From: Acidobacteriota bacterium
Lineage (GTDB): Bacteria > Acidobacteriota > Terriglobia > Terriglobales > Acidobacteriaceae
DNA length: 64,000 nt
NCBI GenBank assembly: GCA_021846985.1
Contig: JAJZVX010000003.1
Span: 62,001-126,000 of the forward strand
Direction: 5' to 3'
Every line of letters starts with the position of its first letter. Within the stretch, counting starts at the first letter, position 1. Below the pieces are notes generated by a model, which was given only the letters and a program-made list of their open reading frames with translations, searched no databases and was not told the DNA's origin. Of this stretch, positions 1 through 64,000 are shown piece after piece. A program made the translations under genes and the position numbers.

Positions 1-496
1 CAAAACGCCCGCCGGGAACATTCGACGCTGCAGCGACCCCTTTGGTGCCGTACACACCGGGTTGACTTCCATTGGCTGAAGGAGCAGTACTACTGCCACT
101 CACCCATGTCCACATCTTTGTCGTGGGATTGTATTCCCATAGGTCATTTAGACCAAAGGCTAAAGTACCGTTTGCATCGTAGCCCATTCCACCAAACAGC
201 CAGAAATTACCGCTGCTGTCCGTCCAACTTGACGCGTACTCACGCCCACCGGGAACGTTGCTCGCGGAGGCAACCCCCAGCGAACCGTAGACGCCCGCCG
301 CGCCGCCAAATTTAGCGGCCACCGAATTGCTGCCACTCATCCACGTCCACTCATTGGCAGTGCTGGGTGGCGGGTTGGTTCCGCCCCCTCCTCCCGTTCC
401 GCCAGTCGTACTGCCGCCTCCGCCGCAACCTGATAGAAAAGCGGTGATCGAAAGAACCACAGGCAAGCAACGCGAAGCAATCGCACGCAACTTCAT
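1..496 (-). CDS. Kelch-repeat lipoprotein, N-terminal part (runs off the window)
   Basis: Reading leftward from ATG at 496 gives an open frame of 165 codons that leaves the window. The first 24 residues are a lipoprotein signal ending in the lipobox LSGC (Cys24), followed by a Gly/Thr/Pro-rich linker. The rest contains repeats of the type WTWMSGS...GVYGS..GVAS.SNVPGGREYASSWTDSSGNFWLFGG, with NDLWEYNP typical of Kelch (galactose-oxidase-like) beta-propeller blades. Such proteins are usually surface-attached and of unknown substrate. Two blades are visible. It could be a host gene at the edge of the mobile region or cargo; the sequence does not decide. Confidence 0.8.
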   Translation of the reverse strand, partial: MKLRAIASRCLPVVLSITAFLSGCGGGGSTTGGTGGGGGTNPPPSTANEWTWMSGSNSVAAKFGGAAGVYGSLGVASASNVPGGREYASSWTDSSGNFWLFGGMGYDANGTLAFGLNDLWEYNPTTKMWTWVSGSSTAPSANGSQPGVYGTKGVAAASNVPGGRF

Positions 497-642
497 CGAC
501 GCCCTCTTTCAACTCTGCCTTGCAATTGAGTCCAGAGATTCCCTGTGCAAGTCATCATAATCCGGTAATGTCTTGAATGCAATGACAATGTGACTCATCG
601 ACTGTGTACGCATCGGGTGCGCTCCTTTGACCATAGCCACAG

Positions 643-858
643 ATGCCGCTCGACATCCGCATTCGCTTTGGTCGCGCCCTTCGCCGTATTCGCGAAGAGC
701 AGGGAATCAACCAGGAAGAAGCGGCAGAGCGTTGTGGGCTACACAGGACATACTACTCCGGCATAGAGCGCGGCGTGCGCAACGTTTCTCTTGTGAACAT
801 CGAAAGGGTTGCAAAAGGGTTGAAAACCAGCCTGCCCGATCTGTTTCGCCGAGTCTGA
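643..858 (+). CDS. Small XRE-family HTH regulator (71 aa)
   Basis: The protein is essentially one helix-turn-helix domain of the Cro/C1 type: RFGRALRRIREEQGINQEEAAERCGLHRTYYSGIERG, with the recognition helix around residues 28-40. Length and sequence resemble controller (C) proteins of restriction-modification systems and small phage-type repressors. No restriction or methylase gene is visible nearby. The gene converges with the leftward PIN-like/DUF5677-like operon, and the natural guess is that it regulates that operon or itself. No clear Shine-Dalgarno sequence precedes the ATG. Confidence is high for the fold and low for the regulatory target. Confidence 0.85.
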   Translation: MPLDIRIRFGRALRRIREEQGINQEEAAERCGLHRTYYSGIERGVRNVSLVNIERVAKGLKTSLPDLFRRV

Positions 859-905
859 CCTCCATCGGAGATATAGCCTCATGGCTATTCCGCCCGTCGC
901 TGACG

Positions 906-1787
906 CTATACTGCCAATAGCATGCTATTGCAGAAATCGTCATAGGAGCGGACCCGTGTTGCAAGGTGAGCTACCCGAGCGATCTCCTGCAAGCACCTCT
1001 CCTGCATTCCGTTAACTTCGGCTGAGATGAACTGGTTGCAATAGGGGAGGTAGATCGACATAAATAAATCGATCCGGCCCGCTGAATACTTATCTCTCTT
1101 GCTCCGATCGGCAAGGCTTCGGTCGAACCATGCAAGCAGGTACGAATATGCAACCGCGCGGAACGGAGGACACCTCTCCATGAAGTCCCTCACCGTGGAT
1201 TCTGAGGCATCTCCCACGGCCACACGACTGTAAAGTTCCTGACCAAAACTCCAGAGCAACCCTCCGTCGGCTTCGACCATTGGCAGGACTTCGTCAAATT
1301 TGAGTGGCGCAGTTCTGCCGTGACGCTGAATGACCTCCATCAGCTTCGGACGAAGATGGGACCACACACCCTCAAACTCCTTCCTTGAATCCTTGAGACT
1401 CCGAAACTGCGCCTCAGCGAGTGCGTCATCATTGATGAAGTTCTCGCGTGCAATCAACCGGGCGCACCCAGCCGAAGAGACATTTACCGCTCTCCAATCG
1501 AATCCCAGGGGATATCGCTCGTATGCCGCAATCAGGACCCGTAGAATCTCGTTTTGGGGAAGCAAGTAATCGCCGGGACCTGCCTGCGATTTGTTCACCC
1601 ATTTCATGATGGCTTTGCGCTTCGACGTGTCAGGTGTCGCGCATACTTCCCCGACGCACAGATCGGTAATTCTCACGAAATAGGCGGCACGCAGCGCTGC
1701 CATGATGTCGTCAGAACGCACACCATCCTCCAGCATCCTGTTGTAGGCGCTGGTATCAAAAATCAGCACTGGGCGATTCCCGATCAT
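906..1787 (-). CDS. PIN-like domain protein (293 aa), unknown function
   Basis: The N-terminus VLIFDTSAYNRML has the beta-strand plus Asp (D10) that opens PIN nuclease domains. Near the C-terminus, GRIDLFMSIYLPYCNQFISAE resembles the distal PIN strand-helix in which an acidic residue normally follows PYC; here it is Asn, so the acidic site may be altered. The middle ~150 residues are helical and not recognised. The gene is second in a leftward operon, 57 bp after the DUF5677-like gene. PIN proteins are usually metal-dependent RNases, often toxins, but at 293 aa this is about twice the length of a normal VapC-type toxin. Nuclease activity is an inference. Confidence 0.6.
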   Translation of the reverse strand: MIGNRPVLIFDTSAYNRMLEDGVRSDDIMAALRAAYFVRITDLCVGEVCATPDTSKRKAIMKWVNKSQAGPGDYLLPQNEILRVLIAAYERYPLGFDWRAVNVSSAGCARLIARENFINDDALAEAQFRSLKDSRKEFEGVWSHLRPKLMEVIQRHGRTAPLKFDEVLPMVEADGGLLWSFGQELYSRVAVGDASESTVRDFMERCPPFRAVAYSYLLAWFDRSLADRSKRDKYSAGRIDLFMSIYLPYCNQFISAEVNGMQERCLQEIARVAHLATRVRSYDDFCNSMLLAV

Positions 1788-1844
1788 CGGTTAGGTCCGT
1801 CTACCTGCTGAATGCGTCACGGTTCACTGCGTCCTCCGGTACCC

Positions 1845-2864
1845 CTAACCTAGCAATTCTCGCTCCAATTGTTTTACCTCGTCATCGGTGTCCATGAACG
1901 GCAGAAATTCTGCCTGCTTCATTTTGTTGAGAATCTTGTCATCCCATTTTGAAAACTGATATTCATCAATTATCGTGCGGAGTACGATCTTGTACAGGCA
2001 AACTGCAAGGTAATGATGGGTTGTAGCGAGTTTCTCGAAAGATGATGCCTTAAGGCCAAATCCAGTTAGTCCCGCAGCGTGAGTGTACCAACTCAGTTGC
2101 GCGTATTTGACCTCATAAACTTCCTCGAAAGGTTCCCCCAGCATGACAACGCGGTCACGGAGATTGAGTCCTGACCAGTGCTTCATCTTGATGTTCGCTC
2201 CCCAGAGCCTCTTCCGTTCAGCATCAATTTGGGCCGCGTTGTTCTTGATAAAGAGAGCATGAACTGTTGTGTCAACCGACGCAGTAGGATGAGCAGTTTT
2301 GTATGCGATCATCATCTTCGCTGCGCGTAGCTTTTCAATCTCCGAGAACGCGGCGACCTTGGCTATCGCATCTGGGATTCGCTTGATGAGCGCGAGGTCC
2401 ACCGCCAATTCGAACAGGCTTCGCGTAATCATTGCAATCGCCTGAAAATCTTTTGCATAGCGCAGCGACAGGAGACTTTCTATATTTGCTTTGGTGCGCA
2501 TGTAAATTCCCTTGAAGCAACGATCCCGGTCTGTTTCCGCCAGAAGGCCAGACAAAACGCTGGAAATCTCCTTCTTGTCAAACTCGTTGAGGCTCTTGAT
2601 GACCGTGTACAACCGCTCACCAAAGGTGGCTGAGTCTGGCCCGATACGAAGAGACAGTTTGCGGAACACGCGCATCGCGTCATGCGACGTAAAGGCCCCT
2701 TTTTGCATTCCTGTGACGTGAGCGAAGGCTTGTTTGATTGGAAACTTGACAGCCTTCACTTCCACGTAGAGTTCCCTAATCGCTTCTGGCTCGACGCCAT
2801 CGAGACGCTGTACCACGTCAGCCGTACTCAGCTCAAATTCCACTCCACCCACCGTAAAGGTCAT
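1845..2864 (-). CDS. DUF5677-like helical protein with an N-terminal putative DNA-binding module (339 aa)
   Basis: ATG at 2864 is chosen over an in-frame GTG at 2870 because GGAG lies 5 bases upstream of it. Residues 1-75 form a compact module (TVGGVEFELS..DVVQRLDGVEPEAIRELYVEVK...FPIKQAFAHVTG....FTSHDAMRVFRKL) that resembles an N-terminal segment I recall from assorted predicted defence proteins; this is from memory, not a search. The remainder is alpha-helical and similar to DUF5677 (AMITRSLFELAVDLALIKR and a C-terminal YTHAAG helix). Biochemical function is unknown. It is the first gene of an operon with the PIN-like protein, and its promoter carries 15-bp iterons. The gene is visibly less GC-rich than the chromosome further right. 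Confidence 0.6.
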   Translation of the reverse strand: MTFTVGGVEFELSTADVVQRLDGVEPEAIRELYVEVKAVKFPIKQAFAHVTGMQKGAFTSHDAMRVFRKLSLRIGPDSATFGERLYTVIKSLNEFDKKEISSVLSGLLAETDRDRCFKGIYMRTKANIESLLSLRYAKDFQAIAMITRSLFELAVDLALIKRIPDAIAKVAAFSEIEKLRAAKMMIAYKTAHPTASVDTTVHALFIKNNAAQIDAERKRLWGANIKMKHWSGLNLRDRVVMLGEPFEEVYEVKYAQLSWYTHAAGLTGFGLKASSFEKLATTHHYLAVCLYKIVLRTIIDEYQFSKWDDKILNKMKQAEFLPFMDTDDEVKQLERELLG

Positions 2865-2887
2865 TGGCACTCCCTAGCGAAAATACT

Positions 2888-2929
2888 ATTGTATCACCTA
2901 TTTATAAAACACCTTTTAAGGCGACACCT
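2888..2929 (-). promoter_or_regulatory. Promoter region with three CACCT iterons at 15-bp spacing
   Basis: On the plus strand CACCT begins at 2895, 2910 and 2925, exactly 15 bp apart; the first and third copies share the longer CACCTATT. On the minus strand a -10-like TACAAT (2893-2888) precedes the DUF5677-like gene, whose ATG is about 24 bases further on. The iterons overlap the -10 to -35 zone, as expected for repressor sites. The binding protein is unknown; the nearby XRE regulator is a candidate. Confidence 0.45.
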
Positions 2930-3094
2930 ATTATTACTCCACTATTCAGAAATTAGAGCCAAGTGGCGTTATTTCAATAAACTAGCGATATTCTGTTGTT
3001 TGGAGTGCGGCGATAAGCACCCGACTTCGATCAGAACTTCGTTGTCAGATAGAAACATGAGGTTCTCCCGTAAGCAGGCAGCGTCCTCATGGAT

Positions 3095-3122
3095 TGTAAT
3101 GGAATCCGTTACAGCGTAATAT
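3095..3122 (+). promoter_or_regulatory. Promoter and palindromic operator of the RHH/PIN toxin-antitoxin operon
   Basis: TGTAATGGAATCCGTTACA (3095-3113) is a near-perfect palindrome, of the form GTAA.GGA.TCC.TTAC. A -35-like TTGTAA (3094-3099), a 17-bp spacer and a -10 TAATAT (3117-3122) overlap it. The start codon is at 3129, so the transcript would begin at or next to the ATG. This arrangement fits autorepression by the ribbon-helix-helix antitoxin. Confidence 0.6.
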
Positions 3123-3128
3123 CTAGGT

Positions 3129-3419
3129 ATGGCTACTGCTACTGCAAGGAAATCAAAGGCCTACACAATCAGCTTGCCGCCCGAGCTGGCGCAGAGGGCA
3201 GAGGCGCTGGCTCAGCGGGACAGCCGCACTATGAGCGAGCTATTCCGCGAAGCCTTCCGCACGTACTCTGCACAGCAGGCGCGAACGACGCTGGATGAGT
3301 TGGGCGAGTACGCGGCAGGCCGCAATCCGAAGGGCTACACCGAGGCCGATGTGCCCCGGCTCATACAAGAGGTGCGCGCCGAGAAGCCGCGCCGTCAAAA
3401 GGTACGGTCTAACGGGTGA
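3129..3419 (+). CDS. Ribbon-helix-helix antitoxin (96 aa)
   Basis: The N-terminal part, AYTISLPPELAQRAEALAQRDSRTMSELFREAFRTY, is a standard ribbon-helix-helix (CopG/MetJ type) DNA-binding domain: a beta-strand at residues 10-16 followed by two helices. The C-terminal tail (residues 55-96) is charged and proline-containing and probably wraps the toxin. The stop overlaps the toxin start in GTGA, so the two are translationally coupled. A palindromic operator lies directly upstream. The protein is expected to neutralise the PIN RNase encoded next and to repress the operon. There is no usable Shine-Dalgarno sequence, and the transcript is probably leaderless. Confidence 0.85.
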   Translation: MATATARKSKAYTISLPPELAQRAEALAQRDSRTMSELFREAFRTYSAQQARTTLDELGEYAAGRNPKGYTEADVPRLIQEVRAEKPRRQKVRSNG

Positions 3420-3814
3420 TCGTCGTCATCGATACAAACGTCTGGATTTCCGCGCTTCAGTTTGCGAAACATCGCGGCACGCCGACTCTGGCGCTCGAAA
3501 AAGCGATGAGCGAAGACGTGATTGCTACCTGTGACGAGATTGACGTGGAGATCGTGCGCGTCCTGACGGAAAAGTTCTCATGGGAACAACACCGGGCAAC
3601 GTCGGCGCTGCAAGCGATTCTGGCGCGTGGCATCCGTGTGAAAATTCGAGGCACGGTAAAGGAATGCCGTGATCCCGGCGACGATATGTTTCTGGAGTGC
3701 GCTGCCCTTGCGAAAGCGGATTTGCTGGTTGCAGGTGACAAAGATTTATTGACTCTCGGCGCGTACAAGGGAACGCGCATTGTCACACCCTCGGAGTACC
3801 TGAGCGCAAGATAA
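3416..3814 (+). CDS. PIN-domain RNase toxin (132 aa)
   Basis: Starts at GTG 3416, overlapping the antitoxin stop by 4 bases. It has the PIN signature MIVVIDTNVWISAL (Asp6), an internal acidic residue in ATCDEIDVEIVRVL, and the C-terminal DPGDDMFLECAALAKADLLVAGDKDLL that supplies the remaining acidic ligands. This matches the family of putative toxin components of the PIN family (TIGR00305 type). Such proteins are Mg-dependent endoribonucleases that inhibit growth by cutting RNA when not bound by antitoxin. All expected acidic positions appear intact. The gene ends 16 bp before the convergent ardC stop and shares a hairpin with it. Confidence 0.88.
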   Translation: MIVVIDTNVWISALQFAKHRGTPTLALEKAMSEDVIATCDEIDVEIVRVLTEKFSWEQHRATSALQAILARGIRVKIRGTVKECRDPGDDMFLECAALAKADLLVAGDKDLLTLGAYKGTRIVTPSEYLSAR

Positions 3815-3820
3815 ACATCC

Positions 3821-3848
3821 CGGCCATGCTCAGAGATGAGCATGGCCG
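3821..3848. terminator. Bidirectional hairpin between the PIN toxin and ardC
   Basis: CGGCCATGCTCA (3821-3832), loop GAGA, then TGAGCATGGCCG (3837-3848) make a perfect 12-bp stem. It sits between convergent genes and overlaps the last codons and stop of ardC. No U-run follows on either strand, so it may act as a transcript-end stabiliser rather than a classical terminator. Confidence 0.6.
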
Positions 3849-4846
3849 TAGATTGCCGGGACGATATTCATCGCAACGGCTGCGGGGATGCCGCTGACAG
3901 CGGCATCCCCGGCGTTTTCGATTGCTTCCTTCTCTTCTTCAAACGTGCTGCCGAGGATCAGGTCCACGGCTCTCTGCGCATTGGCGGCGGCATGAACGAT
4001 GAGCCGGTTGTCTTCCTCCAGCTTGGCAATCCAGTTCTGGATGTAAGCGGTGGTGTTGCGGTCGGTGTGCTCGTTAGCAATACCAGCGATAGCGCAAAGA
4101 AAGGCCGCGCCCATCTCTGCTACCAATTCCTCTTTGCTGTAAAGCTCATCTCCAAAGCGGTCGCTAAAGATGCGATGTAGACGGCTCTCGTGGCCGGTGC
4201 TGTGTACCAGTTCGTGAAAGAGCGTGCTGTAATAGTGCGGCGCATCCACAAAGCGGCTGCGGGCGGGCACGTGGACGGAATCGGTAGAGGGCCGGTAATA
4301 AGCGCGGTGTTCGGTAGGGCTGTTGAGATGGAGCGCCGGGCGATTCTCCCATCTGGCTACAATGCTCTCGCAGAGTTCGTCTTCGCCAATCTCCGGCGCG
4401 ATGGCGGGTTGCGAGATTTCAGGAAGCGTGAGGCCGTCGCACTGCTCCACGTTGAAAACCGTGTAGTGGCAAAGAACGAAGGGCACGCGCTCATCCTCGC
4501 TCGTTGCTTCCTCGTCTTTCGTGGCGTGTTCGGGAAGCTGCTTGTAAAAGACAATCGGCGTACCGTGCTCGCCTTTGCGGACACTGCCTTTCAATGCCTG
4601 CGCCTGCTTGAAGGTAAGCCAGAACGGAGAGACGTACTCGCTAGACCAAAGCAAGAGAACATTGATGCCACGGTAGGGTTTGCCGGTATAGAAGTTGCGC
4701 GGGAACGGGCCGCCAGCATAGCGCGGCGTCTTCCACGGCTTTTCCCACGGAATCACGCCCGCTTTGAGGCTGGAAATAATGCGCTCGGTAACGGTCTGGT
4801 AGATGCTTGGCCTGCTGGCTGCCTTACGGTAGTTGCGATGTGCCAT
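3830..4846 (-). CDS. ardC: ArdC-type antirestriction protein: ssDNA-binding domain plus metallopeptidase (338 aa)
   Basis: Residues 12-130 match the N-terminal ssDNA-binding domain of ArdC-like proteins (IYQTVTERIISSLKAGVIPWEKPW...NFYTGKPYRGINVLLLW...GSVRKGEHGTPIVFYK). Residues 211-220 are the zinc-metallopeptidase motif HELVHSTGHE, with a downstream KEELVAEMGAAFL supplying the third ligand. ArdC is carried in the leading region of conjugative elements, where it protects incoming DNA from host restriction. AGGAG lies about 11 bases before the ATG. A very large inverted repeat lies 73 bp upstream of the start. The last codons overlap one hairpin, and a second perfect 12-bp inverted repeat is embedded in the 3' coding sequence. 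This gene supports reading the region as a transferable element. Confidence 0.92.
   Translation of the reverse strand: MAHRNYRKAASRPSIYQTVTERIISSLKAGVIPWEKPWKTPRYAGGPFPRNFYTGKPYRGINVLLLWSSEYVSPFWLTFKQAQALKGSVRKGEHGTPIVFYKQLPEHATKDEEATSEDERVPFVLCHYTVFNVEQCDGLTLPEISQPAIAPEIGEDELCESIVARWENRPALHLNSPTEHRAYYRPSTDSVHVPARSRFVDAPHYYSTLFHELVHSTGHESRLHRIFSDRFGDELYSKEELVAEMGAAFLCAIAGIANEHTDRNTTAYIQNWIAKLEEDNRLIVHAAANAQRAVDLILGSTFEEEKEAIENAGDAAVSGIPAAVAMNIVPAIYGHAHL
3884..3910. repeat. Perfect 12-bp inverted repeat inside the ardC 3' end
   Basis: GGGGATGCCGCT (3884-3895), 3-base loop, AGCGGCATCCCC (3899-3910). It lies within ardC codons, about 36 bp from the bidirectional hairpin at 3821. A perfect stem inside coding sequence suggests a structural role at the end of the transcript, though chance cannot be excluded. 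Confidence 0.55.
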
Positions 4847-4918
4847 GACGTTTCGCTCTCCTGTGCTGCCCTCGTGGGGCGGAATCTGAAGGAGGGCTAT
4901 TGCCTTTGGCTCTCAACC

Positions 4919-5102
4919 AAATTTCTTTCGTTGAGTGCCCCCGCTTCATGTCTTTCGCGGCGGGCAGAGGCGAGGCGGGTTCGGTCAATGCCGCGCGTTC
5001 TTCTGCGCGTTTATCGAAGCGCAGCGGAGAGCATTGACGGGTTCCGACCGGCTCTGCCATAAAGCCGCATGAAGCGGGGGCACTTGATGAAAGAAGAAAT
5101 TT
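4919..5102. other. Nested ~184-bp inverted repeat upstream of ardC (candidate ssDNA hairpin or single-stranded promoter)
   Basis: Five nested complementary blocks share one centre near 5013: AAATTTCTT 4919-4927 with 5094-5102; GTGCCCCCGCTTCATG 4935-4950 with 5068-5083 (16 bp, perfect); GGCAGAG 4963-4969 with 5052-5058; GTCAATG 4984-4990 with 5032-5038; CTGCGC 5003-5008 with 5019-5024 around a 10-base loop. The whole can fold as one long interrupted hairpin. It fills most of the 458-bp gap between the divergent ardC and higBA genes and carries no convincing ORF. Known precedents for such structures beside antirestriction genes are the Frpo/ssi single-stranded promoters of conjugative plasmids. 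An oriT, a structured RNA or a small palindromic mobile element are alternatives. Confidence 0.7.
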
Positions 5103-5268
5103 CGGTCTACTTCCGCATTGCTTTGGTTATTTAGGGACTGGCGTAGCGGGCAGGACACGGGCTCCGCCGTGGTGGATGGCGGAAGACGGCGACGATGAAT
5201 GGGCTGGAGGGAAGGAAAGAACTCCTTCCCGAAAGGCATGGAAAAACTTGAAACGCCTGCCTCGGCAT

Positions 5269-5304
5269 TTGACAAGTGTTAGGCTACGGGCTACAGTATT
5301 TCGG
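5269..5304 (+). promoter_or_regulatory. Strong sigma-70-type promoter of higBA, leaderless start
   Basis: TTGACA (5269-5274), 17-bp spacer, TACAGT (5292-5297). The GTG start of higB is at 5305, seven bases after the -10 box, so transcription should begin at or beside the start codon. The spacer has a direct repeat GGCTAC/GGGCTAC that could be part of the HigA operator. Confidence 0.7.
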
Positions 5305-5595
5305 GTGAGGATACGAAACTTCGTCCATAAGGGTTTGAAGAGGCTCTATGCGGACGACGCCACCAAAGGCGTTCCGCCCGATACCGTGGACAAGCTCCGC
5401 AAGATGTTTGCCTTTCTGGACGACATGGAAGACCCGGAAGAGTTGCGGATGCTGCCCTCGTGGAAGGCGCATACCTTGACAGGCGACCGCAAGGGCAAAT
5501 GGAGCCTGAGCGTCACCGCCAATCGCAGGTTGACCTTTCGCATCGACGCCGCAGAGCATGAGATTTACGACGTGAACTTAGAGGACTACCACTAG
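5305..5595 (+). CDS. higB: HigB-family (RelE-like) toxin (96 aa)
   Basis: The start is set at GTG 5305 because the protein from there (RIRNFVHKGLKRLYADDATKG) matches the usual HigB N-terminus and the promoter's -10 box ends only 7 bases upstream. The sequence continues KLRKMFAFLDDMEDPEELRMLPSWKAHTLTGDRKGKWSLSVTANRRLTFRI, with GKWSLSVTANRRLTFR and a C-terminal DVNLEDYH characteristic of HigB/RelE mRNA interferases that cut mRNA on the ribosome. The toxin gene precedes its antitoxin, the normal higBA order. The frame is open further upstream, but that stretch contains the promoter and is not expected to be translated. Confidence 0.88.
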   Translation: MRIRNFVHKGLKRLYADDATKGVPPDTVDKLRKMFAFLDDMEDPEELRMLPSWKAHTLTGDRKGKWSLSVTANRRLTFRIDAAEHEIYDVNLEDYH

Positions 5596-5613
5596 GCCGA
5601 AGGAGAAAATACC

Positions 5614-5913
5614 ATGCCTATGAAGAACCCGCCCCATCCTGGGGATTTCATTCGGACGGAGATTATCGAGGCCGCAGGGTTGACGGTGACCGCTGCGGCG
5701 ATAGCGTTGCGCGTCTCGCGTCCTACGTTGTCCAGTCTGCTCAATGGCAAGGCCGATCTCTCCGGGGATATGGCGCTCCGTATCGAGAAAGCTTTTGGAG
5801 TGAAGATGGATACGTTGATGCGTATGCAGTCGTCTTACGACATTGCCCAAACGCGCAAGCGCGAGAAACAAATTCGTGTGCCGCGCATTTCCGTGTTGGC
5901 TGCCACGCATTAG
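5614..5913 (+). CDS. higA: HigA-family antitoxin, XRE HTH (99 aa)
   Basis: The N-terminus PPHPGDFIRTEIIEAAGLTVTAAAIALRVSRPTLSSLLNGKADLSGDMALRIEKAFG is the classical HigA/VapI helix-turn-helix, ending in a 30-residue basic tail. It should bind HigB and repress the promoter at 5269. AGGAG lies 9 bases before the ATG, unlike higB, which has no ribosome-binding site. The two genes are separated by 18 bp. Such pairs stabilise mobile elements, in agreement with the ardC and integrase context. Confidence 0.92.
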   Translation: MPMKNPPHPGDFIRTEIIEAAGLTVTAAAIALRVSRPTLSSLLNGKADLSGDMALRIEKAFGVKMDTLMRMQSSYDIAQTRKREKQIRVPRISVLAATH

Positions 5914-6016
5914 CGTGAGGCACCATGCCGGGGAACTTCTGCGGCGCGGCGGGAGAGCGGATCATTTGACAAGAGAAGTGCCGCCTACTTTCGTATGAAA
6001 GCGTCTGGTGGTGCCT

Positions 6017-6084
6017 GGCCCGGTTCCGGGCCGGAGTGGGGCCGGTTCCGGCCCCAAAACCATACCAGGATGGTTCCATCCTGG
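6017..6084. repeat. Three tandem perfect hairpins sharing a GGTTCC centre
   Basis: GGCCCGGTTCCGGGCC (6017-6032, 7-bp arms), GGGGCCGGTTCCGGCCCC (6038-6055, 8-bp arms) and CCAGGATGGTTCCATCCTGG (6065-6084, 9-bp arms) follow each other. All three have the same centre GG-TT-CC, but the third has different arms that remain perfectly complementary. They lie between convergent higA and the integrase. They may be terminators, integrase or excisionase sites, or a selfish palindromic repeat. Confidence 0.75.
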
Positions 6085-6134
6085 CTCCACTGGATAGCAG
6101 TGTTGATGGTCATCGGAAAGCAAGCAGTGCTGGT

Positions 6135-7415
6135 CTACGCTTCCTCGGCCAAACGGACGGCCTCTACTCGTCCGGGGCCTTTCCTGGGAGCGGTCTTTTT
6201 CTTCGACCGTGGCCTCATGATGTTGATCGCGGAAGCATCGAGCTGCGTCTTTAAATGCGCCGCATAGTACTTCTCAATCATCTCCACGCTTGTCCGGCAG
6301 TTCTTTGCGATCTGATAGATGTCGGCACCTTCAAGCAGGCGCAGGCAAATGTAGGTGTGGCGCAGGCTATACGCCGTTCGCGGCCTTCCGTCACGGTCGG
6401 TGCGGAGCTTTTCTTCCTCAAGGATTGCGTTGAACAACTCGCGCGGCCATTTCGGGAACAGAAGATCGGTGGGGCCGGGCGCGTGCCACTCACCGTTAGC
6501 CATCGATGCGGTACGGCTGCCTGATCTTCCCGGCCCTCCATCTGGACGCAGACGCGCTTTCAACCGCTCAAACGGATGCACAGCACCCGTTGTGCTCTTG
6601 CAATAGCCAACGCCTCGCTTTCCACGCACTTCGATCTCAAGGATGGTTTGGCCGCTCCCCTCGTCTTCGGTCACCGTGACATCGCGGAACTGAAGACGCC
6701 TCGCCTCGTCGGGGCGGAGTCCGGTGTTGGCGGAGAACAGAACATAATCGTGAAGTTGTTCCGCTTCCCAACGAAAACGGGGCTGCTTGGGGTCCTGCGA
6801 GCGTTTCCGCGTTGCCTCATAAAGCTGCTTGTACTCTTCCGGTGAGAACCATGCTCTATGAGAAATCTTTGCGGACGCGCGATATGGCGCTGACAAATCC
6901 GGGAGATGATCGATCCATCCGTGCCGCAGAGCCGTTTTGAAAATCTGGCGCAATGTCACGATCTCCTGGTGCATGGTGCTATGCGCTGGCGGCTTGCCGC
7001 GCAAGGCCTTGCACTCTTCAAGGCGATGGATGCGATATTCGTTGATCTTGCCTGCCGTGATCTCAGGTAGCACCATGCTGCCGAAGAACGGGACCAAATG
7101 GCCGTTGGCGCGCGTGTGCTGTTGACTCGCGTATTTCGGGTTGCGCTGTCCCTGCGTCATGATGTCAAACTCGCGCAGGTACAACTTTGCAGCGTCGCGG
7201 AACAGTTTGCCGCTTTTCAACTCACCGTCGCGGAGTTTGCCGCGCAACTGCAAATACCAGTCTTCCGCGAACTCCTTCGCTTTCGAGAGACTGTCTTCTT
7301 TGGTGGTGGTCCGCCGATTCTTCCCGGCCAGATAGGTTGCGCACTGCCAACTGGAGCTGTTCGGACGTTTGTAGACGTGAACTTTGCCACCGAGGATGGT
7401 GTAATGCTCTGCCAT
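6135..7415 (-). CDS. Tyrosine recombinase / integrase (426 aa)
   Basis: ATG at 7415 is chosen: it is preceded by GGAGGT at a good distance, and the protein from MAEHYTILGGKVHVYKR looks complete. The central part is a SAM-like core-binding domain (residues ~80-190). The catalytic domain shows SANTGLRPDEARRLQ (first Arg), YSLRHTYICLRLLEGADIYQIAKN (second Arg and His; the usual first His of HxxRH is Tyr) and a terminal VEMIEKYYAAH with the nucleophile Tyr. Family members integrate and excise genomic islands at tRNA genes. A truncated tRNA-Leu lies about 130 bp upstream of the start, in the position expected of its attachment site. It converges with higA. Confidence 0.92.
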   Translation of the reverse strand: MAEHYTILGGKVHVYKRPNSSSWQCATYLAGKNRRTTTKEDSLSKAKEFAEDWYLQLRGKLRDGELKSGKLFRDAAKLYLREFDIMTQGQRNPKYASQQHTRANGHLVPFFGSMVLPEITAGKINEYRIHRLEECKALRGKPPAHSTMHQEIVTLRQIFKTALRHGWIDHLPDLSAPYRASAKISHRAWFSPEEYKQLYEATRKRSQDPKQPRFRWEAEQLHDYVLFSANTGLRPDEARRLQFRDVTVTEDEGSGQTILEIEVRGKRGVGYCKSTTGAVHPFERLKARLRPDGGPGRSGSRTASMANGEWHAPGPTDLLFPKWPRELFNAILEEEKLRTDRDGRPRTAYSLRHTYICLRLLEGADIYQIAKNCRTSVEMIEKYYAAHLKTQLDASAINIMRPRSKKKTAPRKGPGRVEAVRLAEEA

Positions 7416-7434
7416 GCGGCCGCACCTCCCGCTT

Positions 7435-7446
7435 CTTCTATAGAAG
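7435..7446. promoter_or_regulatory. 12-bp palindrome in the integrase leader
   Basis: CTTCTATAGAAG is a perfect palindrome located 20 bp upstream of the integrase start. On the minus strand a TTGCGC, 16-bp spacer, TATGCT promoter can be read just upstream and overlapping it. It is a plausible operator for integrase control. Confidence 0.4.
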
Positions 7447-7548
7447 CATAAAAGTGTGCAAGAGTTGCGCAAGCCTTGTGCTCTGGTTGGCATCAGAGCA
7501 AGCAATTTATTTTCAATTGTTTATGGAAGTCCGACTGGCTGGTAATCC

Positions 7549-7589
7549 GATTTTGAGTCCGCTGCGTCTGCCAGTTCCGCCATCCCGGC
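7549..7589 (-). tRNA. 5' portion of tRNA-Leu(CAA), interrupted after the anticodon loop
   Basis: Reading leftward from 7589, the sequence has the tRNA-Leu acceptor strand GCCGGGA, a D arm, the anticodon stem GCGGA and the loop CTCAAAA (anticodon CAA), followed by TC. After 7549 the match stops: the next bases do not complete the anticodon stem, and no variable arm, T arm or 3' TCCCGGC appears. The gene is cut in the anticodon arm, with the integrase on the 3' side. This is probably one attachment junction of the element. The other half was not found in the window. Confidence 0.75.
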
Positions 7590-7689
7590 ACTGTGTGTGC
7601 CGTCCATCGATAAGATTACGAATCTAAACTTGTCGCGAATCACCGCTGCCATCGGCAAAACCCGCCGGATGCGCCGCTCCTCGCGCCAT

Positions 7690-7984
7690 GAGCTCTCTTC
7701 GATTGTAGCCTGTCTTCCGGGCGGCGAAAAGCGGCTCAACGCGGCCACTCGCCAGCACTGGGGCATGGAAAACAAGCTGCACTGGGTACTCGATACGGCC
7801 TTTCGTAGAAGACGCCAGCCGAAAACGAGCTGGAAACGCGGCCCAGAACTTCTCCCGCATCCCCCGCATGGCTCTCCATCTGCTCAGACAGAACAAGACT
7901 TCCAAACTCGGCATGAAGGAAAAACGACTCAAAGCCGGTTGGGATAACGCCTATCTGCTCCAACGACTTGGGGCCGCCGTTTGA
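7690..7984 (+). pseudogene. ISAs1-family transposase, C-terminal remnant with a frameshift
   Basis: The translated stretch LPGGEKRLNAATRQHWGMENKLHWVLDTAF matches the catalytic C-terminal region of ISAs1-type DDE transposases (HWGxENxLHWVLD). One extra base near 7807 breaks the frame. In the next frame the protein resumes as REDASRKRAGNAAQNFSRIP and runs to [19 protein letters not shown] and TGA at 7982-7984. No N-terminal half and no clear terminal inverted repeats are visible, so the element is dead. It lies between the split tRNA and purL. Confidence 0.85.
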
Positions 7985-8082
7985 TGCGCCGGCCCTGGGC
8001 CGCCGTCCTGCTTCCTTCCCCCTTCCTGCCGCCGGGGACTGACGGGAACGACGAACTCCATGCGACAATAGAGGCAAACGCG

Positions 8083-10535
<2,453 letters not shown>

Positions 10536-10539
<4 letters not shown>

Positions 10540-12107
10540 CCCCGCGGCTCTTTGAGGGCGTTGCAGGCGAAACCGGAGCAACGGACAAGAATGCCCCATG
10601 GATTGGCCATGACGCGCGCCAGGCGATGGGCTGCAATACCCTCGGGCACGCGGCCTCTCTGTCTTTGCCGCCGCGGCACGGCGCCGCCGACCCCGACCCC
10701 AAACTCCACGAAGAGTGCGGCGTGGTCGCCATCCACGGCCATCCCGACGCCGCCCGCCAGGCCTATCTGGGCCTCTACGCCCTCCAGCACCGCGGCCAGG
10801 AATCGGCCGGCATCGCCACCGCCGACGGCCAGCATCTGGCCAACATCAAAGGCATGGGCCTGGTGAGCGAAATCTTTACCGACGACGTTCTCTCCAAGCT
10901 GCCCGGACAAATGGCCATCGGCCACACCCGCTACTCCACCACCGGCGACTCCGCCCTCCTCAACGCCCAGCCCATTCGCGTCGATTCCACCAAGGGCCTC
11001 ATCGCCATTGCCCACAACGGCAATCTTGTTAATCTCGGCAATCTCCGCGCGCGCCTGGAGCGCGATGGCGCTTACTTCCAGACCACCTCCGACTCCGAGA
11101 TCATCGTCCAGCTCATCGCCCACTCCGCCGCCAGCTCGCTGGTCGACGCCATCGCCGACTCCCTCTCCCGCATCGATGGCGCTTTTTCCATCGTCATGAT
11201 GACGCGCGACCGCATCTTCGCTGCCCGCGATCCCCGCGGCTTCCGTCCCCTTTCCATCGGCCGCCTGAAGAACCCCGGCGGTCCCGACACCATCGTCTTC
11301 GCCAGCGAGTCGTGCGCCTTCGACCTTCTGCATGCCACCTTCGAGCGCGACGTCCTTCCCGGTGAGCTGGTCATGGTCACTGAAGACGGCGTGACCAGCC
11401 GCCAGTTCGCCAGCGGCGTTCCCCAATCCAGTTGCATCTTCGAGCACGTTTACTTTGCCCGCCCCGACAGCCGCATCTTCGGCCGCTGGGTCCAGGAGAG
11501 CCGTGACCAGATGGGCCGCCGCCTGGCCCGCGAGTCCAGCGTCCCGGCCGACATCGTTGTCCCCGTGCCCGACTCCGGCGTGACCGCCGCCCTCGGCTAT
11601 GCCGACGAGGCCGGCATCCCCTTCCGCTTCGGCCTCATCCGCAACCACTACGTCGGCCGCACCTTTATCGAGCCCGAGCAGCGCGTCCGCGACTTCGGCG
11701 TCCGCCTCAAGCTCAACCCCGTCCGCAATCTCCTTGAAGGCAAGCGCGTCGTTCTCATCGACGATTCCATCATCCGCGGCACCACCAGCCGCAAGATTGT
11801 CCGCATGGTCCGCGGCGCAGGCGCCCGCGAGGTCCACCTCCGCATCTCCTGCCCGCCCACCATCTCGCCCTGCTTCTACGGCGTCGATACGCCCAGCAAG
11901 CGTGAACTCATCGCCGCCGGCCAGTCCATCGACGAGATCTGCCGCTTCATCGAAGCCGACTCCCTCGCCTATCTCTCCCTCGACGGCCTTCTTCGCGCCT
12001 GCGACGGCGGCGAGCACAACGGCTATTGCACCGCCTGCTACACCGGCAACTACCCTACCGACTGGGTCGATGCCGAAGAGATTCTGCCGGCCACGGCCGC
12101 CTTGTAG
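10536..12107 (+). CDS. purF: Amidophosphoribosyltransferase PurF (523 aa)
   Basis: This is the first committed enzyme of purine synthesis: PRPP plus glutamine to phosphoribosylamine. The catalytic Cys of the glutaminase domain is in [12 protein letters not shown] (residue 61 from this start) and is normally exposed by propeptide cleavage. Here the leader would be about 60 residues, longer than usual, and an internal start at 10626 is possible. The PRPP-binding loop is [16 protein letters not shown]. The C-terminal cysteines ([26 protein letters not shown]) fit the Fe-S cluster type known from Bacillus. It overlaps purL by 4 bases. Confidence 0.96.
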
Positions 12108-12124
12108 AAAGGGCTGTTTCCCCC

Positions 12125-13372
12125 ATGCCCGCTGACTTTCTGCTGCGCCGCATGCTCCTTGGCGCCATCCTCTTGCTGGCGCAATGGTTCTGGCTCAGAC
12201 GGGGCTGGCGGCTTGCCGCGCATCTCCGCCCGCATCCGCTCCGGGCGGTCAGCCGCATTTTGCTCGCTCTCGCTCCGATCCTGATCGCGCTGGTCCTGTT
12301 TGACCGCATCGTGCATCGCCTGCTGCCGCTTGCGCTCGGCGCCTGGGTGGCGCCGCCCGTTCAGCTCTGGGTCTTCTCTTCCACGGTGGTCTACTTTTTT
12401 CTGCAAATTGTTCGCGGGGCCGTCTGGCTCTTTTCTGCCGCCGGCAGATTGGTTGCTTCGTCTCCGCGGTCCGTTCCACCGGACCCGCGGCGCCGTCTGC
12501 TTCTGCGCCGCGCGGCCATCGTCCTCGGCGGCATGCCTTTTGCCGGCGCCCTCTACGGCTTCGCCCTCGAACGCTTCCGTTTTCGGATCGTGCGCGTCGA
12601 CCTGCCCGTCGCTCATCTGCCCGCCGCTCTCGACGGCCTCCGCATTGTCCAGCTCAGCGACATCCACGCCGGCGACTTCATGCCAGTCCGCGAGATCCAC
12701 CGCGCCGTCCGCATGGCCAACCGCCTCCACGCCCACCTTGCCGTGGTCACCGGCGACTTTATCACCGGCGCCGGCGATCCGCTGGCCGATTGCATCGGCA
12801 CGCTCAGCGCGCTGCGCGCCCCGCTCGGCGTGTGGGGCTGCAATGGCAACCACGAGATCTACGCCGACGCCGAGCAACGGGCCCAGGATCTCTTCCGCCA
12901 GAACGGCATGACCCTGCTTCGCCAGCAAGCCGTCCGGCTTGCGTGGAACGGCGCGCCGTTCAATCTCATCGGCATTGACTATCTGCACGAGGAAAGCGGA
13001 CCCGGCCTGCCGGGGCCTTCTCTCGAACCCATTGCGCCGCTCATCCGCCGCGACATGCCCAATATCCTGCTCTCCCACAACCCCAACGGCTTCTACAGCG
13101 CCGCCGATCTGGGTATCGAGCTGACCCTCTCCGGCCATACCCACGGCGGCCAGGTCACCCTCAACTTCGTCAACAAGAACTTCAACCTGGCCCGTCTGAT
13201 GACCCGCTTTGTTGCCGGCCCTTACCACCTGCCCCTGCCGCCGCGTCCCGGAATGCCTGCCGCCGGCCCGGCCAGCCTCTACGTCAACCGCGGCCTCGGC
13301 ACTTTGGGTATTCCCGCCCGCATCGGCTCCGACCCGGAAATCACCCTGCTCACCCTTCGCCGCGCAACGTAG
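12125..13372 (+). CDS. Membrane-anchored metallophosphoesterase (415 aa)
   Basis: The N-terminal ~120 residues hold three to four hydrophobic helices, and the remainder is a calcineurin-like phosphoesterase: QLSDIHAGDF (metal site), VVTGDFITGAG, GCNGNHEIYAD, LLSHNPNGF and LSGHTHGGQ. The arrangement is that of the YkuE/YaeI group, some of which act on lipid pyrophosphates at the membrane; the substrate here is not known. The start is ATG 12125, 17 bp after purF. It may be co-transcribed with purLF, but nothing ties it to purine synthesis. Confidence 0.88.
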   Translation: MPADFLLRRMLLGAILLLAQWFWLRRGWRLAAHLRPHPLRAVSRILLALAPILIALVLFDRIVHRLLPLALGAWVAPPVQLWVFSSTVVYFFLQIVRGAVWLFSAAGRLVASSPRSVPPDPRRRLLLRRAAIVLGGMPFAGALYGFALERFRFRIVRVDLPVAHLPAALDGLRIVQLSDIHAGDFMPVREIHRAVRMANRLHAHLAVVTGDFITGAGDPLADCIGTLSALRAPLGVWGCNGNHEIYADAEQRAQDLFRQNGMTLLRQQAVRLAWNGAPFNLIGIDYLHEESGPGLPGPSLEPIAPLIRRDMPNILLSHNPNGFYSAADLGIELTLSGHTHGGQVTLNFVNKNFNLARLMTRFVAGPYHLPLPPRPGMPAAGPASLYVNRGLGTLGIPARIGSDPEITLLTLRRAT

Positions 13373-13406
13373 CTCCGCCGCGCTATCATCCCTGCGGGTC
13401 CGTACC

Positions 13407-13754
13407 GTGATCGCCGCCGCCATTCTCGTCCTGCTGGTGCATCTCGCCTGGATTGCCTTTGTCATCTGTGGCGCGCTGGTCACGCGCGGCCGCCGCGGGT
13501 GGACTGCCGTCCATGTGCTTTCTCTGCTCTGGGGCATCGCCGTGGAAGCCGGCCCCTGGCCCTGCCCGCTCACCCTGGCCGAACAGTATTTTGAAGACAA
13601 GGCCGGCTGGGCTGCCTACCAGGGCAGCTTCCTGCTCCACTATCTCGACAGCCTCGTTTACCCCAACCTGCCCGGCTGGCTGATCGGCGCTGCGGGAGTG
13701 GCCGTCTGCGCCTTCAATCTTGCCCTTTACCTGCGCCGTTGGCTGACAAAGTAG
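13407..13754 (+). CDS. DUF2784 family membrane protein (115 aa)
   Basis: From GTG 13407 the product is a small protein with about three transmembrane segments: residues 2-22 (AAAILVLLVHLAWIAFVICG), around 35-50 and a C-terminal segment (GWLIGAAGVAVCAFNLALYL). The conserved EAGPWPCPLTLAEQYFEDKAG and FLLHYLDSLVYP blocks are typical of DUF2784, whose function is unknown. It begins 34 bp after the metallophosphoesterase gene and is probably in the same transcript. Confidence 0.8.
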   Translation: MIAAAILVLLVHLAWIAFVICGALVTRGRRGWTAVHVLSLLWGIAVEAGPWPCPLTLAEQYFEDKAGWAAYQGSFLLHYLDSLVYPNLPGWLIGAAGVAVCAFNLALYLRRWLTK

Positions 13755-13866
13755 TCGCCCTGCGCCGCAAACTCTTTGTCAGCCAGGCCATTCGCCGCGT
13801 TTTCCTCCAGCCTGGCGAGTTTTCCGCCCTACCGCCCGGCGTCCGTCCGCCCTACACTCTTTGGGT

Positions 13867-15246
13867 ATGGCCTCCATCCCCGACCTCGCCCTCGAAACCG
13901 GCCTGCCCGCAAACATCGACGCGGAAAAGACCATCCTCGGCGCCATTCTGCTCGATAATGCCGCCTACTCCGAGGCCGCCGAAAAGCTCGAGGCAGAGGA
14001 CTTCTCGCTCGACTCCCACCGTCGCATCTTCCTGCGCATGGGCGAGCTTATCGACACCCAGCGGGCTGTGGATATTGTCACCCTATCCAACGAGCTGGCC
14101 CGCTACAAGGAGGTTGAGGCCGTCGGCGGCGTCGCCTATCTTGCCTCCCTCACCGAGGGTCTTCCGCGGCGTCCCGTCATTGAGGACTACATTCGCATCG
14201 TCAAGGACAAAAGCCTGCTGCGCAAGCTCATGGGCATCTGTTCCATGGCCATTGCGCGTGCCGCCGACCAGACTGACGACGCGCTCACCGTGCTGGGCGA
14301 TGCCGAGTCCCGCCTCCTGGAAGTGACCGAAAAAGGCATCACCCAGGGCCTGCAACCCATCGACCAGATTGTCCGCGACTCCTTTGGTTCCATCGACAAT
14401 CTCTATAAACAGAGCCGCGAAGTTACCGGCCTCGCCACCGGCTTCACTGAGCTGGATCGCATGACCAGCGGCCTGCAGAAGGGCGAGCTCATCATCCTTG
14501 CCGCCCGGCCCTCCATGGGCAAAACCGCCCTGGCCATCAACATTGCCGAGAACGCCGCGGTTAACAGCCAGGCCATTGTGGCCGTCTTCTCGCTCGAAAT
14601 GAGCCGCGAGTCGTTGCTGCGCCGTATGCTCGCCTCCCAGGCATGGGTGGATCAGCGCAAGCTGCAAACCGGCTTCCTGGGCCGCGAAGATCATGGCAAG
14701 CTCCAGAACGCCCTCGAAAAACTCATTGAAACCCGCCTCTTCATCGACGACACCGCCGGCATCAGCCTGGCCGAGATGCGCGCCAAGGCCCGCCGCCTGC
14801 GCCAGAACGCCGGCGGCCTTGATCTGGTGGTTGTGGACTACCTGCAGCTCATGACGACTTCGTCTCCGGGCGGCAAGCGCGGCTACGAAAACCGCACCCA
14901 GGAGGTCTCCGCTCTCTCGCGCGGGCTCAAAGCCCTGTCCAAGGAACTGCAGATCCCCGTCATCGCCCTCTCGCAGCTCTCCCGCGGCTCCGAGCGCCGC
15001 GACGACAAACGCCCCCTGCTCAGCGACCTCCGCGAATCGGGCTCCATCGAGCAGGACGCCGATGTCGTGGCCTTCATCCATCGCGAGGCTTACTACAACC
15101 GCGACGAAGAAATGACCCAGGAAGACAAGGCCAAATCCGAGATCATCATCGCCAAGCAGCGCAACGGCCCCACCGGCACGGCCCATCTCGTCTTCCATGC
15201 GCAGTTCACGCGCTTTGACAACCCCGACAACGTTCACGAGGTCTGA
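13867..15246 (+). CDS. dnaB: Replicative DNA helicase DnaB (459 aa)
   Basis: DnaB is the hexameric 5'-3' helicase that unwinds the fork for DnaG and Pol III. The N-terminal domain (residues ~10-115, PANIDAEKTILGAILLDNAAY) and the RecA-like C-terminal domain are both present: Walker A AARPSMGKTALA, Walker B LVVVDYLQLM, plus LSQLSRGSERR and LRESGSIEQDADVV. No intein is present. ATG 13867 lies 8 bases after a TACACT -10-like box (13853-13858) with no Shine-Dalgarno sequence, so the message may be leaderless. The 297 bp after the gene show nothing convincing. Confidence 0.97.
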   Translation: MASIPDLALETGLPANIDAEKTILGAILLDNAAYSEAAEKLEAEDFSLDSHRRIFLRMGELIDTQRAVDIVTLSNELARYKEVEAVGGVAYLASLTEGLPRRPVIEDYIRIVKDKSLLRKLMGICSMAIARAADQTDDALTVLGDAESRLLEVTEKGITQGLQPIDQIVRDSFGSIDNLYKQSREVTGLATGFTELDRMTSGLQKGELIILAARPSMGKTALAINIAENAAVNSQAIVAVFSLEMSRESLLRRMLASQAWVDQRKLQTGFLGREDHGKLQNALEKLIETRLFIDDTAGISLAEMRAKARRLRQNAGGLDLVVVDYLQLMTTSSPGGKRGYENRTQEVSALSRGLKALSKELQIPVIALSQLSRGSERRDDKRPLLSDLRESGSIEQDADVVAFIHREAYYNRDEEMTQEDKAKSEIIIAKQRNGPTGTAHLVFHAQFTRFDNPDNVHEV

Positions 15247-15543
15247 GCTGGCATCGAGGCGCCTTGCCGCAACTGCTGCCTGCTCAGAATCTCCACCGCA
15301 GGTAACTCCGCTCGTACCTTGCCGTCTGCGGCCGGGTGCCAATCTCCGCGCGGAAAAGGAAGAGGCCGCAAGCCGCGTCTCGCCTGCCGCGCGGTTGATT
15401 CTCTGTTCGGCCCGGAAATGAAGCGCGCCGATTTGGAAAGCGCTCACCCTACCCCATATGCTGGATGCAGGCATCAATCGCGGCGCAGAGGACTCGCGCA
15501 TGCCTCCCGCTCTAATCACAGACAGAAGGAAGCCTCCGATTCC

Positions 15544-16677
15544 ATGGCCACGTCGTTATCATTCACGGGATATGTATTGAAGAACCTCCGCCGCCGGCGG
15601 TTGAGAACCATTCTCACCCTGTCTGGAATTGGCATGGCGGTGGGCGCGTTTGTGGGCCTGGTGGGTTTTTCCACCGCATTCGAGCAACAGTGGATGCGGA
15701 TTTACTCCAGCAGCGGCACGGATATCTCCGTGATCCAGGGCAGCTTCCTCAATACCACCCTCGACGCGTCGGCGGCGGCCAAGCTCAAGGCGCTGCCGAT
15801 GATCGCGCAGGTATCTCCCACCATCTTTAACCTCATGGACGTGACCGCGGACGTAAACGCGCTGGTCTACGGATGGAACGCCGATGCCTTTGAATTCGAT
15901 TCGCTGAAGATCCTGGCCGGGCGCCGCGTGCGCAATGGGCAACACGAAGTCATGCTTGGCGATATGCTGGCGCAGGATCTGAATAAAAAGCCCGGCGATA
16001 CCCTGGAGCTTCAAGGCGCGGAGTTCAACGTAACCGCGATCTATCATGCTTCTTCTACCCTCGAGGCGGCCGCGGTCGTAATGCCGCTCGGCGAATTGCA
16101 GCAGCTCAGCGGCATGGAGGGGAAGGTTTCGACCATCGACATCCGCTTGCGCCCGGCGCCTGCCGGCGAAACCCCGGAAGCATGGTTGAAGCACGCACAG
16201 GCCGCGATCCAGACAGCCCTTCCGGGCGTACGCGCCGTGCCCGCGGCAGAGCGCGCCAGCAGCAATCAATTCGTGAAGCTGGCCCAGACCTCCGCCTGGG
16301 GAACCTCACTGCTCGCGCTTCTTATCGGCATACTGGGCATTGCCAACACCATGGCCATGTCCGTCTTCGAACGCACACGCGAGATCGGCATCCTGCGCGC
16401 GCTAGGATGGAAGCAGTGGCAGGTCCTGGCGCACATTGAAGTCGAAGCCGCCTTGCTGGGCCTGGGCGGGGGAGTGATCGGCATTGGGTTTGGATGGTGC
16501 GCCCTGTGCCTGCTCGCGGCGTTGCCGCAAACCGCAAGTTTCTTCGTCGCGGCCATCGAATGGCCTCTGCTCGTCAAAGCGTTGGGCATTGCCGTCCTGG
16601 CCGGGCTGGTTGCCGGTGTGCTTCCGGCGTGGCGCGCCGGGAAGCTGGCGCCGGTTGACGCTCTGCGGTGTGATTAA
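15544..16677 (+). CDS. ABC transporter permease, MacB/FtsX type (377 aa)
   Basis: The N-terminal helix (LRTILTLSGIGMAVGAFVGLVGF) is followed by a periplasmic MacB-like core domain (residues ~50-240). Three C-terminal helices include LAQTSAWGTSLLALLIGILGIANTMAMSVFERTREIGILRALGW, the diagnostic FtsX motif. Such permeases pair with LolD-like ATPases for lipoprotein or lipid export, or mechanotransmission. The matching ATPase is at 18336, separated by a glycosyltransferase gene. The start is ATG 15544. The downstream glycosyltransferase begins only 8 bp later, so the two are one transcript. Confidence 0.9.
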   Translation: MATSLSFTGYVLKNLRRRRLRTILTLSGIGMAVGAFVGLVGFSTAFEQQWMRIYSSSGTDISVIQGSFLNTTLDASAAAKLKALPMIAQVSPTIFNLMDVTADVNALVYGWNADAFEFDSLKILAGRRVRNGQHEVMLGDMLAQDLNKKPGDTLELQGAEFNVTAIYHASSTLEAAAVVMPLGELQQLSGMEGKVSTIDIRLRPAPAGETPEAWLKHAQAAIQTALPGVRAVPAAERASSNQFVKLAQTSAWGTSLLALLIGILGIANTMAMSVFERTREIGILRALGWKQWQVLAHIEVEAALLGLGGGVIGIGFGWCALCLLAALPQTASFFVAAIEWPLLVKALGIAVLAGLVAGVLPAWRAGKLAPVDALRCD

Positions 16678-16684
16678 GCAATTC

Positions 16685-17992
16685 ATGAAGCGTCAAAAAA
16701 AAGACATGACACGATTTGGAGCATTCTGTTTTCCTGCTACCGGGCATATCAATCCCATGACGGCCCTGGCGCGCTCCCTGGAGTTGAGAGGCCACGAGGT
16801 GATCCTGTTCGGGATCGCCGACACCGAGGAGCGCGTGCGCGCCGCGGGAATCGGGTTTCATCCCATCGGCGCCCAGGATTATCCGCCCGGCTCCCTCCAC
16901 AAGCTGGACGAGCGCATGGCCCGGCTCAAGGGAGTGGCCGCACTGCGCTTCACCTTGCAGCGGGTAAGAAATTCGGCCCGCATGGTGCTGCGCGACGGGC
17001 CGCAGGCCGTGCGCGCCGCCAACGTGGACGTTTTGCTCGTGGATGAAGCGGACTTTGCCGGAAACGTGGCGGACCACCTGGGTTTGCCCTGGATTTCCAT
17101 TGCCTTGCTGCCGCCCCTGCTTCACGACGACCGGTTTCCGCCCTTCTGGCTGGGATGGGCGGCGGGGATGGATGGGCTCTCCCGGCTGCGCAATCGTCTT
17201 GCCATGCGCTTGCTCCTGCGGATTGGCGCGCCCATCTTCCGCGAGATCAACACGCAGCGCAGCGCCTGGGGATTGAAACCCTACGAACGGCCCGAGGACG
17301 GTCTTTCGCCCCTGGCGCAGATTACCCAGTTGCCCGAGGCGCTCGAATTCCCCATCCAAGGCGAAAAGCCCGCAGGCCTCCACTACACGGGACCGTTCGT
17401 ACACGCTCGACAACGGCCGGAGATCGATTTTCCCTGGGAGCGCCTCGATGGGCGGCCGCTCATCTACGCGTCGCTCGGAACCTTTCAGAACGGTTCTGAA
17501 ACCATCTTCAGAACCATCGCCGATGCCTGCGCCGGTCTCCACGCGCAACTGTTGATTTCGGTGGGCGGCGGACTTGATCCCGGCAGCCTGAACAATCTGG
17601 CCGGCTCGCCCCTTGTCGTGCGTTTTGCGCCCCAGTTGAAAATTCTGAAGAAGGCCGCCCTGGTGATTACGCATGCCGGCATCAACACGGTGCTGGAGTC
17701 GCTCGCCGAGGGCGTTCCGCTGGTCGCCATTCCTCTGGGCAACGATCAACCCGGTGTGGCCGCCCGGCTCAAAGCGCGCGGAGCCGGGGTGGTGGTTTCA
17801 CGGCATCGCCTGACCCCGCATCGGCTGCGCAAGGCCATCCGCCTCGTCCTGGAAGAACCTCCATACCGGGACGCAGCACAGAGACTGCAAAGATCCATCC
17901 AGCAGTTGGACGGACCCGGCCGGGCGGCTGAGCTCATCGAACAGGTCTTGCAACTCCGCTCGGCGGACTGCTGCCTCCCTGCGCCGGTCTGA
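16685..17992 (+). CDS. GT1-family glycosyltransferase, MGT/UGT type (435 aa)
   Basis: The N-terminal domain opens with FGAFCFPATGHINPMTALARSLELRGHEVILF, the usual acceptor-side fold of GT1 enzymes. The C-terminal sugar-nucleotide domain carries FAPQLKILKKAALVITHAGINTVLESLAEGVPLVAIPLGNDQPGVAARL, the UGT signature with its His and the D/Q-bearing end. These enzymes transfer a sugar from a nucleotide donor to lipids, macrolides or carotenoids. The start could be ATG 16685 or, seven codons later, 16706. Placement between an ABC permease and ATPase suggests that the glycosylated product, perhaps a lipid, is exported. Confidence 0.88.
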   Translation: MKRQKKDMTRFGAFCFPATGHINPMTALARSLELRGHEVILFGIADTEERVRAAGIGFHPIGAQDYPPGSLHKLDERMARLKGVAALRFTLQRVRNSARMVLRDGPQAVRAANVDVLLVDEADFAGNVADHLGLPWISIALLPPLLHDDRFPPFWLGWAAGMDGLSRLRNRLAMRLLLRIGAPIFREINTQRSAWGLKPYERPEDGLSPLAQITQLPEALEFPIQGEKPAGLHYTGPFVHARQRPEIDFPWERLDGRPLIYASLGTFQNGSETIFRTIADACAGLHAQLLISVGGGLDPGSLNNLAGSPLVVRFAPQLKILKKAALVITHAGINTVLESLAEGVPLVAIPLGNDQPGVAARLKARGAGVVVSRHRLTPHRLRKAIRLVLEEPPYRDAAQRLQRSIQQLDGPGRAAELIEQVLQLRSADCCLPAPV

Positions 17993-18335
17993 AAGGCTTC
18001 ACCGGGTGCGGCCTTGGCGCGCTCCTGTCCTCGAACAAGCAGATCGGCCACGGTTGCGCGCCGCGTGGCGGTGGGGTGTTGACACGTCGGCAGCGAAACT
18101 CCTTGATAGACATGATCCACTCTGCCAGATACACTCGAGTCGGGACCCCTCGAAGCGCTCCGGCCCGAGCGTATTCCCCGCACTGGGCATCTGCACAGTT
18201 TCTTCATGGATAGGTCTTTCATCATGTCCGCCATGGAAAGTCAACAACATAGACGAGGTTTGGCGTGGACGAGGTCGAGGTAGAAACTTTTGCGGGTAGG
18301 TGCCTCGCGTGTTCTCCGCTTGGGGGAGCCGCGGC
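17993..18335 (+). promoter_or_regulatory. 343-bp spacer with a candidate promoter
   Basis: No convincing gene is seen on either strand. A TTGACA (18079-18084), 18-bp spacer, TTGATA (18103-18108) could drive the downstream ATPase-LolA-hydrolase genes. Confidence 0.35.
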
Positions 18336-18998
18336 ATGAGCTGCCCCATTCTCGAAGTTCGTAAACTGCACAAGAGCTATGACGAAGGGCGCATCGAGGC
18401 GCTGCGCGGGGTCGATCTATCCATCGAGCCTGGCGAGTTTGTCACCATTAGCGGCCATAGCGGCAGCGGCAAATCAACCCTCCTTCATCTGCTCGGCGGT
18501 CTGGACAACCCCAGCAGCGGAAGCGTTCTGTTCCGGGGCGCGCCGCTGGGCTCCGCGATCGATCTGGATACCTATCGCAGCGATCATGTCGGATTCATCT
18601 TCCAGGCCTTCTACCTGCTGCCCACCTTGAGGGCCATCGAAAACGTGCAAGCTCCCATGCTGGCATCCAGAAACCGCAACGGAAATCGCGGGCAACGCGC
18701 CGCAACCCTGCTGCGGGAGATGGGCATGGAGCATCGCATGGACCAGCATCCCAACAAACTCTCCGCCGGTGAACGGCAGCGCGTGGCGATTGCCAGGGCG
18801 CTGGCCAATCAGCCGGACATTCTGTTGGCCGACGAGCCCACCGGGAACCTGGACAGTGCGAACTCCGCGCGGATTATGGAGATTCTCACCGGAATCCAGA
18901 AATCGCGCGGCATGACGCTGATTGTGGTGACGCACGAGGACGAAATCGCGCGCGTCGCGCCGCGTCACATTCGTATCCACGATGGAAGGGTCGCTTGA
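18336..18998 (+). CDS. ABC transporter ATPase, LolD/MacB type (220 aa)
   Basis: All ABC motifs are intact: Walker A GHSGSGKST, Q-loop FIFQAFYLLPTL, signature LSAGERQRVAIARAL, Walker B ILLADEPTGNLD and switch His VVTHEDE. Length and sequence are typical of the LolD/MacB/FtsE group that works with FtsX-like permeases, so the partner is very likely the permease at 15544. ATG 18336 is chosen because the protein then begins CPILEVRKLHKSYDEG. The stop overlaps the next ATG (TGATG), which implies translational coupling to the LolA-like protein. Confidence 0.93.
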   Translation: MSCPILEVRKLHKSYDEGRIEALRGVDLSIEPGEFVTISGHSGSGKSTLLHLLGGLDNPSSGSVLFRGAPLGSAIDLDTYRSDHVGFIFQAFYLLPTLRAIENVQAPMLASRNRNGNRGQRAATLLREMGMEHRMDQHPNKLSAGERQRVAIARALANQPDILLADEPTGNLDSANSARIMEILTGIQKSRGMTLIVVTHEDEIARVAPRHIRIHDGRVA

Positions 18999-19792
18999 TG
19001 AGACTGGCCCCGGCGTTGTCGCTCGCCCTGCTGCTGGTTGCCAGTGCGGGATACGCGGACCAGGCGCCGCCGGCCGTGTCCACGCTGCGCAGTCGCATCG
19101 AGACTTCGGACTATCGCGCCACGGGACAACTGGTCCGGATCGACGCAAACGGCAGCCGCACCAGCTATGCCATCGCCGTCGAGGGACTCTGGTTCCAGGG
19201 CGCCATGCACACCCTGATTGAGGTTGTTCCGCCCAAAAGCCTTGCCACCTCAGCGCGGCAGGATGAACGTCTCCGCATTCTGCTGGAGATGCGCCCAGAC
19301 GGAAGAAACGCCATCAGAATCTTCCGGCCTCGCCAGCCGGCGCCGGCCGTGCTGCCGTTTGACAGGTGGAGCGATGGTTTTCTGGGTACCGCCATCAGCT
19401 ACGAGGATCTCCTCGATGCGCAATACTTCTGGCCGGACCAGACCATTCTTTCGGCCGCCGTCTTTGGCGGTCACCGCTGCGATGTTCTCAAAAGCACTCC
19501 GGGATCGCGGGATCGCACACGCTACTCGGAAGTACGAACCTGGCTGGATCGCGCCATCGACTATCCCGTCTATGCCGAAAAGATGGAGAAGAATGGCGGA
19601 ATGGTCAAGGAATTCACCTATTACGGCCTCCGCCAGTCCAACCGGGTCTGGTCAGCCACGCAGGTGGAAGCGAAGATTCGCGGCCGCGCAGGAAGCGCGC
19701 TTCTGATCGTCAAGCGGGGCACCGCCAAAGCTCATCTCAACGCCAACGATTTCCAGCCCGGGCAAATCACCCACTCCGAGGATCGTCCATGA
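18998..19792 (+). CDS. Periplasmic LolA-like outer membrane lipoprotein-sorting protein (264 aa)
   Basis: A cleavable signal peptide (LAPALSLALLLVASAGYA) precedes a domain resembling the LolA-like group annotated as outer membrane lipoprotein-sorting proteins: EVVPPKSLATSARQDERLRILLEM, YFWPDQTILS and RYSEVRTWLDRAIDYPVYAEKMEKNGGMVKEFTY. These have a half-open beta-barrel that binds acyl chains. It is coupled to the LolD-like ATPase and overlaps the following hydrolase by 4 bases. This suggests it carries a lipid or lipoprotein handled by the ABC system. It is not canonical LolA and its cargo is unknown. Confidence 0.75.
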   Translation: MRLAPALSLALLLVASAGYADQAPPAVSTLRSRIETSDYRATGQLVRIDANGSRTSYAIAVEGLWFQGAMHTLIEVVPPKSLATSARQDERLRILLEMRPDGRNAIRIFRPRQPAPAVLPFDRWSDGFLGTAISYEDLLDAQYFWPDQTILSAAVFGGHRCDVLKSTPGSRDRTRYSEVRTWLDRAIDYPVYAEKMEKNGGMVKEFTYYGLRQSNRVWSATQVEAKIRGRAGSALLIVKRGTAKAHLNANDFQPGQITHSEDRP

Positions 19793-20817
19793 GTCTCCCA
19801 CTCTCGATTCTGTCGTTTATTCTGGTCATTCTTGCCGCGGGTTTTCTCTATCAACTCCTCGGCGGCCGACGCGACAGACAGCGCTATACTACCGCCGGCC
19901 GCTGGGTACGGATCGGCAGTGGGCAGGAACTTTATGTGGTTGAAAAGGGTTCGGGCGGACCTGCCGTGCTCTTCGAGGCTGGCATCGCGGCTACCAACCT
20001 GAACTGGCATCACATCCAGGAGAAAGTCTCTCGCTTTACGGCAACGGCATCGTACGACCGCAGCGGCCTTGGCTGGAGCACTCCATGCCGCAGTCTGCGC
20101 ACCCCAGGAAACATCTCCGTCGAACTGCACGCCATGCTGAAGTCCGCCGGCATCAAGCCGCCGTTCATTCTTGTCGGCCATTCCTTTGGCGGATTGGTCA
20201 TGCAGCGCTACGCAACCATGTATCCGGACGACGTCGCCGGCGTCGTGCTTGTCGATCCCATGCGCTGCGAGGAATGGCCTCCGCTCAATCCCGGCAAACA
20301 GTGCATGATCGAGCGCGGCAAGAAGCTTTCCGCTTATGCAATTCCCATCGCGCGTTTTGGCCTGGCCCGGCTCGCCGTGACTTCTTTGCTTTGCCGCTCC
20401 GGCAGGCTTTCGGGACATCTGGCAGGCGCCGGCGGTATGGGCGGCCGCCACGTCCTCAAGCGGGTTACCGAAGAAGTGGGCAAGATGCCCAGAGAGGTTT
20501 GGCCAGTCATCGCGGCGCACTGGTCGCGGCCTGGTTACTACACGGGAATGCAACGCCATGTTGCGGCGGTCCCGGACACGGTTTCCGAGATGTATAACGC
20601 CGATCCCATCCGCGACATCCCGGTCCTGGTCCTGACGCCAGGAAAGTCGGTCCCCTTGTCTGACCAATGCCTGGCCAAGATCGGCAACAACGTACGGCAG
20701 GTGATCGCCATGGAAAGCGCGCACTGGATCCATCTCGACGAGCCGGAACTGGTGATCGATTCCATCCACGCCATGGTGACCCAGGTATCTCGTGCGCCTT
20801 TGCCCACGATGGCCTGA
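19789..20817 (+). CDS. Alpha/beta hydrolase with an N-terminal membrane anchor (342 aa)
   Basis: ATG 19789 overlaps the previous stop (ATGA). Residues 4-24 (PLSILSFILVILAAGFLYQLL) form a membrane anchor. The hydrolase fold shows ASYDRSGLGWS, the nucleophile elbow LVGHSFGGLVMQRYA (Ser of GHSFG), VVLVDPMRCEEW and a C-terminal SAHWIHLDEPELV with the likely catalytic His. Lipases and esterases of this type act on acyl esters. Its place at the end of the LolD/LolA-like operon suggests an acylated substrate at the membrane, but the reaction is not established. Confidence 0.85.
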   Translation: MSLPLSILSFILVILAAGFLYQLLGGRRDRQRYTTAGRWVRIGSGQELYVVEKGSGGPAVLFEAGIAATNLNWHHIQEKVSRFTATASYDRSGLGWSTPCRSLRTPGNISVELHAMLKSAGIKPPFILVGHSFGGLVMQRYATMYPDDVAGVVLVDPMRCEEWPPLNPGKQCMIERGKKLSAYAIPIARFGLARLAVTSLLCRSGRLSGHLAGAGGMGGRHVLKRVTEEVGKMPREVWPVIAAHWSRPGYYTGMQRHVAAVPDTVSEMYNADPIRDIPVLVLTPGKSVPLSDQCLAKIGNNVRQVIAMESAHWIHLDEPELVIDSIHAMVTQVSRAPLPTMA

Positions 20818-20865
20818 CCGCGCCTTGCCAGACAATCTCCCCCGCCGCGCCCGGCTTGGCCGGAT

Positions 20866-22470
20866 TCAATCCATCGCCGATGCAAACCGCTCCCGGAGCA
20901 CGCGCCGCAGGTACTTGCCGGTGTGATTCTCCGGCAGTTCGCCCGGCGCCAGAATCCAGATGCGCCGCGGCGACTTATACGCCGCCAGATTGCCGCGGCA
21001 CCAGCTCAGCAGGTCGGCCTCGTTCAAAACAGAGCCTGGCTGCAATTCGACCGCGGCCACGGGCACCTCGCCCTTCTCGCGGTGCGGCAGACCGAAGGCA
21101 ACAGCGCGCGCTACATCCGGATGGGCGAGGATGGTTTCTTCCAGCTCACGCACGTACACCGAATAGCCGCCCGCCTTGATCACCTCTTTCGCGCGTCCCA
21201 CAAGACGGATCAGGCCCAGACGATTACGAACCGCCAGATCGCCGGTGCGCAGCCAGCCGTCGCCGGTGAGAATCGCCCCCTGCGCCGCGTCCTTGTCCTT
21301 CCAGTAATGGGGGGCGATCCCGCGGCGGCGGATTTGGCATTCGCCGGTCGCGCCCACCGGTAGAACACGGCCTCTCTCATCGGCTACGCGAATGTGAAAC
21401 GGCGGTATGGGCAAACAGAGATCGCCGCTGCCGGGCACGAACGGCAGCTCAATGCCCATCATGGCCAGACCCCCCAACTCCACCATCCCATAGCCGTTCA
21501 GAAGTATAGGAGGAATCCGCCAGCCGCCCGGCAGGCGAATCAAAGCTCCGTACTGGCGCAGCCGCTGCCGCACTTCGGAGGGAAGATGATCGCTGGCAGA
21601 AAGCCACACGCGCACGCTGGCCAGGCGAGCCGCGTCCGGATGCGCATTGACCAGCCGCGCGAACATGGCCGGTACGCCAACAAAGGCCGTAATGCGGAAT
21701 CGCTCCACGAGACTCAGCGCGGCTTCGGCATCGAAACGGTCCAGAAAGCATCCGCGAATCCCCGCCATCAGACCGTAAAGAGCAATGCTTACCGCCATGA
21801 TGTGCGACCACGGCAACGCCACCAGCGCAAGGTCGCGCGGTCCCAAAAAGGCTCCCGAAAGCACTGTCGATGCGCGCGCCCCCAGAAGTGCGTTGCTCGA
21901 CAAGGCTGCGCCCTTGGGAAATCCGCTGGTGCCCGAGGTGTGAAAAATGGCGACGGTTGCCGCTGGATCGATGCTCGCCGGAGAAAACACCGCCGGCGTC
22001 TCTGAAAACCGCAGAAACCCGTCGAGGGTCTCTTTCTCGTCGTCGGCTTCTATCCAGGTGCGTACCTCAAGGGCCCGCCGGTCGCCGATGTTGCGCTCGA
22101 AGACCGCCCGGTCCGTCACCATGATCTGCGTCCCGCTGTCGCTCAGAATGCGTCGCACCTCAGCTAACGAAAGCTGCGGATTGAGCGGTACCGCTATGCC
22201 TCCGGCGCGGATGATGGCGAGAAACCAGTGAAAACATCGCCGGTCGTTGGTGCGATAAACGGCAACCGGCTCGCCCGGGCGCAGCGCGACCGTCTGGCGA
22301 AGGAACGCATCGATCGAACAGATCTCGGCGTGCAGACCGGCCAGATGAAAGGATCCGCTGTCGTCGGTAGAGACTTCGCAGTCTCCCTTGCGCCGGACCA
22401 GTTCGTCAACAAGGTTGGCCACCGTAACATTGGGGTCGCGCGCCAGCCGGTAACGCAGAAGGAGGCTCAT
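20866..22470 (-). CDS. AMP-dependent acyl-CoA synthetase / ligase (534 aa)
   Basis: Start ATG 22470 overlaps the stop of the upstream reductase gene (ATGA), with GGAGGC-type bases nearby. The adenylation motif is FHTSGTSGFPKGAALS, followed by YGMVELGG, GDGWLRTGDLAV and the C-terminal GRAKEVIKAGGYSVYVRELEETILAHPDV with the catalytic Lys region near the end (NHTGKYLRR). This is the ANL superfamily: it activates a carboxylate, most likely a fatty acid, as acyl-AMP and then acyl-CoA or acyl-carrier. Coupling to a thioester-reductase-like protein suggests the activated acyl group is then reduced to an aldehyde or alcohol. Confidence 0.9.
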   Translation of the reverse strand: MSLLLRYRLARDPNVTVANLVDELVRRKGDCEVSTDDSGSFHLAGLHAEICSIDAFLRQTVALRPGEPVAVYRTNDRRCFHWFLAIIRAGGIAVPLNPQLSLAEVRRILSDSGTQIMVTDRAVFERNIGDRRALEVRTWIEADDEKETLDGFLRFSETPAVFSPASIDPAATVAIFHTSGTSGFPKGAALSSNALLGARASTVLSGAFLGPRDLALVALPWSHIMAVSIALYGLMAGIRGCFLDRFDAEAALSLVERFRITAFVGVPAMFARLVNAHPDAARLASVRVWLSASDHLPSEVRQRLRQYGALIRLPGGWRIPPILLNGYGMVELGGLAMMGIELPFVPGSGDLCLPIPPFHIRVADERGRVLPVGATGECQIRRRGIAPHYWKDKDAAQGAILTGDGWLRTGDLAVRNRLGLIRLVGRAKEVIKAGGYSVYVRELEETILAHPDVARAVAFGLPHREKGEVPVAAVELQPGSVLNEADLLSWCRGNLAAYKSPRRIWILAPGELPENHTGKYLRRVLRERFASAMD

Positions 22471-23573
22471 GATCCAGAAACCGGCTTGCGGCCCCATTCG
22501 CTGGCCACGCAATAATGAAAAAGCCGGTCGAGATATTCGAGAACGGGCGGAGGAGTTATGCCGGCGGGTTTCAAAAGCCTTTCTGCATTGCTGGTGTCGA
22601 ATTGCATGCGCATGGTGAAGTAGTCGCGGTAGGCCCGGCCATCGCGCAGCACACGGCGCTTGCGCCCCCACAGCGCCATAAACAGAAGCGGCCGCAGCAC
22701 GGCAAAGAAAAAACGCGGATCCACATAACGAGGCTCGGGTCCGTTGAAGTACTGCATGGCTCTGCGCGCAATCTGATCGATGGTGGCGCTGCCGCCCGGC
22801 CCGGCGCAGAGATGCACGCTCGTTCCTTGGGCGGCCTCCTCGAACAGAAGCCTGGCAACCGCGCTCGCAACAAAGTCGACAGGCACAATATCCAGCACGG
22901 CGTCGGGATAACCCGGCACCGTCCGCCAAAGCCGCCGCGCATAGATCTTCAACGGCCAGTACATCATCTTGAAACTGGAAGTGGCGCCGGTGCGGGAATC
23001 GCCCACGATGATGCTGGGGCGCAGAATAACCCCCGGAATCGAACCGAGCCGCGCACGCACCAGCGCCTCGGCCTCGGCCTTGGTTTGCTCGTAGGTGTTG
23101 CGATAGGTTTGACCGGCCTCGAGTTCATCCTCGCCCACCAGGCCCGAGCGTTCGCCCGCCACGTAGGCTGTGCCCACGTAAGCAAAATTCCGCAGTTGCC
23201 GCGCCCCGCCCACAAAATCCAGAATGTGCCGCGTGCCCTCCACGTTGATGCGCCGCGCCTCGTCGAGCGAGTGATCGAAGCGCACCGTGGCGGCGGAGTG
23301 AACCACCCGCGTCATCTCCCCTTGCAGACGCCCATAGGTCTCCGCATCCAGTCCGCACGCGGGCCGGCTCACGTCCCCGGAAAAAACCTGCACGCGCAAG
23401 CGGTCTCCTGCGGGAATGAAAGCATCGGCGCGCTCCTTGCCGGCCTGTCCCGCCTGGTCGCGGATAAGCAGCGCCAACCGGGCCTGTGGCTGCCGCTCCA
23501 GCAACTCGCGCACCAGTCGCTTGCCCAGGAAACCAGTGGCCCCCGTGACCAGGATCAGTTCTTCCCCGTTCAT
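22467..23573 (-). CDS. Extended SDR, thioester-reductase / fatty acyl-CoA reductase-like (368 aa)
   Basis: From ATG 23573 the protein begins LILVTGATGFLGKRLVRELL (NAD(P)-binding GxxGxxG). It continues with VVHSAATVRFDHSLDEARRINVEGTRHILDF, an active-site Tyr-Lys pair in YRNTYEQTKAEAE, and VILRPSIIVGDSRTG. This is the NAD_binding_4 (male-sterility) type found in thioester reductases and fatty acyl-CoA reductases. It is translationally coupled to the acyl-CoA ligase downstream, a pairing that fits reduction of an activated acid. It could also modify a lipid headgroup. Confidence 0.82.
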   Translation of the reverse strand: MNGEELILVTGATGFLGKRLVRELLERQPQARLALLIRDQAGQAGKERADAFIPAGDRLRVQVFSGDVSRPACGLDAETYGRLQGEMTRVVHSAATVRFDHSLDEARRINVEGTRHILDFVGGARQLRNFAYVGTAYVAGERSGLVGEDELEAGQTYRNTYEQTKAEAEALVRARLGSIPGVILRPSIIVGDSRTGATSSFKMMYWPLKIYARRLWRTVPGYPDAVLDIVPVDFVASAVARLLFEEAAQGTSVHLCAGPGGSATIDQIARRAMQYFNGPEPRYVDPRFFFAVLRPLLFMALWGRKRRVLRDGRAYRDYFTMRMQFDTSNAERLLKPAGITPPPVLEYLDRLFHYCVASEWGRKPVSGS

Positions 23574-24090
23574 GTCGAAAACGACCTCCGCCTGCGCCGC
23601 GCCGTGGCCAAGCTCCAATGGCCTGTGCAGGCCCCTGCTCTCGTCGCTATGGGGATATGGTCCATCCACAGCGCGCAGAGGAGCTTCGTGCGCATTCCCA
23701 TCCTCGGTTGAGCCTTGTGCCCCTTTCATCTTACTGTAAGCGGCTGTCCATCAACGCCAAGCGGTCCACTCTCCACGCTTCGCGGAACGGGCGTCACAAT
23801 CGGCCCGCGGCCGGACCTGTCTGCGCTCAGGAAGGTCTGTCCGGCAACGCCGCTGGCATTGCCGCGATCCGACCAATGGCACTCTACGCCAAGCAGCCCT
23901 TGAAAGCTGGCGAGAACGTCAGACGGAACAGATCGATCCAGCGCCGGATCGTTGTCCAGAAAACCCTTCACCCGCGGAGCATCTTGCGGGGAAAAATCTC
24001 CCCATCTCCCGGGAGGATAAGCCCCATGCTGCCGTGCCGTTTCTCGAACCGCCCGGCAAGCAGGAAAAATCCCGTGCCGCCCTCCATTGC
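23574..24090. other. 517-bp gene-free stretch with a short inverted-ended repeat-like segment
   Basis: No convincing gene is seen. At 23811-23844 a 34-bp segment has inverted ends CCGGAC and GTCCGG. Its minus-strand translation contains GQTFLSADRS, a phrase I recall from spurious ORFs over dispersed repeats in Acidobacteriota and Planctomycetota genomes. It may be a repeat remnant. Confidence 0.3.
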
Positions 24091-24717
24091 TCAATGCCCT
24101 GCGGCAGGACGGCAGGCTGCCGCTGCCTTGCGCAACACCCATGTGGTCATACAGCGGCTGTTCTGCACGATTGTGGTCTTGAGTGGATCGACCAGTTGAG
24201 CCTTGTGCTCCCGGGTGAGGGCGAGCAGCATCGGCTCATCAACGAGGAACCAGTGGGAGTCGCCCACGCGGTACACACCGTCGCCGCGCGGCTCGAACTC
24301 CATGCCGATGCGCGAGGCCAGCCGGCAGAACAACAGCCCACCGGGGCGCAAAACGCGCCAAACCTCATGGAACATGGCGAGGAAGTGCTCGCGGCTACGG
24401 GCGAAGTGCAGCACTGCACTGCAGATCACTACGTCGGCAACCGCGTCGTGGAACGGCATCTGCTCGACGGGCGCGACGCGGAAATTCTCTGCCGGAGATA
24501 GATTGCCGAACGAGTCTGCCATCATGCGCACACGCTCCACCGCACCGGCATTCGTATCGACGGCCAGCACTTCGCAGCCTTCGCGCAGCAGGTAAACCAA
24601 ATTCCGCCCAAAACCACAACCGGCGTCAAGCACGCGCATCGCCGGCGTAATGTTTCCGCGCAGGATCTGATCGAACAGATAAATGTCGATCTGGCCGAAT
24701 TGTTCCTGAAGCGTCAC
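24091..24717 (-). CDS. Class I SAM-dependent methyltransferase (208 aa)
   Basis: The start is GTG 24717, with GGAGGAG about 10 bases upstream. It has the SAM-binding motif I VLDAGCGFGRNLVYLL, the acidic end of strand 2 in VLAVDTNAGAVERV, and motif VADVVICSAVLHFARSREHFLAMFHEVWRVLRPGGLLFCRL, typical of Methyltransf_11/25 proteins. The acceptor cannot be predicted. It stands alone between a gene-free stretch and an EamA transporter, in the same direction as both neighbouring gene groups. The C-terminal tail is Ala/Cys-rich. Confidence 0.87.
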   Translation of the reverse strand: MTLQEQFGQIDIYLFDQILRGNITPAMRVLDAGCGFGRNLVYLLREGCEVLAVDTNAGAVERVRMMADSFGNLSPAENFRVAPVEQMPFHDAVADVVICSAVLHFARSREHFLAMFHEVWRVLRPGGLLFCRLASRIGMEFEPRGDGVYRVGDSHWFLVDEPMLLALTREHKAQLVDPLKTTIVQNSRCMTTWVLRKAAAACRPAAGH

Positions 24718-24847
24718 GTGCGGCAGCTCCTCCCCGGCAAACGGTAACAGCGGTGCGCCTTCTCCTCTTCCAACACGTCGAGCATTCCTTCACCCTCGGC
24801 GGGCATGTCGAAATCCGGCTTCTGCCGCCCACTTCAGAAGCCAGAAG

Positions 24848-25828
24848 TCATGCCTCGCGCTCAAGTGGGCCGGCTTCCAGCTCGGCCGCCGAGCGCCCGC
24901 TACTGGTCTGGGACGAGATCACCAGCGCCACAGCGCAGATCACCATGACCATCCCTACGTATTCGGATGACCGGAGATGTTCACCGAGAATGAGGGCGCC
25001 GAGAATCACGGCCACCACCGGGTTAACAAAAGCATAGCTGGCAACCTTGGCAACGGGCACATGGTGGACCAGCCAGATGTAGCAGCTAAAGCCCAGAAGC
25101 GAGCCGAACAGCACCAGGTAAGCGATCGCTCCAACGCTTTTCGCGTTCCATACCGCGCGGGGCCATTGCCAGGTGAACGTAGCAATCGAGAGATTGCAGA
25201 GGCCGGCCGCCAGCATCTCCCAACCGGCGCCCACCAGCGGGTCGACCGGTAACCGCATGCGCCGGAAAAGCACCGACCCGCTGGCCCAGCTCAGCGCGCC
25301 CAGAAGAACAACGACCGCCGAGACTAGCTGGATGGGCAGGCCTAAATGAGATTGCGCGAATGTCGCGCGCATACTTGGCCACAGCAAAGCGCCCAGAGCC
25401 AGAAGGCCCAGAAAGAGGCCGATGTTGCCGCGCGCTCGAAGCCGTTCTCCCCCCGGGAGGAGCCTCTCGATCAGGGCGACGTAGAGCGGTACAACCGCAA
25501 TCAGCAGCGCGGCCAGACCGCTGGGAAGATACTTTTCACTCCAGACCAGGCCGATATTTCCGCCAAACAGCAGCAAAACGCCCACCAGGGCGAGCCGCAT
25601 CATGATATCGCGGCTGTAAACCAGTTGCTTTCCTCGAAGGGCGCAGAAGGAAAACATGAGAATAGCCCCGATCAGCATCCGGCTTCCAGCCAGAATGGTG
25701 GCGGGCAGAAACCTGACGCCCACGCTCATCGCTGTATACGTGGCGCCCCAACAGATGAAGACGCTTGCAAAAGCAAGTACAATGACGATCCGTGAAGGGG
25801 GTCTCCCTGGCTTTGGTGAAGTAGCCAC
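24848..25828 (-). CDS. EamA/DMT-family transporter (326 aa)
   Basis: Ten hydrophobic segments arranged as two repeats of five helices, with SRMLIGAILMFSFCALRG in the first repeat and SYAFVNPVVAVILGALILGEHLRSSEYVGMVMVICAVALV in the second, are characteristic of EamA (YedA/RhaT-like) proteins. They usually export metabolites such as amino acids. The start is GTG 25828; a TACGAT -10-like box ends 5 bases upstream of it on the minus strand. Substrate is unknown, and nothing in the context helps. Confidence 0.88.
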   Translation of the reverse strand: MATSPKPGRPPSRIVIVLAFASVFICWGATYTAMSVGVRFLPATILAGSRMLIGAILMFSFCALRGKQLVYSRDIMMRLALVGVLLLFGGNIGLVWSEKYLPSGLAALLIAVVPLYVALIERLLPGGERLRARGNIGLFLGLLALGALLWPSMRATFAQSHLGLPIQLVSAVVVLLGALSWASGSVLFRRMRLPVDPLVGAGWEMLAAGLCNLSIATFTWQWPRAVWNAKSVGAIAYLVLFGSLLGFSCYIWLVHHVPVAKVASYAFVNPVVAVILGALILGEHLRSSEYVGMVMVICAVALVISSQTSSGRSAAELEAGPLEREA

Positions 25829-25916
25829 ACTCCATCGTATCGTCTCAACTCAGTTGGAGGCGCATGTGAGCAAAGAGCATTGAAGATTGTTTGTGCATGT
25901 AGAAGGACGAATTCGG

Positions 25917-25945
25917 GGCAGACAACACCCGACCTGCTGTCTGCC
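25917..25945. terminator. Hairpin between mnmE and the EamA gene
   Basis: GGCAGACA (25917-25924) and TGTCTGCC (25938-25945) form an 8-bp stem with a 13-base loop in the 220-bp gap downstream of mnmE. It is a possible mnmE terminator, but no U-run follows. Confidence 0.35.
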
Positions 25946-26048
25946 GACTGTCTCCGGGGCACTCCAAACATATTCGGACAGTTACTTATTTCATTGCAAT
26001 CGTTTATAGTCGATCTGCGAACCAGGACGGAACTCGCCGAATGCCCAA

Positions 26049-27479
26049 TTATTTTCCGATGCAGAAGGTGGAGAAGATCATGTGCAGGATGTCGTCTGGC
26101 GTGGTTTGTCCGGTGAGCGAGTCTAGGGCCCACAGCGCGCGGTAGAGATCCAGCAGGATCATCTCATGCGGAATGCGCTGAGCATTGGCGCGCCCGGCAT
26201 CGGCCAGAGCCGCCAGCGCCGTGCCGATGGCTTCGCGCTGGCGCAGGTTGGTCAGCATTCCCGGCTCCGCCGCCGCACCGCCCGTGGCCAGCGTTAGAAT
26301 CCGCTCCCGCAGCGCCGCAATTCCCTCGCCGGTCAGCGCGGAGGTGGCTACCACCGGCATGCCGCCACAACCCGCTGGCGCCTTCGCACCCGGCGCCAGG
26401 TCGCTTTTGTTGATCGCCACCACCGCCGGTCTCCCCGCCATCGACTCCAGCAATTCCCGCTCCTCGTCGTTCAGCGCCTGCGTTGCATCCAGCACCACCA
26501 CCACCAACGCCGCGTCGGCCAGCGCCTCCCGGCTCCGGCGCATCCCCAACTGTTCGGCCTCTTCGATGTCAACACTCTCCGGTATCGCCTCGCGCAACCC
26601 TGCCGTATCCACCAGCTCCAGCGGAATCCCGTCTAGCGACATCCGCTCGGAAACCGTATCCCGCGTGGTCCCCGGGGTCGCCGTCACAATCGCCCGGTCG
26701 CGCTCCAGCAGACGGTTGAAGAGCGAGCTTTTGCCAGCGTTCGGCCGGCCGACCAGTGCTAAGGTGAGCCCGTCGTGAACAATCCGCCCGCGAGTAAAGG
26801 AGGCTTCCAGCGCCTGGAGCGGCGGCGTCATCTGCTCGATGCGCCGTGCAATCTCGGCTTGCGGCGTCACCTCCACGTCGTCTTCCGCAAAGTCTATGCC
26901 CGCTTCCAGCAGCGCAATCAGCTCGGTCAACGACTGCTTCACAGGCAGCACGCGCCGGCTCAGCGCCCCGCCCAGTTGGCTGGCCGCCTGCCGCGCCTGG
27001 GTGAGCGTTTGGGCTTCGATCAGGTCGCGGACCGCCTCGGCCTGGGTCAGGTCCAGCCGACCGCTGAGGAAAGCCCTATGGGTGAACTCGCCCGGCTGGG
27101 CCAGGCGCGCGTTCAGCGCCAGAGCCCGCGTGAGCAGCAGCTCCAGCACCGCCGGCGAACCGTGGGCAGCAATCTCCACCACATCGTCGCCGGTGTAGGA
27201 GTGCGGCGCGGCAAACAGCGTCACCACCGCTTCGTCGATCCGGCCCGCATCCACTCCCGCATCTTCGTCGACCACGTCGGCCAGCCGTGCGCGGCCGTGT
27301 TGGAGCGGATGCCGCAACCGTACCAGCCGTTCGCCGATGGCGACCGCCCGCGGCCCGCTGAGCCGCACAATTCCAATGCCGCCGCGGCCCGGCGGCGTAG
27401 AGATTGCGGCAATGGTGTCCACGCTCGCGTCGCGGTCTGCCGAGCGATTCACTGCGCAGTTTGTGTGGCGCGCTTCCAT
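26049..27479 (-). CDS. mnmE: tRNA modification GTPase MnmE (476 aa)
   Basis: MnmE with MnmG installs the cmnm5 modification at U34 of several tRNAs. The N-terminal folate-binding domain (DTIAAISTPPGRGGIGIVRLSG) is followed by a helical domain. The G domain has VGRPNAGKSSLFN (G1), ATPGTTRDT (G2), DTAGLRE (G3) and NKSD (G4), and the last residues FCIGK contain the catalytic Cys. ATG 27479 gives the normal length; the frame is open further upstream but lacks conservation. It stands alone here, away from mnmG, rnpA and yidC. Confidence 0.97.
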   Translation of the reverse strand: MEARHTNCAVNRSADRDASVDTIAAISTPPGRGGIGIVRLSGPRAVAIGERLVRLRHPLQHGRARLADVVDEDAGVDAGRIDEAVVTLFAAPHSYTGDDVVEIAAHGSPAVLELLLTRALALNARLAQPGEFTHRAFLSGRLDLTQAEAVRDLIEAQTLTQARQAASQLGGALSRRVLPVKQSLTELIALLEAGIDFAEDDVEVTPQAEIARRIEQMTPPLQALEASFTRGRIVHDGLTLALVGRPNAGKSSLFNRLLERDRAIVTATPGTTRDTVSERMSLDGIPLELVDTAGLREAIPESVDIEEAEQLGMRRSREALADAALVVVVLDATQALNDEERELLESMAGRPAVVAINKSDLAPGAKAPAGCGGMPVVATSALTGEGIAALRERILTLATGGAAAEPGMLTNLRQREAIGTALAALADAGRANAQRIPHEMILLDLYRALWALDSLTGQTTPDDILHMIFSTFCIGK

Positions 27480-27817
27480 GGGCTTGCAGATAGTGTAGCG
27501 GTTGCCCAGCGCGAGGCTCGGCAACTTGGCAGGGAACAAAGAGCCTCTCCGCACTTTATAATCCAAGCCAACGCGGAGCAACTGTCCCAATCGGTTCCTA
27601 ATTGCGAATGTCCCTGCCCAAGCGGGGAAGCCAGCTTCACCCTGAGCGGAAATTCATGTGGCGCTGGCGGCTTGAAATTTCGGCAATCGCGGAACCTCTG
27701 GAGCGGCGCTCTGACCGGTTTTTGCCGGCCGCGTACATTGCCAATCGAAAGTGGAACGTTATTTTGCTAGGCTCTGCCGGAAGTTCTCACATGACAGGCG
27801 GCCTGTGGGCGCGAGGG
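27480..27817 (+). promoter_or_regulatory. 338-bp divergent spacer between mnmE and the TonB-dependent receptor
   Basis: No gene is seen. A weak promoter for the receptor may be TTGCCA near 27739 followed about 17 bp later by an AT-rich TTATTTTGCT. The receptor frame is open through much of this stretch, but the sequence there does not look like an exported N-terminus. Confidence 0.3.
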
Positions 27818-30800
27818 ATGAAAACGCTCTCAACGGGTCTTGTCCTCATTTTGCTCGTCTTCGCGGCCTTGTCGGCGGCGCAACAGGGTCCGCAGCTGGC
27901 CGTTTGGGGCGGCGTACTCCGCGATTCCGGCGGCGCTCCCATCTCCGCAGCACAGATCCTCCTGGACAACAAGGGCCACTCCGCCCAGGCCGTCACCAAC
28001 GCCGGCGGCCAATTTCATCTCCCCGCCTTGCCTGCCGGCCAGTACCGCCTCACCGTCAAGGTTGGCGGCCAGAGCGTCGATTACGCGCAATCGGTCGACC
28101 TCGCTCCCGGCGCGCCCCGCGCGGTGCTTACACTCTCCTCCCACGGCGAGCTGACCCTCGCCGGACTCGAAAGCCAAACCGGGACCGGCGGCGAGCAGCT
28201 CTCCAGCCAGGCGGTGAGCGAACTGCCGCTGAACAAGCGCGACTTCTCGTCGCTGCTGTTGCTGGCCGCAGGCACGATGACCGACGTAAACGGCGCCACC
28301 AACTTTACCGCGCAGTTCGCTATCAACGGTCAGCGCGGCGTGGAAGCCACCTTTGCCATGGACGGCGCGGATATCAGCGATCCGGAGATGGGAGGAGCCA
28401 CTTTTACCAATTTCAACGTCGATGCGGTTGAGTCCATCGACTCCAGTTCTGGCTGGATGCCGGCGGAGATCGGCCGTGGCGCGTCCGGTTTCACGAACAT
28501 CATCACGCGCTCGGGGGTCGGCGGCTTCCACGGCTCGTTCTTCGAGTTTGTTCGCAACTCGGCGTTTGACGCGCGCAACTTCTTCGACCATCCCACACCG
28601 GCCTACCCCGGCCGCATTCCGCCCTTCCGGCGCAACGAATTCGGCTTTACCAACGGCGGACCGCTCTATATTCCTCACCTCTACGACGGCCGCAACCGCA
28701 CCTTCTACTTTGTCGAGTATCAAGGGTTCCGCCAGGTTCTTGGCACCACGCAGGTGCTGGCTGTGCCCACCCTGGCGCAGCGCGCCGGCTCCGATACGGT
28801 GACCTATCCCGACGGCTCGACCGACACGCTGACGGTTCCCGTCGATCCCGATATTGCTGCCATTCTCGCCCGCTATCCCATGCCCAATTTGCCCTCTGGC
28901 CCTTACGGCAACAACACCTACGCCACCGCATCCAAGGTCTCTACCGACGCCGACCAGGTCTCGATTCGTCTTGACCATGCCTTCAGCAGCCGGGACCATT
29001 TTTTTACCCGCGTGACGCTGGACAACCTGACCGGTCCCACCACCAATCCCGACCAGACCGCCGTCGATCCCTCTTTCGCGGTTGAATACATCGATCACCA
29101 GCGCAATGTGGTGGCCACCTACACGCGCGAGCTTTCGCCGCGGTCCATGATCGAGTCCTCGTTGAGCATCATCCGCACCACGCCGGGTTTCCCCACGCCC
29201 AATCACGTCGATCCGGCCGTTAAGTTCAACGACAACCTGTTTGAGGCCTTCAACTCCGCCGGCGGCTCGGTGATGCAGTCCTACGGCAATCTCTTTCAGG
29301 GCCGCGAGAATATCTCCTTCACCACCGCGCGCCACCTGTTCAAGGCGGGCGGGGAAGTGCGCTTGAATCGCGACACCACTTACTGGGGCCAGAGCCCGAA
29401 CGGAGAATTCGACTTCGGCGGCGGCGCCACGTACTACGCAGGCAGCACGCCCATCCTCTCCGCCAGCCACACCCACGACGTCCAATACGGCGACATGCTG
29501 CCCGACACGCTGAGCGCCCTGCTGTCAGGCAGCGCGTTTGCATACACCATCGCGATTGCTCCGCCCGGCATCTCCAGCGGCCGCAACATCGGTCCCGCTG
29601 CCGCCAGCCGCAACAATGTCAACTTCTACGCCCAGGACACATGGAAGCTGCTTCCGCGCCTTACCCTGGACTACGGCCTGCGTTGGGAGTACTACGGCCC
29701 GATTACCGAGCGCGCGCATCGCACCGCCAGCCTGCGCATCGTGAACGGCCAGCATGAATACGTTGTGAATCCTCAGCCCGGCTACGCAACCAGTTGGCAC
29801 GGATGGGGACCGCGCGTGGCCTTGTCGTGGCAGAGCCCGGGCAACTTCGTTGTCCGCGCCGGCGGCGGCATCACGGTCATCCCTCCCAACATTTGGCAGG
29901 ACAATTTTCTTACCGGCGCCGCGCCTTTCTCCGTAATGCCGCGTCTTCTCTCCGCCTCCAGCGCACCGCTGAAGTACGGCTTCCGCCTTACCCCGGCGCA
30001 GTTGCCGGCCGCCGTCACGCCCAGCGGACAGGACATTCTCCATGGCGGCGACACCAAGGACATTCCGCCCAATACGATCATGGATGTGAATCGCTACGAG
30101 CAGGAGCTGGCAGCTCTCACGCCCGGCGGGGTGGTTAGCGACATCGCCATCAACGGCGTGGCCGCGAACTTCGATAACGCGACCCTGTTCACCTGGACGG
30201 CCGGCGTGGAGCGCAAGTTCGCCAACCTCGCCGCCAGCGCCACCTACGTGGGCACCGCCGCAGAGAAGCTCCCCCGCATCTCGTATCCAAACGCATATCC
30301 GGGAGCAGATGCCACATGGGCCCCGCAGACCCTCTTTGACAGCATGGGCAATATCATCGGCGGCTTCGGCTCCGAGAATCTCATCACCGCTACCTCCCAC
30401 TCCTCCTACAACGCTCTGCAAACCTCGCTCTCCGGCACGGTGGACCACGGCGGCCCGGACATTCAGGCCAGCTACACATGGTCCAAGTCCATCGACGACA
30501 CCAGTGCGGTGATGGGCGGAGGCACCGGCTCCACAGGCGCGGTCGCCAACGCGAGTCCCCAGGATCCTTATGACACGCATCCGGAGCGCGGCCCCTCCAA
30601 CTTCGATGTAACCCACGCCTTCAGCCTCACCATTGCCCAGGATTTGCATCTCGAAAACGCCGCTTTCCTTGACCCGGTCAGCCGCAAAATCACTGGCGGC
30701 TGGGAGCTGCTGAGCATCTCCAGCATCAGTTCCGGACTGCCTTTCACGGTTTATTCCGGCATCCAGCAAACCGGCGCAGGAAGCGGAGGCGCGGACCGCC

Positions 30801-31204
30801 CTGACCAGATTGCCACGCCACAGCTCTCCACGGCCCGCACCGACCGTCAAGACTACTTTGGCCACGGCGGCACCAACGCCACGGATTTCTTCCTCATTCC
30901 CATCCACGTGCCCGGCGGCAGCGGACCGAACCAAGGCCGCTTTGGTTCGCTCGGCCGCAACAGCTTCCGCGGCCCCGCGTATTACGACTTCGATTTCGCA
31001 CTTATCAAAGACACGCCTCTCGGCGCCCGCCGCGGCGGAGTGGAGCGCATGGCCTTGCAGTTTCGCGCCGAGTTCTTCAATCTGTTCAATATCGTGAATA
31101 TGGGACTGCCCGCCAACGTGCTCAACGGCACCGGTTTCGGCGAGATCAGCAAGACCGCGGGCACGTCGCGCCAGATCCAATTTTCGCTTAAATTGATTTA
31201 CTGA
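27818..31204 (+). CDS. Oar-type TonB-dependent outer membrane receptor (1128 aa)
   Basis: A signal peptide (TGLVLILLVFAALSAAQQ) precedes a carboxypeptidase-regulatory-like beta-sandwich (residues ~25-110, WGGVLRDSGGAPISAAQILLDNKG). A TonB plug follows (ELPLNKRDFSSLLLLAAGTM, QFAINGQRGVEATFAMDGADISD), then a long beta-barrel ending in an aromatic C-terminus (QFSLKLIY). This is the Oar-like type greatly expanded in Acidobacteriota, thought to import glycans or other large nutrients or to act in adhesion. ATG 27818 is chosen; 27791 is an in-frame alternative. It is followed after 18 bp by a serine hydrolase, so the two are co-transcribed. Confidence 0.92.
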   Translation: MKTLSTGLVLILLVFAALSAAQQGPQLAVWGGVLRDSGGAPISAAQILLDNKGHSAQAVTNAGGQFHLPALPAGQYRLTVKVGGQSVDYAQSVDLAPGAPRAVLTLSSHGELTLAGLESQTGTGGEQLSSQAVSELPLNKRDFSSLLLLAAGTMTDVNGATNFTAQFAINGQRGVEATFAMDGADISDPEMGGATFTNFNVDAVESIDSSSGWMPAEIGRGASGFTNIITRSGVGGFHGSFFEFVRNSAFDARNFFDHPTPAYPGRIPPFRRNEFGFTNGGPLYIPHLYDGRNRTFYFVEYQGFRQVLGTTQVLAVPTLAQRAGSDTVTYPDGSTDTLTVPVDPDIAAILARYPMPNLPSGPYGNNTYATASKVSTDADQVSIRLDHAFSSRDHFFTRVTLDNLTGPTTNPDQTAVDPSFAVEYIDHQRNVVATYTRELSPRSMIESSLSIIRTTPGFPTPNHVDPAVKFNDNLFEAFNSAGGSVMQSYGNLFQGRENISFTTARHLFKAGGEVRLNRDTTYWGQSPNGEFDFGGGATYYAGSTPILSASHTHDVQYGDMLPDTLSALLSGSAFAYTIAIAPPGISSGRNIGPAAASRNNVNFYAQDTWKLLPRLTLDYGLRWEYYGPITERAHRTASLRIVNGQHEYVVNPQPGYATSWHGWGPRVALSWQSPGNFVVRAGGGITVIPPNIWQDNFLTGAAPFSVMPRLLSASSAPLKYGFRLTPAQLPAAVTPSGQDILHGGDTKDIPPNTIMDVNRYEQELAALTPGGVVSDIAINGVAANFDNATLFTWTAGVERKFANLAASATYVGTAAEKLPRISYPNAYPGADATWAPQTLFDSMGNIIGGFGSENLITATSHSSYNALQTSLSGTVDHGGPDIQASYTWSKSIDDTSAVMGGGTGSTGAVANASPQDPYDTHPERGPSNFDVTHAFSLTIAQDLHLENAAFLDPVSRKITGGWELLSISSISSGLPFTVYSGIQQTGAGSGGADRPDQIATPQLSTARTDRQDYFGHGGTNATDFFLIPIHVPGGSGPNQGRFGSLGRNSFRGPAYYDFDFALIKDTPLGARRGGVERMALQFRAEFFNLFNIVNMGLPANVLNGTGFGEISKTAGTSRQIQFSLKLIY

Positions 31205-31222
31205 TCGCAAAGGGAGCATCGC

Positions 31223-32560
31223 ATGACTATCGTCCGCATCGCCTTCAATTTGGCCGTTGCATCTGCCGCCTGTGCGCTGGGAACCGGACCGCTGTTTGCC
31301 CAGCCGCATCCCGCGCCGGCCCGCGCCGCGCTCAGCCTGACGCCCGTCAAACCGGAGTCTGTGGGCTTCTCTTCCGCGCGCCTGGAACGCCTTCGGACTC
31401 TTCTCGATGAGGAGGTGAACCAGAAGCAGATCTCCGGCTACGTGACCATTCTGGCCCGCCACGGCAAAGTTGTCCTCTACCGCGCCGGCGGCTATAGCGA
31501 TGTGGCCAGCCGCTCCCCCATGACCAAGGACGCCATCTTCCGCGACTACTCCATGACCAAGCCCATTACCGGCGTGGCCATGATGACCCTCTACGAAGAA
31601 GGAAAGTGGCTCCCCTCCGATCCCATCTCCAAATTCATTCCCGAGTTCGCCCACCTCAAGGTCTTCAAGGGCCTCGATGCCAGCGGCCATATGATCCTTG
31701 CCGATCCGGATCACGCCCCCACCATGCGCGAACTGATGAGCCACTCGGCCGGCTTTACCTACGGCTTCGGCAATACGCCCGTCGACGCCATGTATCGCGA
31801 AAAGAAGGTTCTGGCCTCGAAAAACCTCCAGGAGATGATCGACAAGCTGGCGACCATTCCTCTGCTTTACCAGCCCGGCAAGGCCTGGGTCTACTCCGTC
31901 TCCATGGACATTGAGGGCTACATTGTCGAAAAGCTCTCCGGCCAGTCGTTGCCCGACTTTGCGCGCGATCGCATCTTTACGCCGCTTGGCATGCGCGATG
32001 CCGGCTTCTATGTTCCCGCCGCCAAGCGCGCCCGCTTTGTGACCAACTACCATCCAGATGCCGACGGGCATCTGGTGGTGGAGACCTCCAATTCCGCCCT
32101 GCCCATGGATTTCTCCGTTCCGCCCACCATGCCCTCGGGCGGCGGCGGCCTAGTCTCCACCGCCGAGGATTACTACCGCTTCATCCAGATGCTGGCCAAC
32201 GGCGGCGAGCTTGATGGCAAGCGCATTCTCGCCCCCTCCACCGTCAAGCTGATGACCTCCAACCACCTGCCCGCCAGCCTGCTCACCGGCGAGTTTGCCG
32301 GCGGCATGCACGTGATGCGCCCGGGCTTCGGCTATGGCTATAACTGCGCCGTCATCTTCAATCCCCCCGAGGCCAACCTGCCCGACGGCAAAGGCACCTT
32401 CCTCTGGGATGGCGCCGCCGGCACCTGGTTCTGGGTCGATCCCACCAACGACCTGGTCTTCGTCACCATGATTCAGCGCATGGCCAGCCCGGACAACCAC
32501 TACCTCGAGTACCGCAGCCACGCCGTCGTCTACCAGGCCCTCGTCGATCCGTCCAAATAG
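31223..32560 (+). CDS. Secreted beta-lactamase-family serine hydrolase (445 aa)
   Basis: A signal peptide (residues 1-27) precedes a class C beta-lactamase/penicillin-binding fold. The nucleophile motif is S110-M-T-K113, the Tyr motif is near WVYSVSMD, and a C-terminal FLWDGAAGTWFWVDP stands for the HxG/KTG-like strand. Members of this family (EstB-like esterases, D-amino-acid peptidases) act on esters or peptides, and a true beta-lactamase is unlikely. GGAG-type bases precede the ATG, and the gene lies 18 bp after the receptor. Its role in the locus may be removal of acyl groups from the imported substrate. Confidence 0.88.
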   Translation: MTIVRIAFNLAVASAACALGTGPLFAQPHPAPARAALSLTPVKPESVGFSSARLERLRTLLDEEVNQKQISGYVTILARHGKVVLYRAGGYSDVASRSPMTKDAIFRDYSMTKPITGVAMMTLYEEGKWLPSDPISKFIPEFAHLKVFKGLDASGHMILADPDHAPTMRELMSHSAGFTYGFGNTPVDAMYREKKVLASKNLQEMIDKLATIPLLYQPGKAWVYSVSMDIEGYIVEKLSGQSLPDFARDRIFTPLGMRDAGFYVPAAKRARFVTNYHPDADGHLVVETSNSALPMDFSVPPTMPSGGGGLVSTAEDYYRFIQMLANGGELDGKRILAPSTVKLMTSNHLPASLLTGEFAGGMHVMRPGFGYGYNCAVIFNPPEANLPDGKGTFLWDGAAGTWFWVDPTNDLVFVTMIQRMASPDNHYLEYRSHAVVYQALVDPSK

Positions 32561-32645
32561 CCGCCGTCTTCTTTTCCGCCGCGTGCGGGGCGCATCCCCT
32601 CGTCCCGCCGCCCCGCTCGATAACTCCGGAAAGGACCCCGCCGCC

Positions 32646-33998
32646 ATGATGCGCTTTGCACTCCGCTGGCTCTGTCTCGGCCTCTTCGCCGCCGCCCCTC
32701 TTGCCGCCCAGTCCGCCAACGCCGTTGATCTCAAGCCCTCGCCCCAGCAGGTCCGGTGGCAGGACCTCGAGTTCGGTGTCATCGTCCACTTCGGCACCAA
32801 CACCTTCCTCAACCGCGAGTGGGGCGATGGCACGGCCAGCCCCAGCGTCTTCAACCCCACTCACGCCGATCCCGAACAGTGGCTCGCAGCCGCCAAGGCG
32901 GCAGGCGCCCGCTATGTGGTTCTCGTCGCCAAGCACCACGACGGCTTCTGCCTCTGGCCGACAAAGCAGACCGATTACAGCGTGGCAGCCAGCCCCTGGC
33001 GCGGCGGCAAAGGAGACCTCGTCCGCCTCACCGCCGACGCCGCCCACAAGCTCGGCCTCGGCTTCGGCGTCTATCTCTCGCCATGGGACCGCCACGATCC
33101 ACGCTACAAAGATCCCGCCGCCTACGACCGCTACTATCTCGCTCAGCTCTCCGAGTTATCCAGCCACTACGGCAACCTCGTGGAGTTATGGCTCGACGGC
33201 GCCGGTAGCGAGGGCCGCACCTATAACTTCGAAAAGATTATCGAAACCCTGCGTACGTATCAGCCCAATACGCTGGTCTTTGCCGATATGGGCCTCTTCG
33301 AATACGGCGACATCCGCTGGGTAGGCAACGAAGACGGCGTGATCCCCTACGAAAACTGGAACGTCATCGACCGTCACGGCTTCCTGCGCTGGCGCCCTGT
33401 CGAAGCCGACACGCCCCTCCACCAGCGCCACTGGTTCTGGCACCCCAACGACGAAGCCTCTCTCAAGTCCGTCGATGCGCTCCTGACCATCTATGAGCAG
33501 ACCGTCGGTCGCGGCGGACAGCTCATGCTCGGCATTGCTCCCGACAACCGTGGCCTGCTGCCTGACGCCGACGTGGCCCGCCTCCGCGCGTTTGGCCAGG
33601 CACTCCGCGCGCGTTATGCGCACAACCTCGCCCTCGCCCATCTGACCACCGACGCCAACACCGACGCCGCCCTCGACGGCAATGCGGATACCTTCTGGTC
33701 CGCTCCGGCCGGCTCCCACAGCGCCACGCTCGAAGCAGACTTCCCGCACCCCGTCACCTTCGACCGCACTCTCAGCATGGAGTGGCTGAACGACGGGCAG
33801 AACATTGAAAAGTACGCAATCGAGATTTGGAGCGGCAACGGCTGGAAGCCGGTCGTCGAAGGCTACGCCATTGGTCACAAAAAGATCGACGCCTTTCCGC
33901 CCGTGACCTCCACGCGCGTCCGCCTCCACATTCTTTCCAGCGCGCACCATGCACATATCCGCGAGTTCCAGATATTCAACACTGGGAGCGCGCACTAA
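32646..33998 (+). CDS. Alpha-L-fucosidase, GH29 (450 aa)
   Basis: A signal peptide (residues 1-22) is followed by the GH29 barrel: EFGVIVHFGTNTF, VLVAKHHDGFCLWPT, GLGFGVYLSPWDRHDPRY and the nucleophile Asp184 in VELWLDGAG. The C-terminal ~110 residues (from DANTDAALDGNADTFWSA) resemble a discoidin/F5-8C carbohydrate-binding domain. The enzyme releases terminal fucose from glycans in the periplasm or outside the cell. It starts at the first of two adjacent ATGs and sits 85 bp after the serine hydrolase. Together with the TonB receptor it forms a small glycan-use locus. Confidence 0.93.
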   Translation: MMRFALRWLCLGLFAAAPLAAQSANAVDLKPSPQQVRWQDLEFGVIVHFGTNTFLNREWGDGTASPSVFNPTHADPEQWLAAAKAAGARYVVLVAKHHDGFCLWPTKQTDYSVAASPWRGGKGDLVRLTADAAHKLGLGFGVYLSPWDRHDPRYKDPAAYDRYYLAQLSELSSHYGNLVELWLDGAGSEGRTYNFEKIIETLRTYQPNTLVFADMGLFEYGDIRWVGNEDGVIPYENWNVIDRHGFLRWRPVEADTPLHQRHWFWHPNDEASLKSVDALLTIYEQTVGRGGQLMLGIAPDNRGLLPDADVARLRAFGQALRARYAHNLALAHLTTDANTDAALDGNADTFWSAPAGSHSATLEADFPHPVTFDRTLSMEWLNDGQNIEKYAIEIWSGNGWKPVVEGYAIGHKKIDAFPPVTSTRVRLHILSSAHHAHIREFQIFNTGSAH

Positions 33999-34102
33999 CC
34001 CGCATTCCCCGCTCTAGCTTTCTGAATTCATTCTCGTGGCACGAGGCACTGGTTTATGATGAGGTCCACAAGGCCGCGAAATCGCCTTCAGGAGGCTCTT
34101 CC

Positions 34103-35185
34103 GTGAACAACAATCGAGCGCAGTCACCGCACAGCCCGGGCCGCCGCCAGTTTCTCAAGGCCGGCACCGCCGTCACCGCCGCCTTGCTTGCTCCTTCGGC
34201 GCTGGCCGATGCGCCGCGCGCGCTCTCTTCCCTGCCCGCGCTGCCCACCAATCCCCGCACTCAGGCCGCCATGCCCACCCGCAACCTGGGCAAAACCGGC
34301 TACAAAGTGGGTATCTTCTCGCTCGGCGGCCAGGCCAGCCTGGAAAAGGCGAATAACTTCGCGGTCGCTGTGCCGATCATTGAGCGCGCGCTGGACCTGG
34401 GAGTCAATTACATCGACACCTCCTCCATCTACGGCGGTCCCGAGCGCTGGAGCGAGCAGTATGTGGGCAAGGTGATGGCCCACCGCCGCAACGAGGCCTT
34501 CCTGGCCACCAAGACCAAGGAACGCACCCGCGACGGCTCCATGCGCATGATTGAGAAGTCGCTCGAGTTGCTCCACACCGACCATGTGGATCTTTGGCAG
34601 CTCCACGACATAGGAACGCTCACCGACGTCAATGCCGTCTTCGCCAAAGGCGGCGCCATGGAAGCTCTCATCGAGATGCACGAGCAGAAGGTCGTCCGCT
34701 TCCTCGGTCTCACCGGCCACTACCGTCCTGAAGCCCTCATGGAAGGCATTCGCCGCTTTCCCTTCGACACGGTTCTGATGGCCGTCAACGCAGCCGACCC
34801 GCACCACTACAGCTTCGGCCCCGATCTCATTCCGCTCGCCGTGGAGCGCCAGATGGGCATCATCGGCATGAAAATTCCGGGCCGCGGGCGTATTCTTTCC
34901 AGTTGGACTCCGCAGCCCATTGAAGTGCAGAAGAAGATGTGGGAAGGCATGGTCCTGGCCCCCACGCCCGGCACTCTCACCATGCGCGACGCCATGTATT
35001 ACACCCTCTCGCGCCCGGTAAGCACCATCATCATCGGCTGCGACACCATCGCTCAGCTTGAAGAAAATGTCCAGTTGGCCCGCGACTTCACGCCGCTCAC
35101 CGACGCCCAGTCCGCGCAGATTGTTGCCCGCGCCGAGCCCGTCTCCAAGCCCGCGCTCTTCTTCCGCTTCTACGACCGCCCGTAG
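34103..35185 (+). CDS. Tat-exported aldo/keto reductase (360 aa)
   Basis: GTG 34103 is chosen because GGAGG lies 7 bases upstream, and the N-terminus then shows a twin-arginine signal, GRRQFLKAGTAVTAALLAPSALA. The mature part is an aldo/keto reductase barrel: RNLGKTGYKVGIFSLGG, GVNYIDTSSIYGGPERWSEQYVGK (Asp and Tyr), and ATKTKERTRDGSMRMIEKSLELLHTDHVDLWQLHDI. Tat export of an NADPH-type oxidoreductase is unusual, and similar proteins are common beside glycan-degradation genes. The C-terminus carries no extra ferredoxin domain. It follows the fucosidase after 104 bp. Confidence 0.9.
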   Translation: MNNNRAQSPHSPGRRQFLKAGTAVTAALLAPSALADAPRALSSLPALPTNPRTQAAMPTRNLGKTGYKVGIFSLGGQASLEKANNFAVAVPIIERALDLGVNYIDTSSIYGGPERWSEQYVGKVMAHRRNEAFLATKTKERTRDGSMRMIEKSLELLHTDHVDLWQLHDIGTLTDVNAVFAKGGAMEALIEMHEQKVVRFLGLTGHYRPEALMEGIRRFPFDTVLMAVNAADPHHYSFGPDLIPLAVERQMGIIGMKIPGRGRILSSWTPQPIEVQKKMWEGMVLAPTPGTLTMRDAMYYTLSRPVSTIIIGCDTIAQLEENVQLARDFTPLTDAQSAQIVARAEPVSKPALFFRFYDRP

Positions 35186-35209
35186 CGGGAGAGAAGCGCG
35201 CAAGACACT

Positions 35210-35236
35210 GCGAGCCCTGCCGATGGCAGGGCTCGC
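35210..35236. terminator. Hairpin between the aldo/keto reductase and DUF362 genes
   Basis: GCGAGCCCTGCC (35210-35221), loop GAT, GGCAGGGCTCGC (35225-35236): a perfect 12-bp stem 25 bp after the reductase stop and between convergent genes. There is no U-run. Confidence 0.65.
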
Positions 35237-35347
35237 GATGCGCAGCGGCGGGACGAAGCGGTTTCAGGAACGTTGAAGATTGACGCTCCCTGGCGGGCAG
35301 GCCAACGTGGCTTCTTCTTTCCCGGATCCAACCTTACTGAAGGTGCT

Positions 35348-36367
35348 TTAGCCCAGTTTGCTGAACTTGACCGGCAGTTTGTCGTAATCCACCGTACCCA
35401 GTCCGCGCGCCTGCGTCATCTCCAGATACGGCAGTTGCGCGGGATCGAGGTTCCACCACGCCTTGGCCGCGTAGGCGTCAATAGCCACGGGGTCCGTTCC
35501 GGCCACCATGGTCTTCTTCAGTTCCACGTCTTCCAGGTTGCCGCCCGTCGGGCCGTTGCGCACCAGGATGCGATAGGCGTCCAGCAGAGTGACGGTGGGC
35601 AGCATAAAGCTGGCCAGGTCCGCCAGGCTCTGGTGGATCTGCTGGTGGAGGCGGTTGCGCTCTCCGCCCAGAATGCCATACCAGTTTTTCATCCCCAACG
35701 TGCATCCCACAAGACTGTGATGCTTGGCGATGGGCAGGTTGATGACCTTATCGGCATCCAGAAACGGCCCGAAGACCGGCCAGTTCTTCAGGACCACGCC
35801 TCCCATTTCCACCTCGCGGAATTTTTCCGTATCGGGCAGAATCACCTCGGCTCCTGCGGCCAGCGCCGCAGCCTGGATTCCGGAGCGGTGGTAGCAGCGC
35901 CGCGGTTCGTTGCAACTGCAATCGGTGACAATGACGCGCTTTGCGCCTGCCTGCCAGCATTGCCGCACGACCTCGGCCACGACGTCGGGGTTGGTGCAGG
36001 CAGCCTGCTCGGGCGTGCGATCCCAGGCGATGTTGGGCTTCACCACCACGGAGTCGTTCTTGCTGACGAAGCGCTTCATCCCGCCCAGGTTTTCAAGCGC
36101 GGTCTGCACCAGTTCTTTTGGCTCGCCTCCCTGGACGACGGTGATGCGCGGATACTGTTCCTCGTTAGCCACGCGATGGTCGCGCCGCGCCTGCTCGGCA
36201 TGCGCCGGCACCGGCCGGAAGCTGTGCTCGCTCAGCCACACTCCCGCCGCCGTGGCGCCCGCCGCCATGCCACCCACGCGCAGCAGTTGCAGCATTGCCT
36301 CGCGCCGCGTGAGCCCTGCCGGCTGATTTGCCGCCAATTTTGGCTTTTGATCGCTCTCTTCGGCCAT
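35348..36367 (-). CDS. DUF362 protein with a twin-arginine signal (339 aa)
   Basis: ATG 36367 is preferred to 36373 because GGGAGG lies 6 bases before it. The N-terminus has TRREAMLQLLRVGGMAAGATAAGVWL, a Tat-like signal. The body is DUF362: VVVKPNIAWDRTPEQAACTNPDVVAEVVRQC, KRVIVTDCSCNEPRRC, DKVINLPIAKHHSLVGCTLGMKNWYGILG and TDPVAIDAYAAKAWW. Several conserved cysteines are present. The function of DUF362 is unknown; family members often sit beside ferredoxins. It is the last gene of the leftward redox cluster, 16 bp after the second DUF362 gene. Confidence 0.85.
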   Translation of the reverse strand: MAEESDQKPKLAANQPAGLTRREAMLQLLRVGGMAAGATAAGVWLSEHSFRPVPAHAEQARRDHRVANEEQYPRITVVQGGEPKELVQTALENLGGMKRFVSKNDSVVVKPNIAWDRTPEQAACTNPDVVAEVVRQCWQAGAKRVIVTDCSCNEPRRCYHRSGIQAAALAAGAEVILPDTEKFREVEMGGVVLKNWPVFGPFLDADKVINLPIAKHHSLVGCTLGMKNWYGILGGERNRLHQQIHQSLADLASFMLPTVTLLDAYRILVRNGPTGGNLEDVELKKTMVAGTDPVAIDAYAAKAWWNLDPAQLPYLEMTQARGLGTVDYDKLPVKFSKLG

Positions 36368-36383
36368 CGCCATCCTCCCTGCT

Positions 36384-37385
36384 CTAGACTTCCATCAAAT
36401 GAATGCGCTGGGGGTCGTTCGTTCCCAGGCGGTGCGCCGCGTCGGCCGCAATGGGTATGTAGCGCGGCGGACGCCCCACGGCCTCCAGCGACGGCATGCC
36501 CACTTCGGCGCGTTTCTTTTCCAGCATCTGCCAGGCGGTGTGATCCACGGCCACGCGATCCTCGCCCACGATCAGCGCATTCGGCTGCCACAGCCGCTCG
36601 GGATGAAAGCCGGGACCTCCGTCGTACACCGACGTCATCGCGTCGCCGATGGTGAAGCGCACCTTGTCACGGATCGCGGGGATACAGTTGAGGTCGGCGA
36701 CGGCCGGGCTGCAGCCGGTCGCGTGCAGATCCTGCGGCCGGTCCACCACCCCGTACATGTTCTTCATCGCAAAGGTGACGCCGGCCATACTGTGGTCTTT
36801 GAGGATGGGCAGACCGATGACCATGTCGCAGAGGCTGAGCGCCTTGGCCAGCCTGATCGTTGCGCTGCCATGGGAGGATGGCTGCGGCTCGTAGCCATAG
36901 ATCTCAGAGCTCAGCATGCGGATGCTGCCGGGATTGTCCGTGTGCTGGAAACCGCAAGCCTCCAGGAAGCGGGTGCGCTGTTCGAAAATCACGATTTGGC
37001 CGGGTTTCACGCCGGCCTGCTGGAGGCGCTCGCAGATGGCCCGGGTGAGCACCGCGTGGGTGGCGATGCCCTTGCCGCCGAGGCCGTTGACCTTCAGGCC
37101 GATCACCTTGCCCACCGGCACAATACGCTTCCATGCTTCCACCGGCTTGTCGATGCCGGTATAACTGGCGATGGCGCGATCCAAAAGGGCCGATACGCGC
37201 TTGTCGTCCAGTTCTCCGTCACTTCCATGCAGAGCGCTATCGCGTGCCACCACCACCTTCGACTTTCCTGCGTGCGCCCCATGTTCCGGCGTCGCGGCCA
37301 GGCCCAGTGTCTCCAGCGTTCCAGTCGAACTTAGCAGCGCAGCGCCTGCCGCGGCGGTCTTCAGAAATTCCCGGCGATTTCCCAT
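36384..37385 (-). CDS. Second DUF362 protein with a Tat signal (333 aa)
   Basis: The product starts MGNRREFLKTAAAGAALLSSTG, a clear twin-arginine signal, after GAGAGGAACGAG. It shares the DUF362 layout with its neighbour: VGKVIGLKVNGLGGKGIATHAVLTRAICERL, DMVIGLPILKDHSMAGVTFAMKNMYGVV and NALIVGEDRVAVDHTAWQML. The two are divergent enough to be ancient paralogues. Both would be exported folded, suggesting a cofactor is inserted in the cytoplasm. It lies downstream of the cytochrome and DUF6599 genes in the same direction. Confidence 0.87.
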   Translation of the reverse strand: MGNRREFLKTAAAGAALLSSTGTLETLGLAATPEHGAHAGKSKVVVARDSALHGSDGELDDKRVSALLDRAIASYTGIDKPVEAWKRIVPVGKVIGLKVNGLGGKGIATHAVLTRAICERLQQAGVKPGQIVIFEQRTRFLEACGFQHTDNPGSIRMLSSEIYGYEPQPSSHGSATIRLAKALSLCDMVIGLPILKDHSMAGVTFAMKNMYGVVDRPQDLHATGCSPAVADLNCIPAIRDKVRFTIGDAMTSVYDGGPGFHPERLWQPNALIVGEDRVAVDHTAWQMLEKKRAEVGMPSLEAVGRPPRYIPIAADAAHRLGTNDPQRIHLMEV

Positions 37386-37437
37386 CTCGTTCCTCTCTTT
37401 TCCTCTGTTGGAGTGGACGGTCTTGCAGCCCGAACGT

Positions 37438-37923
37438 CTACAGTCTTGCCTCGATGCCATGGGCCAGAGCCAGCAGCGCTTCCTGCGCCGCCGGCGAGCT
37501 CTCGTAGGCCACGATCCGCACCAGGTACGGTCCCTTGCGGAACACCACGCTCTGGGAGTAGGCCAGTCCCGCATCGCCAACCGGCACCGTTTTCGCGTCG
37601 CTGGTTTGCCCCTTGTCCATAATCTTGCGTGCCCCCACCGCATCGCTCATCTGGTGCACGTCCACCGTGGCCTCCAGCTGCCCGTTGTACTTGTAGTCCG
37701 AGGTCGAGGTGCGAATCACGCCCGCCGACACATACTGCTCCGCATCCCCGTCAATGTACTGGTACAGATCCTTGGCTGCGTAGGTGCGCGTGTCGCTTGT
37801 CTTCTGCCAGCCCTTCACCGCCCCCGACGGCGGGAACGGATCGATCTTGCTGCTCTTGCAGCCCACGGCCACCATCCCCACAGCCATAATGACGAACATC
37901 CATCCTTTGAATCGAATTCTCAT
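37438..37923 (-). CDS. DUF6599-like lipoprotein (161 aa)
   Basis: A short signal ends in the lipobox VAVGC (Cys22). The mature part reads WQKTSDTRTYAAKDLYQYIDGDAEQYVSAG...VDVHQMSDAVGARKIMDKG...YLVRIVAYESSPAAQEALLALA, as in DUF6599 proteins of Acidobacteriota. Function is unknown; the fold is probably an alpha/beta domain facing the periplasm. It lies between the cytochrome c and DUF362 genes with about 52 bp on each side, so it belongs to the redox operon. Confidence 0.8.
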   Translation of the reverse strand: MRIRFKGWMFVIMAVGMVAVGCKSSKIDPFPPSGAVKGWQKTSDTRTYAAKDLYQYIDGDAEQYVSAGVIRTSTSDYKYNGQLEATVDVHQMSDAVGARKIMDKGQTSDAKTVPVGDAGLAYSQSVVFRKGPYLVRIVAYESSPAAQEALLALAHGIEARL

Positions 37924-37975
37924 GGATCACTCTCCTTTCCTGAATTCCCGCTTCTCTCTCCACCGAAAAACTAAA

Positions 37976-38347
37976 TTATTTCTTTTGCAGCACGCGGACG
38001 TACTTGGCCAGGGCCTCGGTATCGGCAGCACTCAACTTGCTGCCGAAGGCCGGCATCTTTTCTTTTCCGTCGCGAATGACCGCAATCAACTGCGCATCGG
38101 ACATTCGGAGGATTTCCGGCGCATTGAAGCGCGGCATGGCCTTTCCCGCGGGCTTTCCGTCCGCCGTATGGCAGGTAGAGGCGCATTTCGTCTTTCCCGT
38201 GGCCGTGTTGCCATTTCCATCCACGCCATGACACTCGGCGCATCTCGCGCCATAGATGTCAGCGGCCGTGTTAGCTGCCGCCAGCGCCACGGTTGCAAGG
38301 GACAATGCTACGCACAGGACCATGAACTCAAGACGAACCCTTTTCAC
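37976..38347 (-). CDS. Small periplasmic c-type cytochrome (123 aa)
   Basis: A signal peptide (residues 1-24) is followed by a class I cytochrome c: haem motif C36AECH40, Met ligand candidates around KEKMPAFGSKLS, and the final helix LAKYVRVL. A second cysteine-rich site, C55ASTCH60, has three residues between the cysteines, so it is CX3CH rather than CXXCH and may or may not bind a haem. The gene is 13 bp after the polyferredoxin gene and is very likely its periplasmic redox partner. Confidence 0.9.
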   Translation of the reverse strand: MKRVRLEFMVLCVALSLATVALAAANTAADIYGARCAECHGVDGNGNTATGKTKCASTCHTADGKPAGKAMPRFNAPEILRMSDAQLIAVIRDGKEKMPAFGSKLSAADTEALAKYVRVLQKK

Positions 38348-38360
38348 AGCGTTACCTTCT

Positions 38361-40031
38361 TCAATTGCGGTTTAAAAGAATCTGCGCGCTCGGTGAGCGG
38401 CTCTCTCCAATGCTCGTTACATAGACCGCCGGATGCTCCTGCAGAGGGCAAGCGTATTCGCACGCCCCGCAGCCCACGCACCGGCTCGGATCCACCCGCG
38501 GCTGCTTCAGCGTCTTCACCTTGCCGCTTGAATCCACCACCTGCGCCTCTTCCACATAAATCGCCTTGGGCGAAACCGGACACCACTCCTCGCAGACAAT
38601 GCAGTCGATAGCCTCGGCCCAGGGCAGGCAGCGCCCACGGTCGTAGAAGGCCGTGCCCAGACGCACCGGGTTCTTGTTCTGGCCCACGCCCACCACCCAG
38701 CCTTTTTCCTTCGGCGTGATCTGCCAGATGGCTCCCGTCGGGCACACCTCCGAGCACAGCACGCAGCTCGGCTCGCAGTAGCCGATCCGCGGCACCAGCG
38801 TCGGCGTCCACAGCCCCTGCAGTCCCGCCTCTTCCAGCGTCGGTTGCAGCGAGTTGTTGGGACACACCTTCATGCACTCTCCGCAGCGGATACACCGCGA
38901 CAGAAAGTCGGGTTCGTCCAGAGCGCCCGGTGGACGCAGCAGACGGTCGTGACGATCTTTGCCCAAGCCGGTGTTGGCCCGCATCAGCGGCACCACGGCG
39001 GCCCCGGCGGCAAGCCCGGTCAGCGCCTTGCGCCGTCCAATATCGGGCGTGGAGATTTCTCTCTCCGCCTTGGCGTCGCGGAAGAACTTGAAGGTCAGGC
39101 TTTCTTCCGGACACGCCCCCACGCAGTTCATGCACATCAGGCACTCGGACTTATGCCACGGCGCGCTGCCGATCGGATCGTCGCCGCCCTGGCAGTGGAG
39201 CAGGCAGCGGTTGCAGTTGGTGCACTTGGACAGATCTTTGTGCAACCCCAGCACCGACCACCGCGAGACCACGCCCAGCAGCGCTCCCAGCGGGCAAAGC
39301 GACCGGCACCAGATCCGGGTGACGCGCAGGCTCAGCGCCAGAATGGCAATGAACAGCGCCCCCAGCACCAATCCCTGGGCAAAGTGCGTCTGCCGGAAGT
39401 CCAGCACCGTCGCCTGCAGTATGCTATGCAGCGTCTCGCCGGTGGCCTTGATCGCCGCCACGTGGCTGTGCTCGAGCGGCAGCAGCACTGCCCGCACCGC
39501 ATAGTTGAACGCGGGCAGAATCGCCAGCCCCACGGAACGCACCAGCAGGCTGAAGGGGTCCAGCCACCCGATGGCCATGGAGCCAAAGAACGCGGCTACC
39601 AGCCCGGCGGCCAACACTACATATTTGATGGTCTGCCACCGCTTGTAGCGGTTCGACTCGATGCGCTTCTTGCCGCGCTTCGCCTCGGACGGCATGTTGC
39701 CCACAAAGTGCTGCAGCGTGCCCATGGGGCAAATCCATCCGCAAAAGAAGCGGCCCAGAAACAGCGTGGGAAGCAGAATCAGCAGGCTCCACAGCAGGCC
39801 ACGATAGAGCCCGTGACTGGACAGCGCATTGGCCAGCGCCACCAGCGGATCCCACTCGAAGAACAACCGCACCGGGGCCCGCATGTGAATGTCGCCCGTG
39901 CCCCCTGACGTGGGGCGCAGCGAGGTGAAGACCAGCAGCGCCACAAACGCCACCAGGAAGAATATCTGCGAAATCCTGCGCAACAGCGGCAGTCTGGACT
40001 TAGCCACCGATCCCCCCAAAACACAGCGCAT
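38361..40031 (-). CDS. Membrane polyferredoxin, NapH-NapG-like fusion (556 aa)
   Basis: The N-terminal half has about five membrane helices with two cysteine motifs, FFCGWICPMGTLQHFVG and IWCRSLCPLGALLG, as in NapH/RdxA/NosR-type proteins. It is followed by CTNCNRCLLHC and CLMCMNCVGACP. A Tat-like GRRKALTGLAAGAAV then introduces a NapG/MauM-like part with CIRCGECMKVCP, CEPSCVLCSEVCP, CIVCEEWCPV and CVGCGACEYACP. The protein thus joins a quinol-side membrane module to a multi-cluster electron wire. ATG 40031 is a guess; GTG 40007 is also possible. The electron acceptor is not encoded here in recognisable form. Confidence 0.85.
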   Translation of the reverse strand: MRCVLGGSVAKSRLPLLRRISQIFFLVAFVALLVFTSLRPTSGGTGDIHMRAPVRLFFEWDPLVALANALSSHGLYRGLLWSLLILLPTLFLGRFFCGWICPMGTLQHFVGNMPSEAKRGKKRIESNRYKRWQTIKYVVLAAGLVAAFFGSMAIGWLDPFSLLVRSVGLAILPAFNYAVRAVLLPLEHSHVAAIKATGETLHSILQATVLDFRQTHFAQGLVLGALFIAILALSLRVTRIWCRSLCPLGALLGVVSRWSVLGLHKDLSKCTNCNRCLLHCQGGDDPIGSAPWHKSECLMCMNCVGACPEESLTFKFFRDAKAEREISTPDIGRRKALTGLAAGAAVVPLMRANTGLGKDRHDRLLRPPGALDEPDFLSRCIRCGECMKVCPNNSLQPTLEEAGLQGLWTPTLVPRIGYCEPSCVLCSEVCPTGAIWQITPKEKGWVVGVGQNKNPVRLGTAFYDRGRCLPWAEAIDCIVCEEWCPVSPKAIYVEEAQVVDSSGKVKTLKQPRVDPSRCVGCGACEYACPLQEHPAVYVTSIGESRSPSAQILLNRN

Positions 40032-40655
40032 GCCTGCCGCGCGTGTTGTTTGCCTTGCCGTCAGGCTGGACCGTCCCGCACCCTCCGCGGCGTACACGCC
40101 ACGCTTGCCGGGCTCGCTTCCGTTCCCTGCCGGTTCCAGTTTTCTGTCGAGAAGCTGACGCACCCGTTCACAACTGTGCCGGACCCTGCCGTGCTTCGTT
40201 CCTCCCGGTCCGCCACCTGGGCACCTTCCACGCCTGTTCCATCATTCGCGCGCGCCAATACAACACTCAGTGATGCACGTCACAATTTAGCCCTAATTTT
40301 CTCTCTATTCTCTATTTCGAGTTCGCTCAAACTCTTTGATTTAATGCAGGTTATACGAGTTTCTGCGCTATTTTCCTTCCCCGCCCGGCCAGAGCCGGAT
40401 GTTTGACCGGGACGAGGGAGACGAACGCAATGGTGGCAGGGTGGGGAGAAGGAACAGACCGTTCCCGCGCTCCTGTTCAGCAAAGGGCGTGCGGCTCACA
40501 CGGCCACAGAACCCCTTGGCCACCGAAGGCATAATCTTCGCGAGGCGCAGCCGGAACGGGCGTAAAAGCTCCCATGCGGATTCCAGAGCTCCTCGGGAGG
40601 GCGAAACCTCGCCCATGGCGCGATGCGCACGGCCTCAGCGGGATGGTTTCGAAGC
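40032..40655. promoter_or_regulatory. 624-bp gene-free stretch with a CRP/FNR-type palindrome
   Basis: On the minus strand, TGTGACGTGCATCACT (40284-40269) has the form TGTGA-N6-TCACt, close to the CRP consensus. It lies about 240 bp upstream of the polyferredoxin gene, amid AT-rich sequence. The ORFs in the 40370-40650 part have no recognisable product. Confidence 0.45.
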
Positions 40656-41402
40656 TCACATGCGGTTGATCAGCGAGGCAATGCACGCCGCGCCGAATCC
40701 GTTGTCGATGTTCACCACCGACACGTTGGGCGCGCAGGTGTTGAGCATGCCCAGCAGCGCCGCCACCCCGCCAAACGAAGCGCCGTATCCAACGCTGGTG
40801 GGCACCGCCAGCACGGGCGCGTTCACCAGCCCGGCCACCACCGTGGGCAGCGCGCCTTCCATGCCTGCGCACACAATCAGAACCCGCGCCGATTGGAGGG
40901 AGTTCTTCTGCGCCAGCAGCCGGTGAATGCCGGCCACGCCCACATCGGCAATCAACTCCACCGTGTTACCCATCAGCCGCGCCGTCACCGCCGCTTCCTC
41001 GGCCACCGGCAAGTCGCTGGTACCCGCGCACACCACCGCAATCGTCCCCTTGCCCTGCGGCGCCTGCGCCTGCTCGAGCGTAATGGCCCGCGCCGTGGCG
41101 TGATGCACAGCGCGTGGCTCCGCGGCGCTCACGGCCTCGAACATCTCGCGCGAGGCCCGCGTTGCCAGCACGTTGCCGCCGGCCCTGGCCATGCGCACAA
41201 AAATCTCGGTCACTTGCGCGACGGTCTTCCCGGCGGAAAAGATCACCTCCGGCATTCCTGTTCGCAGCGCCCGGTGATGATCCACCTTGGCAAAACCGAT
41301 GTCTTCAAACGGCAGGTCGCGCAGCCGTTCCAGCGCGTCGCCCACCCCCGTGCGCCCTTCGCGAACCTCGTTGAGAAGAGCTTCAATTTGCGCGCGATTC
41401 AT
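40656..41402 (-). CDS. larB: LarB, NaAD carboxylase/hydrolase (248 aa)
   Basis: LarB starts synthesis of the nickel-pincer nucleotide by carboxylating nicotinic acid adenine dinucleotide and releasing AMP. The protein shows the PurE-like core: IAVVCAGTSDLPVAEEAAVTARLMGN, ELIADVGVAGIHRLL, VLIVCAGMEGALPTVVAGLVNAPVLAVPTSVGYGASFGG and the C-terminal VSVVNIDNGFGAAC. ATG 41402 overlaps the larC 3' end by 20 bp. Order larE-larC-larB in one leftward operon is consistent with joint cofactor synthesis. Confidence 0.95.
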   Translation of the reverse strand: MNRAQIEALLNEVREGRTGVGDALERLRDLPFEDIGFAKVDHHRALRTGMPEVIFSAGKTVAQVTEIFVRMARAGGNVLATRASREMFEAVSAAEPRAVHHATARAITLEQAQAPQGKGTIAVVCAGTSDLPVAEEAAVTARLMGNTVELIADVGVAGIHRLLAQKNSLQSARVLIVCAGMEGALPTVVAGLVNAPVLAVPTSVGYGASFGGVAALLGMLNTCAPNVSVVNIDNGFGAACIASLINRM

Positions 41403-42723
41403 CTCCGGCCCTCCTTTCCGCGGCCTCAAAGGCGCGCATGGCTTCCTGCATCACTTGCTTGAGCGGAACGCCGTACTCCTCAGCCAGCTTCCGGCAGTCC
41501 TCGTACTCGGGCGACGCATTGGCCCTTTTTCCGGATGTCCACCGGGCCACCTTGATGCCGACTTCTCCCCACGACGTGGATACCTTCACAAATTCGCGCT
41601 CCAGCGCCGCCTTGTTTTCAAGTCTCCACCGCATCCCGATGGTGGTTGTCTCACGGAAGATCAATTCCCGCAGCGCGGGCGCCAGTTCCGGCCGGCACAG
41701 CACCGTCAACTGCACGCCGTTGCGCCCCTTCTTCATCTGCACGCCGGTGCGGTACACATCCCAGGCGCCGGCTTCCAGCAGACGCTCGCTCACGTAAGCC
41801 AGCAGTTGCGGCGTCGAATCGTCAATCACGGTTTCAAGGATCGCCACGGTCTCCACCGGAACTTCTTCTGCCGCTTCGCCCACGAGCAGCCGCAGCAGAT
41901 TGGGCTCGCCCTTCACCTCGCGCCCGCCCGCGCCATACCCCGTGGCCGTGACGCGCATGGCCGGCAGCGTCCCGAAGCTCACATCGAGCATGCGCAGAAT
42001 CGCGGCGCCCGTAGGCGTTACGCGCTCCATCGCTGTCCCGGCCGCATACACCGGGGCCGCGCCCAGCAACGCCAGCGTCGCCGGCGCGGGCACCGGCAGC
42101 GTGCCGTGCTGGCACTGCACGGTACCGCTGCCCACGTTCAAGGCCGAACACACCCAGCGGTCCACCCCCAGAAGCTCGCACCCCGCCGCCGCGCACACGA
42201 TATCCACAATCGTGTCCACCGCGCCCACTTCGTGGAAGTGCACCTTCTCGACCGGGATGGAATGAATGCCCGCCTCAGCTTCGCCTAGCATGTGGAAGGC
42301 GCGCGTAGCGCGCGCTTTCACCGCCTCGGGAAGGCTGGTGGCGCGAATGATCTCAAGAATGGCAGAGAGCGGGCGGTGTGCCCCATGCCCATGCTTCTCC
42401 ACGCTCTGGCCGGCCGCGTGTGTGTGGGCCGCGTGCGCGTGGGTCTCATGCTCGTGCGTGTGCCCATGATGCAGGTCGCTGTGGCCGTCGTGCGCATGTT
42501 GCTCGTGCGCATGGCTGTGCTGGTCCTCGCCTGGAGCAATCACATCCACCTTGGTTCCCGCAATTCCGCCGCGGGTGACCTTGCGCATCTCCAGCCGCGC
42601 GCCCAGGTTGAGCGCGGCCGCCGTCTCCTGCAAACGATCAAAGGACACGCCGGCATCCACCAGCGCGCCCAGAACCATGTCTCCACTAATACCTGAAAAG
42701 CACTCGAAGTATCCAGTACGCAT
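41383..42723 (-). CDS. larC: LarC, nickel insertion protein (446 aa, single ORF)
   Basis: LarC is the CTP-dependent nickel cyclometallase that inserts Ni into the pincer cofactor. The protein begins YFECFSGISGDMVLGALVDAG, has VEKVHFHEVGAVDTIVDIVCAA in the centre and VAILETVIDDSTPQLLAYVSERLLEAGAWDV in the C-terminal domain. Residues 66-116 are a metal-binding spacer containing 18 histidines. In Lactobacillus plantarum full-length LarC is made by a programmed frameshift; here one continuous frame covers both parts. The gene is 12 bp after larE. Confidence 0.95.
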   Translation of the reverse strand: MRTGYFECFSGISGDMVLGALVDAGVSFDRLQETAAALNLGARLEMRKVTRGGIAGTKVDVIAPGEDQHSHAHEQHAHDGHSDLHHGHTHEHETHAHAAHTHAAGQSVEKHGHGAHRPLSAILEIIRATSLPEAVKARATRAFHMLGEAEAGIHSIPVEKVHFHEVGAVDTIVDIVCAAAGCELLGVDRWVCSALNVGSGTVQCQHGTLPVPAPATLALLGAAPVYAAGTAMERVTPTGAAILRMLDVSFGTLPAMRVTATGYGAGGREVKGEPNLLRLLVGEAAEEVPVETVAILETVIDDSTPQLLAYVSERLLEAGAWDVYRTGVQMKKGRNGVQLTVLCRPELAPALRELIFRETTTIGMRWRLENKAALEREFVKVSTSWGEVGIKVARWTSGKRANASPEYEDCRKLAEEYGVPLKQVMQEAMRAFEAAERRAGDESRAN

Positions 42724-42735
42724 CGTGCTGTGATT

Positions 42736-43659
42736 CTAAACCGATGCCGCAGCCCCTCGCTTTGCCAGCACGTCAACGGGCAGCACGGCGTTGAGCGATC
42801 CCGACCGGAAGCCGGCACAATCGAGCGTAATGTACTTGAAACCGATCTCTTTCAATCCGGTAGAGATGGCGTCGAACATTTCCAGCGAAAGGGCGCGCGG
42901 CAGCTCGGCCCGCGCAATCTCTACCCGCGCCAGCTCCCCGTGGTGGCGCACGCGCAGCTCCCGGAAGCCCAATTGCCGCAGGTATGCTTCTCCACGCTCG
43001 ACCTGTTCCAGGATCTCGCGCGTGACCGCACGGCCATACTCCACCCGCGAGGCGAGGCACGGCGCCGCAGGACGGTCCCACAGAGCCAAGCCTGCCGCCT
43101 TGGAGAGCGCTCGAACCTCCGCCTTGGTCAGTCCCGCCTCTGCCAACGGAGCCAGAACGGCATGTTGCTCGGCGGCGCGCTGCCCGGGCCGGTAATCCCT
43201 CCGGTCGTCGGCATTCATGCCGTAGGCAATGTGTTTGTAGCCCAGCTTTGCGCCCAGCGCCGCCATCTGGCCAAAGAGCTCGTCTTTACAATGGAAACAG
43301 CGATCGGCGTCGTTGCGGCGGTATTCGGGCTTCTGCAGCTCTTCGGTTTCGATGACGCGCAGCGGCATGCCCCGCTCCTGCGCAAAAGCCGTTGCCTGCT
43401 CCATGTCGCGCCGCGCCAGGCTGGCGGAATCCGCCAGCACGGCCAGCATCCTCTGGCCGAGCAAGCGATGCGCAGTTGCGGCCAGAAAGGCCGAGTCCAC
43501 GCCGCCGGAGTACGCAACCATCAGGCTACCCAGCTCCCGCAGCCGCGCCTCCAGCAAGCCCAGCTTCGCCCACGCATCTGATTCAACCGCGGGGGAATCC
43601 ATGCTTTCCCCTTTTTCGTTCCTGGCGCTCTGCCCATTCATTGATTCAACGACTGCCAT
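42736..43659 (-). CDS. larE: LarE, ATP-dependent sulfur transferase (307 aa)
   Basis: LarE adenylates the pincer precursor and adds sulfur. The PP-loop is LMVAYSGGVDSAFLAATAHRLLG; further blocks are VIETEELQKPEYRRNDADRCFHCKDELFGQM, with the cysteine region, and APCLASRVEYGRAVTREILEQVERGEAYLRQLGF. The start could be ATG 43659 or 43602 (preceded by AAAGGGGAAAGC). A perfect TATAAT (43672-43667, minus strand) lies 7 bases before the first, so a leaderless start at 43659 is possible. It is the first gene of the lar operon and diverges from an MFS gene. Confidence 0.95.
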   Translation of the reverse strand: MAVVESMNGQSARNEKGESMDSPAVESDAWAKLGLLEARLRELGSLMVAYSGGVDSAFLAATAHRLLGQRMLAVLADSASLARRDMEQATAFAQERGMPLRVIETEELQKPEYRRNDADRCFHCKDELFGQMAALGAKLGYKHIAYGMNADDRRDYRPGQRAAEQHAVLAPLAEAGLTKAEVRALSKAAGLALWDRPAAPCLASRVEYGRAVTREILEQVERGEAYLRQLGFRELRVRHHGELARVEIARAELPRALSLEMFDAISTGLKEIGFKYITLDCAGFRSGSLNAVLPVDVLAKRGAAASV

Positions 43660-43787
43660 GCCTCCGATTATAGACGGAGCCGTATTTCCGGTTTTCGCAC
43701 GGTCCTGCTCCGCGTCATTGTCCTCCGGCTGCGCGCGGGCGTCTTGAATCGCGGCAATCGGCGGGTTCCACAGCTATATCCTGATCT

Positions 43788-45047
43788 ATGGACGCGCTCC
43801 CGGAATCAGAGTACGCGGCGCCCGACACCTGGGCGGTTGCAGCCGTGGTTCTGTGCGGGGTTTGCGCCTTTCTTGAGCTTTACTGCACCCAGCCTCTTCT
43901 GCCGCTACTGGCGCGTCTTTTTCATGTATCGAAGACTGCCACCGGATTGACCGTCTCCGCGGCCACTCTGGGCGTCGCTCTCTCCGCGCCCATCTTCGGC
44001 GCCTTCTCGGAGCGCCTGTCGCGCAAAACTGTCATTGTTGCCTCTCTCTTCGGCATCGCCTTGCCTACGCTGCTGGCCGCAACCTCCACATCGCTGGCCC
44101 AGCTTGTCTTCTGGCGATTTCTGCAGGGCATCGCCATTCCCGGCATCATCGCCGTGGTGATCACCTATATCGGCGAGGAGTGGCCCGTGGACCGGGTGGC
44201 TCTGATCATGAGCTTTTACGTCAGCGGAACCGCACTCGGCGGTTTCATTGGCCGCCTCCTGACCGGCTACATCGCCGAATGGCTCAACTGGCGCGCGAGT
44301 TTTATGGTGCTGGGCGCGGCGGCCACGGCCGGAGCCGCGGCGGTGGCCTTTTGGCTTCCGGCAGGCCGCGCCCGACTATCGCCTGCCACCGGCGTCTCCC
44401 GCCCTGTTTCTCTCGCGCCCGCAGCTCTCCTCCGGCAGGGGCGGACGCTGCTGCGCAACCGCCGCCTCATCGCCACCTTCGCCGTCGGCTTCAACGTCCT
44501 CTTCTCTCTGGTCAGCGTCTTCACCTGGATCACCTTTCACCTGAGCGCGCCTCCTTTTCTGCTCTCCACCAGCGCACTGGGTTCGCTATTTTTCGTTTAT
44601 CTTGCCGGGCTGGTGGTTACTCCCGCCGCAGGCTTTCTCATCACCCGGACGGGACTGCGCGCAGGCATCGCCGGCGCGCTGCTTTGCTCCATGGCCGGCG
44701 TGCTTCTCACCCTTGTCTCTTCGCTTGTGGTAATCCTGCTGGGTCTGGCCCTGGTCTCCTCCGGCGTCTTCATTGCCCAAACGGCCGCGCAAAGCCATCT
44801 CCGCGTGGCTGCGCCGGCCGGCTGGCGTGTGACCGCAGCGGGACTCTATTTCACCTGCTACTACCTTGGCGGCACGGCTGCCGGCGTTCTTCCGGGAGCC
44901 TTCTGGGCGCTGGGCAAGTGGCCGGCCTGTGTCGCGTGTATCGTGGCCATGCAAGCCGCCGCGCTGGCCGTCGCCCTGATCGGCTGGCGCGCCGCGCCCG
45001 GTTCCCAAATCCCTGAACCCCCCGGCCCCCGGCCTGAATCCATATAG
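43788..45047 (+). CDS. MFS transporter, YnfM-like (419 aa)
   Basis: Twelve hydrophobic segments with the MFS loop motif FGAFSERLSRKTVIVASLFGIALP after helix 2, and GIAIPGIIAVVITYIGEEW in helix 4, place this in the drug/metabolite exporter group near YnfM. The substrate is unknown. A TATATC -10-like box (43775-43780) ends 7 bases before the ATG and there is no Shine-Dalgarno sequence. It diverges from larE, which could but need not mean a functional link with the cofactor genes. Confidence 0.9.
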   Translation: MDALPESEYAAPDTWAVAAVVLCGVCAFLELYCTQPLLPLLARLFHVSKTATGLTVSAATLGVALSAPIFGAFSERLSRKTVIVASLFGIALPTLLAATSTSLAQLVFWRFLQGIAIPGIIAVVITYIGEEWPVDRVALIMSFYVSGTALGGFIGRLLTGYIAEWLNWRASFMVLGAAATAGAAAVAFWLPAGRARLSPATGVSRPVSLAPAALLRQGRTLLRNRRLIATFAVGFNVLFSLVSVFTWITFHLSAPPFLLSTSALGSLFFVYLAGLVVTPAAGFLITRTGLRAGIAGALLCSMAGVLLTLVSSLVVILLGLALVSSGVFIAQTAAQSHLRVAAPAGWRVTAAGLYFTCYYLGGTAAGVLPGAFWALGKWPACVACIVAMQAAALAVALIGWRAAPGSQIPEPPGPRPESI

Positions 45048-45161
45048 ACATACAGTTCATCCCTCGCCGTGGATAGCCTGCGGCGCTACCTGCGTTCACT
45101 TCATTTCGTAAAAAATTCATCTTTCCGCCTTTTACGCCATTCATTCGAAGGAGAGCATCTT

Positions 45162-46808
45162 TTGCAGGACACGGAATCTGTCCCGCCGTCGCCAAACGCT
45201 CCGTTATCCGCGCCAGCGGCCCTAGCCGCGCCGGACCCGCACGCTCTCTGGAAGCCCCGCGTCAATCCGTGGCTGATCGCCATGACCGTGGCCTTGGCCG
45301 CCTTCATGGAGGTTCTGGACACCTCCATCGCCAATGTGGCGCTGCCCCACATAGCCGGCAGTCTGGGCGCCAGCGTGAACGAGGGCACATGGGTTCTGAC
45401 CAGCTACCTGGTGACCAACGCCATCGTCCTGCCCATGGGCGGATGGATCTCGTCTATGATGGGCCGCCGCAATTTCTTTGTTCTTTGCATCGTCATCTTT
45501 ACCATCGCCAGCTTCCTCTGCGGCGCGGCGCCCACGCTGCCCATGCTGCTGCTGTTCCGCATCATCCAGGGCGCCGGCGGGGGCGGAATGCAACCCATGG
45601 CCCAGGCCATCATGGCCGACTCTTTTGAGCCGCAGAAGCGCGGGCAGGCCTTCGCCCTGTATGGTCTGGTCGCCGTCCTTGCACCCTCCATCGGTCCAAC
45701 CCTCGGCGGCTGGATTACCGACAACTTCTCCTGGCGCTGGATTTTCTTCATCAATATTCCTGTCGGCATTCTCGCCTTCTTTCTCGTCACCCGTCTCGTC
45801 GAAGATCCTCCGTGGATCAGGGCCGAGCGCGCCAGCCTGCGCCAGATGGACTATATCGGCTTTGGTTTCCTCACGCTTGCCATGGGCGGTCTTCAGATCA
45901 TGCTGGACAAGGGCGAGGAGAACGATTGGTTCGCCTCCGGCTTCATCCGCCTGTTCGCCGTTCTGTTCGTTGTCGGCATCATCGGCCTGATCGTGTGGGA
46001 GTTGCGCCGCAAGGATCCGCTCATCAACATCAAGCTCTTCGGCTTCAAAAACTTTGCCATCTGCTGCTTCCTCATGGCCCTGGTGGGCGGCGTGCTGAAT
46101 GCCAACACCGTCCTGCAGCCCCAGTTCATGCAGGAGTTGCTCGGTTACAACGCCACCACCGCCGGACTGGCCCTGACCGCCGGAGGTCTCGCGCTTGTAT
46201 TCGTCATGCCCATGGCCGGCTACGCCACGGGCAAGATTGCGGCCCGCTACCTGGCCATGACCGGCTTCACCCTGCTCGTGCTCACCTTCCGCTACGCGGC
46301 CCAAATCACCAATCTGGACATGACCTTCGCTGCCGCCTCCTGGCTGCGCGTGATCCAGATGCTTCCTCTTCCCTTCTGCTTCATCTCCATCACCACGGCG
46401 GCTTATGTGGGCATGCCACGCGAGCAAAGCAACCAGGTCGCGGGTCTCATCAACTTCGTCCGCAACATCGGCGGCAGCATTCTTATCGCCGTCACCGACG
46501 CGCAAGTGACCAGTCGTTCCCTGTGGCACCAGCAACATCTGCAAGCAGCCATGGTGCCAGCCAGCAGCGCCTTCCAGCAGCATGTCCAGACCATGAGCGG
46601 CTTCTTTGACGGCCACTTTGGCCCGGCCAACGGAACCGCCATGGCCCTGGCCTTGGTTTACAACCAGCTCAATCTCCAGGCGCAAGCGCAGGGCTACCAG
46701 GATGTTTACATGGAGCTCTCCTGGGCCTCGATGATTCTCATCGGCCTTGCGTTCATGCTCAGCAAGAACAAGCCTTCCGCGGGCGCCTCTTCCTCTGCCA
46801 TGCACTAA
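45162..46808 (+). CDS. EmrB/QacA-type DHA2 multidrug transporter (548 aa)
   Basis: TTG 45162 is chosen because AAGGAGAG lies just upstream; an in-frame GTG at 45069 would add 31 basic residues. The protein has 14 predicted helices and the family blocks MEVLDTSIANVALPHIAGSLGAS, WVLTSYLVTNAIVLPMGGWIS, MMGRRNFFVLCIVIFTIASFLCG and RIIQGAGGGGMQPMAQAIMADSF. DHA2 proteins of the EmrB group export drugs or other hydrophobic compounds, usually with an EmrA-type membrane fusion partner. No such partner is nearby. Confidence 0.93.
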   Translation: MQDTESVPPSPNAPLSAPAALAAPDPHALWKPRVNPWLIAMTVALAAFMEVLDTSIANVALPHIAGSLGASVNEGTWVLTSYLVTNAIVLPMGGWISSMMGRRNFFVLCIVIFTIASFLCGAAPTLPMLLLFRIIQGAGGGGMQPMAQAIMADSFEPQKRGQAFALYGLVAVLAPSIGPTLGGWITDNFSWRWIFFINIPVGILAFFLVTRLVEDPPWIRAERASLRQMDYIGFGFLTLAMGGLQIMLDKGEENDWFASGFIRLFAVLFVVGIIGLIVWELRRKDPLINIKLFGFKNFAICCFLMALVGGVLNANTVLQPQFMQELLGYNATTAGLALTAGGLALVFVMPMAGYATGKIAARYLAMTGFTLLVLTFRYAAQITNLDMTFAAASWLRVIQMLPLPFCFISITTAAYVGMPREQSNQVAGLINFVRNIGGSILIAVTDAQVTSRSLWHQQHLQAAMVPASSAFQQHVQTMSGFFDGHFGPANGTAMALALVYNQLNLQAQAQGYQDVYMELSWASMILIGLAFMLSKNKPSAGASSSAMH

Positions 46809-46935
46809 ACATGGATGGGGAATCCGCCGGCAGTGCAGCCAAGGCTCATCGGCACAGATGGCCGTGTTGTCTAATCAAGCGCGCGTGCAGTGCAAGAGCG
46901 GCCGAATGAATGGGCGCTTCCGGCGCATGGGGCGG

Positions 46936-46965
46936 TTGACAGGCCGGTGAGGGGTTCACTATGCT
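46936..46965 (+). promoter_or_regulatory. Promoter of the LamG gene
   Basis: TTGACA (46936-46941), 18-bp spacer, TATGCT (46960-46965), about 57 bp before the start codon of the following gene, which also has AAAGGGAG as ribosome-binding site. Confidence 0.6.
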
Positions 46966-47022
46966 TCGCCGGAGCATCGAGCGATCCCCATACCGGCGTC
47001 CTGCCGACCAAAGGGAGTTTCC

Positions 47023-49137
47023 ATGAAACCGCACCAGCATGTGTTTACCGTATTAGGAGCGGCGCTTGTCTTGTTGGCGGCGCAGCAGACGGCCGCGGCG
47101 CAGACGCCGGCCAACGGCATCCGGTGGGATTTCAACGAAGCATCGGGCGGGGCGGCGCACGACTCGATGGGCAACATGGACGATGCCATTGAAGGATTTT
47201 ACTGGCGTGTGCCGGGTGTGGAAGGCCATGGGCTGCAGTTCGACGGATACACCACGCGAATCACGCGCGAGGCAAAGAAGGTTCCGCTTCTGAAGGGCGG
47301 ATTCACGGTGTCGGCCTGGGTGGCGCCAAACTACTATCCATGGAACTGGATGCCCATTGCAGATCAGGATGCCGACGGCCAGATTGGGTTTTTCTTCGGA
47401 ATCGACGCCTTTGGGCATGTGGGATTCAATGTGGCAGTGAACGGAATCTGGCGGGAGTTGACCTCGACCGCGCAGCTTCCAGTGAAGAGATACTCGCTGG
47501 TGACCGGGACCTTCGATCCCCGGACAGGAATGGCCATTTATGTGAATGGCGAGCTGGCGGGAAGGCTGGATGTGCCCGGAACCTTTTCGCAGGCGATCGG
47601 GACGGACCTGATTGTGGGCAGGATTCGCCACCCCATGCAGCCCTATCCATCGTGGCTGGATGCGTTTCGCGATCCCGTGAGCTACTCGCTGGACGGCTAC
47701 CTGGACGATCTCGAAATTCTACCGGGGGCGCGGACGGCCGAAGAAGAACACGCGGTCTACGAGAACGCCCATCTACCGGCCCGGGACGTGATTCCGACGG
47801 CGGTGTTTCCGTCGGGGCCTCCAGGAGCGGGGCCGTTTGGTGCGTTTTATGCCACGCTGAAGTTTGAGCGCAGTTGGGACGCGCCGCGGCGCTTCGGGCC
47901 GGACCAGGACGTGGTGGTGCGCTTTGAGCAGTCGCCGATGCGGCTGGTCTTCTGGCAGGGGACCAACTTCATTCCGGCGTGGGTGACAGAGAACGGCAAG
48001 TGGTACACCGACGAGTTTCTGGAGACCTGGGGGCGGCCGCGCTGCCCGGACGGCGGCGACTGCGAGCCCATGTCGGACAAACAGGGGCGCTATTCCCACG
48101 TGAGCATTCTGGAAAGCTCACCGGCGCGGGCGGTCGTTCACTGGCGATATGCACTGGCCGAAGCCATCAACTACAAGGGCGGTAATACAGACCCGCTGAC
48201 GGGCTGGTTCGACTGGGCCGACGAATACTGGACCGTGTATCCGGACGGCGTGGCGGTGCGCGAGCAACGGCTGTCGAGTTCGCACATTGACGATGCTCCG
48301 CACGAATGGCAGGAGTCGATCGTCATCAACAATCCGGGGCAAATGCCCGAAGACAACATCGAGCCGGACGCGCTCACGCTGAAGAACATGGCCGGCGAGT
48401 CCTACACCTATCACTGGCAGCCGAAGACGGAAAAGACCTTCGATTACCCCCGGGGACCGATGGAGCTGAACAAGCCGGCGAACGCAAACATCCAGATTGT
48501 GCACCTCAAGTCGAAAGAGAATCCCTTCGAGGTGGTATGGCCCAAGGGAGTCTCCATGACGACTTATAACGACACGAAGAGTTACTCGATGTTTGAGTGG
48601 TGGGACCACTGGCCGGTGGCGCAGATATCGAACAGCTTCCGCCTGGCAGTCACGCCGGACCGCCCCTCGCACGCGTCGCTCTCCCACATCTACTGGGACT
48701 ACTACAAGAGAAGCAAAGACACAGCCACCAAGCTGCTGCTATGCGGACTGACCAGCCCCGGGGCTCCGGGGGTGGTGACGCTGGCCAAATCGTGGCTCTC
48801 GCCGGCCGCCATCTCGGCGGAGGGATCGGGCGTAACCGGAGCCGCGTACGATCCGGCCCAGCGCGCCTACGTGATCCATCGCGATGCCACCAACGCGCCC
48901 GTGGCGATGACCGTGACGCTGGCGGCAAGCGGCGAACATCCGCTGGTGAACCCGGCGTTGGTGGTGGAGAACTGGAGCCAGCCGGTGAGCGTGCGCGTCG
49001 ATGGGAAGCTTGTAACCGGAAAGGAACGCGTGCGGACAGGCTTTTCCGACAACGATGGCGTGAGCAAGCTGATTGTGTGGCTGCGGATGAAGAACAACGC
49101 CAGGACGACGATCCAACTGGAGCCGCGGGCAGAGTAA
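47023..49137 (+). CDS. Secreted LamG-domain protein with an unassigned C-terminal half (704 aa)
   Basis: A signal peptide (residues 1-26) precedes a LamG/concanavalin-like domain (residues ~30-245: GLQFDGYTTRITREAKKVPLLKGGFTVSAWVAPNYYPWNWMPIADQ...GYLDDLEILPGARTAEE). Residues ~260-560 contain many Trp/Tyr and read like a glycan-active beta-rich domain (WDAPRRFGPDQDVVVRFEQSPMRLVFWQGTNFIPAWVTENGKWYTDEFLE), but I do not recognise a catalytic family. It stands as a single transcription unit with its own promoter and terminator. Role in carbohydrate binding or breakdown is an inference. Confidence 0.75.
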   Translation: MKPHQHVFTVLGAALVLLAAQQTAAAQTPANGIRWDFNEASGGAAHDSMGNMDDAIEGFYWRVPGVEGHGLQFDGYTTRITREAKKVPLLKGGFTVSAWVAPNYYPWNWMPIADQDADGQIGFFFGIDAFGHVGFNVAVNGIWRELTSTAQLPVKRYSLVTGTFDPRTGMAIYVNGELAGRLDVPGTFSQAIGTDLIVGRIRHPMQPYPSWLDAFRDPVSYSLDGYLDDLEILPGARTAEEEHAVYENAHLPARDVIPTAVFPSGPPGAGPFGAFYATLKFERSWDAPRRFGPDQDVVVRFEQSPMRLVFWQGTNFIPAWVTENGKWYTDEFLETWGRPRCPDGGDCEPMSDKQGRYSHVSILESSPARAVVHWRYALAEAINYKGGNTDPLTGWFDWADEYWTVYPDGVAVREQRLSSSHIDDAPHEWQESIVINNPGQMPEDNIEPDALTLKNMAGESYTYHWQPKTEKTFDYPRGPMELNKPANANIQIVHLKSKENPFEVVWPKGVSMTTYNDTKSYSMFEWWDHWPVAQISNSFRLAVTPDRPSHASLSHIYWDYYKRSKDTATKLLLCGLTSPGAPGVVTLAKSWLSPAAISAEGSGVTGAAYDPAQRAYVIHRDATNAPVAMTVTLAASGEHPLVNPALVVENWSQPVSVRVDGKLVTGKERVRTGFSDNDGVSKLIVWLRMKNNARTTIQLEPRAE

Positions 49138-49165
49138 CTGCAATCAGGCAAATCGGGAAGTAGCG

Positions 49166-49226
49166 AAGGCCGGGCCGGCGCTTCGCGGCGCAGCAGGAAT
49201 GACGCCGCGAGATGCCGCCCGGCCTT
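49166..49226 (+). terminator. Terminator after the LamG gene
   Basis: AAGGCCGGGC (49166-49175) pairs with GCCCGGCCTT (49217-49226), with an inner CGCGGCG (49184-49190) / CGCCGCG (49203-49209) stem. TTTGCCTTG follows. Confidence 0.65.
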
Positions 49227-49354
49227 TGCCTTGAAAATTCCGGCGCAGAAGTCATGCACACCGTGGTACACTCCCGAAAGTTTTCTACTACTGAGTTTGA
49301 ATCTCCAGTTAGGTGCGGCGCCATGCCCGTGCGCACGCACAAAGGATCTATTGC

Positions 49355-52300
49355 ATGATGAGAGTTAGCCGGAGAGTGCATGGTGGCCTTCTCGGTCTGT
49401 TATCCACCGCGGCGTTCCTTTTTGCAGCTTCAGGACGCGCCCAGGAATCCGCGCAGGCCGTAGTGCGGCCCAGAATCGCGGCGACGATTGACGAGTCCTC
49501 GCTGACGACCCTGCGCAAGAACACGCATCCGCTGGCGCGGGCGGAATTCGACCGCGGAGAGGCGCCGGTTTCGATGCCGGCGCCGCGGATACTCTTAGTG
49601 CTTACGCGCAGCATGCAACAGGAAGCGGATCTGGAGACGTTTCTCCAGTCGGTGCAGGATCCAAGCTCGGCGAATTACCACAAATATCTCACGCCCGAAG
49701 AGTTTGGAAAGCGCTTTGGGGTGGACGATACGGACCTGGCGACGGTGGAGACCTGGCTGACGGGGCACGGATTTGCGGTGAACCGGGTGACCGCGGCACG
49801 GACGGCGATTGAGTTTTCCGGCACCGTGGGGCAGGTGGAGGCGGCGTTCCATACCTCGATCCACAGCTATGCGGTGAGCGGAAAACTGTACTGGGCCAAC
49901 AGTCGCGACCCGGAGATCCCGAGCGCGCTGGCGGCGGTGGTGGCCGGGCCGGCGGCGCTGAATAACTTCAAGCCGCAGGCGCAGTACATCCGGGGCCCCA
50001 GCGGCGTGTATGACGCGCAGGAACATGCGGTTCGGCCCGCCTATACCACCGGGAGCGCCTCCAGCGGATACATGATCTACCTGGGCCCGGCCGACGCGGC
50101 TACGATCTACGACACACCCACGAGCTTGAATCCGAATCAGACCGGGACGCTGTATGACGGAACGGGAGCAACCATCGGCATAGCCGGCGATTCGAACATC
50201 AACATCACGCAGAACAACAACTACCGCGCGACGTTTGGCCTGAGCGCAAACCCCACAACCGTGGTGGTGGACGGGAACGATCCTGGCGAAAATGGCGATG
50301 CCATTGAGGCATACCTGGACACGCAGGTGGCAGGAGGAATTGCGCCCAACGCCAGGGTGATCCTGTATACGGCCGCTAACACGTCGTTCGATTACGGACT
50401 GTATTTGGCGATCCAGCGGGCCATTGATGACAACGAGGCGGACATTCTGAACGTAAGCTTCGGGGCGTGCGAGACCTCGATGGGAACCGCGGGCAACCAG
50501 TATCTCAACAGTCTATGGGAGCAGGCTGCGGCGCAGGGAATCACGGTAACGGTTTCGTCGGGAGACAGCGGATCGGCGGAGTGCGATGACCCGAATACGG
50601 AGACGATGGCAACGCAGGGACTGGCGGTGAATGCCTTCGCCTCGACGCCGTATAACGTGTCGGTCGGCGGAACGGACTACGATGTGCTGCACAGCCAGTT
50701 CACGACTTATGTAAACACGACTAACACGCTCGCGAATCATCGCAGCGCGCTCATGTACATTCCCGAGGAGCCCTGGAACGACTCGACGTACCCGAATACG
50801 TCCATTGCAAACAACAAGCCGTTGTCGGCCACCACCGGCCAAAGCTCGGACAACAACATCATTGGCGGGAGTGGGGGCGTCAGCAACACGTATCCTCTGC
50901 CCAAGTGGCAGGCGAATTTTGCCACCGGGGCAATGGGGCGCGCCCAGCCAGATGTTTCCTTTCTGGCGGGCAATGGAATGTATGGGGCCATTTGGGGGAT
51001 ATGCACGGACCTGGATACGAATTCCAGCGGGAATTCCGTCACGGATTGCGCGGCGGGAGCCACAGGAAACAATTTTTACCTGACCGGTGTGGGCGGGACC
51101 TCAGCGGCGGCGCCAGCGTTTGCCGGGATGCTGGCGCTGGTGAAGCAAAAGGTGGGGGCACGTCTGGGGCAGGTGGACCCTGTGCTCTATGGCCTGGCCG
51201 CGACGAAGTACTCCACCGTCTTTCACGACATAACGGCGGGCGATAACTCGATGTACTGCAAATTCGGCACCTCGGGGTGCGCCAGCAACTCGCTGCATTA
51301 CAACTTTATGACCGGCTACAACGCCACCACAGGCTACGACATGGCGAGCGGGTTGGGCAGCGTGGACGTGACGCAACTGGCAAACAACTGGACGAGCGTG
51401 CCGCAGGTGACGACCACGACAGCGCTGACACTAAATGGCTCGACGGCGCCGCTGTCGATTACGCACGGTGCAAGCGTGGCGGTGAGCGCGAATGTGACCG
51501 GCGCGGCCGGAACGCCCTCCGGCGTCGTTGCGCTGGTGGACAATCTGAATCCGGCGACGCAGCCGAACAGCGAGGGCGGTATCGGTTTTACGCTTTCAGG
51601 CGGGACGGCGGCGGGGACGACGACAAGTCTGCCCGGCGGCACGTACCAGTTGACGGCGCATTACAGCGGCGACAGCACCTATGCCCAGAGCGATTCGAAC
51701 GCAATTGCGGTAACGGTGGGGATGGAAAACAGCACAACATCGCTGAAGATCGGCTCCTACAATCCCACCACAGGGCAGCAATCGTCCACGCCGTATTACG
51801 GCCTTCTCTACACGCTGGACGCGCAGCCTTACGGGAGCAGTTCGTCGGCGTCGAATCCGGACGGCGTGGCCACGGGCACGGTAACGTTCAAGAATGGAAC
51901 GGCAACGCTGGGGTCAGCGCAGATTTCGAGTGACGGGATCGCGGAGTTGCAGACGACGATGATTCCCGGCGGGTTGAACAACCTGACGGCGGTGTTCCCT
52001 GGCGACAACAGTTTTCTGCAAAGCACAAGCTCGCCGGTGGCGCTGACGGTGGTGCCGGCGGTAACGACGCTGAGCGCGGCGCTGCAGGGACAGATTTCGG
52101 CAGCCAACTCCGCTACGGTAACGGCCACGCTCACGACCAGCAGCGCGGGAGTTGCGCCGACAGGAACTGTGAGCATCATGAACGGGGCCACCAGCGTGGG
52201 CAGCGCAGCGCTGTCTGGGTCTTCGGCCAGCGGGACGACAATGGCCTCCGGCTCGGCTACAGTTTCCACGTCGGCGCTGCCGGAAGGCACATACAATCTG

Positions 52301-53794
52301 ACCGTGACCTACAGCGGCGACAGCAATTATGCCGGATCAACGTCCTCTGGAGTCCCGGTAACGATACCGTATCGCACGTCCCTGGTGACGGCGGCGCCGT
52401 CTCCGGCAACGATCAAAGAAAATGAGGCGGTGCAGATCACGGCGACGGTCTCGGGGGTAACGGGCCTGCCGACGCCAACGGGGACGGTAACCGTGCTCTA
52501 CGGCAGCACATCGATGCCTGCGGCGAATCTTGTGAACGGAACGGTAGCGGTGACGATTCCGGCGAACTCGCTGCCCGCCGGCATGGTGGTGGTAACGACG
52601 AATTACAGCGGAGATACCTATTACAGTGCCAACTCGGGCTCCACCACGGTGACCGTGGATGCGTCGGGCACGCTGACGCCGGCGGTGATCGTCACGCCGC
52701 CTACGGGCAAGACAACTTATCCGTATCAGGTAGCGGTTGCGGTGACGGGGCCGACCGGGGATCCGTCGCCAACCGGCACGGTGACGTTGACGGGAACCAG
52801 CTATCAGGCCTCGCAGCAACTGTTGGGCGGATCGGCGTCCTTTACGATTTCCGGGGGGCCAACCGGCTTTCAAAACACGTTGACGGCTTCGTATACGGGA
52901 GACACGAACTACGCGCCGGCCAGCGGCTCGGGTACGGTAACAATCTTTGCGCAGCCGGTGCTGAGTTTTTCGTCGTTGGCTTCGAGTGTGCCTGTCAACG
53001 AACCGCTGCCGGTGACCGTGACGGTCGGTGGTAACCCGAATGTTGGAATGGCGACGGGCACGGTGACCCTCTCCAGTGGGAGCTACCGCTCGGCAGTGGT
53101 GCAACTCGTAGGCGGATCGGCGAGTTTTACGATCCCCGCCAACACGCTGCCGATGGGCCAGGATGCGATTACCGCCGCATACAGCGGAGACACGAACTAT
53201 GCGCCAGGAAGCCTGTCACAGTATCTGACCGTGACCACGGCGGTGCAGGCGGGGATCAGCCTGAACGGGACAGCGGTGAGCGTGATTCCGGGCGCAACGA
53301 CGGGGAACACATCGACGATTACCGTAACACCGGCAGGGGGATTTACCGGGGACGTAGCACTGACGGCGGCGGTCACATCCAGCCCCTCGGGAGCCCAGTA
53401 CACGCCCACGCTGAGCTTCGGCACGACGAGCCCGGTGAGTATCACGAGCGCGACGGCGCAAACAGCGACACTGACGATCGCCACCACAGGGGTGACGGCC
53501 CTCGCGCGCTATGAGCCGGGGAGGCTGGACGAACGATGGTATGGCGCCGGGGGCGCGGCGCTGGCGTGCCTGTGGCTCATCGCGATTCCGGCGAGGCGGC
53601 GGCGATGGCGGACGCTGCTGGGCCTGGCAACGCTGCTGGCGCTGACGAGTCTGGGTGTGTCCAGTTGCGGAGGCGGGAGCATACACTCCATCCCGGTAGC
53701 AAGCGGGACCACAGCGGGCTCCTACCAGATCACGGTGACTGGTACGTCCGGCTCTGTGACCGCAACTACGGTGGTGAACCTGACGGTGCAATAA
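49355..53794 (+). CDS. Giant secreted S53 peptidase (sedolisin/kumamolisin-like) with Ig-like repeats (1479 aa)
   Basis: A signal peptide is followed by a pro-kumamolisin activation domain (residues ~40-200, LVLTRSMQQEADLETFLQSVQDPSSANYHKYLTPEEFGKRFG). The catalytic domain has the acid-protease triad Glu318 and Asp322 in GENGDAIEAYLDTQ and Ser583 in GVGGTSAAAPAFAGM. Residues ~700-1390 carry about six Ig-like repeats ending in YSGDxxYxxS...VTV. Close to the C-terminus a hydrophobic segment and SCGGG interrupt the last beta domain. S53 enzymes digest protein at low pH outside the cell, which suits acidic-soil Acidobacteriota. Confidence 0.93.
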   Translation: MMRVSRRVHGGLLGLLSTAAFLFAASGRAQESAQAVVRPRIAATIDESSLTTLRKNTHPLARAEFDRGEAPVSMPAPRILLVLTRSMQQEADLETFLQSVQDPSSANYHKYLTPEEFGKRFGVDDTDLATVETWLTGHGFAVNRVTAARTAIEFSGTVGQVEAAFHTSIHSYAVSGKLYWANSRDPEIPSALAAVVAGPAALNNFKPQAQYIRGPSGVYDAQEHAVRPAYTTGSASSGYMIYLGPADAATIYDTPTSLNPNQTGTLYDGTGATIGIAGDSNINITQNNNYRATFGLSANPTTVVVDGNDPGENGDAIEAYLDTQVAGGIAPNARVILYTAANTSFDYGLYLAIQRAIDDNEADILNVSFGACETSMGTAGNQYLNSLWEQAAAQGITVTVSSGDSGSAECDDPNTETMATQGLAVNAFASTPYNVSVGGTDYDVLHSQFTTYVNTTNTLANHRSALMYIPEEPWNDSTYPNTSIANNKPLSATTGQSSDNNIIGGSGGVSNTYPLPKWQANFATGAMGRAQPDVSFLAGNGMYGAIWGICTDLDTNSSGNSVTDCAAGATGNNFYLTGVGGTSAAAPAFAGMLALVKQKVGARLGQVDPVLYGLAATKYSTVFHDITAGDNSMYCKFGTSGCASNSLHYNFMTGYNATTGYDMASGLGSVDVTQLANNWTSVPQVTTTTALTLNGSTAPLSITHGASVAVSANVTGAAGTPSGVVALVDNLNPATQPNSEGGIGFTLSGGTAAGTTTSLPGGTYQLTAHYSGDSTYAQSDSNAIAVTVGMENSTTSLKIGSYNPTTGQQSSTPYYGLLYTLDAQPYGSSSSASNPDGVATGTVTFKNGTATLGSAQISSDGIAELQTTMIPGGLNNLTAVFPGDNSFLQSTSSPVALTVVPAVTTLSAALQGQISAANSATVTATLTTSSAGVAPTGTVSIMNGATSVGSAALSGSSASGTTMASGSATVSTSALPEGTYNLTVTYSGDSNYAGSTSSGVPVTIPYRTSLVTAAPSPATIKENEAVQITATVSGVTGLPTPTGTVTVLYGSTSMPAANLVNGTVAVTIPANSLPAGMVVVTTNYSGDTYYSANSGSTTVTVDASGTLTPAVIVTPPTGKTTYPYQVAVAVTGPTGDPSPTGTVTLTGTSYQASQQLLGGSASFTISGGPTGFQNTLTASYTGDTNYAPASGSGTVTIFAQPVLSFSSLASSVPVNEPLPVTVTVGGNPNVGMATGTVTLSSGSYRSAVVQLVGGSASFTIPANTLPMGQDAITAAYSGDTNYAPGSLSQYLTVTTAVQAGISLNGTAVSVIPGATTGNTSTITVTPAGGFTGDVALTAAVTSSPSGAQYTPTLSFGTTSPVSITSATAQTATLTIATTGVTALARYEPGRLDERWYGAGGAALACLWLIAIPARRRRWRTLLGLATLLALTSLGVSSCGGGSIHSIPVASGTTAGSYQITVTGTSGSVTATTVVNLTVQ

Positions 53795-53800
53795 GCAAAA

Positions 53801-53840
53801 CCGGGCCAGGCGCCGCGCACATGCGCGGCGCCTGGCCCGG
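53801..53840. terminator. Bidirectional terminator, 19-bp perfect stem
   Basis: CCGGGCCAGGCGCCGCGCA (53801-53819) is perfectly complementary to 53822-53840, leaving a 2-base spacer. It lies between the convergent S53 and M24 peptidase genes. Confidence 0.75.
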
Positions 53841-53927
53841 ACAGTTCCAATTCGCTTCTCGCAGAAGCCGGACTTTTCAGAGATGTCCGCGTTCCCTTCG
53901 CAGCGCTCCTGGTGTATCTGCGACGGA

Positions 53928-55094
53928 CTAAATTCTCACCAGTTCCCGCTGCACACGGCCCGTCACCCAGGCCGTCTCCGGCGTGGTCATCATGTTCACC
54001 TCGCTCCGCACGCCGAACTCGGGCAGGTAGATTCCTGGTTCGACCGAAAAGCAGGTGCAGGGAAGCAACCGCCGCTCGTCATGCGTCTCCAAGTTATCCA
54101 GATGTGCACCCGCTCCGTGCAACTCGACGCCAATGTTGTGTCCCGTGCGATGCGTAAAGTATGCGCCGAAGCCCGCCGCCGCAATCACTCCCCGCGCGGC
54201 GTCATCGGCCTGGCATCCCCGGATGGCTCTCTTCTCCGCGAAGGCTTTCTGCACCGCTTCAATTGCCGCGTCCCTCGCATTCCGCACGGTTTCAAAGACA
54301 TGCTGCTCGCGCTGCGTCGGCTCTCGTCCCACCACGCCCGTCCATGTGATGTCATAGAAGACGCTCCTCGGCCGGTCGACCCGGCCCCAGATGTCGATGA
54401 GCAGAAAATCTCCCTGCTGGATTGGGGCGCTCCGCTCCTCCGTCGGGTCATAGTGCGAGTCCGAGCAATTTGCGTTCACGCTCACGTTCGGCCCGTCGTC
54501 CCACACCAGGCCTTCGCGGCGCATCGCCTCACTCAGCCAGCGCTTGTGGTCAAACTCCGTGAGCCGGCCCGCGCGCAGCCGGCCTGCAATTGCGCGCCAT
54601 CCCTCCGCCAGCAGTGCATCAATCGCCTTCTGCGCCACCATGTGGCTGGCGATCTGCTCGCCGGTCAGAACCGCTTCAAACTCCGCCACCAGGTCCGCAG
54701 AACTCACGACCTCCTTACCCAGCCCGCGCACAAATTCCACCGTCCCCGCATCCACCATGGAGACGTACATGATGGCATTGTTGGGGGAGTACTGCATCGC
54801 CACCCGCTGCACTCCCGCAAGCAGCGCCTCCAGCCCAGCCGCCAGTTCCTGCCAGCTTGAGTAAACGCCCTTCACTCCCGGCAGCCCATCGAGGCGTCCC
54901 TGTTCGATCCGGTGCACCAGCTTGCGCGGCTGGCCCGCCGCAGGCACCAGATAGTACCACCGCCGCGTCACGTGCGCCTGCTCATTCAGCCCCAGAATCC
55001 GCTCCGCAATCGGATCCCGGTGATGATGGTCGTAAAATAGCCAGCCGTCCAAGCCGCTTTCCCGCAGCGCCGCCTGCATCGCATCGAAGTTCAT
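53928..55094 (-). CDS. M24-family Xaa-Pro peptidase (388 aa)
   Basis: The N-terminal creatinase-like domain (LDGWLFYDHHHRDPIAERIL) is followed by the pita-bread metallopeptidase fold. Metal ligands can be seen in GDFLLIDIWGRVDRPRSVFYDITWTG (two Asp), RTGHNIGVELHG (His), and the two Glu of TCFSVEPGIYLPEFGVRSEVNM. These enzymes remove residues N-terminal to proline from peptides in the cytoplasm. A TATCAT -10-like box (55106-55101) ends 6 bases before the ATG with no Shine-Dalgarno sequence. It might process peptides released by the neighbouring S53 enzyme. Confidence 0.9.
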   Translation of the reverse strand: MNFDAMQAALRESGLDGWLFYDHHHRDPIAERILGLNEQAHVTRRWYYLVPAAGQPRKLVHRIEQGRLDGLPGVKGVYSSWQELAAGLEALLAGVQRVAMQYSPNNAIMYVSMVDAGTVEFVRGLGKEVVSSADLVAEFEAVLTGEQIASHMVAQKAIDALLAEGWRAIAGRLRAGRLTEFDHKRWLSEAMRREGLVWDDGPNVSVNANCSDSHYDPTEERSAPIQQGDFLLIDIWGRVDRPRSVFYDITWTGVVGREPTQREQHVFETVRNARDAAIEAVQKAFAEKRAIRGCQADDAARGVIAAAGFGAYFTHRTGHNIGVELHGAGAHLDNLETHDERRLLPCTCFSVEPGIYLPEFGVRSEVNMMTTPETAWVTGRVQRELVRI

Positions 55095-55593
55095 AGGGTC
55101 ATGATAAGCGCAGTGAGCATATCTATCAGTAAAATGTCTTTCGACCGGAGAACGGGTCCGCGGATGATTTCAGGTGATTTATTCGCAGCCTTGCGATTCG
55201 GTCAAATATCTCGCACTGCCTCTCCAATTTGATGCCCTCAACACACGCTCTGTACGCCCCTTTAATCGTGTGGAGGAGTACGCCGTACGTATCATCCCTG
55301 TGTAAGTCTCACCAGCGGGTGGCACTGGTTCCGGGCGCAACGCAACTTTTTCTCCCGACGGGATACCCGATTTCGGCGGGTGGAAAGAATCCCACGATAC
55401 GCCCCCTCGGCGTGCTTGTGGCTGCGGCCCTCGCTGGATGGCACTCCGGTCCTCCGGATTCGTCGCGGTCTTTCTCGGATGTCTCTGCAACACGTGAGGG
55501 CGCTTTGCCCTGCGTGTCAGCGCATGGAGACCGGACCGAAGCTATAGACTGCTATAATTCTGCCGCTTAACAAAAGCGTGAAGGAGAGAACTC
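55095..55593. promoter_or_regulatory. 499-bp divergent spacer
   Basis: No convincing gene is seen. A TATAAT (55553-55558) about 36 bp before the GH42-like start codon is the likely -10 box for that gene; its -35 box is weak. Confidence 0.45.
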
Positions 55594-57849
55594 GTGACAA
55601 TTTCTCGTCGTTCGTTTATCAGGAGCGCCACAGCGGGGATGACGCTGGCATGGAGCGGACTAACGATCACGGCCGGCGAACCGGCATTGATGGCGGAGGA
55701 GAGCGCGAGCGAGGACAGGGGCTACACACCGGAGAGGTTTCTGTATGGCACGCAGTTCTATCGGCCGCCGAGCCCGGCGCGCCATCTGCGCCGCTCCATG
55801 GTGAAGGCGCTGGCGGAGGAGCACAAGTTCAACCTCATCCGGATCTGGCCGAACTGGGACTACGTGAATCCGGAGCCGGACAAGTGGATCTTCGACGAAG
55901 TGGAAGAGGTGATGAGCTACGCCGACGAGTTCGGCATGCAGGTGTTGTGCGGGCTGGTGGTGGAGCTGATGCCGTGGTGGCTGGAACTGCGGTATCCGGA
56001 GTCGCGGTTTGTGGACGCGCGCGGCCGGGCGATGCGGCTGCAGGGCAGCTCGAACAACGTGACCGGCGGCTGGCCGGGGCTGTGCATGGACTGGGATCCG
56101 GTGCGCGAGGCGGCGGGCAACTACATTACGGAGCTGATCAAGGTGGTGAGGCCGCACAAGTCGCTCTTTGGCTACGACTGCTGGAACGAGCCGCACATCG
56201 AGCCGGCCTGGCCGCGGAACATTTGGTACGACCCGGAGGAAGTGCTCTTCTGCTACTGCGACAAGACCATCGCGAAGTTTCGCGAGTGGCTGAAGGAGAA
56301 GTACGGCTCTCTGGACGGACTGAACGAGGCATGGACGCGGCGGTATCCGAGCTGGGAGGCGGTGGATGCGCCGCGAGCCATGTCAACGTACGCGGACTGG
56401 GTGGACTGGCGGCGGTTCGTTATCGAGCGCGACACGGGGGAGATGAAGTTTCGCGTGGAGACGGCGCGGTCAGTGGATGCGGTGCACGTGATGGAGAGCC
56501 ACGGGGCGGTGCATCCGCCGGTGGAACCGTGCGCGGTGAGCGCGACGAATGCGTGGCGGCTGGCCGAGCAACTGGATGCGTGGGGGATGTCGCTGTTTCC
56601 GCGATGGCAGGGTATCGATATTCCCATGTGCGCAGCGAAGTTTGAGATTACGCGGTCGAACGCGGCGGGCAAGCCGTTCTTCCTGACTGAGCTGCAGGCG
56701 GGGCACGGAAATAACGGGTTGATCCGGAGCCCGGAGATGCGGCTGCGCGACGTGCACACGAACAACTGGCTGGCGGTGGCGATGGGCGCCAAGGGGATCA
56801 TCTACTGGAACTACGCGGCCGAGGCCACGGGGTATGAGTCGACGGGGTTCGGGCTGGTTTCGCGCGGCGGGGAACCGACGGCGATGCTGCGCGAGGCGAC
56901 GAAGATGAACGAGATCATCCAGGCGCACTGGGATGTGATCAAAGACCACCATCCGAAGACGGAGCTGGCCTTGTTGACCGACCAGGACAACGCGCTGCTG
57001 ACCTTTGCGGCGAGCGGGAAGGAGGACGCCTCGACGCTGTCGTTCCGCGGCTACTACAACGCGGTGTGGAAGATGGATCTGTTCGTGGACTTTGTGGAGC
57101 CGCAGGCGCTCAAGGGAAGCAGCTACAAGGTGATCATCGCGCCGTGGCACCTGATCGGCAAGAAAACGACGCTGGACTATCTGCGCGGGTTTGTGGAGAG
57201 CGGCGGGACGCTGATTACCGAGACGGGCTTCGGACGCTATGACGAGCGGATGTACTACAACTTTGTGGTGCCGCCCTTCGGGCTGGACCAGGTCTTCGGC
57301 TACCGCGAACACGAGGCGCTGGGTCTGGATACGCGGCCACGGCCGAAGGAGGTGCCGGAGTCGGACCTGGTTTACTTTGATCCGGAGATCGAGTTCACGG
57401 CGCCGGTGCAGACGCGGGTAACGGGACACACCTATCTGAATCCCCTTGAGGTGACTTCGGCCGAGACGATCGCCACGCACAAGGGGATGAAGGTGGCGGC
57501 GCGGAAGCAGGTGGGCAAGGGGTGGATCTACTACTTCGGGACCAACCTGGGAGCGAGCATCACCGCCGGAGGCACGGGCGGCGTGGAGCTGCTGCGGGCG
57601 ATTATCGGCAGGTCGCTGCAACCGGCGGTGGCGGGAGGGCCGGTGCGGCCAAGGCTGATCGAGGGCGAAAAGCGGAGCCTGCTGGCGGTCTTCAATGACC
57701 ACGTGACGGACGAGACGGCAACGCTGAAGCTGCCGGCGCGGTATACCAAGGCGACGGACCTGTTTACAGGGGCGAACGTGGCAGTATCGGGCGGCGCACT
57801 AAAGCTGACCGTGCCCTACCAGGACGCGAAGGTACTGCGGCTGGAGTAG
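55594..57849 (+). CDS. Tat-exported GH42-like glycoside hydrolase (751 aa)
   Basis: GTG 55594 follows AAGGAGAG at a good distance. The N-terminus ISRRSFIRSATAGMTLAWSG is a twin-arginine signal. The barrel resembles GH42 beta-galactosidases, with acid/base Glu199 in DCWNEPH and nucleophile candidate Glu366 in FFLTELQAG. A trimerisation-type alpha/beta domain follows (SYKVIIAPWHLIGKKTTLDYLRGFVESGGTLITETGFG), then a small beta domain at the C-terminus. It should cleave beta-galactosides or related sugars in the periplasm; exact specificity cannot be read from sequence. Confidence 0.87.
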   Translation: MTISRRSFIRSATAGMTLAWSGLTITAGEPALMAEESASEDRGYTPERFLYGTQFYRPPSPARHLRRSMVKALAEEHKFNLIRIWPNWDYVNPEPDKWIFDEVEEVMSYADEFGMQVLCGLVVELMPWWLELRYPESRFVDARGRAMRLQGSSNNVTGGWPGLCMDWDPVREAAGNYITELIKVVRPHKSLFGYDCWNEPHIEPAWPRNIWYDPEEVLFCYCDKTIAKFREWLKEKYGSLDGLNEAWTRRYPSWEAVDAPRAMSTYADWVDWRRFVIERDTGEMKFRVETARSVDAVHVMESHGAVHPPVEPCAVSATNAWRLAEQLDAWGMSLFPRWQGIDIPMCAAKFEITRSNAAGKPFFLTELQAGHGNNGLIRSPEMRLRDVHTNNWLAVAMGAKGIIYWNYAAEATGYESTGFGLVSRGGEPTAMLREATKMNEIIQAHWDVIKDHHPKTELALLTDQDNALLTFAASGKEDASTLSFRGYYNAVWKMDLFVDFVEPQALKGSSYKVIIAPWHLIGKKTTLDYLRGFVESGGTLITETGFGRYDERMYYNFVVPPFGLDQVFGYREHEALGLDTRPRPKEVPESDLVYFDPEIEFTAPVQTRVTGHTYLNPLEVTSAETIATHKGMKVAARKQVGKGWIYYFGTNLGASITAGGTGGVELLRAIIGRSLQPAVAGGPVRPRLIEGEKRSLLAVFNDHVTDETATLKLPARYTKATDLFTGANVAVSGGALKLTVPYQDAKVLRLE

Positions 57850-57888
57850 GAACGAGCCAGGCGGGCGGCGCGCGATGCGCCGCTCCGC

Positions 57889-58476
57889 CTACACCTGCAT
57901 GACTTCGGCTTCCTTGCGGGCGCAGAGATCTTCCATGCGGCGAATCTCTTCGTCGGTCATCTTCTGCACTTCTTCCATGGCCCGTTTTTCTTCGTCCTCA
58001 GAGATCTTCTTCTCCTTGGCAAGCTTCTTGAGTACGTCGTTGCCGTCGCGACGAACGTTGCGGATGGCAGTGCGATGCTCTTCGAGAATCTTGTTGAGGT
58101 GCTTGCAGACCTCGCGGCGGCGCTCTTCGGTCATGGGCGGTACGGGTACGCGCAGGAGCTTGCCGTCGGAGATGGGGTTGAAGCCGAGGTCGGCACTGCG
58201 GATGGACTTTTCGATCTCCTTGAGCGTGGTGGGATCCCAAGGAGCGATAACGATCAGTTGAGCTTCAGGTGTTGTGACCTGGGCGAGCTGGCCGATGGGC
58301 GTTTGGGTGCCATAGTAATCCACCTTGACCTGATCGAGCATATGGACGCTGGCGCGGCCGGTGCGGGTTGCGGCCAGATTGGCCTGGAAATCGGCGACGG
58401 CCTGATCCATGCGCCGCCGCAGATCGGCGGAAAGTTCCTTGAGAGCCGGAATCCCGGCCATAATCGAAGCAGCCAT
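57889..58476 (-). CDS. frr: Ribosome recycling factor (195 aa)
   Basis: RRF with EF-G splits post-termination ribosomes. The protein has the usual coiled two-domain layout: FQANLAATRTGRASVHMLDQVKVDYYGTQTPIGQLAQVTTPEAQLIVIAPWD and PVPPMTEERRREVCKHLNKILEEHRTAIRNVRRDGNDVLKK. GGAGGAGAGAG precedes the ATG. It is about 10 residues longer than the common 185 aa. The usual neighbours tsf and pyrH are absent; the gene ends 39 bp from the convergent GH42-like gene. Confidence 0.97.
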   Translation of the reverse strand: MAASIMAGIPALKELSADLRRRMDQAVADFQANLAATRTGRASVHMLDQVKVDYYGTQTPIGQLAQVTTPEAQLIVIAPWDPTTLKEIEKSIRSADLGFNPISDGKLLRVPVPPMTEERRREVCKHLNKILEEHRTAIRNVRRDGNDVLKKLAKEKKISEDEEKRAMEEVQKMTDEEIRRMEDLCARKEAEVMQV

Positions 58477-58570
58477 CTCTCTCCTCCGTTAGGTCCAAAA
58501 CACTATATTAGCGAATCTCTGGCCGTGAAAAGAGGCCATCTGCCGGGCCATCCGCGTGCCGGCGCACCGC

Positions 58571-59479
58571 TCAGCGCGCTCTAGCCAATCCGGTGGAGGC
58601 GGCTTGTTCATGGGCGTGATAGCTGGAGCGGACCAGCGGGCCGGACTCGACGTGGCGGAAACCCATGGTGAGGGCCAGATTTTTGAGATCCTTGAATTCC
58701 TGCGGCGTATAGAGCCGGGCCATGGGCAGATGATCGCGGGAGGGGCGGAGATACTGTCCGATGGTGAGGATGTCGCAGCCGGCGTCGGCAAGGTCGCGGA
58801 AGACCTCGACCATCTCCCAGGTCTCTTCACCGAGGCCCACCATCACGCCGGACTTGGTGACGAGGGCAGGGTCGATTTGCCTGGCCATCTCGATGAGGCG
58901 GAGGCTGCGGTCGTAGCGGGCACCGCTGCGGGCGACGCGATAAAGACGGGGCACGGTCTCGATGTTGTGGTTGAGGATGGCGGGGCGGGCCTGGACAACA
59001 AGGCGGATGGCCTCTTCGTCGCCCTGAAAATCGGGGATGAGTACCTCGACGCGGCAGGCGGGCGCAAGGCGGCGGACCTCCTCAATGACGAGAGCAAAGG
59101 CATGAGCGCCGCCCAGGAGGTCGTCGTCGCGGTCCACGCTGGTGATGACGGCGAATTCGAGGCCGAGAGCGGCCACGGCCTGGGCGACGCGGCGGGGTTC
59201 GTCGAGGTCGATGGGTTGGGGCCGTCCCTTGGGGACGGCGCAAAAGCCGCAGCGTCGGGTGCAGAGATTGCCCAACATCATGAAGGTGGCGGTTTTGTGG
59301 TGCCAGCACTCGCCGATGTTGGGGCACTGGGCGCTTTCGCAGACGGTGTGGAGCTGGAGGGAGCGCGCAAGCTGCTTGAGGCTGTGATAGTTCTCACCCA
59401 GCGGAGCACGGGCCTTGAGCCACTCGGGCTTGGGAGCGCGGGTGGCGGGAAGAGGCTCGATCTGGACCAGACCGGTCAC
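58571..59479 (-). CDS. lipA: Lipoyl synthase (302 aa)
   Basis: LipA inserts two sulfurs into octanoyl-protein to make lipoyl groups for pyruvate and related dehydrogenases. The auxiliary cluster motif CESAQCPNIGEC and the radical SAM motif CTRRCGFC are intact, followed by AVITSVDRDDDLLGGAHAF and SGVMVGLGEETWEMVEVFRDL. GTG 59479 gives a normal N-terminus; the frame is open up to 59536 as an alternative. lipB is not in the window. Confidence 0.96.
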   Translation of the reverse strand: MTGLVQIEPLPATRAPKPEWLKARAPLGENYHSLKQLARSLQLHTVCESAQCPNIGECWHHKTATFMMLGNLCTRRCGFCAVPKGRPQPIDLDEPRRVAQAVAALGLEFAVITSVDRDDDLLGGAHAFALVIEEVRRLAPACRVEVLIPDFQGDEEAIRLVVQARPAILNHNIETVPRLYRVARSGARYDRSLRLIEMARQIDPALVTKSGVMVGLGEETWEMVEVFRDLADAGCDILTIGQYLRPSRDHLPMARLYTPQEFKDLKNLALTMGFRHVESGPLVRSSYHAHEQAASTGLARAR

Positions 59480-59547
59480 GAGACGATTGTATCTCGAAGC
59501 TGGTGTGGCAGGCCGCATGCGGCGGCTGGATGCCACGTCCGAGAGGC

Positions 59548-59946
59548 TTAGCGCAAGCGCTCCCGGACTTCAGGGCGGATGAGGTAAAGAAAGAAGACGA
59601 GGTTGAGAAGGCCCTGAATGAGCGCGGGAAGCGGGTGTTGGGAGGCAAAGAGCCAGAGGTTATAAGCCGTGAGCAAAAAGACGGCGCCGAGGGCGAGCGC
59701 CCAGGCCCAGCGGAAGAGAAGCAGAAGTCCGGCTGCGGCGGTCAGAAAAAGAGCGGAAAAGGCCAGAAAAAGGGGCGGGTAGTGGCGTCCGCCCACCACG
59801 CCGACAACGATAACAACCGCCAGAAGGCTCAGATAAAGGCCAATGGCGGCCAGGCCGGGAAGCGGGAGCAGCTCGGAAGGCCGGGGTGGCGGAGCCTGGC
59901 CGTTTGCGGGGTTTCCGGAGGAGTGGTGGAGCGGAGACGCGGTCAT
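59548..59946 (-). CDS. Small membrane protein, four helices (132 aa)
   Basis: After a proline-rich cytoplasmic N-terminus (residues 1-30), four hydrophobic stretches follow: AAIGLYLSLLAVVIVVGVVG, LFLAFSALFLTAAAGLLLLF, WALALGAVFLLTAYNLWLF and ALIQGLLNLVFFLYLI. The first half has a Gly-Gly-Arg-His turn. I do not recognise the family. It overlaps the lipoprotein cytochrome c gene by 4 bases (ATGA), so the pair is probably functionally connected, for example as a small membrane redox unit. Confidence 0.7.
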   Translation of the reverse strand: MTASPLHHSSGNPANGQAPPPRPSELLPLPGLAAIGLYLSLLAVVIVVGVVGGRHYPPLFLAFSALFLTAAAGLLLLFRWAWALALGAVFLLTAYNLWLFASQHPLPALIQGLLNLVFFLYLIRPEVRERLR

Positions 59947-60302
59947 AACGTGTGCAGATAAGCAAGCAGGTCTGCGAGTTCGGTGTTGGTGAGCTCGGTG
60001 GGGGGCATCATGCTGCGCCCATGGAGGATGACGTCGGTCAGTCGCTCGTCGGTGGGGGGGGCGCCGGAGGGCATGGCCTTCACTTTGGTCAGAGCCTGAA
60101 GGCCCGGTCCATGGAGAGGATGAGTCGTGGTGGGATAGTGGCATCGGGCGCATTTCGCTTGGAAGACCGCGGCGCCGCGTGCCTCCTGGGGCGTCCACTC
60201 GGAGGCTGGCTTGGAGGGCGGCAAAGGGCGGCAGCCAGAGAGGACAAGAGCGGAGCCGGTCGCCAAGACCCAAAAAACGAGGAACGAAGATGAAATACGC
60301 AT
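59943..60302 (-). CDS. Lipoprotein cytochrome c (119 aa)
   Basis: Starting at ATG 60302, the signal ends in the lipobox VLSGC (Cys24). A single class I cytochrome c domain follows: C51ARCH55, a Met ligand candidate in HGRSMMPPTELTNTELADLLAYL. It resembles the short lipid-anchored cytochromes found next to respiratory or photosynthesis-like membrane proteins. It is coupled to the four-helix membrane protein downstream and starts 21 bp after the dacB stop, so the three genes may share a transcript. Confidence 0.87.
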   Translation of the reverse strand: MRISSSFLVFWVLATGSALVLSGCRPLPPSKPASEWTPQEARGAAVFQAKCARCHYPTTTHPLHGPGLQALTKVKAMPSGAPPTDERLTDVILHGRSMMPPTELTNTELADLLAYLHTL

Positions 60303-60323
60303 CTGGCTCCGATGATACAAGGA

Positions 60324-61964
60324 CTATTCGGCCGCGGCGATCGTCTCGGCGATGCGATCGATGGCACGCTGCTCGGCTCCGCTGCCCGGGCGGCGGCCAT
60401 TGACCAGAATGGAAAACACCAGCGTTCTACCGCTGGCGGTGGTGAGGTAGCCGGAGAGCGTGTTGGCTTCGGCCAGGGTACCAGTCTTGGCCTGCATGCG
60501 GTCTTCGAGGGCGGTATTGCGGAAGCGGTGGAGGAGCGTTCCGTCCACGCCGGCAACGGGAAACGTCTGGCGCCAGGCCGCGCCCCAGGGCTGGCGGGCG
60601 GCGTAGACCAGAAGCTGCGTGAAGGCGCGAGGAGTCATGCGGTCCTCCGGACTCATGCCGGAGCCGTCGTAAAAGAAGAAGTCGTTGTCGTTGATGCCGG
60701 CGTCCACGAGGAACTGGCGGACGACGCGGGCGCCCTGGGCAAAGCTGCCGTCGCTACCCACAGTTCTGCCTAGCAGGCGCAGCAGAATCTCGGCATGGAG
60801 ATTCTGACTGACCTTGTTGGTGACGGTAATGTCCTGGGCAAGGGGCGGCGAGGCGTGGCTAGCGAGAATGCGACGGCCCTCGGTTGGGGCGATGATGGTG
60901 GGTGCGTTGTAGGGAATGAGCTTGAGAGGCTCGGCGCGCTCGCCGGCAAAGTCACCGGTGTCGAGGGGGTATCTGTGGCGGGAGCCGGGAGTTCCGGTAA
61001 CCCGGATGCCGCGGCCACGGAGGGCCTGCTGAAACGCGGCGGCGGCAAACTGGGCGGGGTCGTCCACGGCGAGAGCGGCATGAAAGCCGCCGGCGGGGAT
61101 CGAGCCCCAGGCGCGCACCATCATGCTGCCAGGCCAGCGCGCCAGGCCGGGATGGGCAGGCTGGCCGGGGGCAGCCGCGGTCATGGTGTTGTCCAGGGTG
61201 TAGTAGTCGAGATGCGGGCTCCACTCGGCGACGGTCTGGTCAGGATGCGCGGGATCGGGGGTGACGCTGAGCTCCACCGCATTTTCGTTCATGGTGAGAG
61301 CGGAAACGGGAGCGCCGTAGCTCCACTGCAGGTCGTCCCAACTCCAGCCCTGGCCGTAAGGCTGGTCGAGAAAGAAGCTATCGTCGCCAATGACGCTGCC
61401 CTCGACGGAGCGAACGCCTGCCTGCTCGACCTGCCGGGCGAGGCTGTCGAGGACGACAAGGGCCGCACGCTGTTTTGCAGCTTCGGAAAGGGGCTCGGAT
61501 GGAGGCGGAACAGAGCCTGGCTCGGCGTAGGGGTAATGGCGGGAGCTGAGGCTGGGATCGCCTGCGCCGAGGAGGATGAGATCGCCGTGGAGGGTTCCGG
61601 CAGCGTCGATGCGGCCGGAGGCGACGACCAGCGTGGTGCAGGTGAGCGTATCGACGGGCAGGAGCGCGTAGGCGGCGGCGGTGGTGGCGAGCTTGGCGTT
61701 CGAGGCGGGAATGAAGAGGCGGCCCTGGTTGAGGCCGTAGAGCGGCTGGCCGTCGAGAGTGGCCACGCTGATGCCAATGTCGTCGCGACTGAGGACGGGG
61801 TCGGCCAGGATGGCACCGATGCGCTCGGCCAGAGGGCTGGCGTCCAACGACGGGACAACGCGCTCCTGCGCGCCGCTTTCGGAAGTGCGCATCTGTGCGG
61901 AGAGCAGGACGGAGGGAAGCAGGACTGCGGAGACCAGCGCCAGGATGCGGCTAAACACTGTCAT
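60324..61964 (-). CDS. dacB: D-alanyl-D-alanine carboxypeptidase / endopeptidase PBP4 (546 aa)
   Basis: This S13-family enzyme trims and opens peptidoglycan cross-links in the periplasm. After a signal peptide (residues 1-23) the active-site motifs are S88NAK91 (in [19 protein letters not shown]), SQN (in [14 protein letters not shown]) and KTG (in [18 protein letters not shown]). The inserted domain between motifs one and two is the usual size. The start is ATG 61964; the open frame extends further upstream without homology. It diverges from folP. Confidence 0.95.
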
Positions 61965-62057
61965 GGGGGGAAGTGTAGCAGGGGAAAATCGCGGCGGGCG
62001 TACCATCGAAGGTTGAAGTGTTGCGGACCAGCCGGGTGGCGCGGAGGAAAAACTGCC

Positions 62058-63005
62058 ATGCACGCGGAGCAATGGAAAACAGACGTGGCGCCTGTGGTGC
62101 GGTGGGAGACGGAGTGGCGGCTGCGCACGCGCCGTGTGAAGATGGGACGCCGCACGCTGGTGATGGGCATTGTGAACGTGACGCCGGACTCGTTCAGCGA
62201 CGGAGGGAAATTCTATGCGCCGGAGCGGGCGGTGGCGCATGGTCTGGAACTGCTGGAGCAGGGAGCCGACCTGCTGGACGTGGGCGCGGAGAGCACGCGT
62301 CCGGGGTCGCAGGCGGGCGGGGCGGAAGCGCTGGTGGGCACAGAGGAAGAGCAGGCGCGGCTGCTACCGGTGGTGGAAGGGATTCTGCGGGAGCGGCCGG
62401 AGGCGATTGTCTCCATCGACACCTACAAGGCAGCGACGGCGCGAGCTGGGTTGGCGGCCGGGGCAGAGATCGTGAACGACGTGAGCGGCTTCCTGTGGGA
62501 TGAGGCGATGCCGGGCGTGTGCGCCGGGGCGGGGTGCGGCGTGGTGCTGATGCACACACGGGGACGGCCCGAGGAATGGAAGACGCAGGAGCGGCTGGCG
62601 GATGCGGAGGTAGTGGCCACGGTGCGGGCCGGGTTGGCGGCGAGCCTGGAAACGGCCGCGCGCGCGGGGATTGCGCAGGAGGCGATTGTGCTCGACCCCG
62701 GATATGGATTCGGCAAGCGCATGGAAGAGAACTACGCGCTGCTGGCGCGGCAGGCGGAGCTGCTGGCTCTGGGGCGTCCACTGCTGGCCGGGGTGAGCCG
62801 CAAATCGTTTCTGGGAAGAACGCTGGCACCGTTTCATGACGGCAAAGACGCGCCGCCCGCGCAACGGGAGACAGCCAGCCTGGCGGCACTGACGGCAGCC
62901 ATTCTGCACGGGGCGTCGATTGCAAGGGTGCATACCGTGAGGACAGCGGCAGAGGCGGCGCGAATTGCGGACGAGGTAGCGAATCGTCTTTCACTTCTTT
63001 CTTAG
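62058..63005 (+). CDS. folP: Dihydropteroate synthase (315 aa)
   Basis: FolP joins p-aminobenzoate to the pterin diphosphate in folate synthesis and is the sulfonamide target. Family blocks are [91 protein letters not shown] and [11 protein letters not shown]. The ATG 62058 N-terminus has an extra ~30 residues before the first strand ([21 protein letters not shown]). folK is not adjacent. Confidence 0.96.
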
Positions 63006-63072
63006 TCGTCTTCGGCCAAAAGCAATCTTCGCTACCTATTCGCTGTAGAGCCGCGCTATCCTCAAAGCAAGC

Positions 63073-64000
63073 ATGCCGTCCCGCCCTCCCAATCTGGAGC
63101 TGGAATCCGATCCTCTGGCCTGTTTCCATCCGGTAACCAAGGACTGGTTCAACGCGGTCTTTGATGCGCCCACCGCACCGCAGCGGCAGGGCTGGCCGGT
63201 GATCGCCCGCGGTGAGAGCGCCCTCATTCTGGCCCCCACCGGCACCGGCAAAACCCTCACCGCCTTCCTCTGGTGCCTCGACCGGCTGATGCTCGATCAT
63301 GGGGATCGCGGATCGGAGAGCGTGGGACGGAAATCCACGGGGAAAGGCGGCTGGGGCTGCAAGGTTGTCTACATCTCGCCGTTGAAAGCCCTGGCCGTGG
63401 ACGTGGAGCGGAATCTGCGTTCGCCGCTGGCGGGCATGGCCAACATGGCCCGCCGCATGGGCGTCCCTTTCCATGAACCGCTCATCAGCATCCGTACCGG
63501 CGACACTCCGCAGCGGGAGCGTGCCCGCTTTCAGCGCCATCCCGGCGAAATCCTCATCACCACGCCCGAGTCGCTCTACCTGCTGCTCACATCCCGCGCC
63601 GCCGAGGCCCTCCGCACTGTGGACACGGTCATCGTGGACGAGATCCACGCACTCGTTCCCACCAAGCGCGGCGCTCACCTGTCCCTTTCTCTGGAGCGGC
63701 TCGAGGCCATGGCGCGGCACCGCATCCAGCGCATTGGCCTCTCGGCTACACAGAGGCCGCTGGAAGAGGTGGCGCGGTTCCTGGGCGGCGTGGAAATAGA
63801 GGGCGCAAGGGAACAAGGAGGCAAGGGAACGGCCGGTCAAGGAGCAGGGCCGGCACGAAGCGATAGCGTGTATTCCGGGTGTTGGCCACCTGACGGAGAG
63901 TTCACCCGCTCCGCCGGCGCCTCGGCGCCAGAGGCGGCGGACGCCGCGCCCTTGCGCTACCGGCCGGTAACGATTGTGAACGCCGCGCAGCCCAAGCAGC
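63073..64000 (+). CDS. lhr: Lhr-type large ATP-dependent helicase, N-terminal part (runs off the window)
   Basis: Starting at ATG 63073, the visible 309 codons are the first RecA-like domain of an SF2 helicase of the Lhr family: the Q-motif region PTAPQRQGWPVIARGESALILAPTGTGKTLTAFLWCLDRL (Walker A), VVYISPLKALAVDVERNL, ITTPESLYLLLTS, VIVDEIHALVPTKRGAHLSLSLERL (DEIH Walker B) and IGLSATQRPLEEVARFLGG (motif III). Lhr proteins are 3'-5' DNA helicases in DNA repair. After motif III there is a low-complexity insertion of about 45 residues before YRPVTIVNAAQPKQ. The C-terminal two thirds lie outside the window. Confidence 0.92.
   Translation, partial: MPSRPPNLELESDPLACFHPVTKDWFNAVFDAPTAPQRQGWPVIARGESALILAPTGTGKTLTAFLWCLDRLMLDHGDRGSESVGRKSTGKGGWGCKVVYISPLKALAVDVERNLRSPLAGMANMARRMGVPFHEPLISIRTGDTPQRERARFQRHPGEILITTPESLYLLLTSRAAEALRTVDTVIVDEIHALVPTKRGAHLSLSLERLEAMARHRIQRIGLSATQRPLEEVARFLGGVEIEGAREQGGKGTAGQGAGPARSDSVYSGCWPPDGEFTRSAGASAPEAADAAPLRYRPVTIVNAAQPKQ

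Follow-up and report, generated by a model that had tools for sequence, protein, structure and literature searches.

A nested palindrome upstream of ardC in acidobacterial integrative elements as a possible single-strand promoter

The palindrome and the genes around it

The window, a stretch of 64,000 nucleotides from an acidobacterial genome, carries an ardC gene on its minus strand (3830-4846), encoding a protein of 338 aa with an ArdcN domain (2.6e-39) and an MPTase-PolyVal domain (3.5e-38). The gene starts at 4846 and reads leftward, away from a nested palindrome at 4919-5102. The interval between them (4847-4918) is the predicted 5' UTR of ardC on the minus strand, where an AGGAG ribosome-binding site was recognized by eye at 4858-4862. 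The first-pass annotation had placed the palindrome directly upstream of ardC at a distance of 73 bp; the position was right, but the gap is 72 bases.

The outer arms of the palindrome, 28 nt each on the plus strand (4923-4950 on the left, pairing with 5068-5095 on the right), are complementary at 89% of positions, and the three mismatches, read by hand, are each G.T on the plus strand. Folded as single-stranded DNA, the plus strand of 4919-5102, which is the template strand of ardC and folds better, reaches -59.5 kcal/mol (z -7.60), and the minus strand reaches -49.4 kcal/mol (z -5.55); none of 200 shuffles equalled either value. With both strands folding far below their shuffles, the palindrome of 184 nt noticed in the first reading is present, and it is marked by sequence, repeats, folds, homologues and covariation alike. 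The predicted folds consist of a single long interrupted hairpin with a branched centre. A known structured RNA family was rejected, since all Rfam scores in the palindrome region fell under the gathering score. An integron attC site seems unlikely as well; by eye, consistent core sites of the attC consensus type were not seen in the aligned copies.

On the far side of the hairpin, the right flank (5103-5175, plus strand) is moderately conserved among copies, with variable gene content beyond it. The variable cargo in the window includes a HigB-like toxin (5338-5595, plus strand), next to which lies an HTH antitoxin (5614-5913, plus strand) that is HigA-like by position, both found by domain search. 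They are followed by an integrase-like gene on the minus strand (6135-7505), whose Phage_int_SAM_5 match of 20.6 bits is just under the cut-off of 22.3. A DUF5677 protein and a Kelch-repeat protein (window 1845-2870 and C12:61048-62496, C12 being the window's own contig) are probably further cargo of the element. At other copies (L011-L031), the right-side genes differ and comprise higBA and, with names given by eye, PIN-domain-like, AbiEi-like and HsdM-like genes and AAA ATPases. The right side of the hairpin copies appears to be a hot spot for cargo or defence genes.

A hairpin family in Acidobacteria and its strand preference

A BLAST search with the region gave matches in 14 of 60 genomes (its own and relatives), with one to three matches per positive genome when up to 13 candidates were scored. 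Order-wide, 64 of 397 genomes and 18 of 80 genera had matches, the own genome and partial matches included and at most two candidates per genome scored. A covariance model of the hairpin matched 46 of the 349 genomes of the class. A total of 103 placements gave 83 distinct cores, from which 57 near-full-length copies were aligned. Copies scoring below 130 bits or lying too close to a contig end were left out of this set, L026, L084 and L112 were removed from it manually, and only identical cores were collapsed. The closest named relatives of the window's ArdC are likewise acidobacterial (Terracidiphilus, Granulicella, Edaphobacter, Terriglobus and other Acidobacteriaceae).

An ArdC-type gene starts 68-138 nt to the left of the hairpin and reads away from it in 52 of the 57 aligned copies. 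Sixteen of these genes are nearest to the window's type and 36 belong to a second type, here called ardC2, for which the one protein tested has an ArdcN match of 2.9e-11. The five copies outside this pattern are L027, L059, L088, L090 and L100; by eye, an IS110-like gene occupies the ardC position in L088, and an ardC-like remnant is found at L100.

Core-only copies of the hairpin were also observed. One, on the window's own contig outside the window (C12:60185-60244, L003/L009), precedes the candidate oriT described below by about 190 nt and shares its strand; a DUF6429 gene lies to the left of this copy. Nested palindromes with the same core and other arms were found at L029, beside an IS256-like transposase recognized by eye, and at L010 (C37:8513-8686 of the own genome), possibly beside a remnant. 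A dispersed palindromic repeat of MITE or REP type, or a recombination hot spot, lying beside ardC by chance would account for such core-only copies elsewhere, some of them beside an IS256-like transposase, as well as for the differing right-side genes and for the presence of at least five copies in one genome (G274). Such a repeat is hard to reconcile with 52 of 57 full copies occupying one position relative to ArdC-type genes, with the one to three matches per positive genome in the 60-genome set, and with the lack, by eye, of a target-site duplication in the aligned copies; we regard it as decidedly improbable.

The fold itself is conserved. RNAalifold on 36 copies yielded 47 pairs, 16 of them with compensatory changes, as where GCGGC/GCCGC becomes GCAAC/GTTGC; pairs in the core switch among G-C, C-G and U-A. 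Paired cells amount to 96.3%, where shuffles reach 90.4% and slid registers 35-51%, and the covariation score is 0.248 against 0.143 in shuffles. No shuffle of 500 was as high as the real alignment on four of the five measures, and two were on the fifth, with the reservation that these shuffles ignore kinship among the copies. The expectation that the hairpin would recur with covarying stems upstream of ArdC-type genes in related genomes is thus borne out. The conserved core (4984-5038, plus strand), defined by the alignments, is a GTCAA...TTGAC stem (4984-4988 paired with 5034-5038) around a small hairpin that varies and an unpaired stretch that is mostly conserved (TTYATCGNAGCG...AGCGGAGA-like), and it is shared with the divergent f7 subfamily.

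The two strands were folded separately, as the first-pass annotation had proposed. The plus strand, the template of ardC, is the more stable one in the window and in all 57 copies, with means of -56.4 and -49.6 kcal/mol. The mean advantage of the plus strand is 6.7 kcal/mol; dinucleotide shuffles already show 2.9 kcal/mol of it, so that composition accounts for part of this advantage. The difference goes beyond these shuffles toward the plus strand in 57 of 57 copies (mean z -1.8, 22 copies beyond -1.96), and the z-score of the plus strand is below that of the minus strand in 46 copies and not in the other 11. The consensus fold reaches -65.6 on the plus strand and -23.4 on the minus strand. 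Mismatched pairs were counted as well: the structure derived from the plus strand has 304 G.T and 19 A.C cells, and that from the minus strand 10 G.T and 80 A.C. The counts flip with the strand whose fold is used, and they are therefore circular when taken alone. The 19 pairs common to both structures hold 7 G.T and 6 A.C, the mostly Watson-Crick pairs of the plus structure 93 and 17, and a strand-neutral helix set 180 and 114. Plain fold energies are independent of any chosen structure. The template strand of ardC is moderately favoured in folding, beyond composition, a preference that the first-pass annotation had not noted.

This strand preference bears on two other explanations. An ordinary double-stranded operator, a cruciform or an mRNA leader hairpin of ardC would suit the position, which fits a promoter or leader with the AGGAG site behind it, and both strands do fold much more stably than their shuffles. 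An operator or a cruciform, however, should show no strand bias, and a leader RNA of ardC should favour the minus strand, whereas the plus strand is favoured beyond composition. The minus-strand leader and the strand-neutral cruciform are weakened or rejected by this, and we hold this explanation to be the least probable of those considered. Alternatively, rightward transcription of the plus strand might yield a structured RNA with an antisense or regulatory role in the element, and such an RNA would show the same fold preference. Its start would have to fall within the 72 nt between ardC and the palindrome, where no promoter was seen by eye, and the region matches no Rfam family at the gathering score; moreover, the ardC side is the fixed one while the right-hand genes vary. 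We consider it improbable.

The family extends beyond ardC. A subfamily in family f7, found with the covariance model, has the same core with different arms and is about 150 nt long. The genes to the left of its hairpins are ArdC-like at L149, L155 and L156 (ArdcN 1.4e-7 for the L156 protein); at L160 and L161 a small protein is followed by a ParB-like gene, and at L159 by WGR-like and ParB-like genes, these names being given by eye. The first gene after the hairpin in L159, L160 and L161 encodes a small conserved protein (LGQLVATPGALAAL...), of which the L159 representative has no Pfam match. The f7 copies that were read keep TTGACA and have no evident -10, and the f7 places have no TrwC match within 40 kb. 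Two divergent full-length copies, in G212 (L109) and G147 (L113), precede DUF3085 genes (2.9e-13 and 1.9e-12), and similar DUF3085-like genes were recognized by eye at L111 (G063:C7) and L136 (G116).

Conversely, many ardC homologues do without this hairpin. Forty further upstream regions, a subset of the order's ardC homologues taken without a previously listed hairpin, were compared with the model; seven matched (three further G274 copies and four distant homologues of 41-44% identity) and 33 did not. A hairpin at every ardC is rejected on this count. The tie between hairpin and ardC claimed at first holds for 52 of the 57 copies, and it fails for the 33 of 40 unmatched homologues and the core-only copies away from ardC. 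Among 78 named ardC loci, 18 have a strong hairpin and L257 a weak one, all of these records being Acidobacteria or taxa within them.

Other hairpins were noted at such loci. By eye, about 20 of the 33 unmatched regions (L164-L187) have another multi-hairpin spacer in common (GGGGCAGCGCCCC, CATGCCG repeats), situated at the same position upstream of the ardC homologues and with an outer flank apparently common with the present family. In Rhodospirillaceae and other Proteobacteria, L268, L276 and L279 possess unrelated nested hairpins of 170-190 nt some 40-60 nt upstream of ardC homologues, more stable on the template strand. When 36 distant ardC loci, mostly from other phyla (L257 is acidobacterial), were scanned in a strand-neutral way, z fell below -5 in 7 of the 36 regions upstream and 1 of 35 downstream, and below -4 in 12 upstream and 6 downstream; among the latter, the plus strand was the better one in 7 of 12 and 3 of 6. 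Upstream hairpins at distant ardC loci are only a lead.

Promoter-like boxes and the mobile element

The folded stem holds the promoter-like bases that the first-pass annotation had suggested looking for, reading toward ardC, though with a weak -10. A -35-like TTGACG (5034-5039, plus strand) lies in the right arm, which is the non-template side of the folded hairpin, and points outward toward ardC; a -10-like CATAAA (5058-5063, plus strand) follows 18 nt past it, in or beside a bulge of the stem. TTGAC is present in 53 of the 57 copies, and the spacer is 18 nt in 55 of them and 17 in two. The -10-like hexamers are CATAAA, TAGACC, CACAAA or similar, and 56 of 57 have A as their second base; the mean best match to TATAAT is 3.40, against 1.95 with the tail shuffled, and mostly four or fewer of the six bases match. 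The best box score is higher on the plus arm than on the minus arm in 53 copies, equal in three and lower in one. The copies are related, and hence these counts do not represent 57 independent events. In double-stranded DNA, the TTGACG and CATAAA boxes face away from ardC.

We propose that the palindrome is a T-strand hairpin of integrative MOBF elements that serves as a single-strand promoter for ardC, Frpo-like in logic, and we give this reading about an even chance. On transfer, the plus strand would enter the recipient single-stranded and fold, and the folded stem would offer a double-stranded -35 (TTGACG) and, 18 nt on, a bulged -10-like hexamer. RNA polymerase would use the folded strand, start inside the stem, copy the left arm and continue into ardC, with the entering strand as template. 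ArdC would then be made before the entering strand turns double-stranded and restrictable, and its expression would be transient, the boxes facing away from ardC once the DNA is double-stranded. RNA from the hairpin may also prime synthesis of the complementary strand. The stability of the hairpin in this non-coding region is a computed property; its strand would be the transferred one.

The hairpin could instead be a single-strand origin or priming site (sso/ssi) that recruits primase or RNA polymerase, with ardC merely adjacent. The strand preference and the covariation fit this equally well, and the core with its unpaired stretch is kept better than the -10; a precedent exists in the described sso of ICEBs1 (PMC4595007). 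A priming site leaves unexplained the fixed short distance and orientation to the start codon in 52 of 57 copies and the -10-like hexamer at 18 nt. It is also not exclusive of a promoter, since the title of Masai & Arai 1997 gives both roles to Frpo. We rate priming by itself as rather unlikely.

The claim that the hairpin belongs to an integrative or conjugative element is supported by a MOBF (TrwC) relaxase within 40 kb at 34 of 90 hairpin places (the order-wide placements plus two from the 60-genome search). The relaxase is on the ardC strand at 33 of these 34, the exception being G148:C3; the remaining 56 places, many of them on short contigs, have no TrwC in reach (40 kb). TrwC occurs in 50 of the 64 genomes that carry the hairpin, against 189 of all 397 genomes of the order. 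The relaxase strand bias largely reflects that ardC and the relaxase lie on one strand, and the extra covariance-model hits beyond the BLAST set display no preference (4 versus 3); because the copies are related, p values overstate.

On the window's own contig, outside the window, a NikA-like accessory gene (1.1e-7), a TrwB-type coupling protein (1.9e-75) and a TrwC relaxase (8.9e-89) are encoded in this order, all on the ardC strand; the genes for the relaxase and the coupling protein, just beyond the window, had gone unnoticed in the first-pass annotation. The same order, accessory gene - trwB - trwC, is that of plasmid R388, to which the window's element is likened by gene order and not by sequence. 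Related regions encode VirB-like proteins, named by eye from translations, and G024 has SSB (9.4e-20) and ParB (2.3e-24). The Pfam profile detected VirB4 in 9 of the 16 genomes searched, and in G013, G100 and G063:C7 it lies no more than 25 kb from a hairpin. The window's own genome has no match to this profile, so its element may depend on a helper for transfer. Taken as a MOBF element, the window's element has the relaxase and the coupling protein, an integrase-like gene just under the cut-off, and no VirB4 match.

In aligned regions, a short hairpin with GNNGTGTC after it was recognized beside the accessory gene; it is a candidate oriT and presumably resembles the R388 nick region. The pattern GGGGTGNNGTGTC, drawn up after viewing five aligned regions, occurs in 10 of 18 regions and in nine of the ten on the hairpin strand; the tenth, in G274, is on the other strand and lacks the small hairpin. 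The accessory gene was found by tblastn in six of the nine motif regions (G000, G021, G063, G126, G013 and G024). In the own element, the motif (C12:60436-60457) lies 1.5 kb from the accessory gene, in a stretch that is insertion-like relative to G021. The orientation of the relaxase and of this motif is that in which the hairpin strand would act as template. The T-strand is predicted to be the plus, or hairpin, strand by analogy with the gene order of R388 and F, and from the oriT-like motif.

The candidate oriT also indicates on which side the hairpin would enter. In the own element, the hairpin is 6.5 kb downstream of it (C12:60445) with ardC in between, and G021, G126 and G063 have a similar arrangement over 8.8-18 kb. 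In G137, G100, G199, G013 and G024, all of ardC2 type, the candidate oriT is found right of the hairpin, at a distance of 8.6-18 kb. The leading-region position proposed for the hairpin thus stands for the window's element and three others, and it fails for the five ardC2-type elements, where the hairpin is on the other side. Unless their circular form is arranged in another way, these elements would pass ardC2 to the recipient late, which is the chief objection to a simple leading-region account. A lagging position matters less for priming.

Wider meaning and comparison with known systems

A broader reading is that acidobacterial integrative elements have their own class of single-strand promoter, unrelated to Frpo and built on a TTGAC core stem with an unpaired stretch, serving ArdC, DUF3085 and ParB-type operons, and rebuilt with arms that differ between bacterial families. 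Analogous hairpins in other phyla (L268, L276 and L279) could then mean that single-strand expression of ArdC is general and convergent. We advance this tentatively, as a possibility that we would not expect to hold in full. Most work on single-strand promoters so far concerns a small number of enterobacterial plasmids and related ones. If the proposal is true, the use of the entering strand for early expression is more widespread and reaches chromosomal elements of another phylum, the covariance model offers a way to find such promoters where Frpo homology fails, and single-strand transcription outside enterobacteria becomes open to direct test. A search of the open literature returned no report of the present hairpin element for the terms used.

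Several described systems share parts of this organization. R388 has a MOBF relaxase and ArdC (PMC7213743). In the window's element, as in R388, ardC is situated on the other side of the candidate oriT from accessory - trwB - trwC. ICEBs1 has the single-strand origin sso1 (PMC4595007), which is likewise a single-strand element in an integrative conjugative element and differs in being described as a replication origin.

The closest comparison is with Frpo. PMC9849209 describes Frpo as a single-stranded sequence whose stem-loop carries canonical -10 and -35 boxes and which is inactivated once it becomes double-stranded, and the title of Masai & Arai 1997 names it both promoter and priming site. 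Samuel 2024 used five known Frpo/ssi sequences as queries against 21,907 potential conjugative elements, and its main text does not mention ardC (PMC11541004). The hairpin region had no match at E 1e-5 among 72,556 plasmid records, in which F-type plasmids are presumed to be included, and it is therefore classed as working like Frpo and not as a homologue. The shared logic is suggested by sequence and fold, and the lack of detected homology is a result of this plasmid search. According to Couturier 2023 (PMC9849209) and Samuel 2024 (PMC11541004), the Frpo/ssi elements of F and ColIb-P9 are likewise non-coding hairpins upstream of establishment or antirestriction genes, on the template strand, whose folded stem contains a -35 and a -10-like box. 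The present family differs in residing on chromosomal elements of Acidobacteria, in its weak -10 and long, partly conserved unpaired stretch, and in not always being on the leading side of the candidate oriT. Whereas Frpo/ssi precede ssb/psiB/ardA, it precedes ardC, DUF3085 or ParB-type operons.
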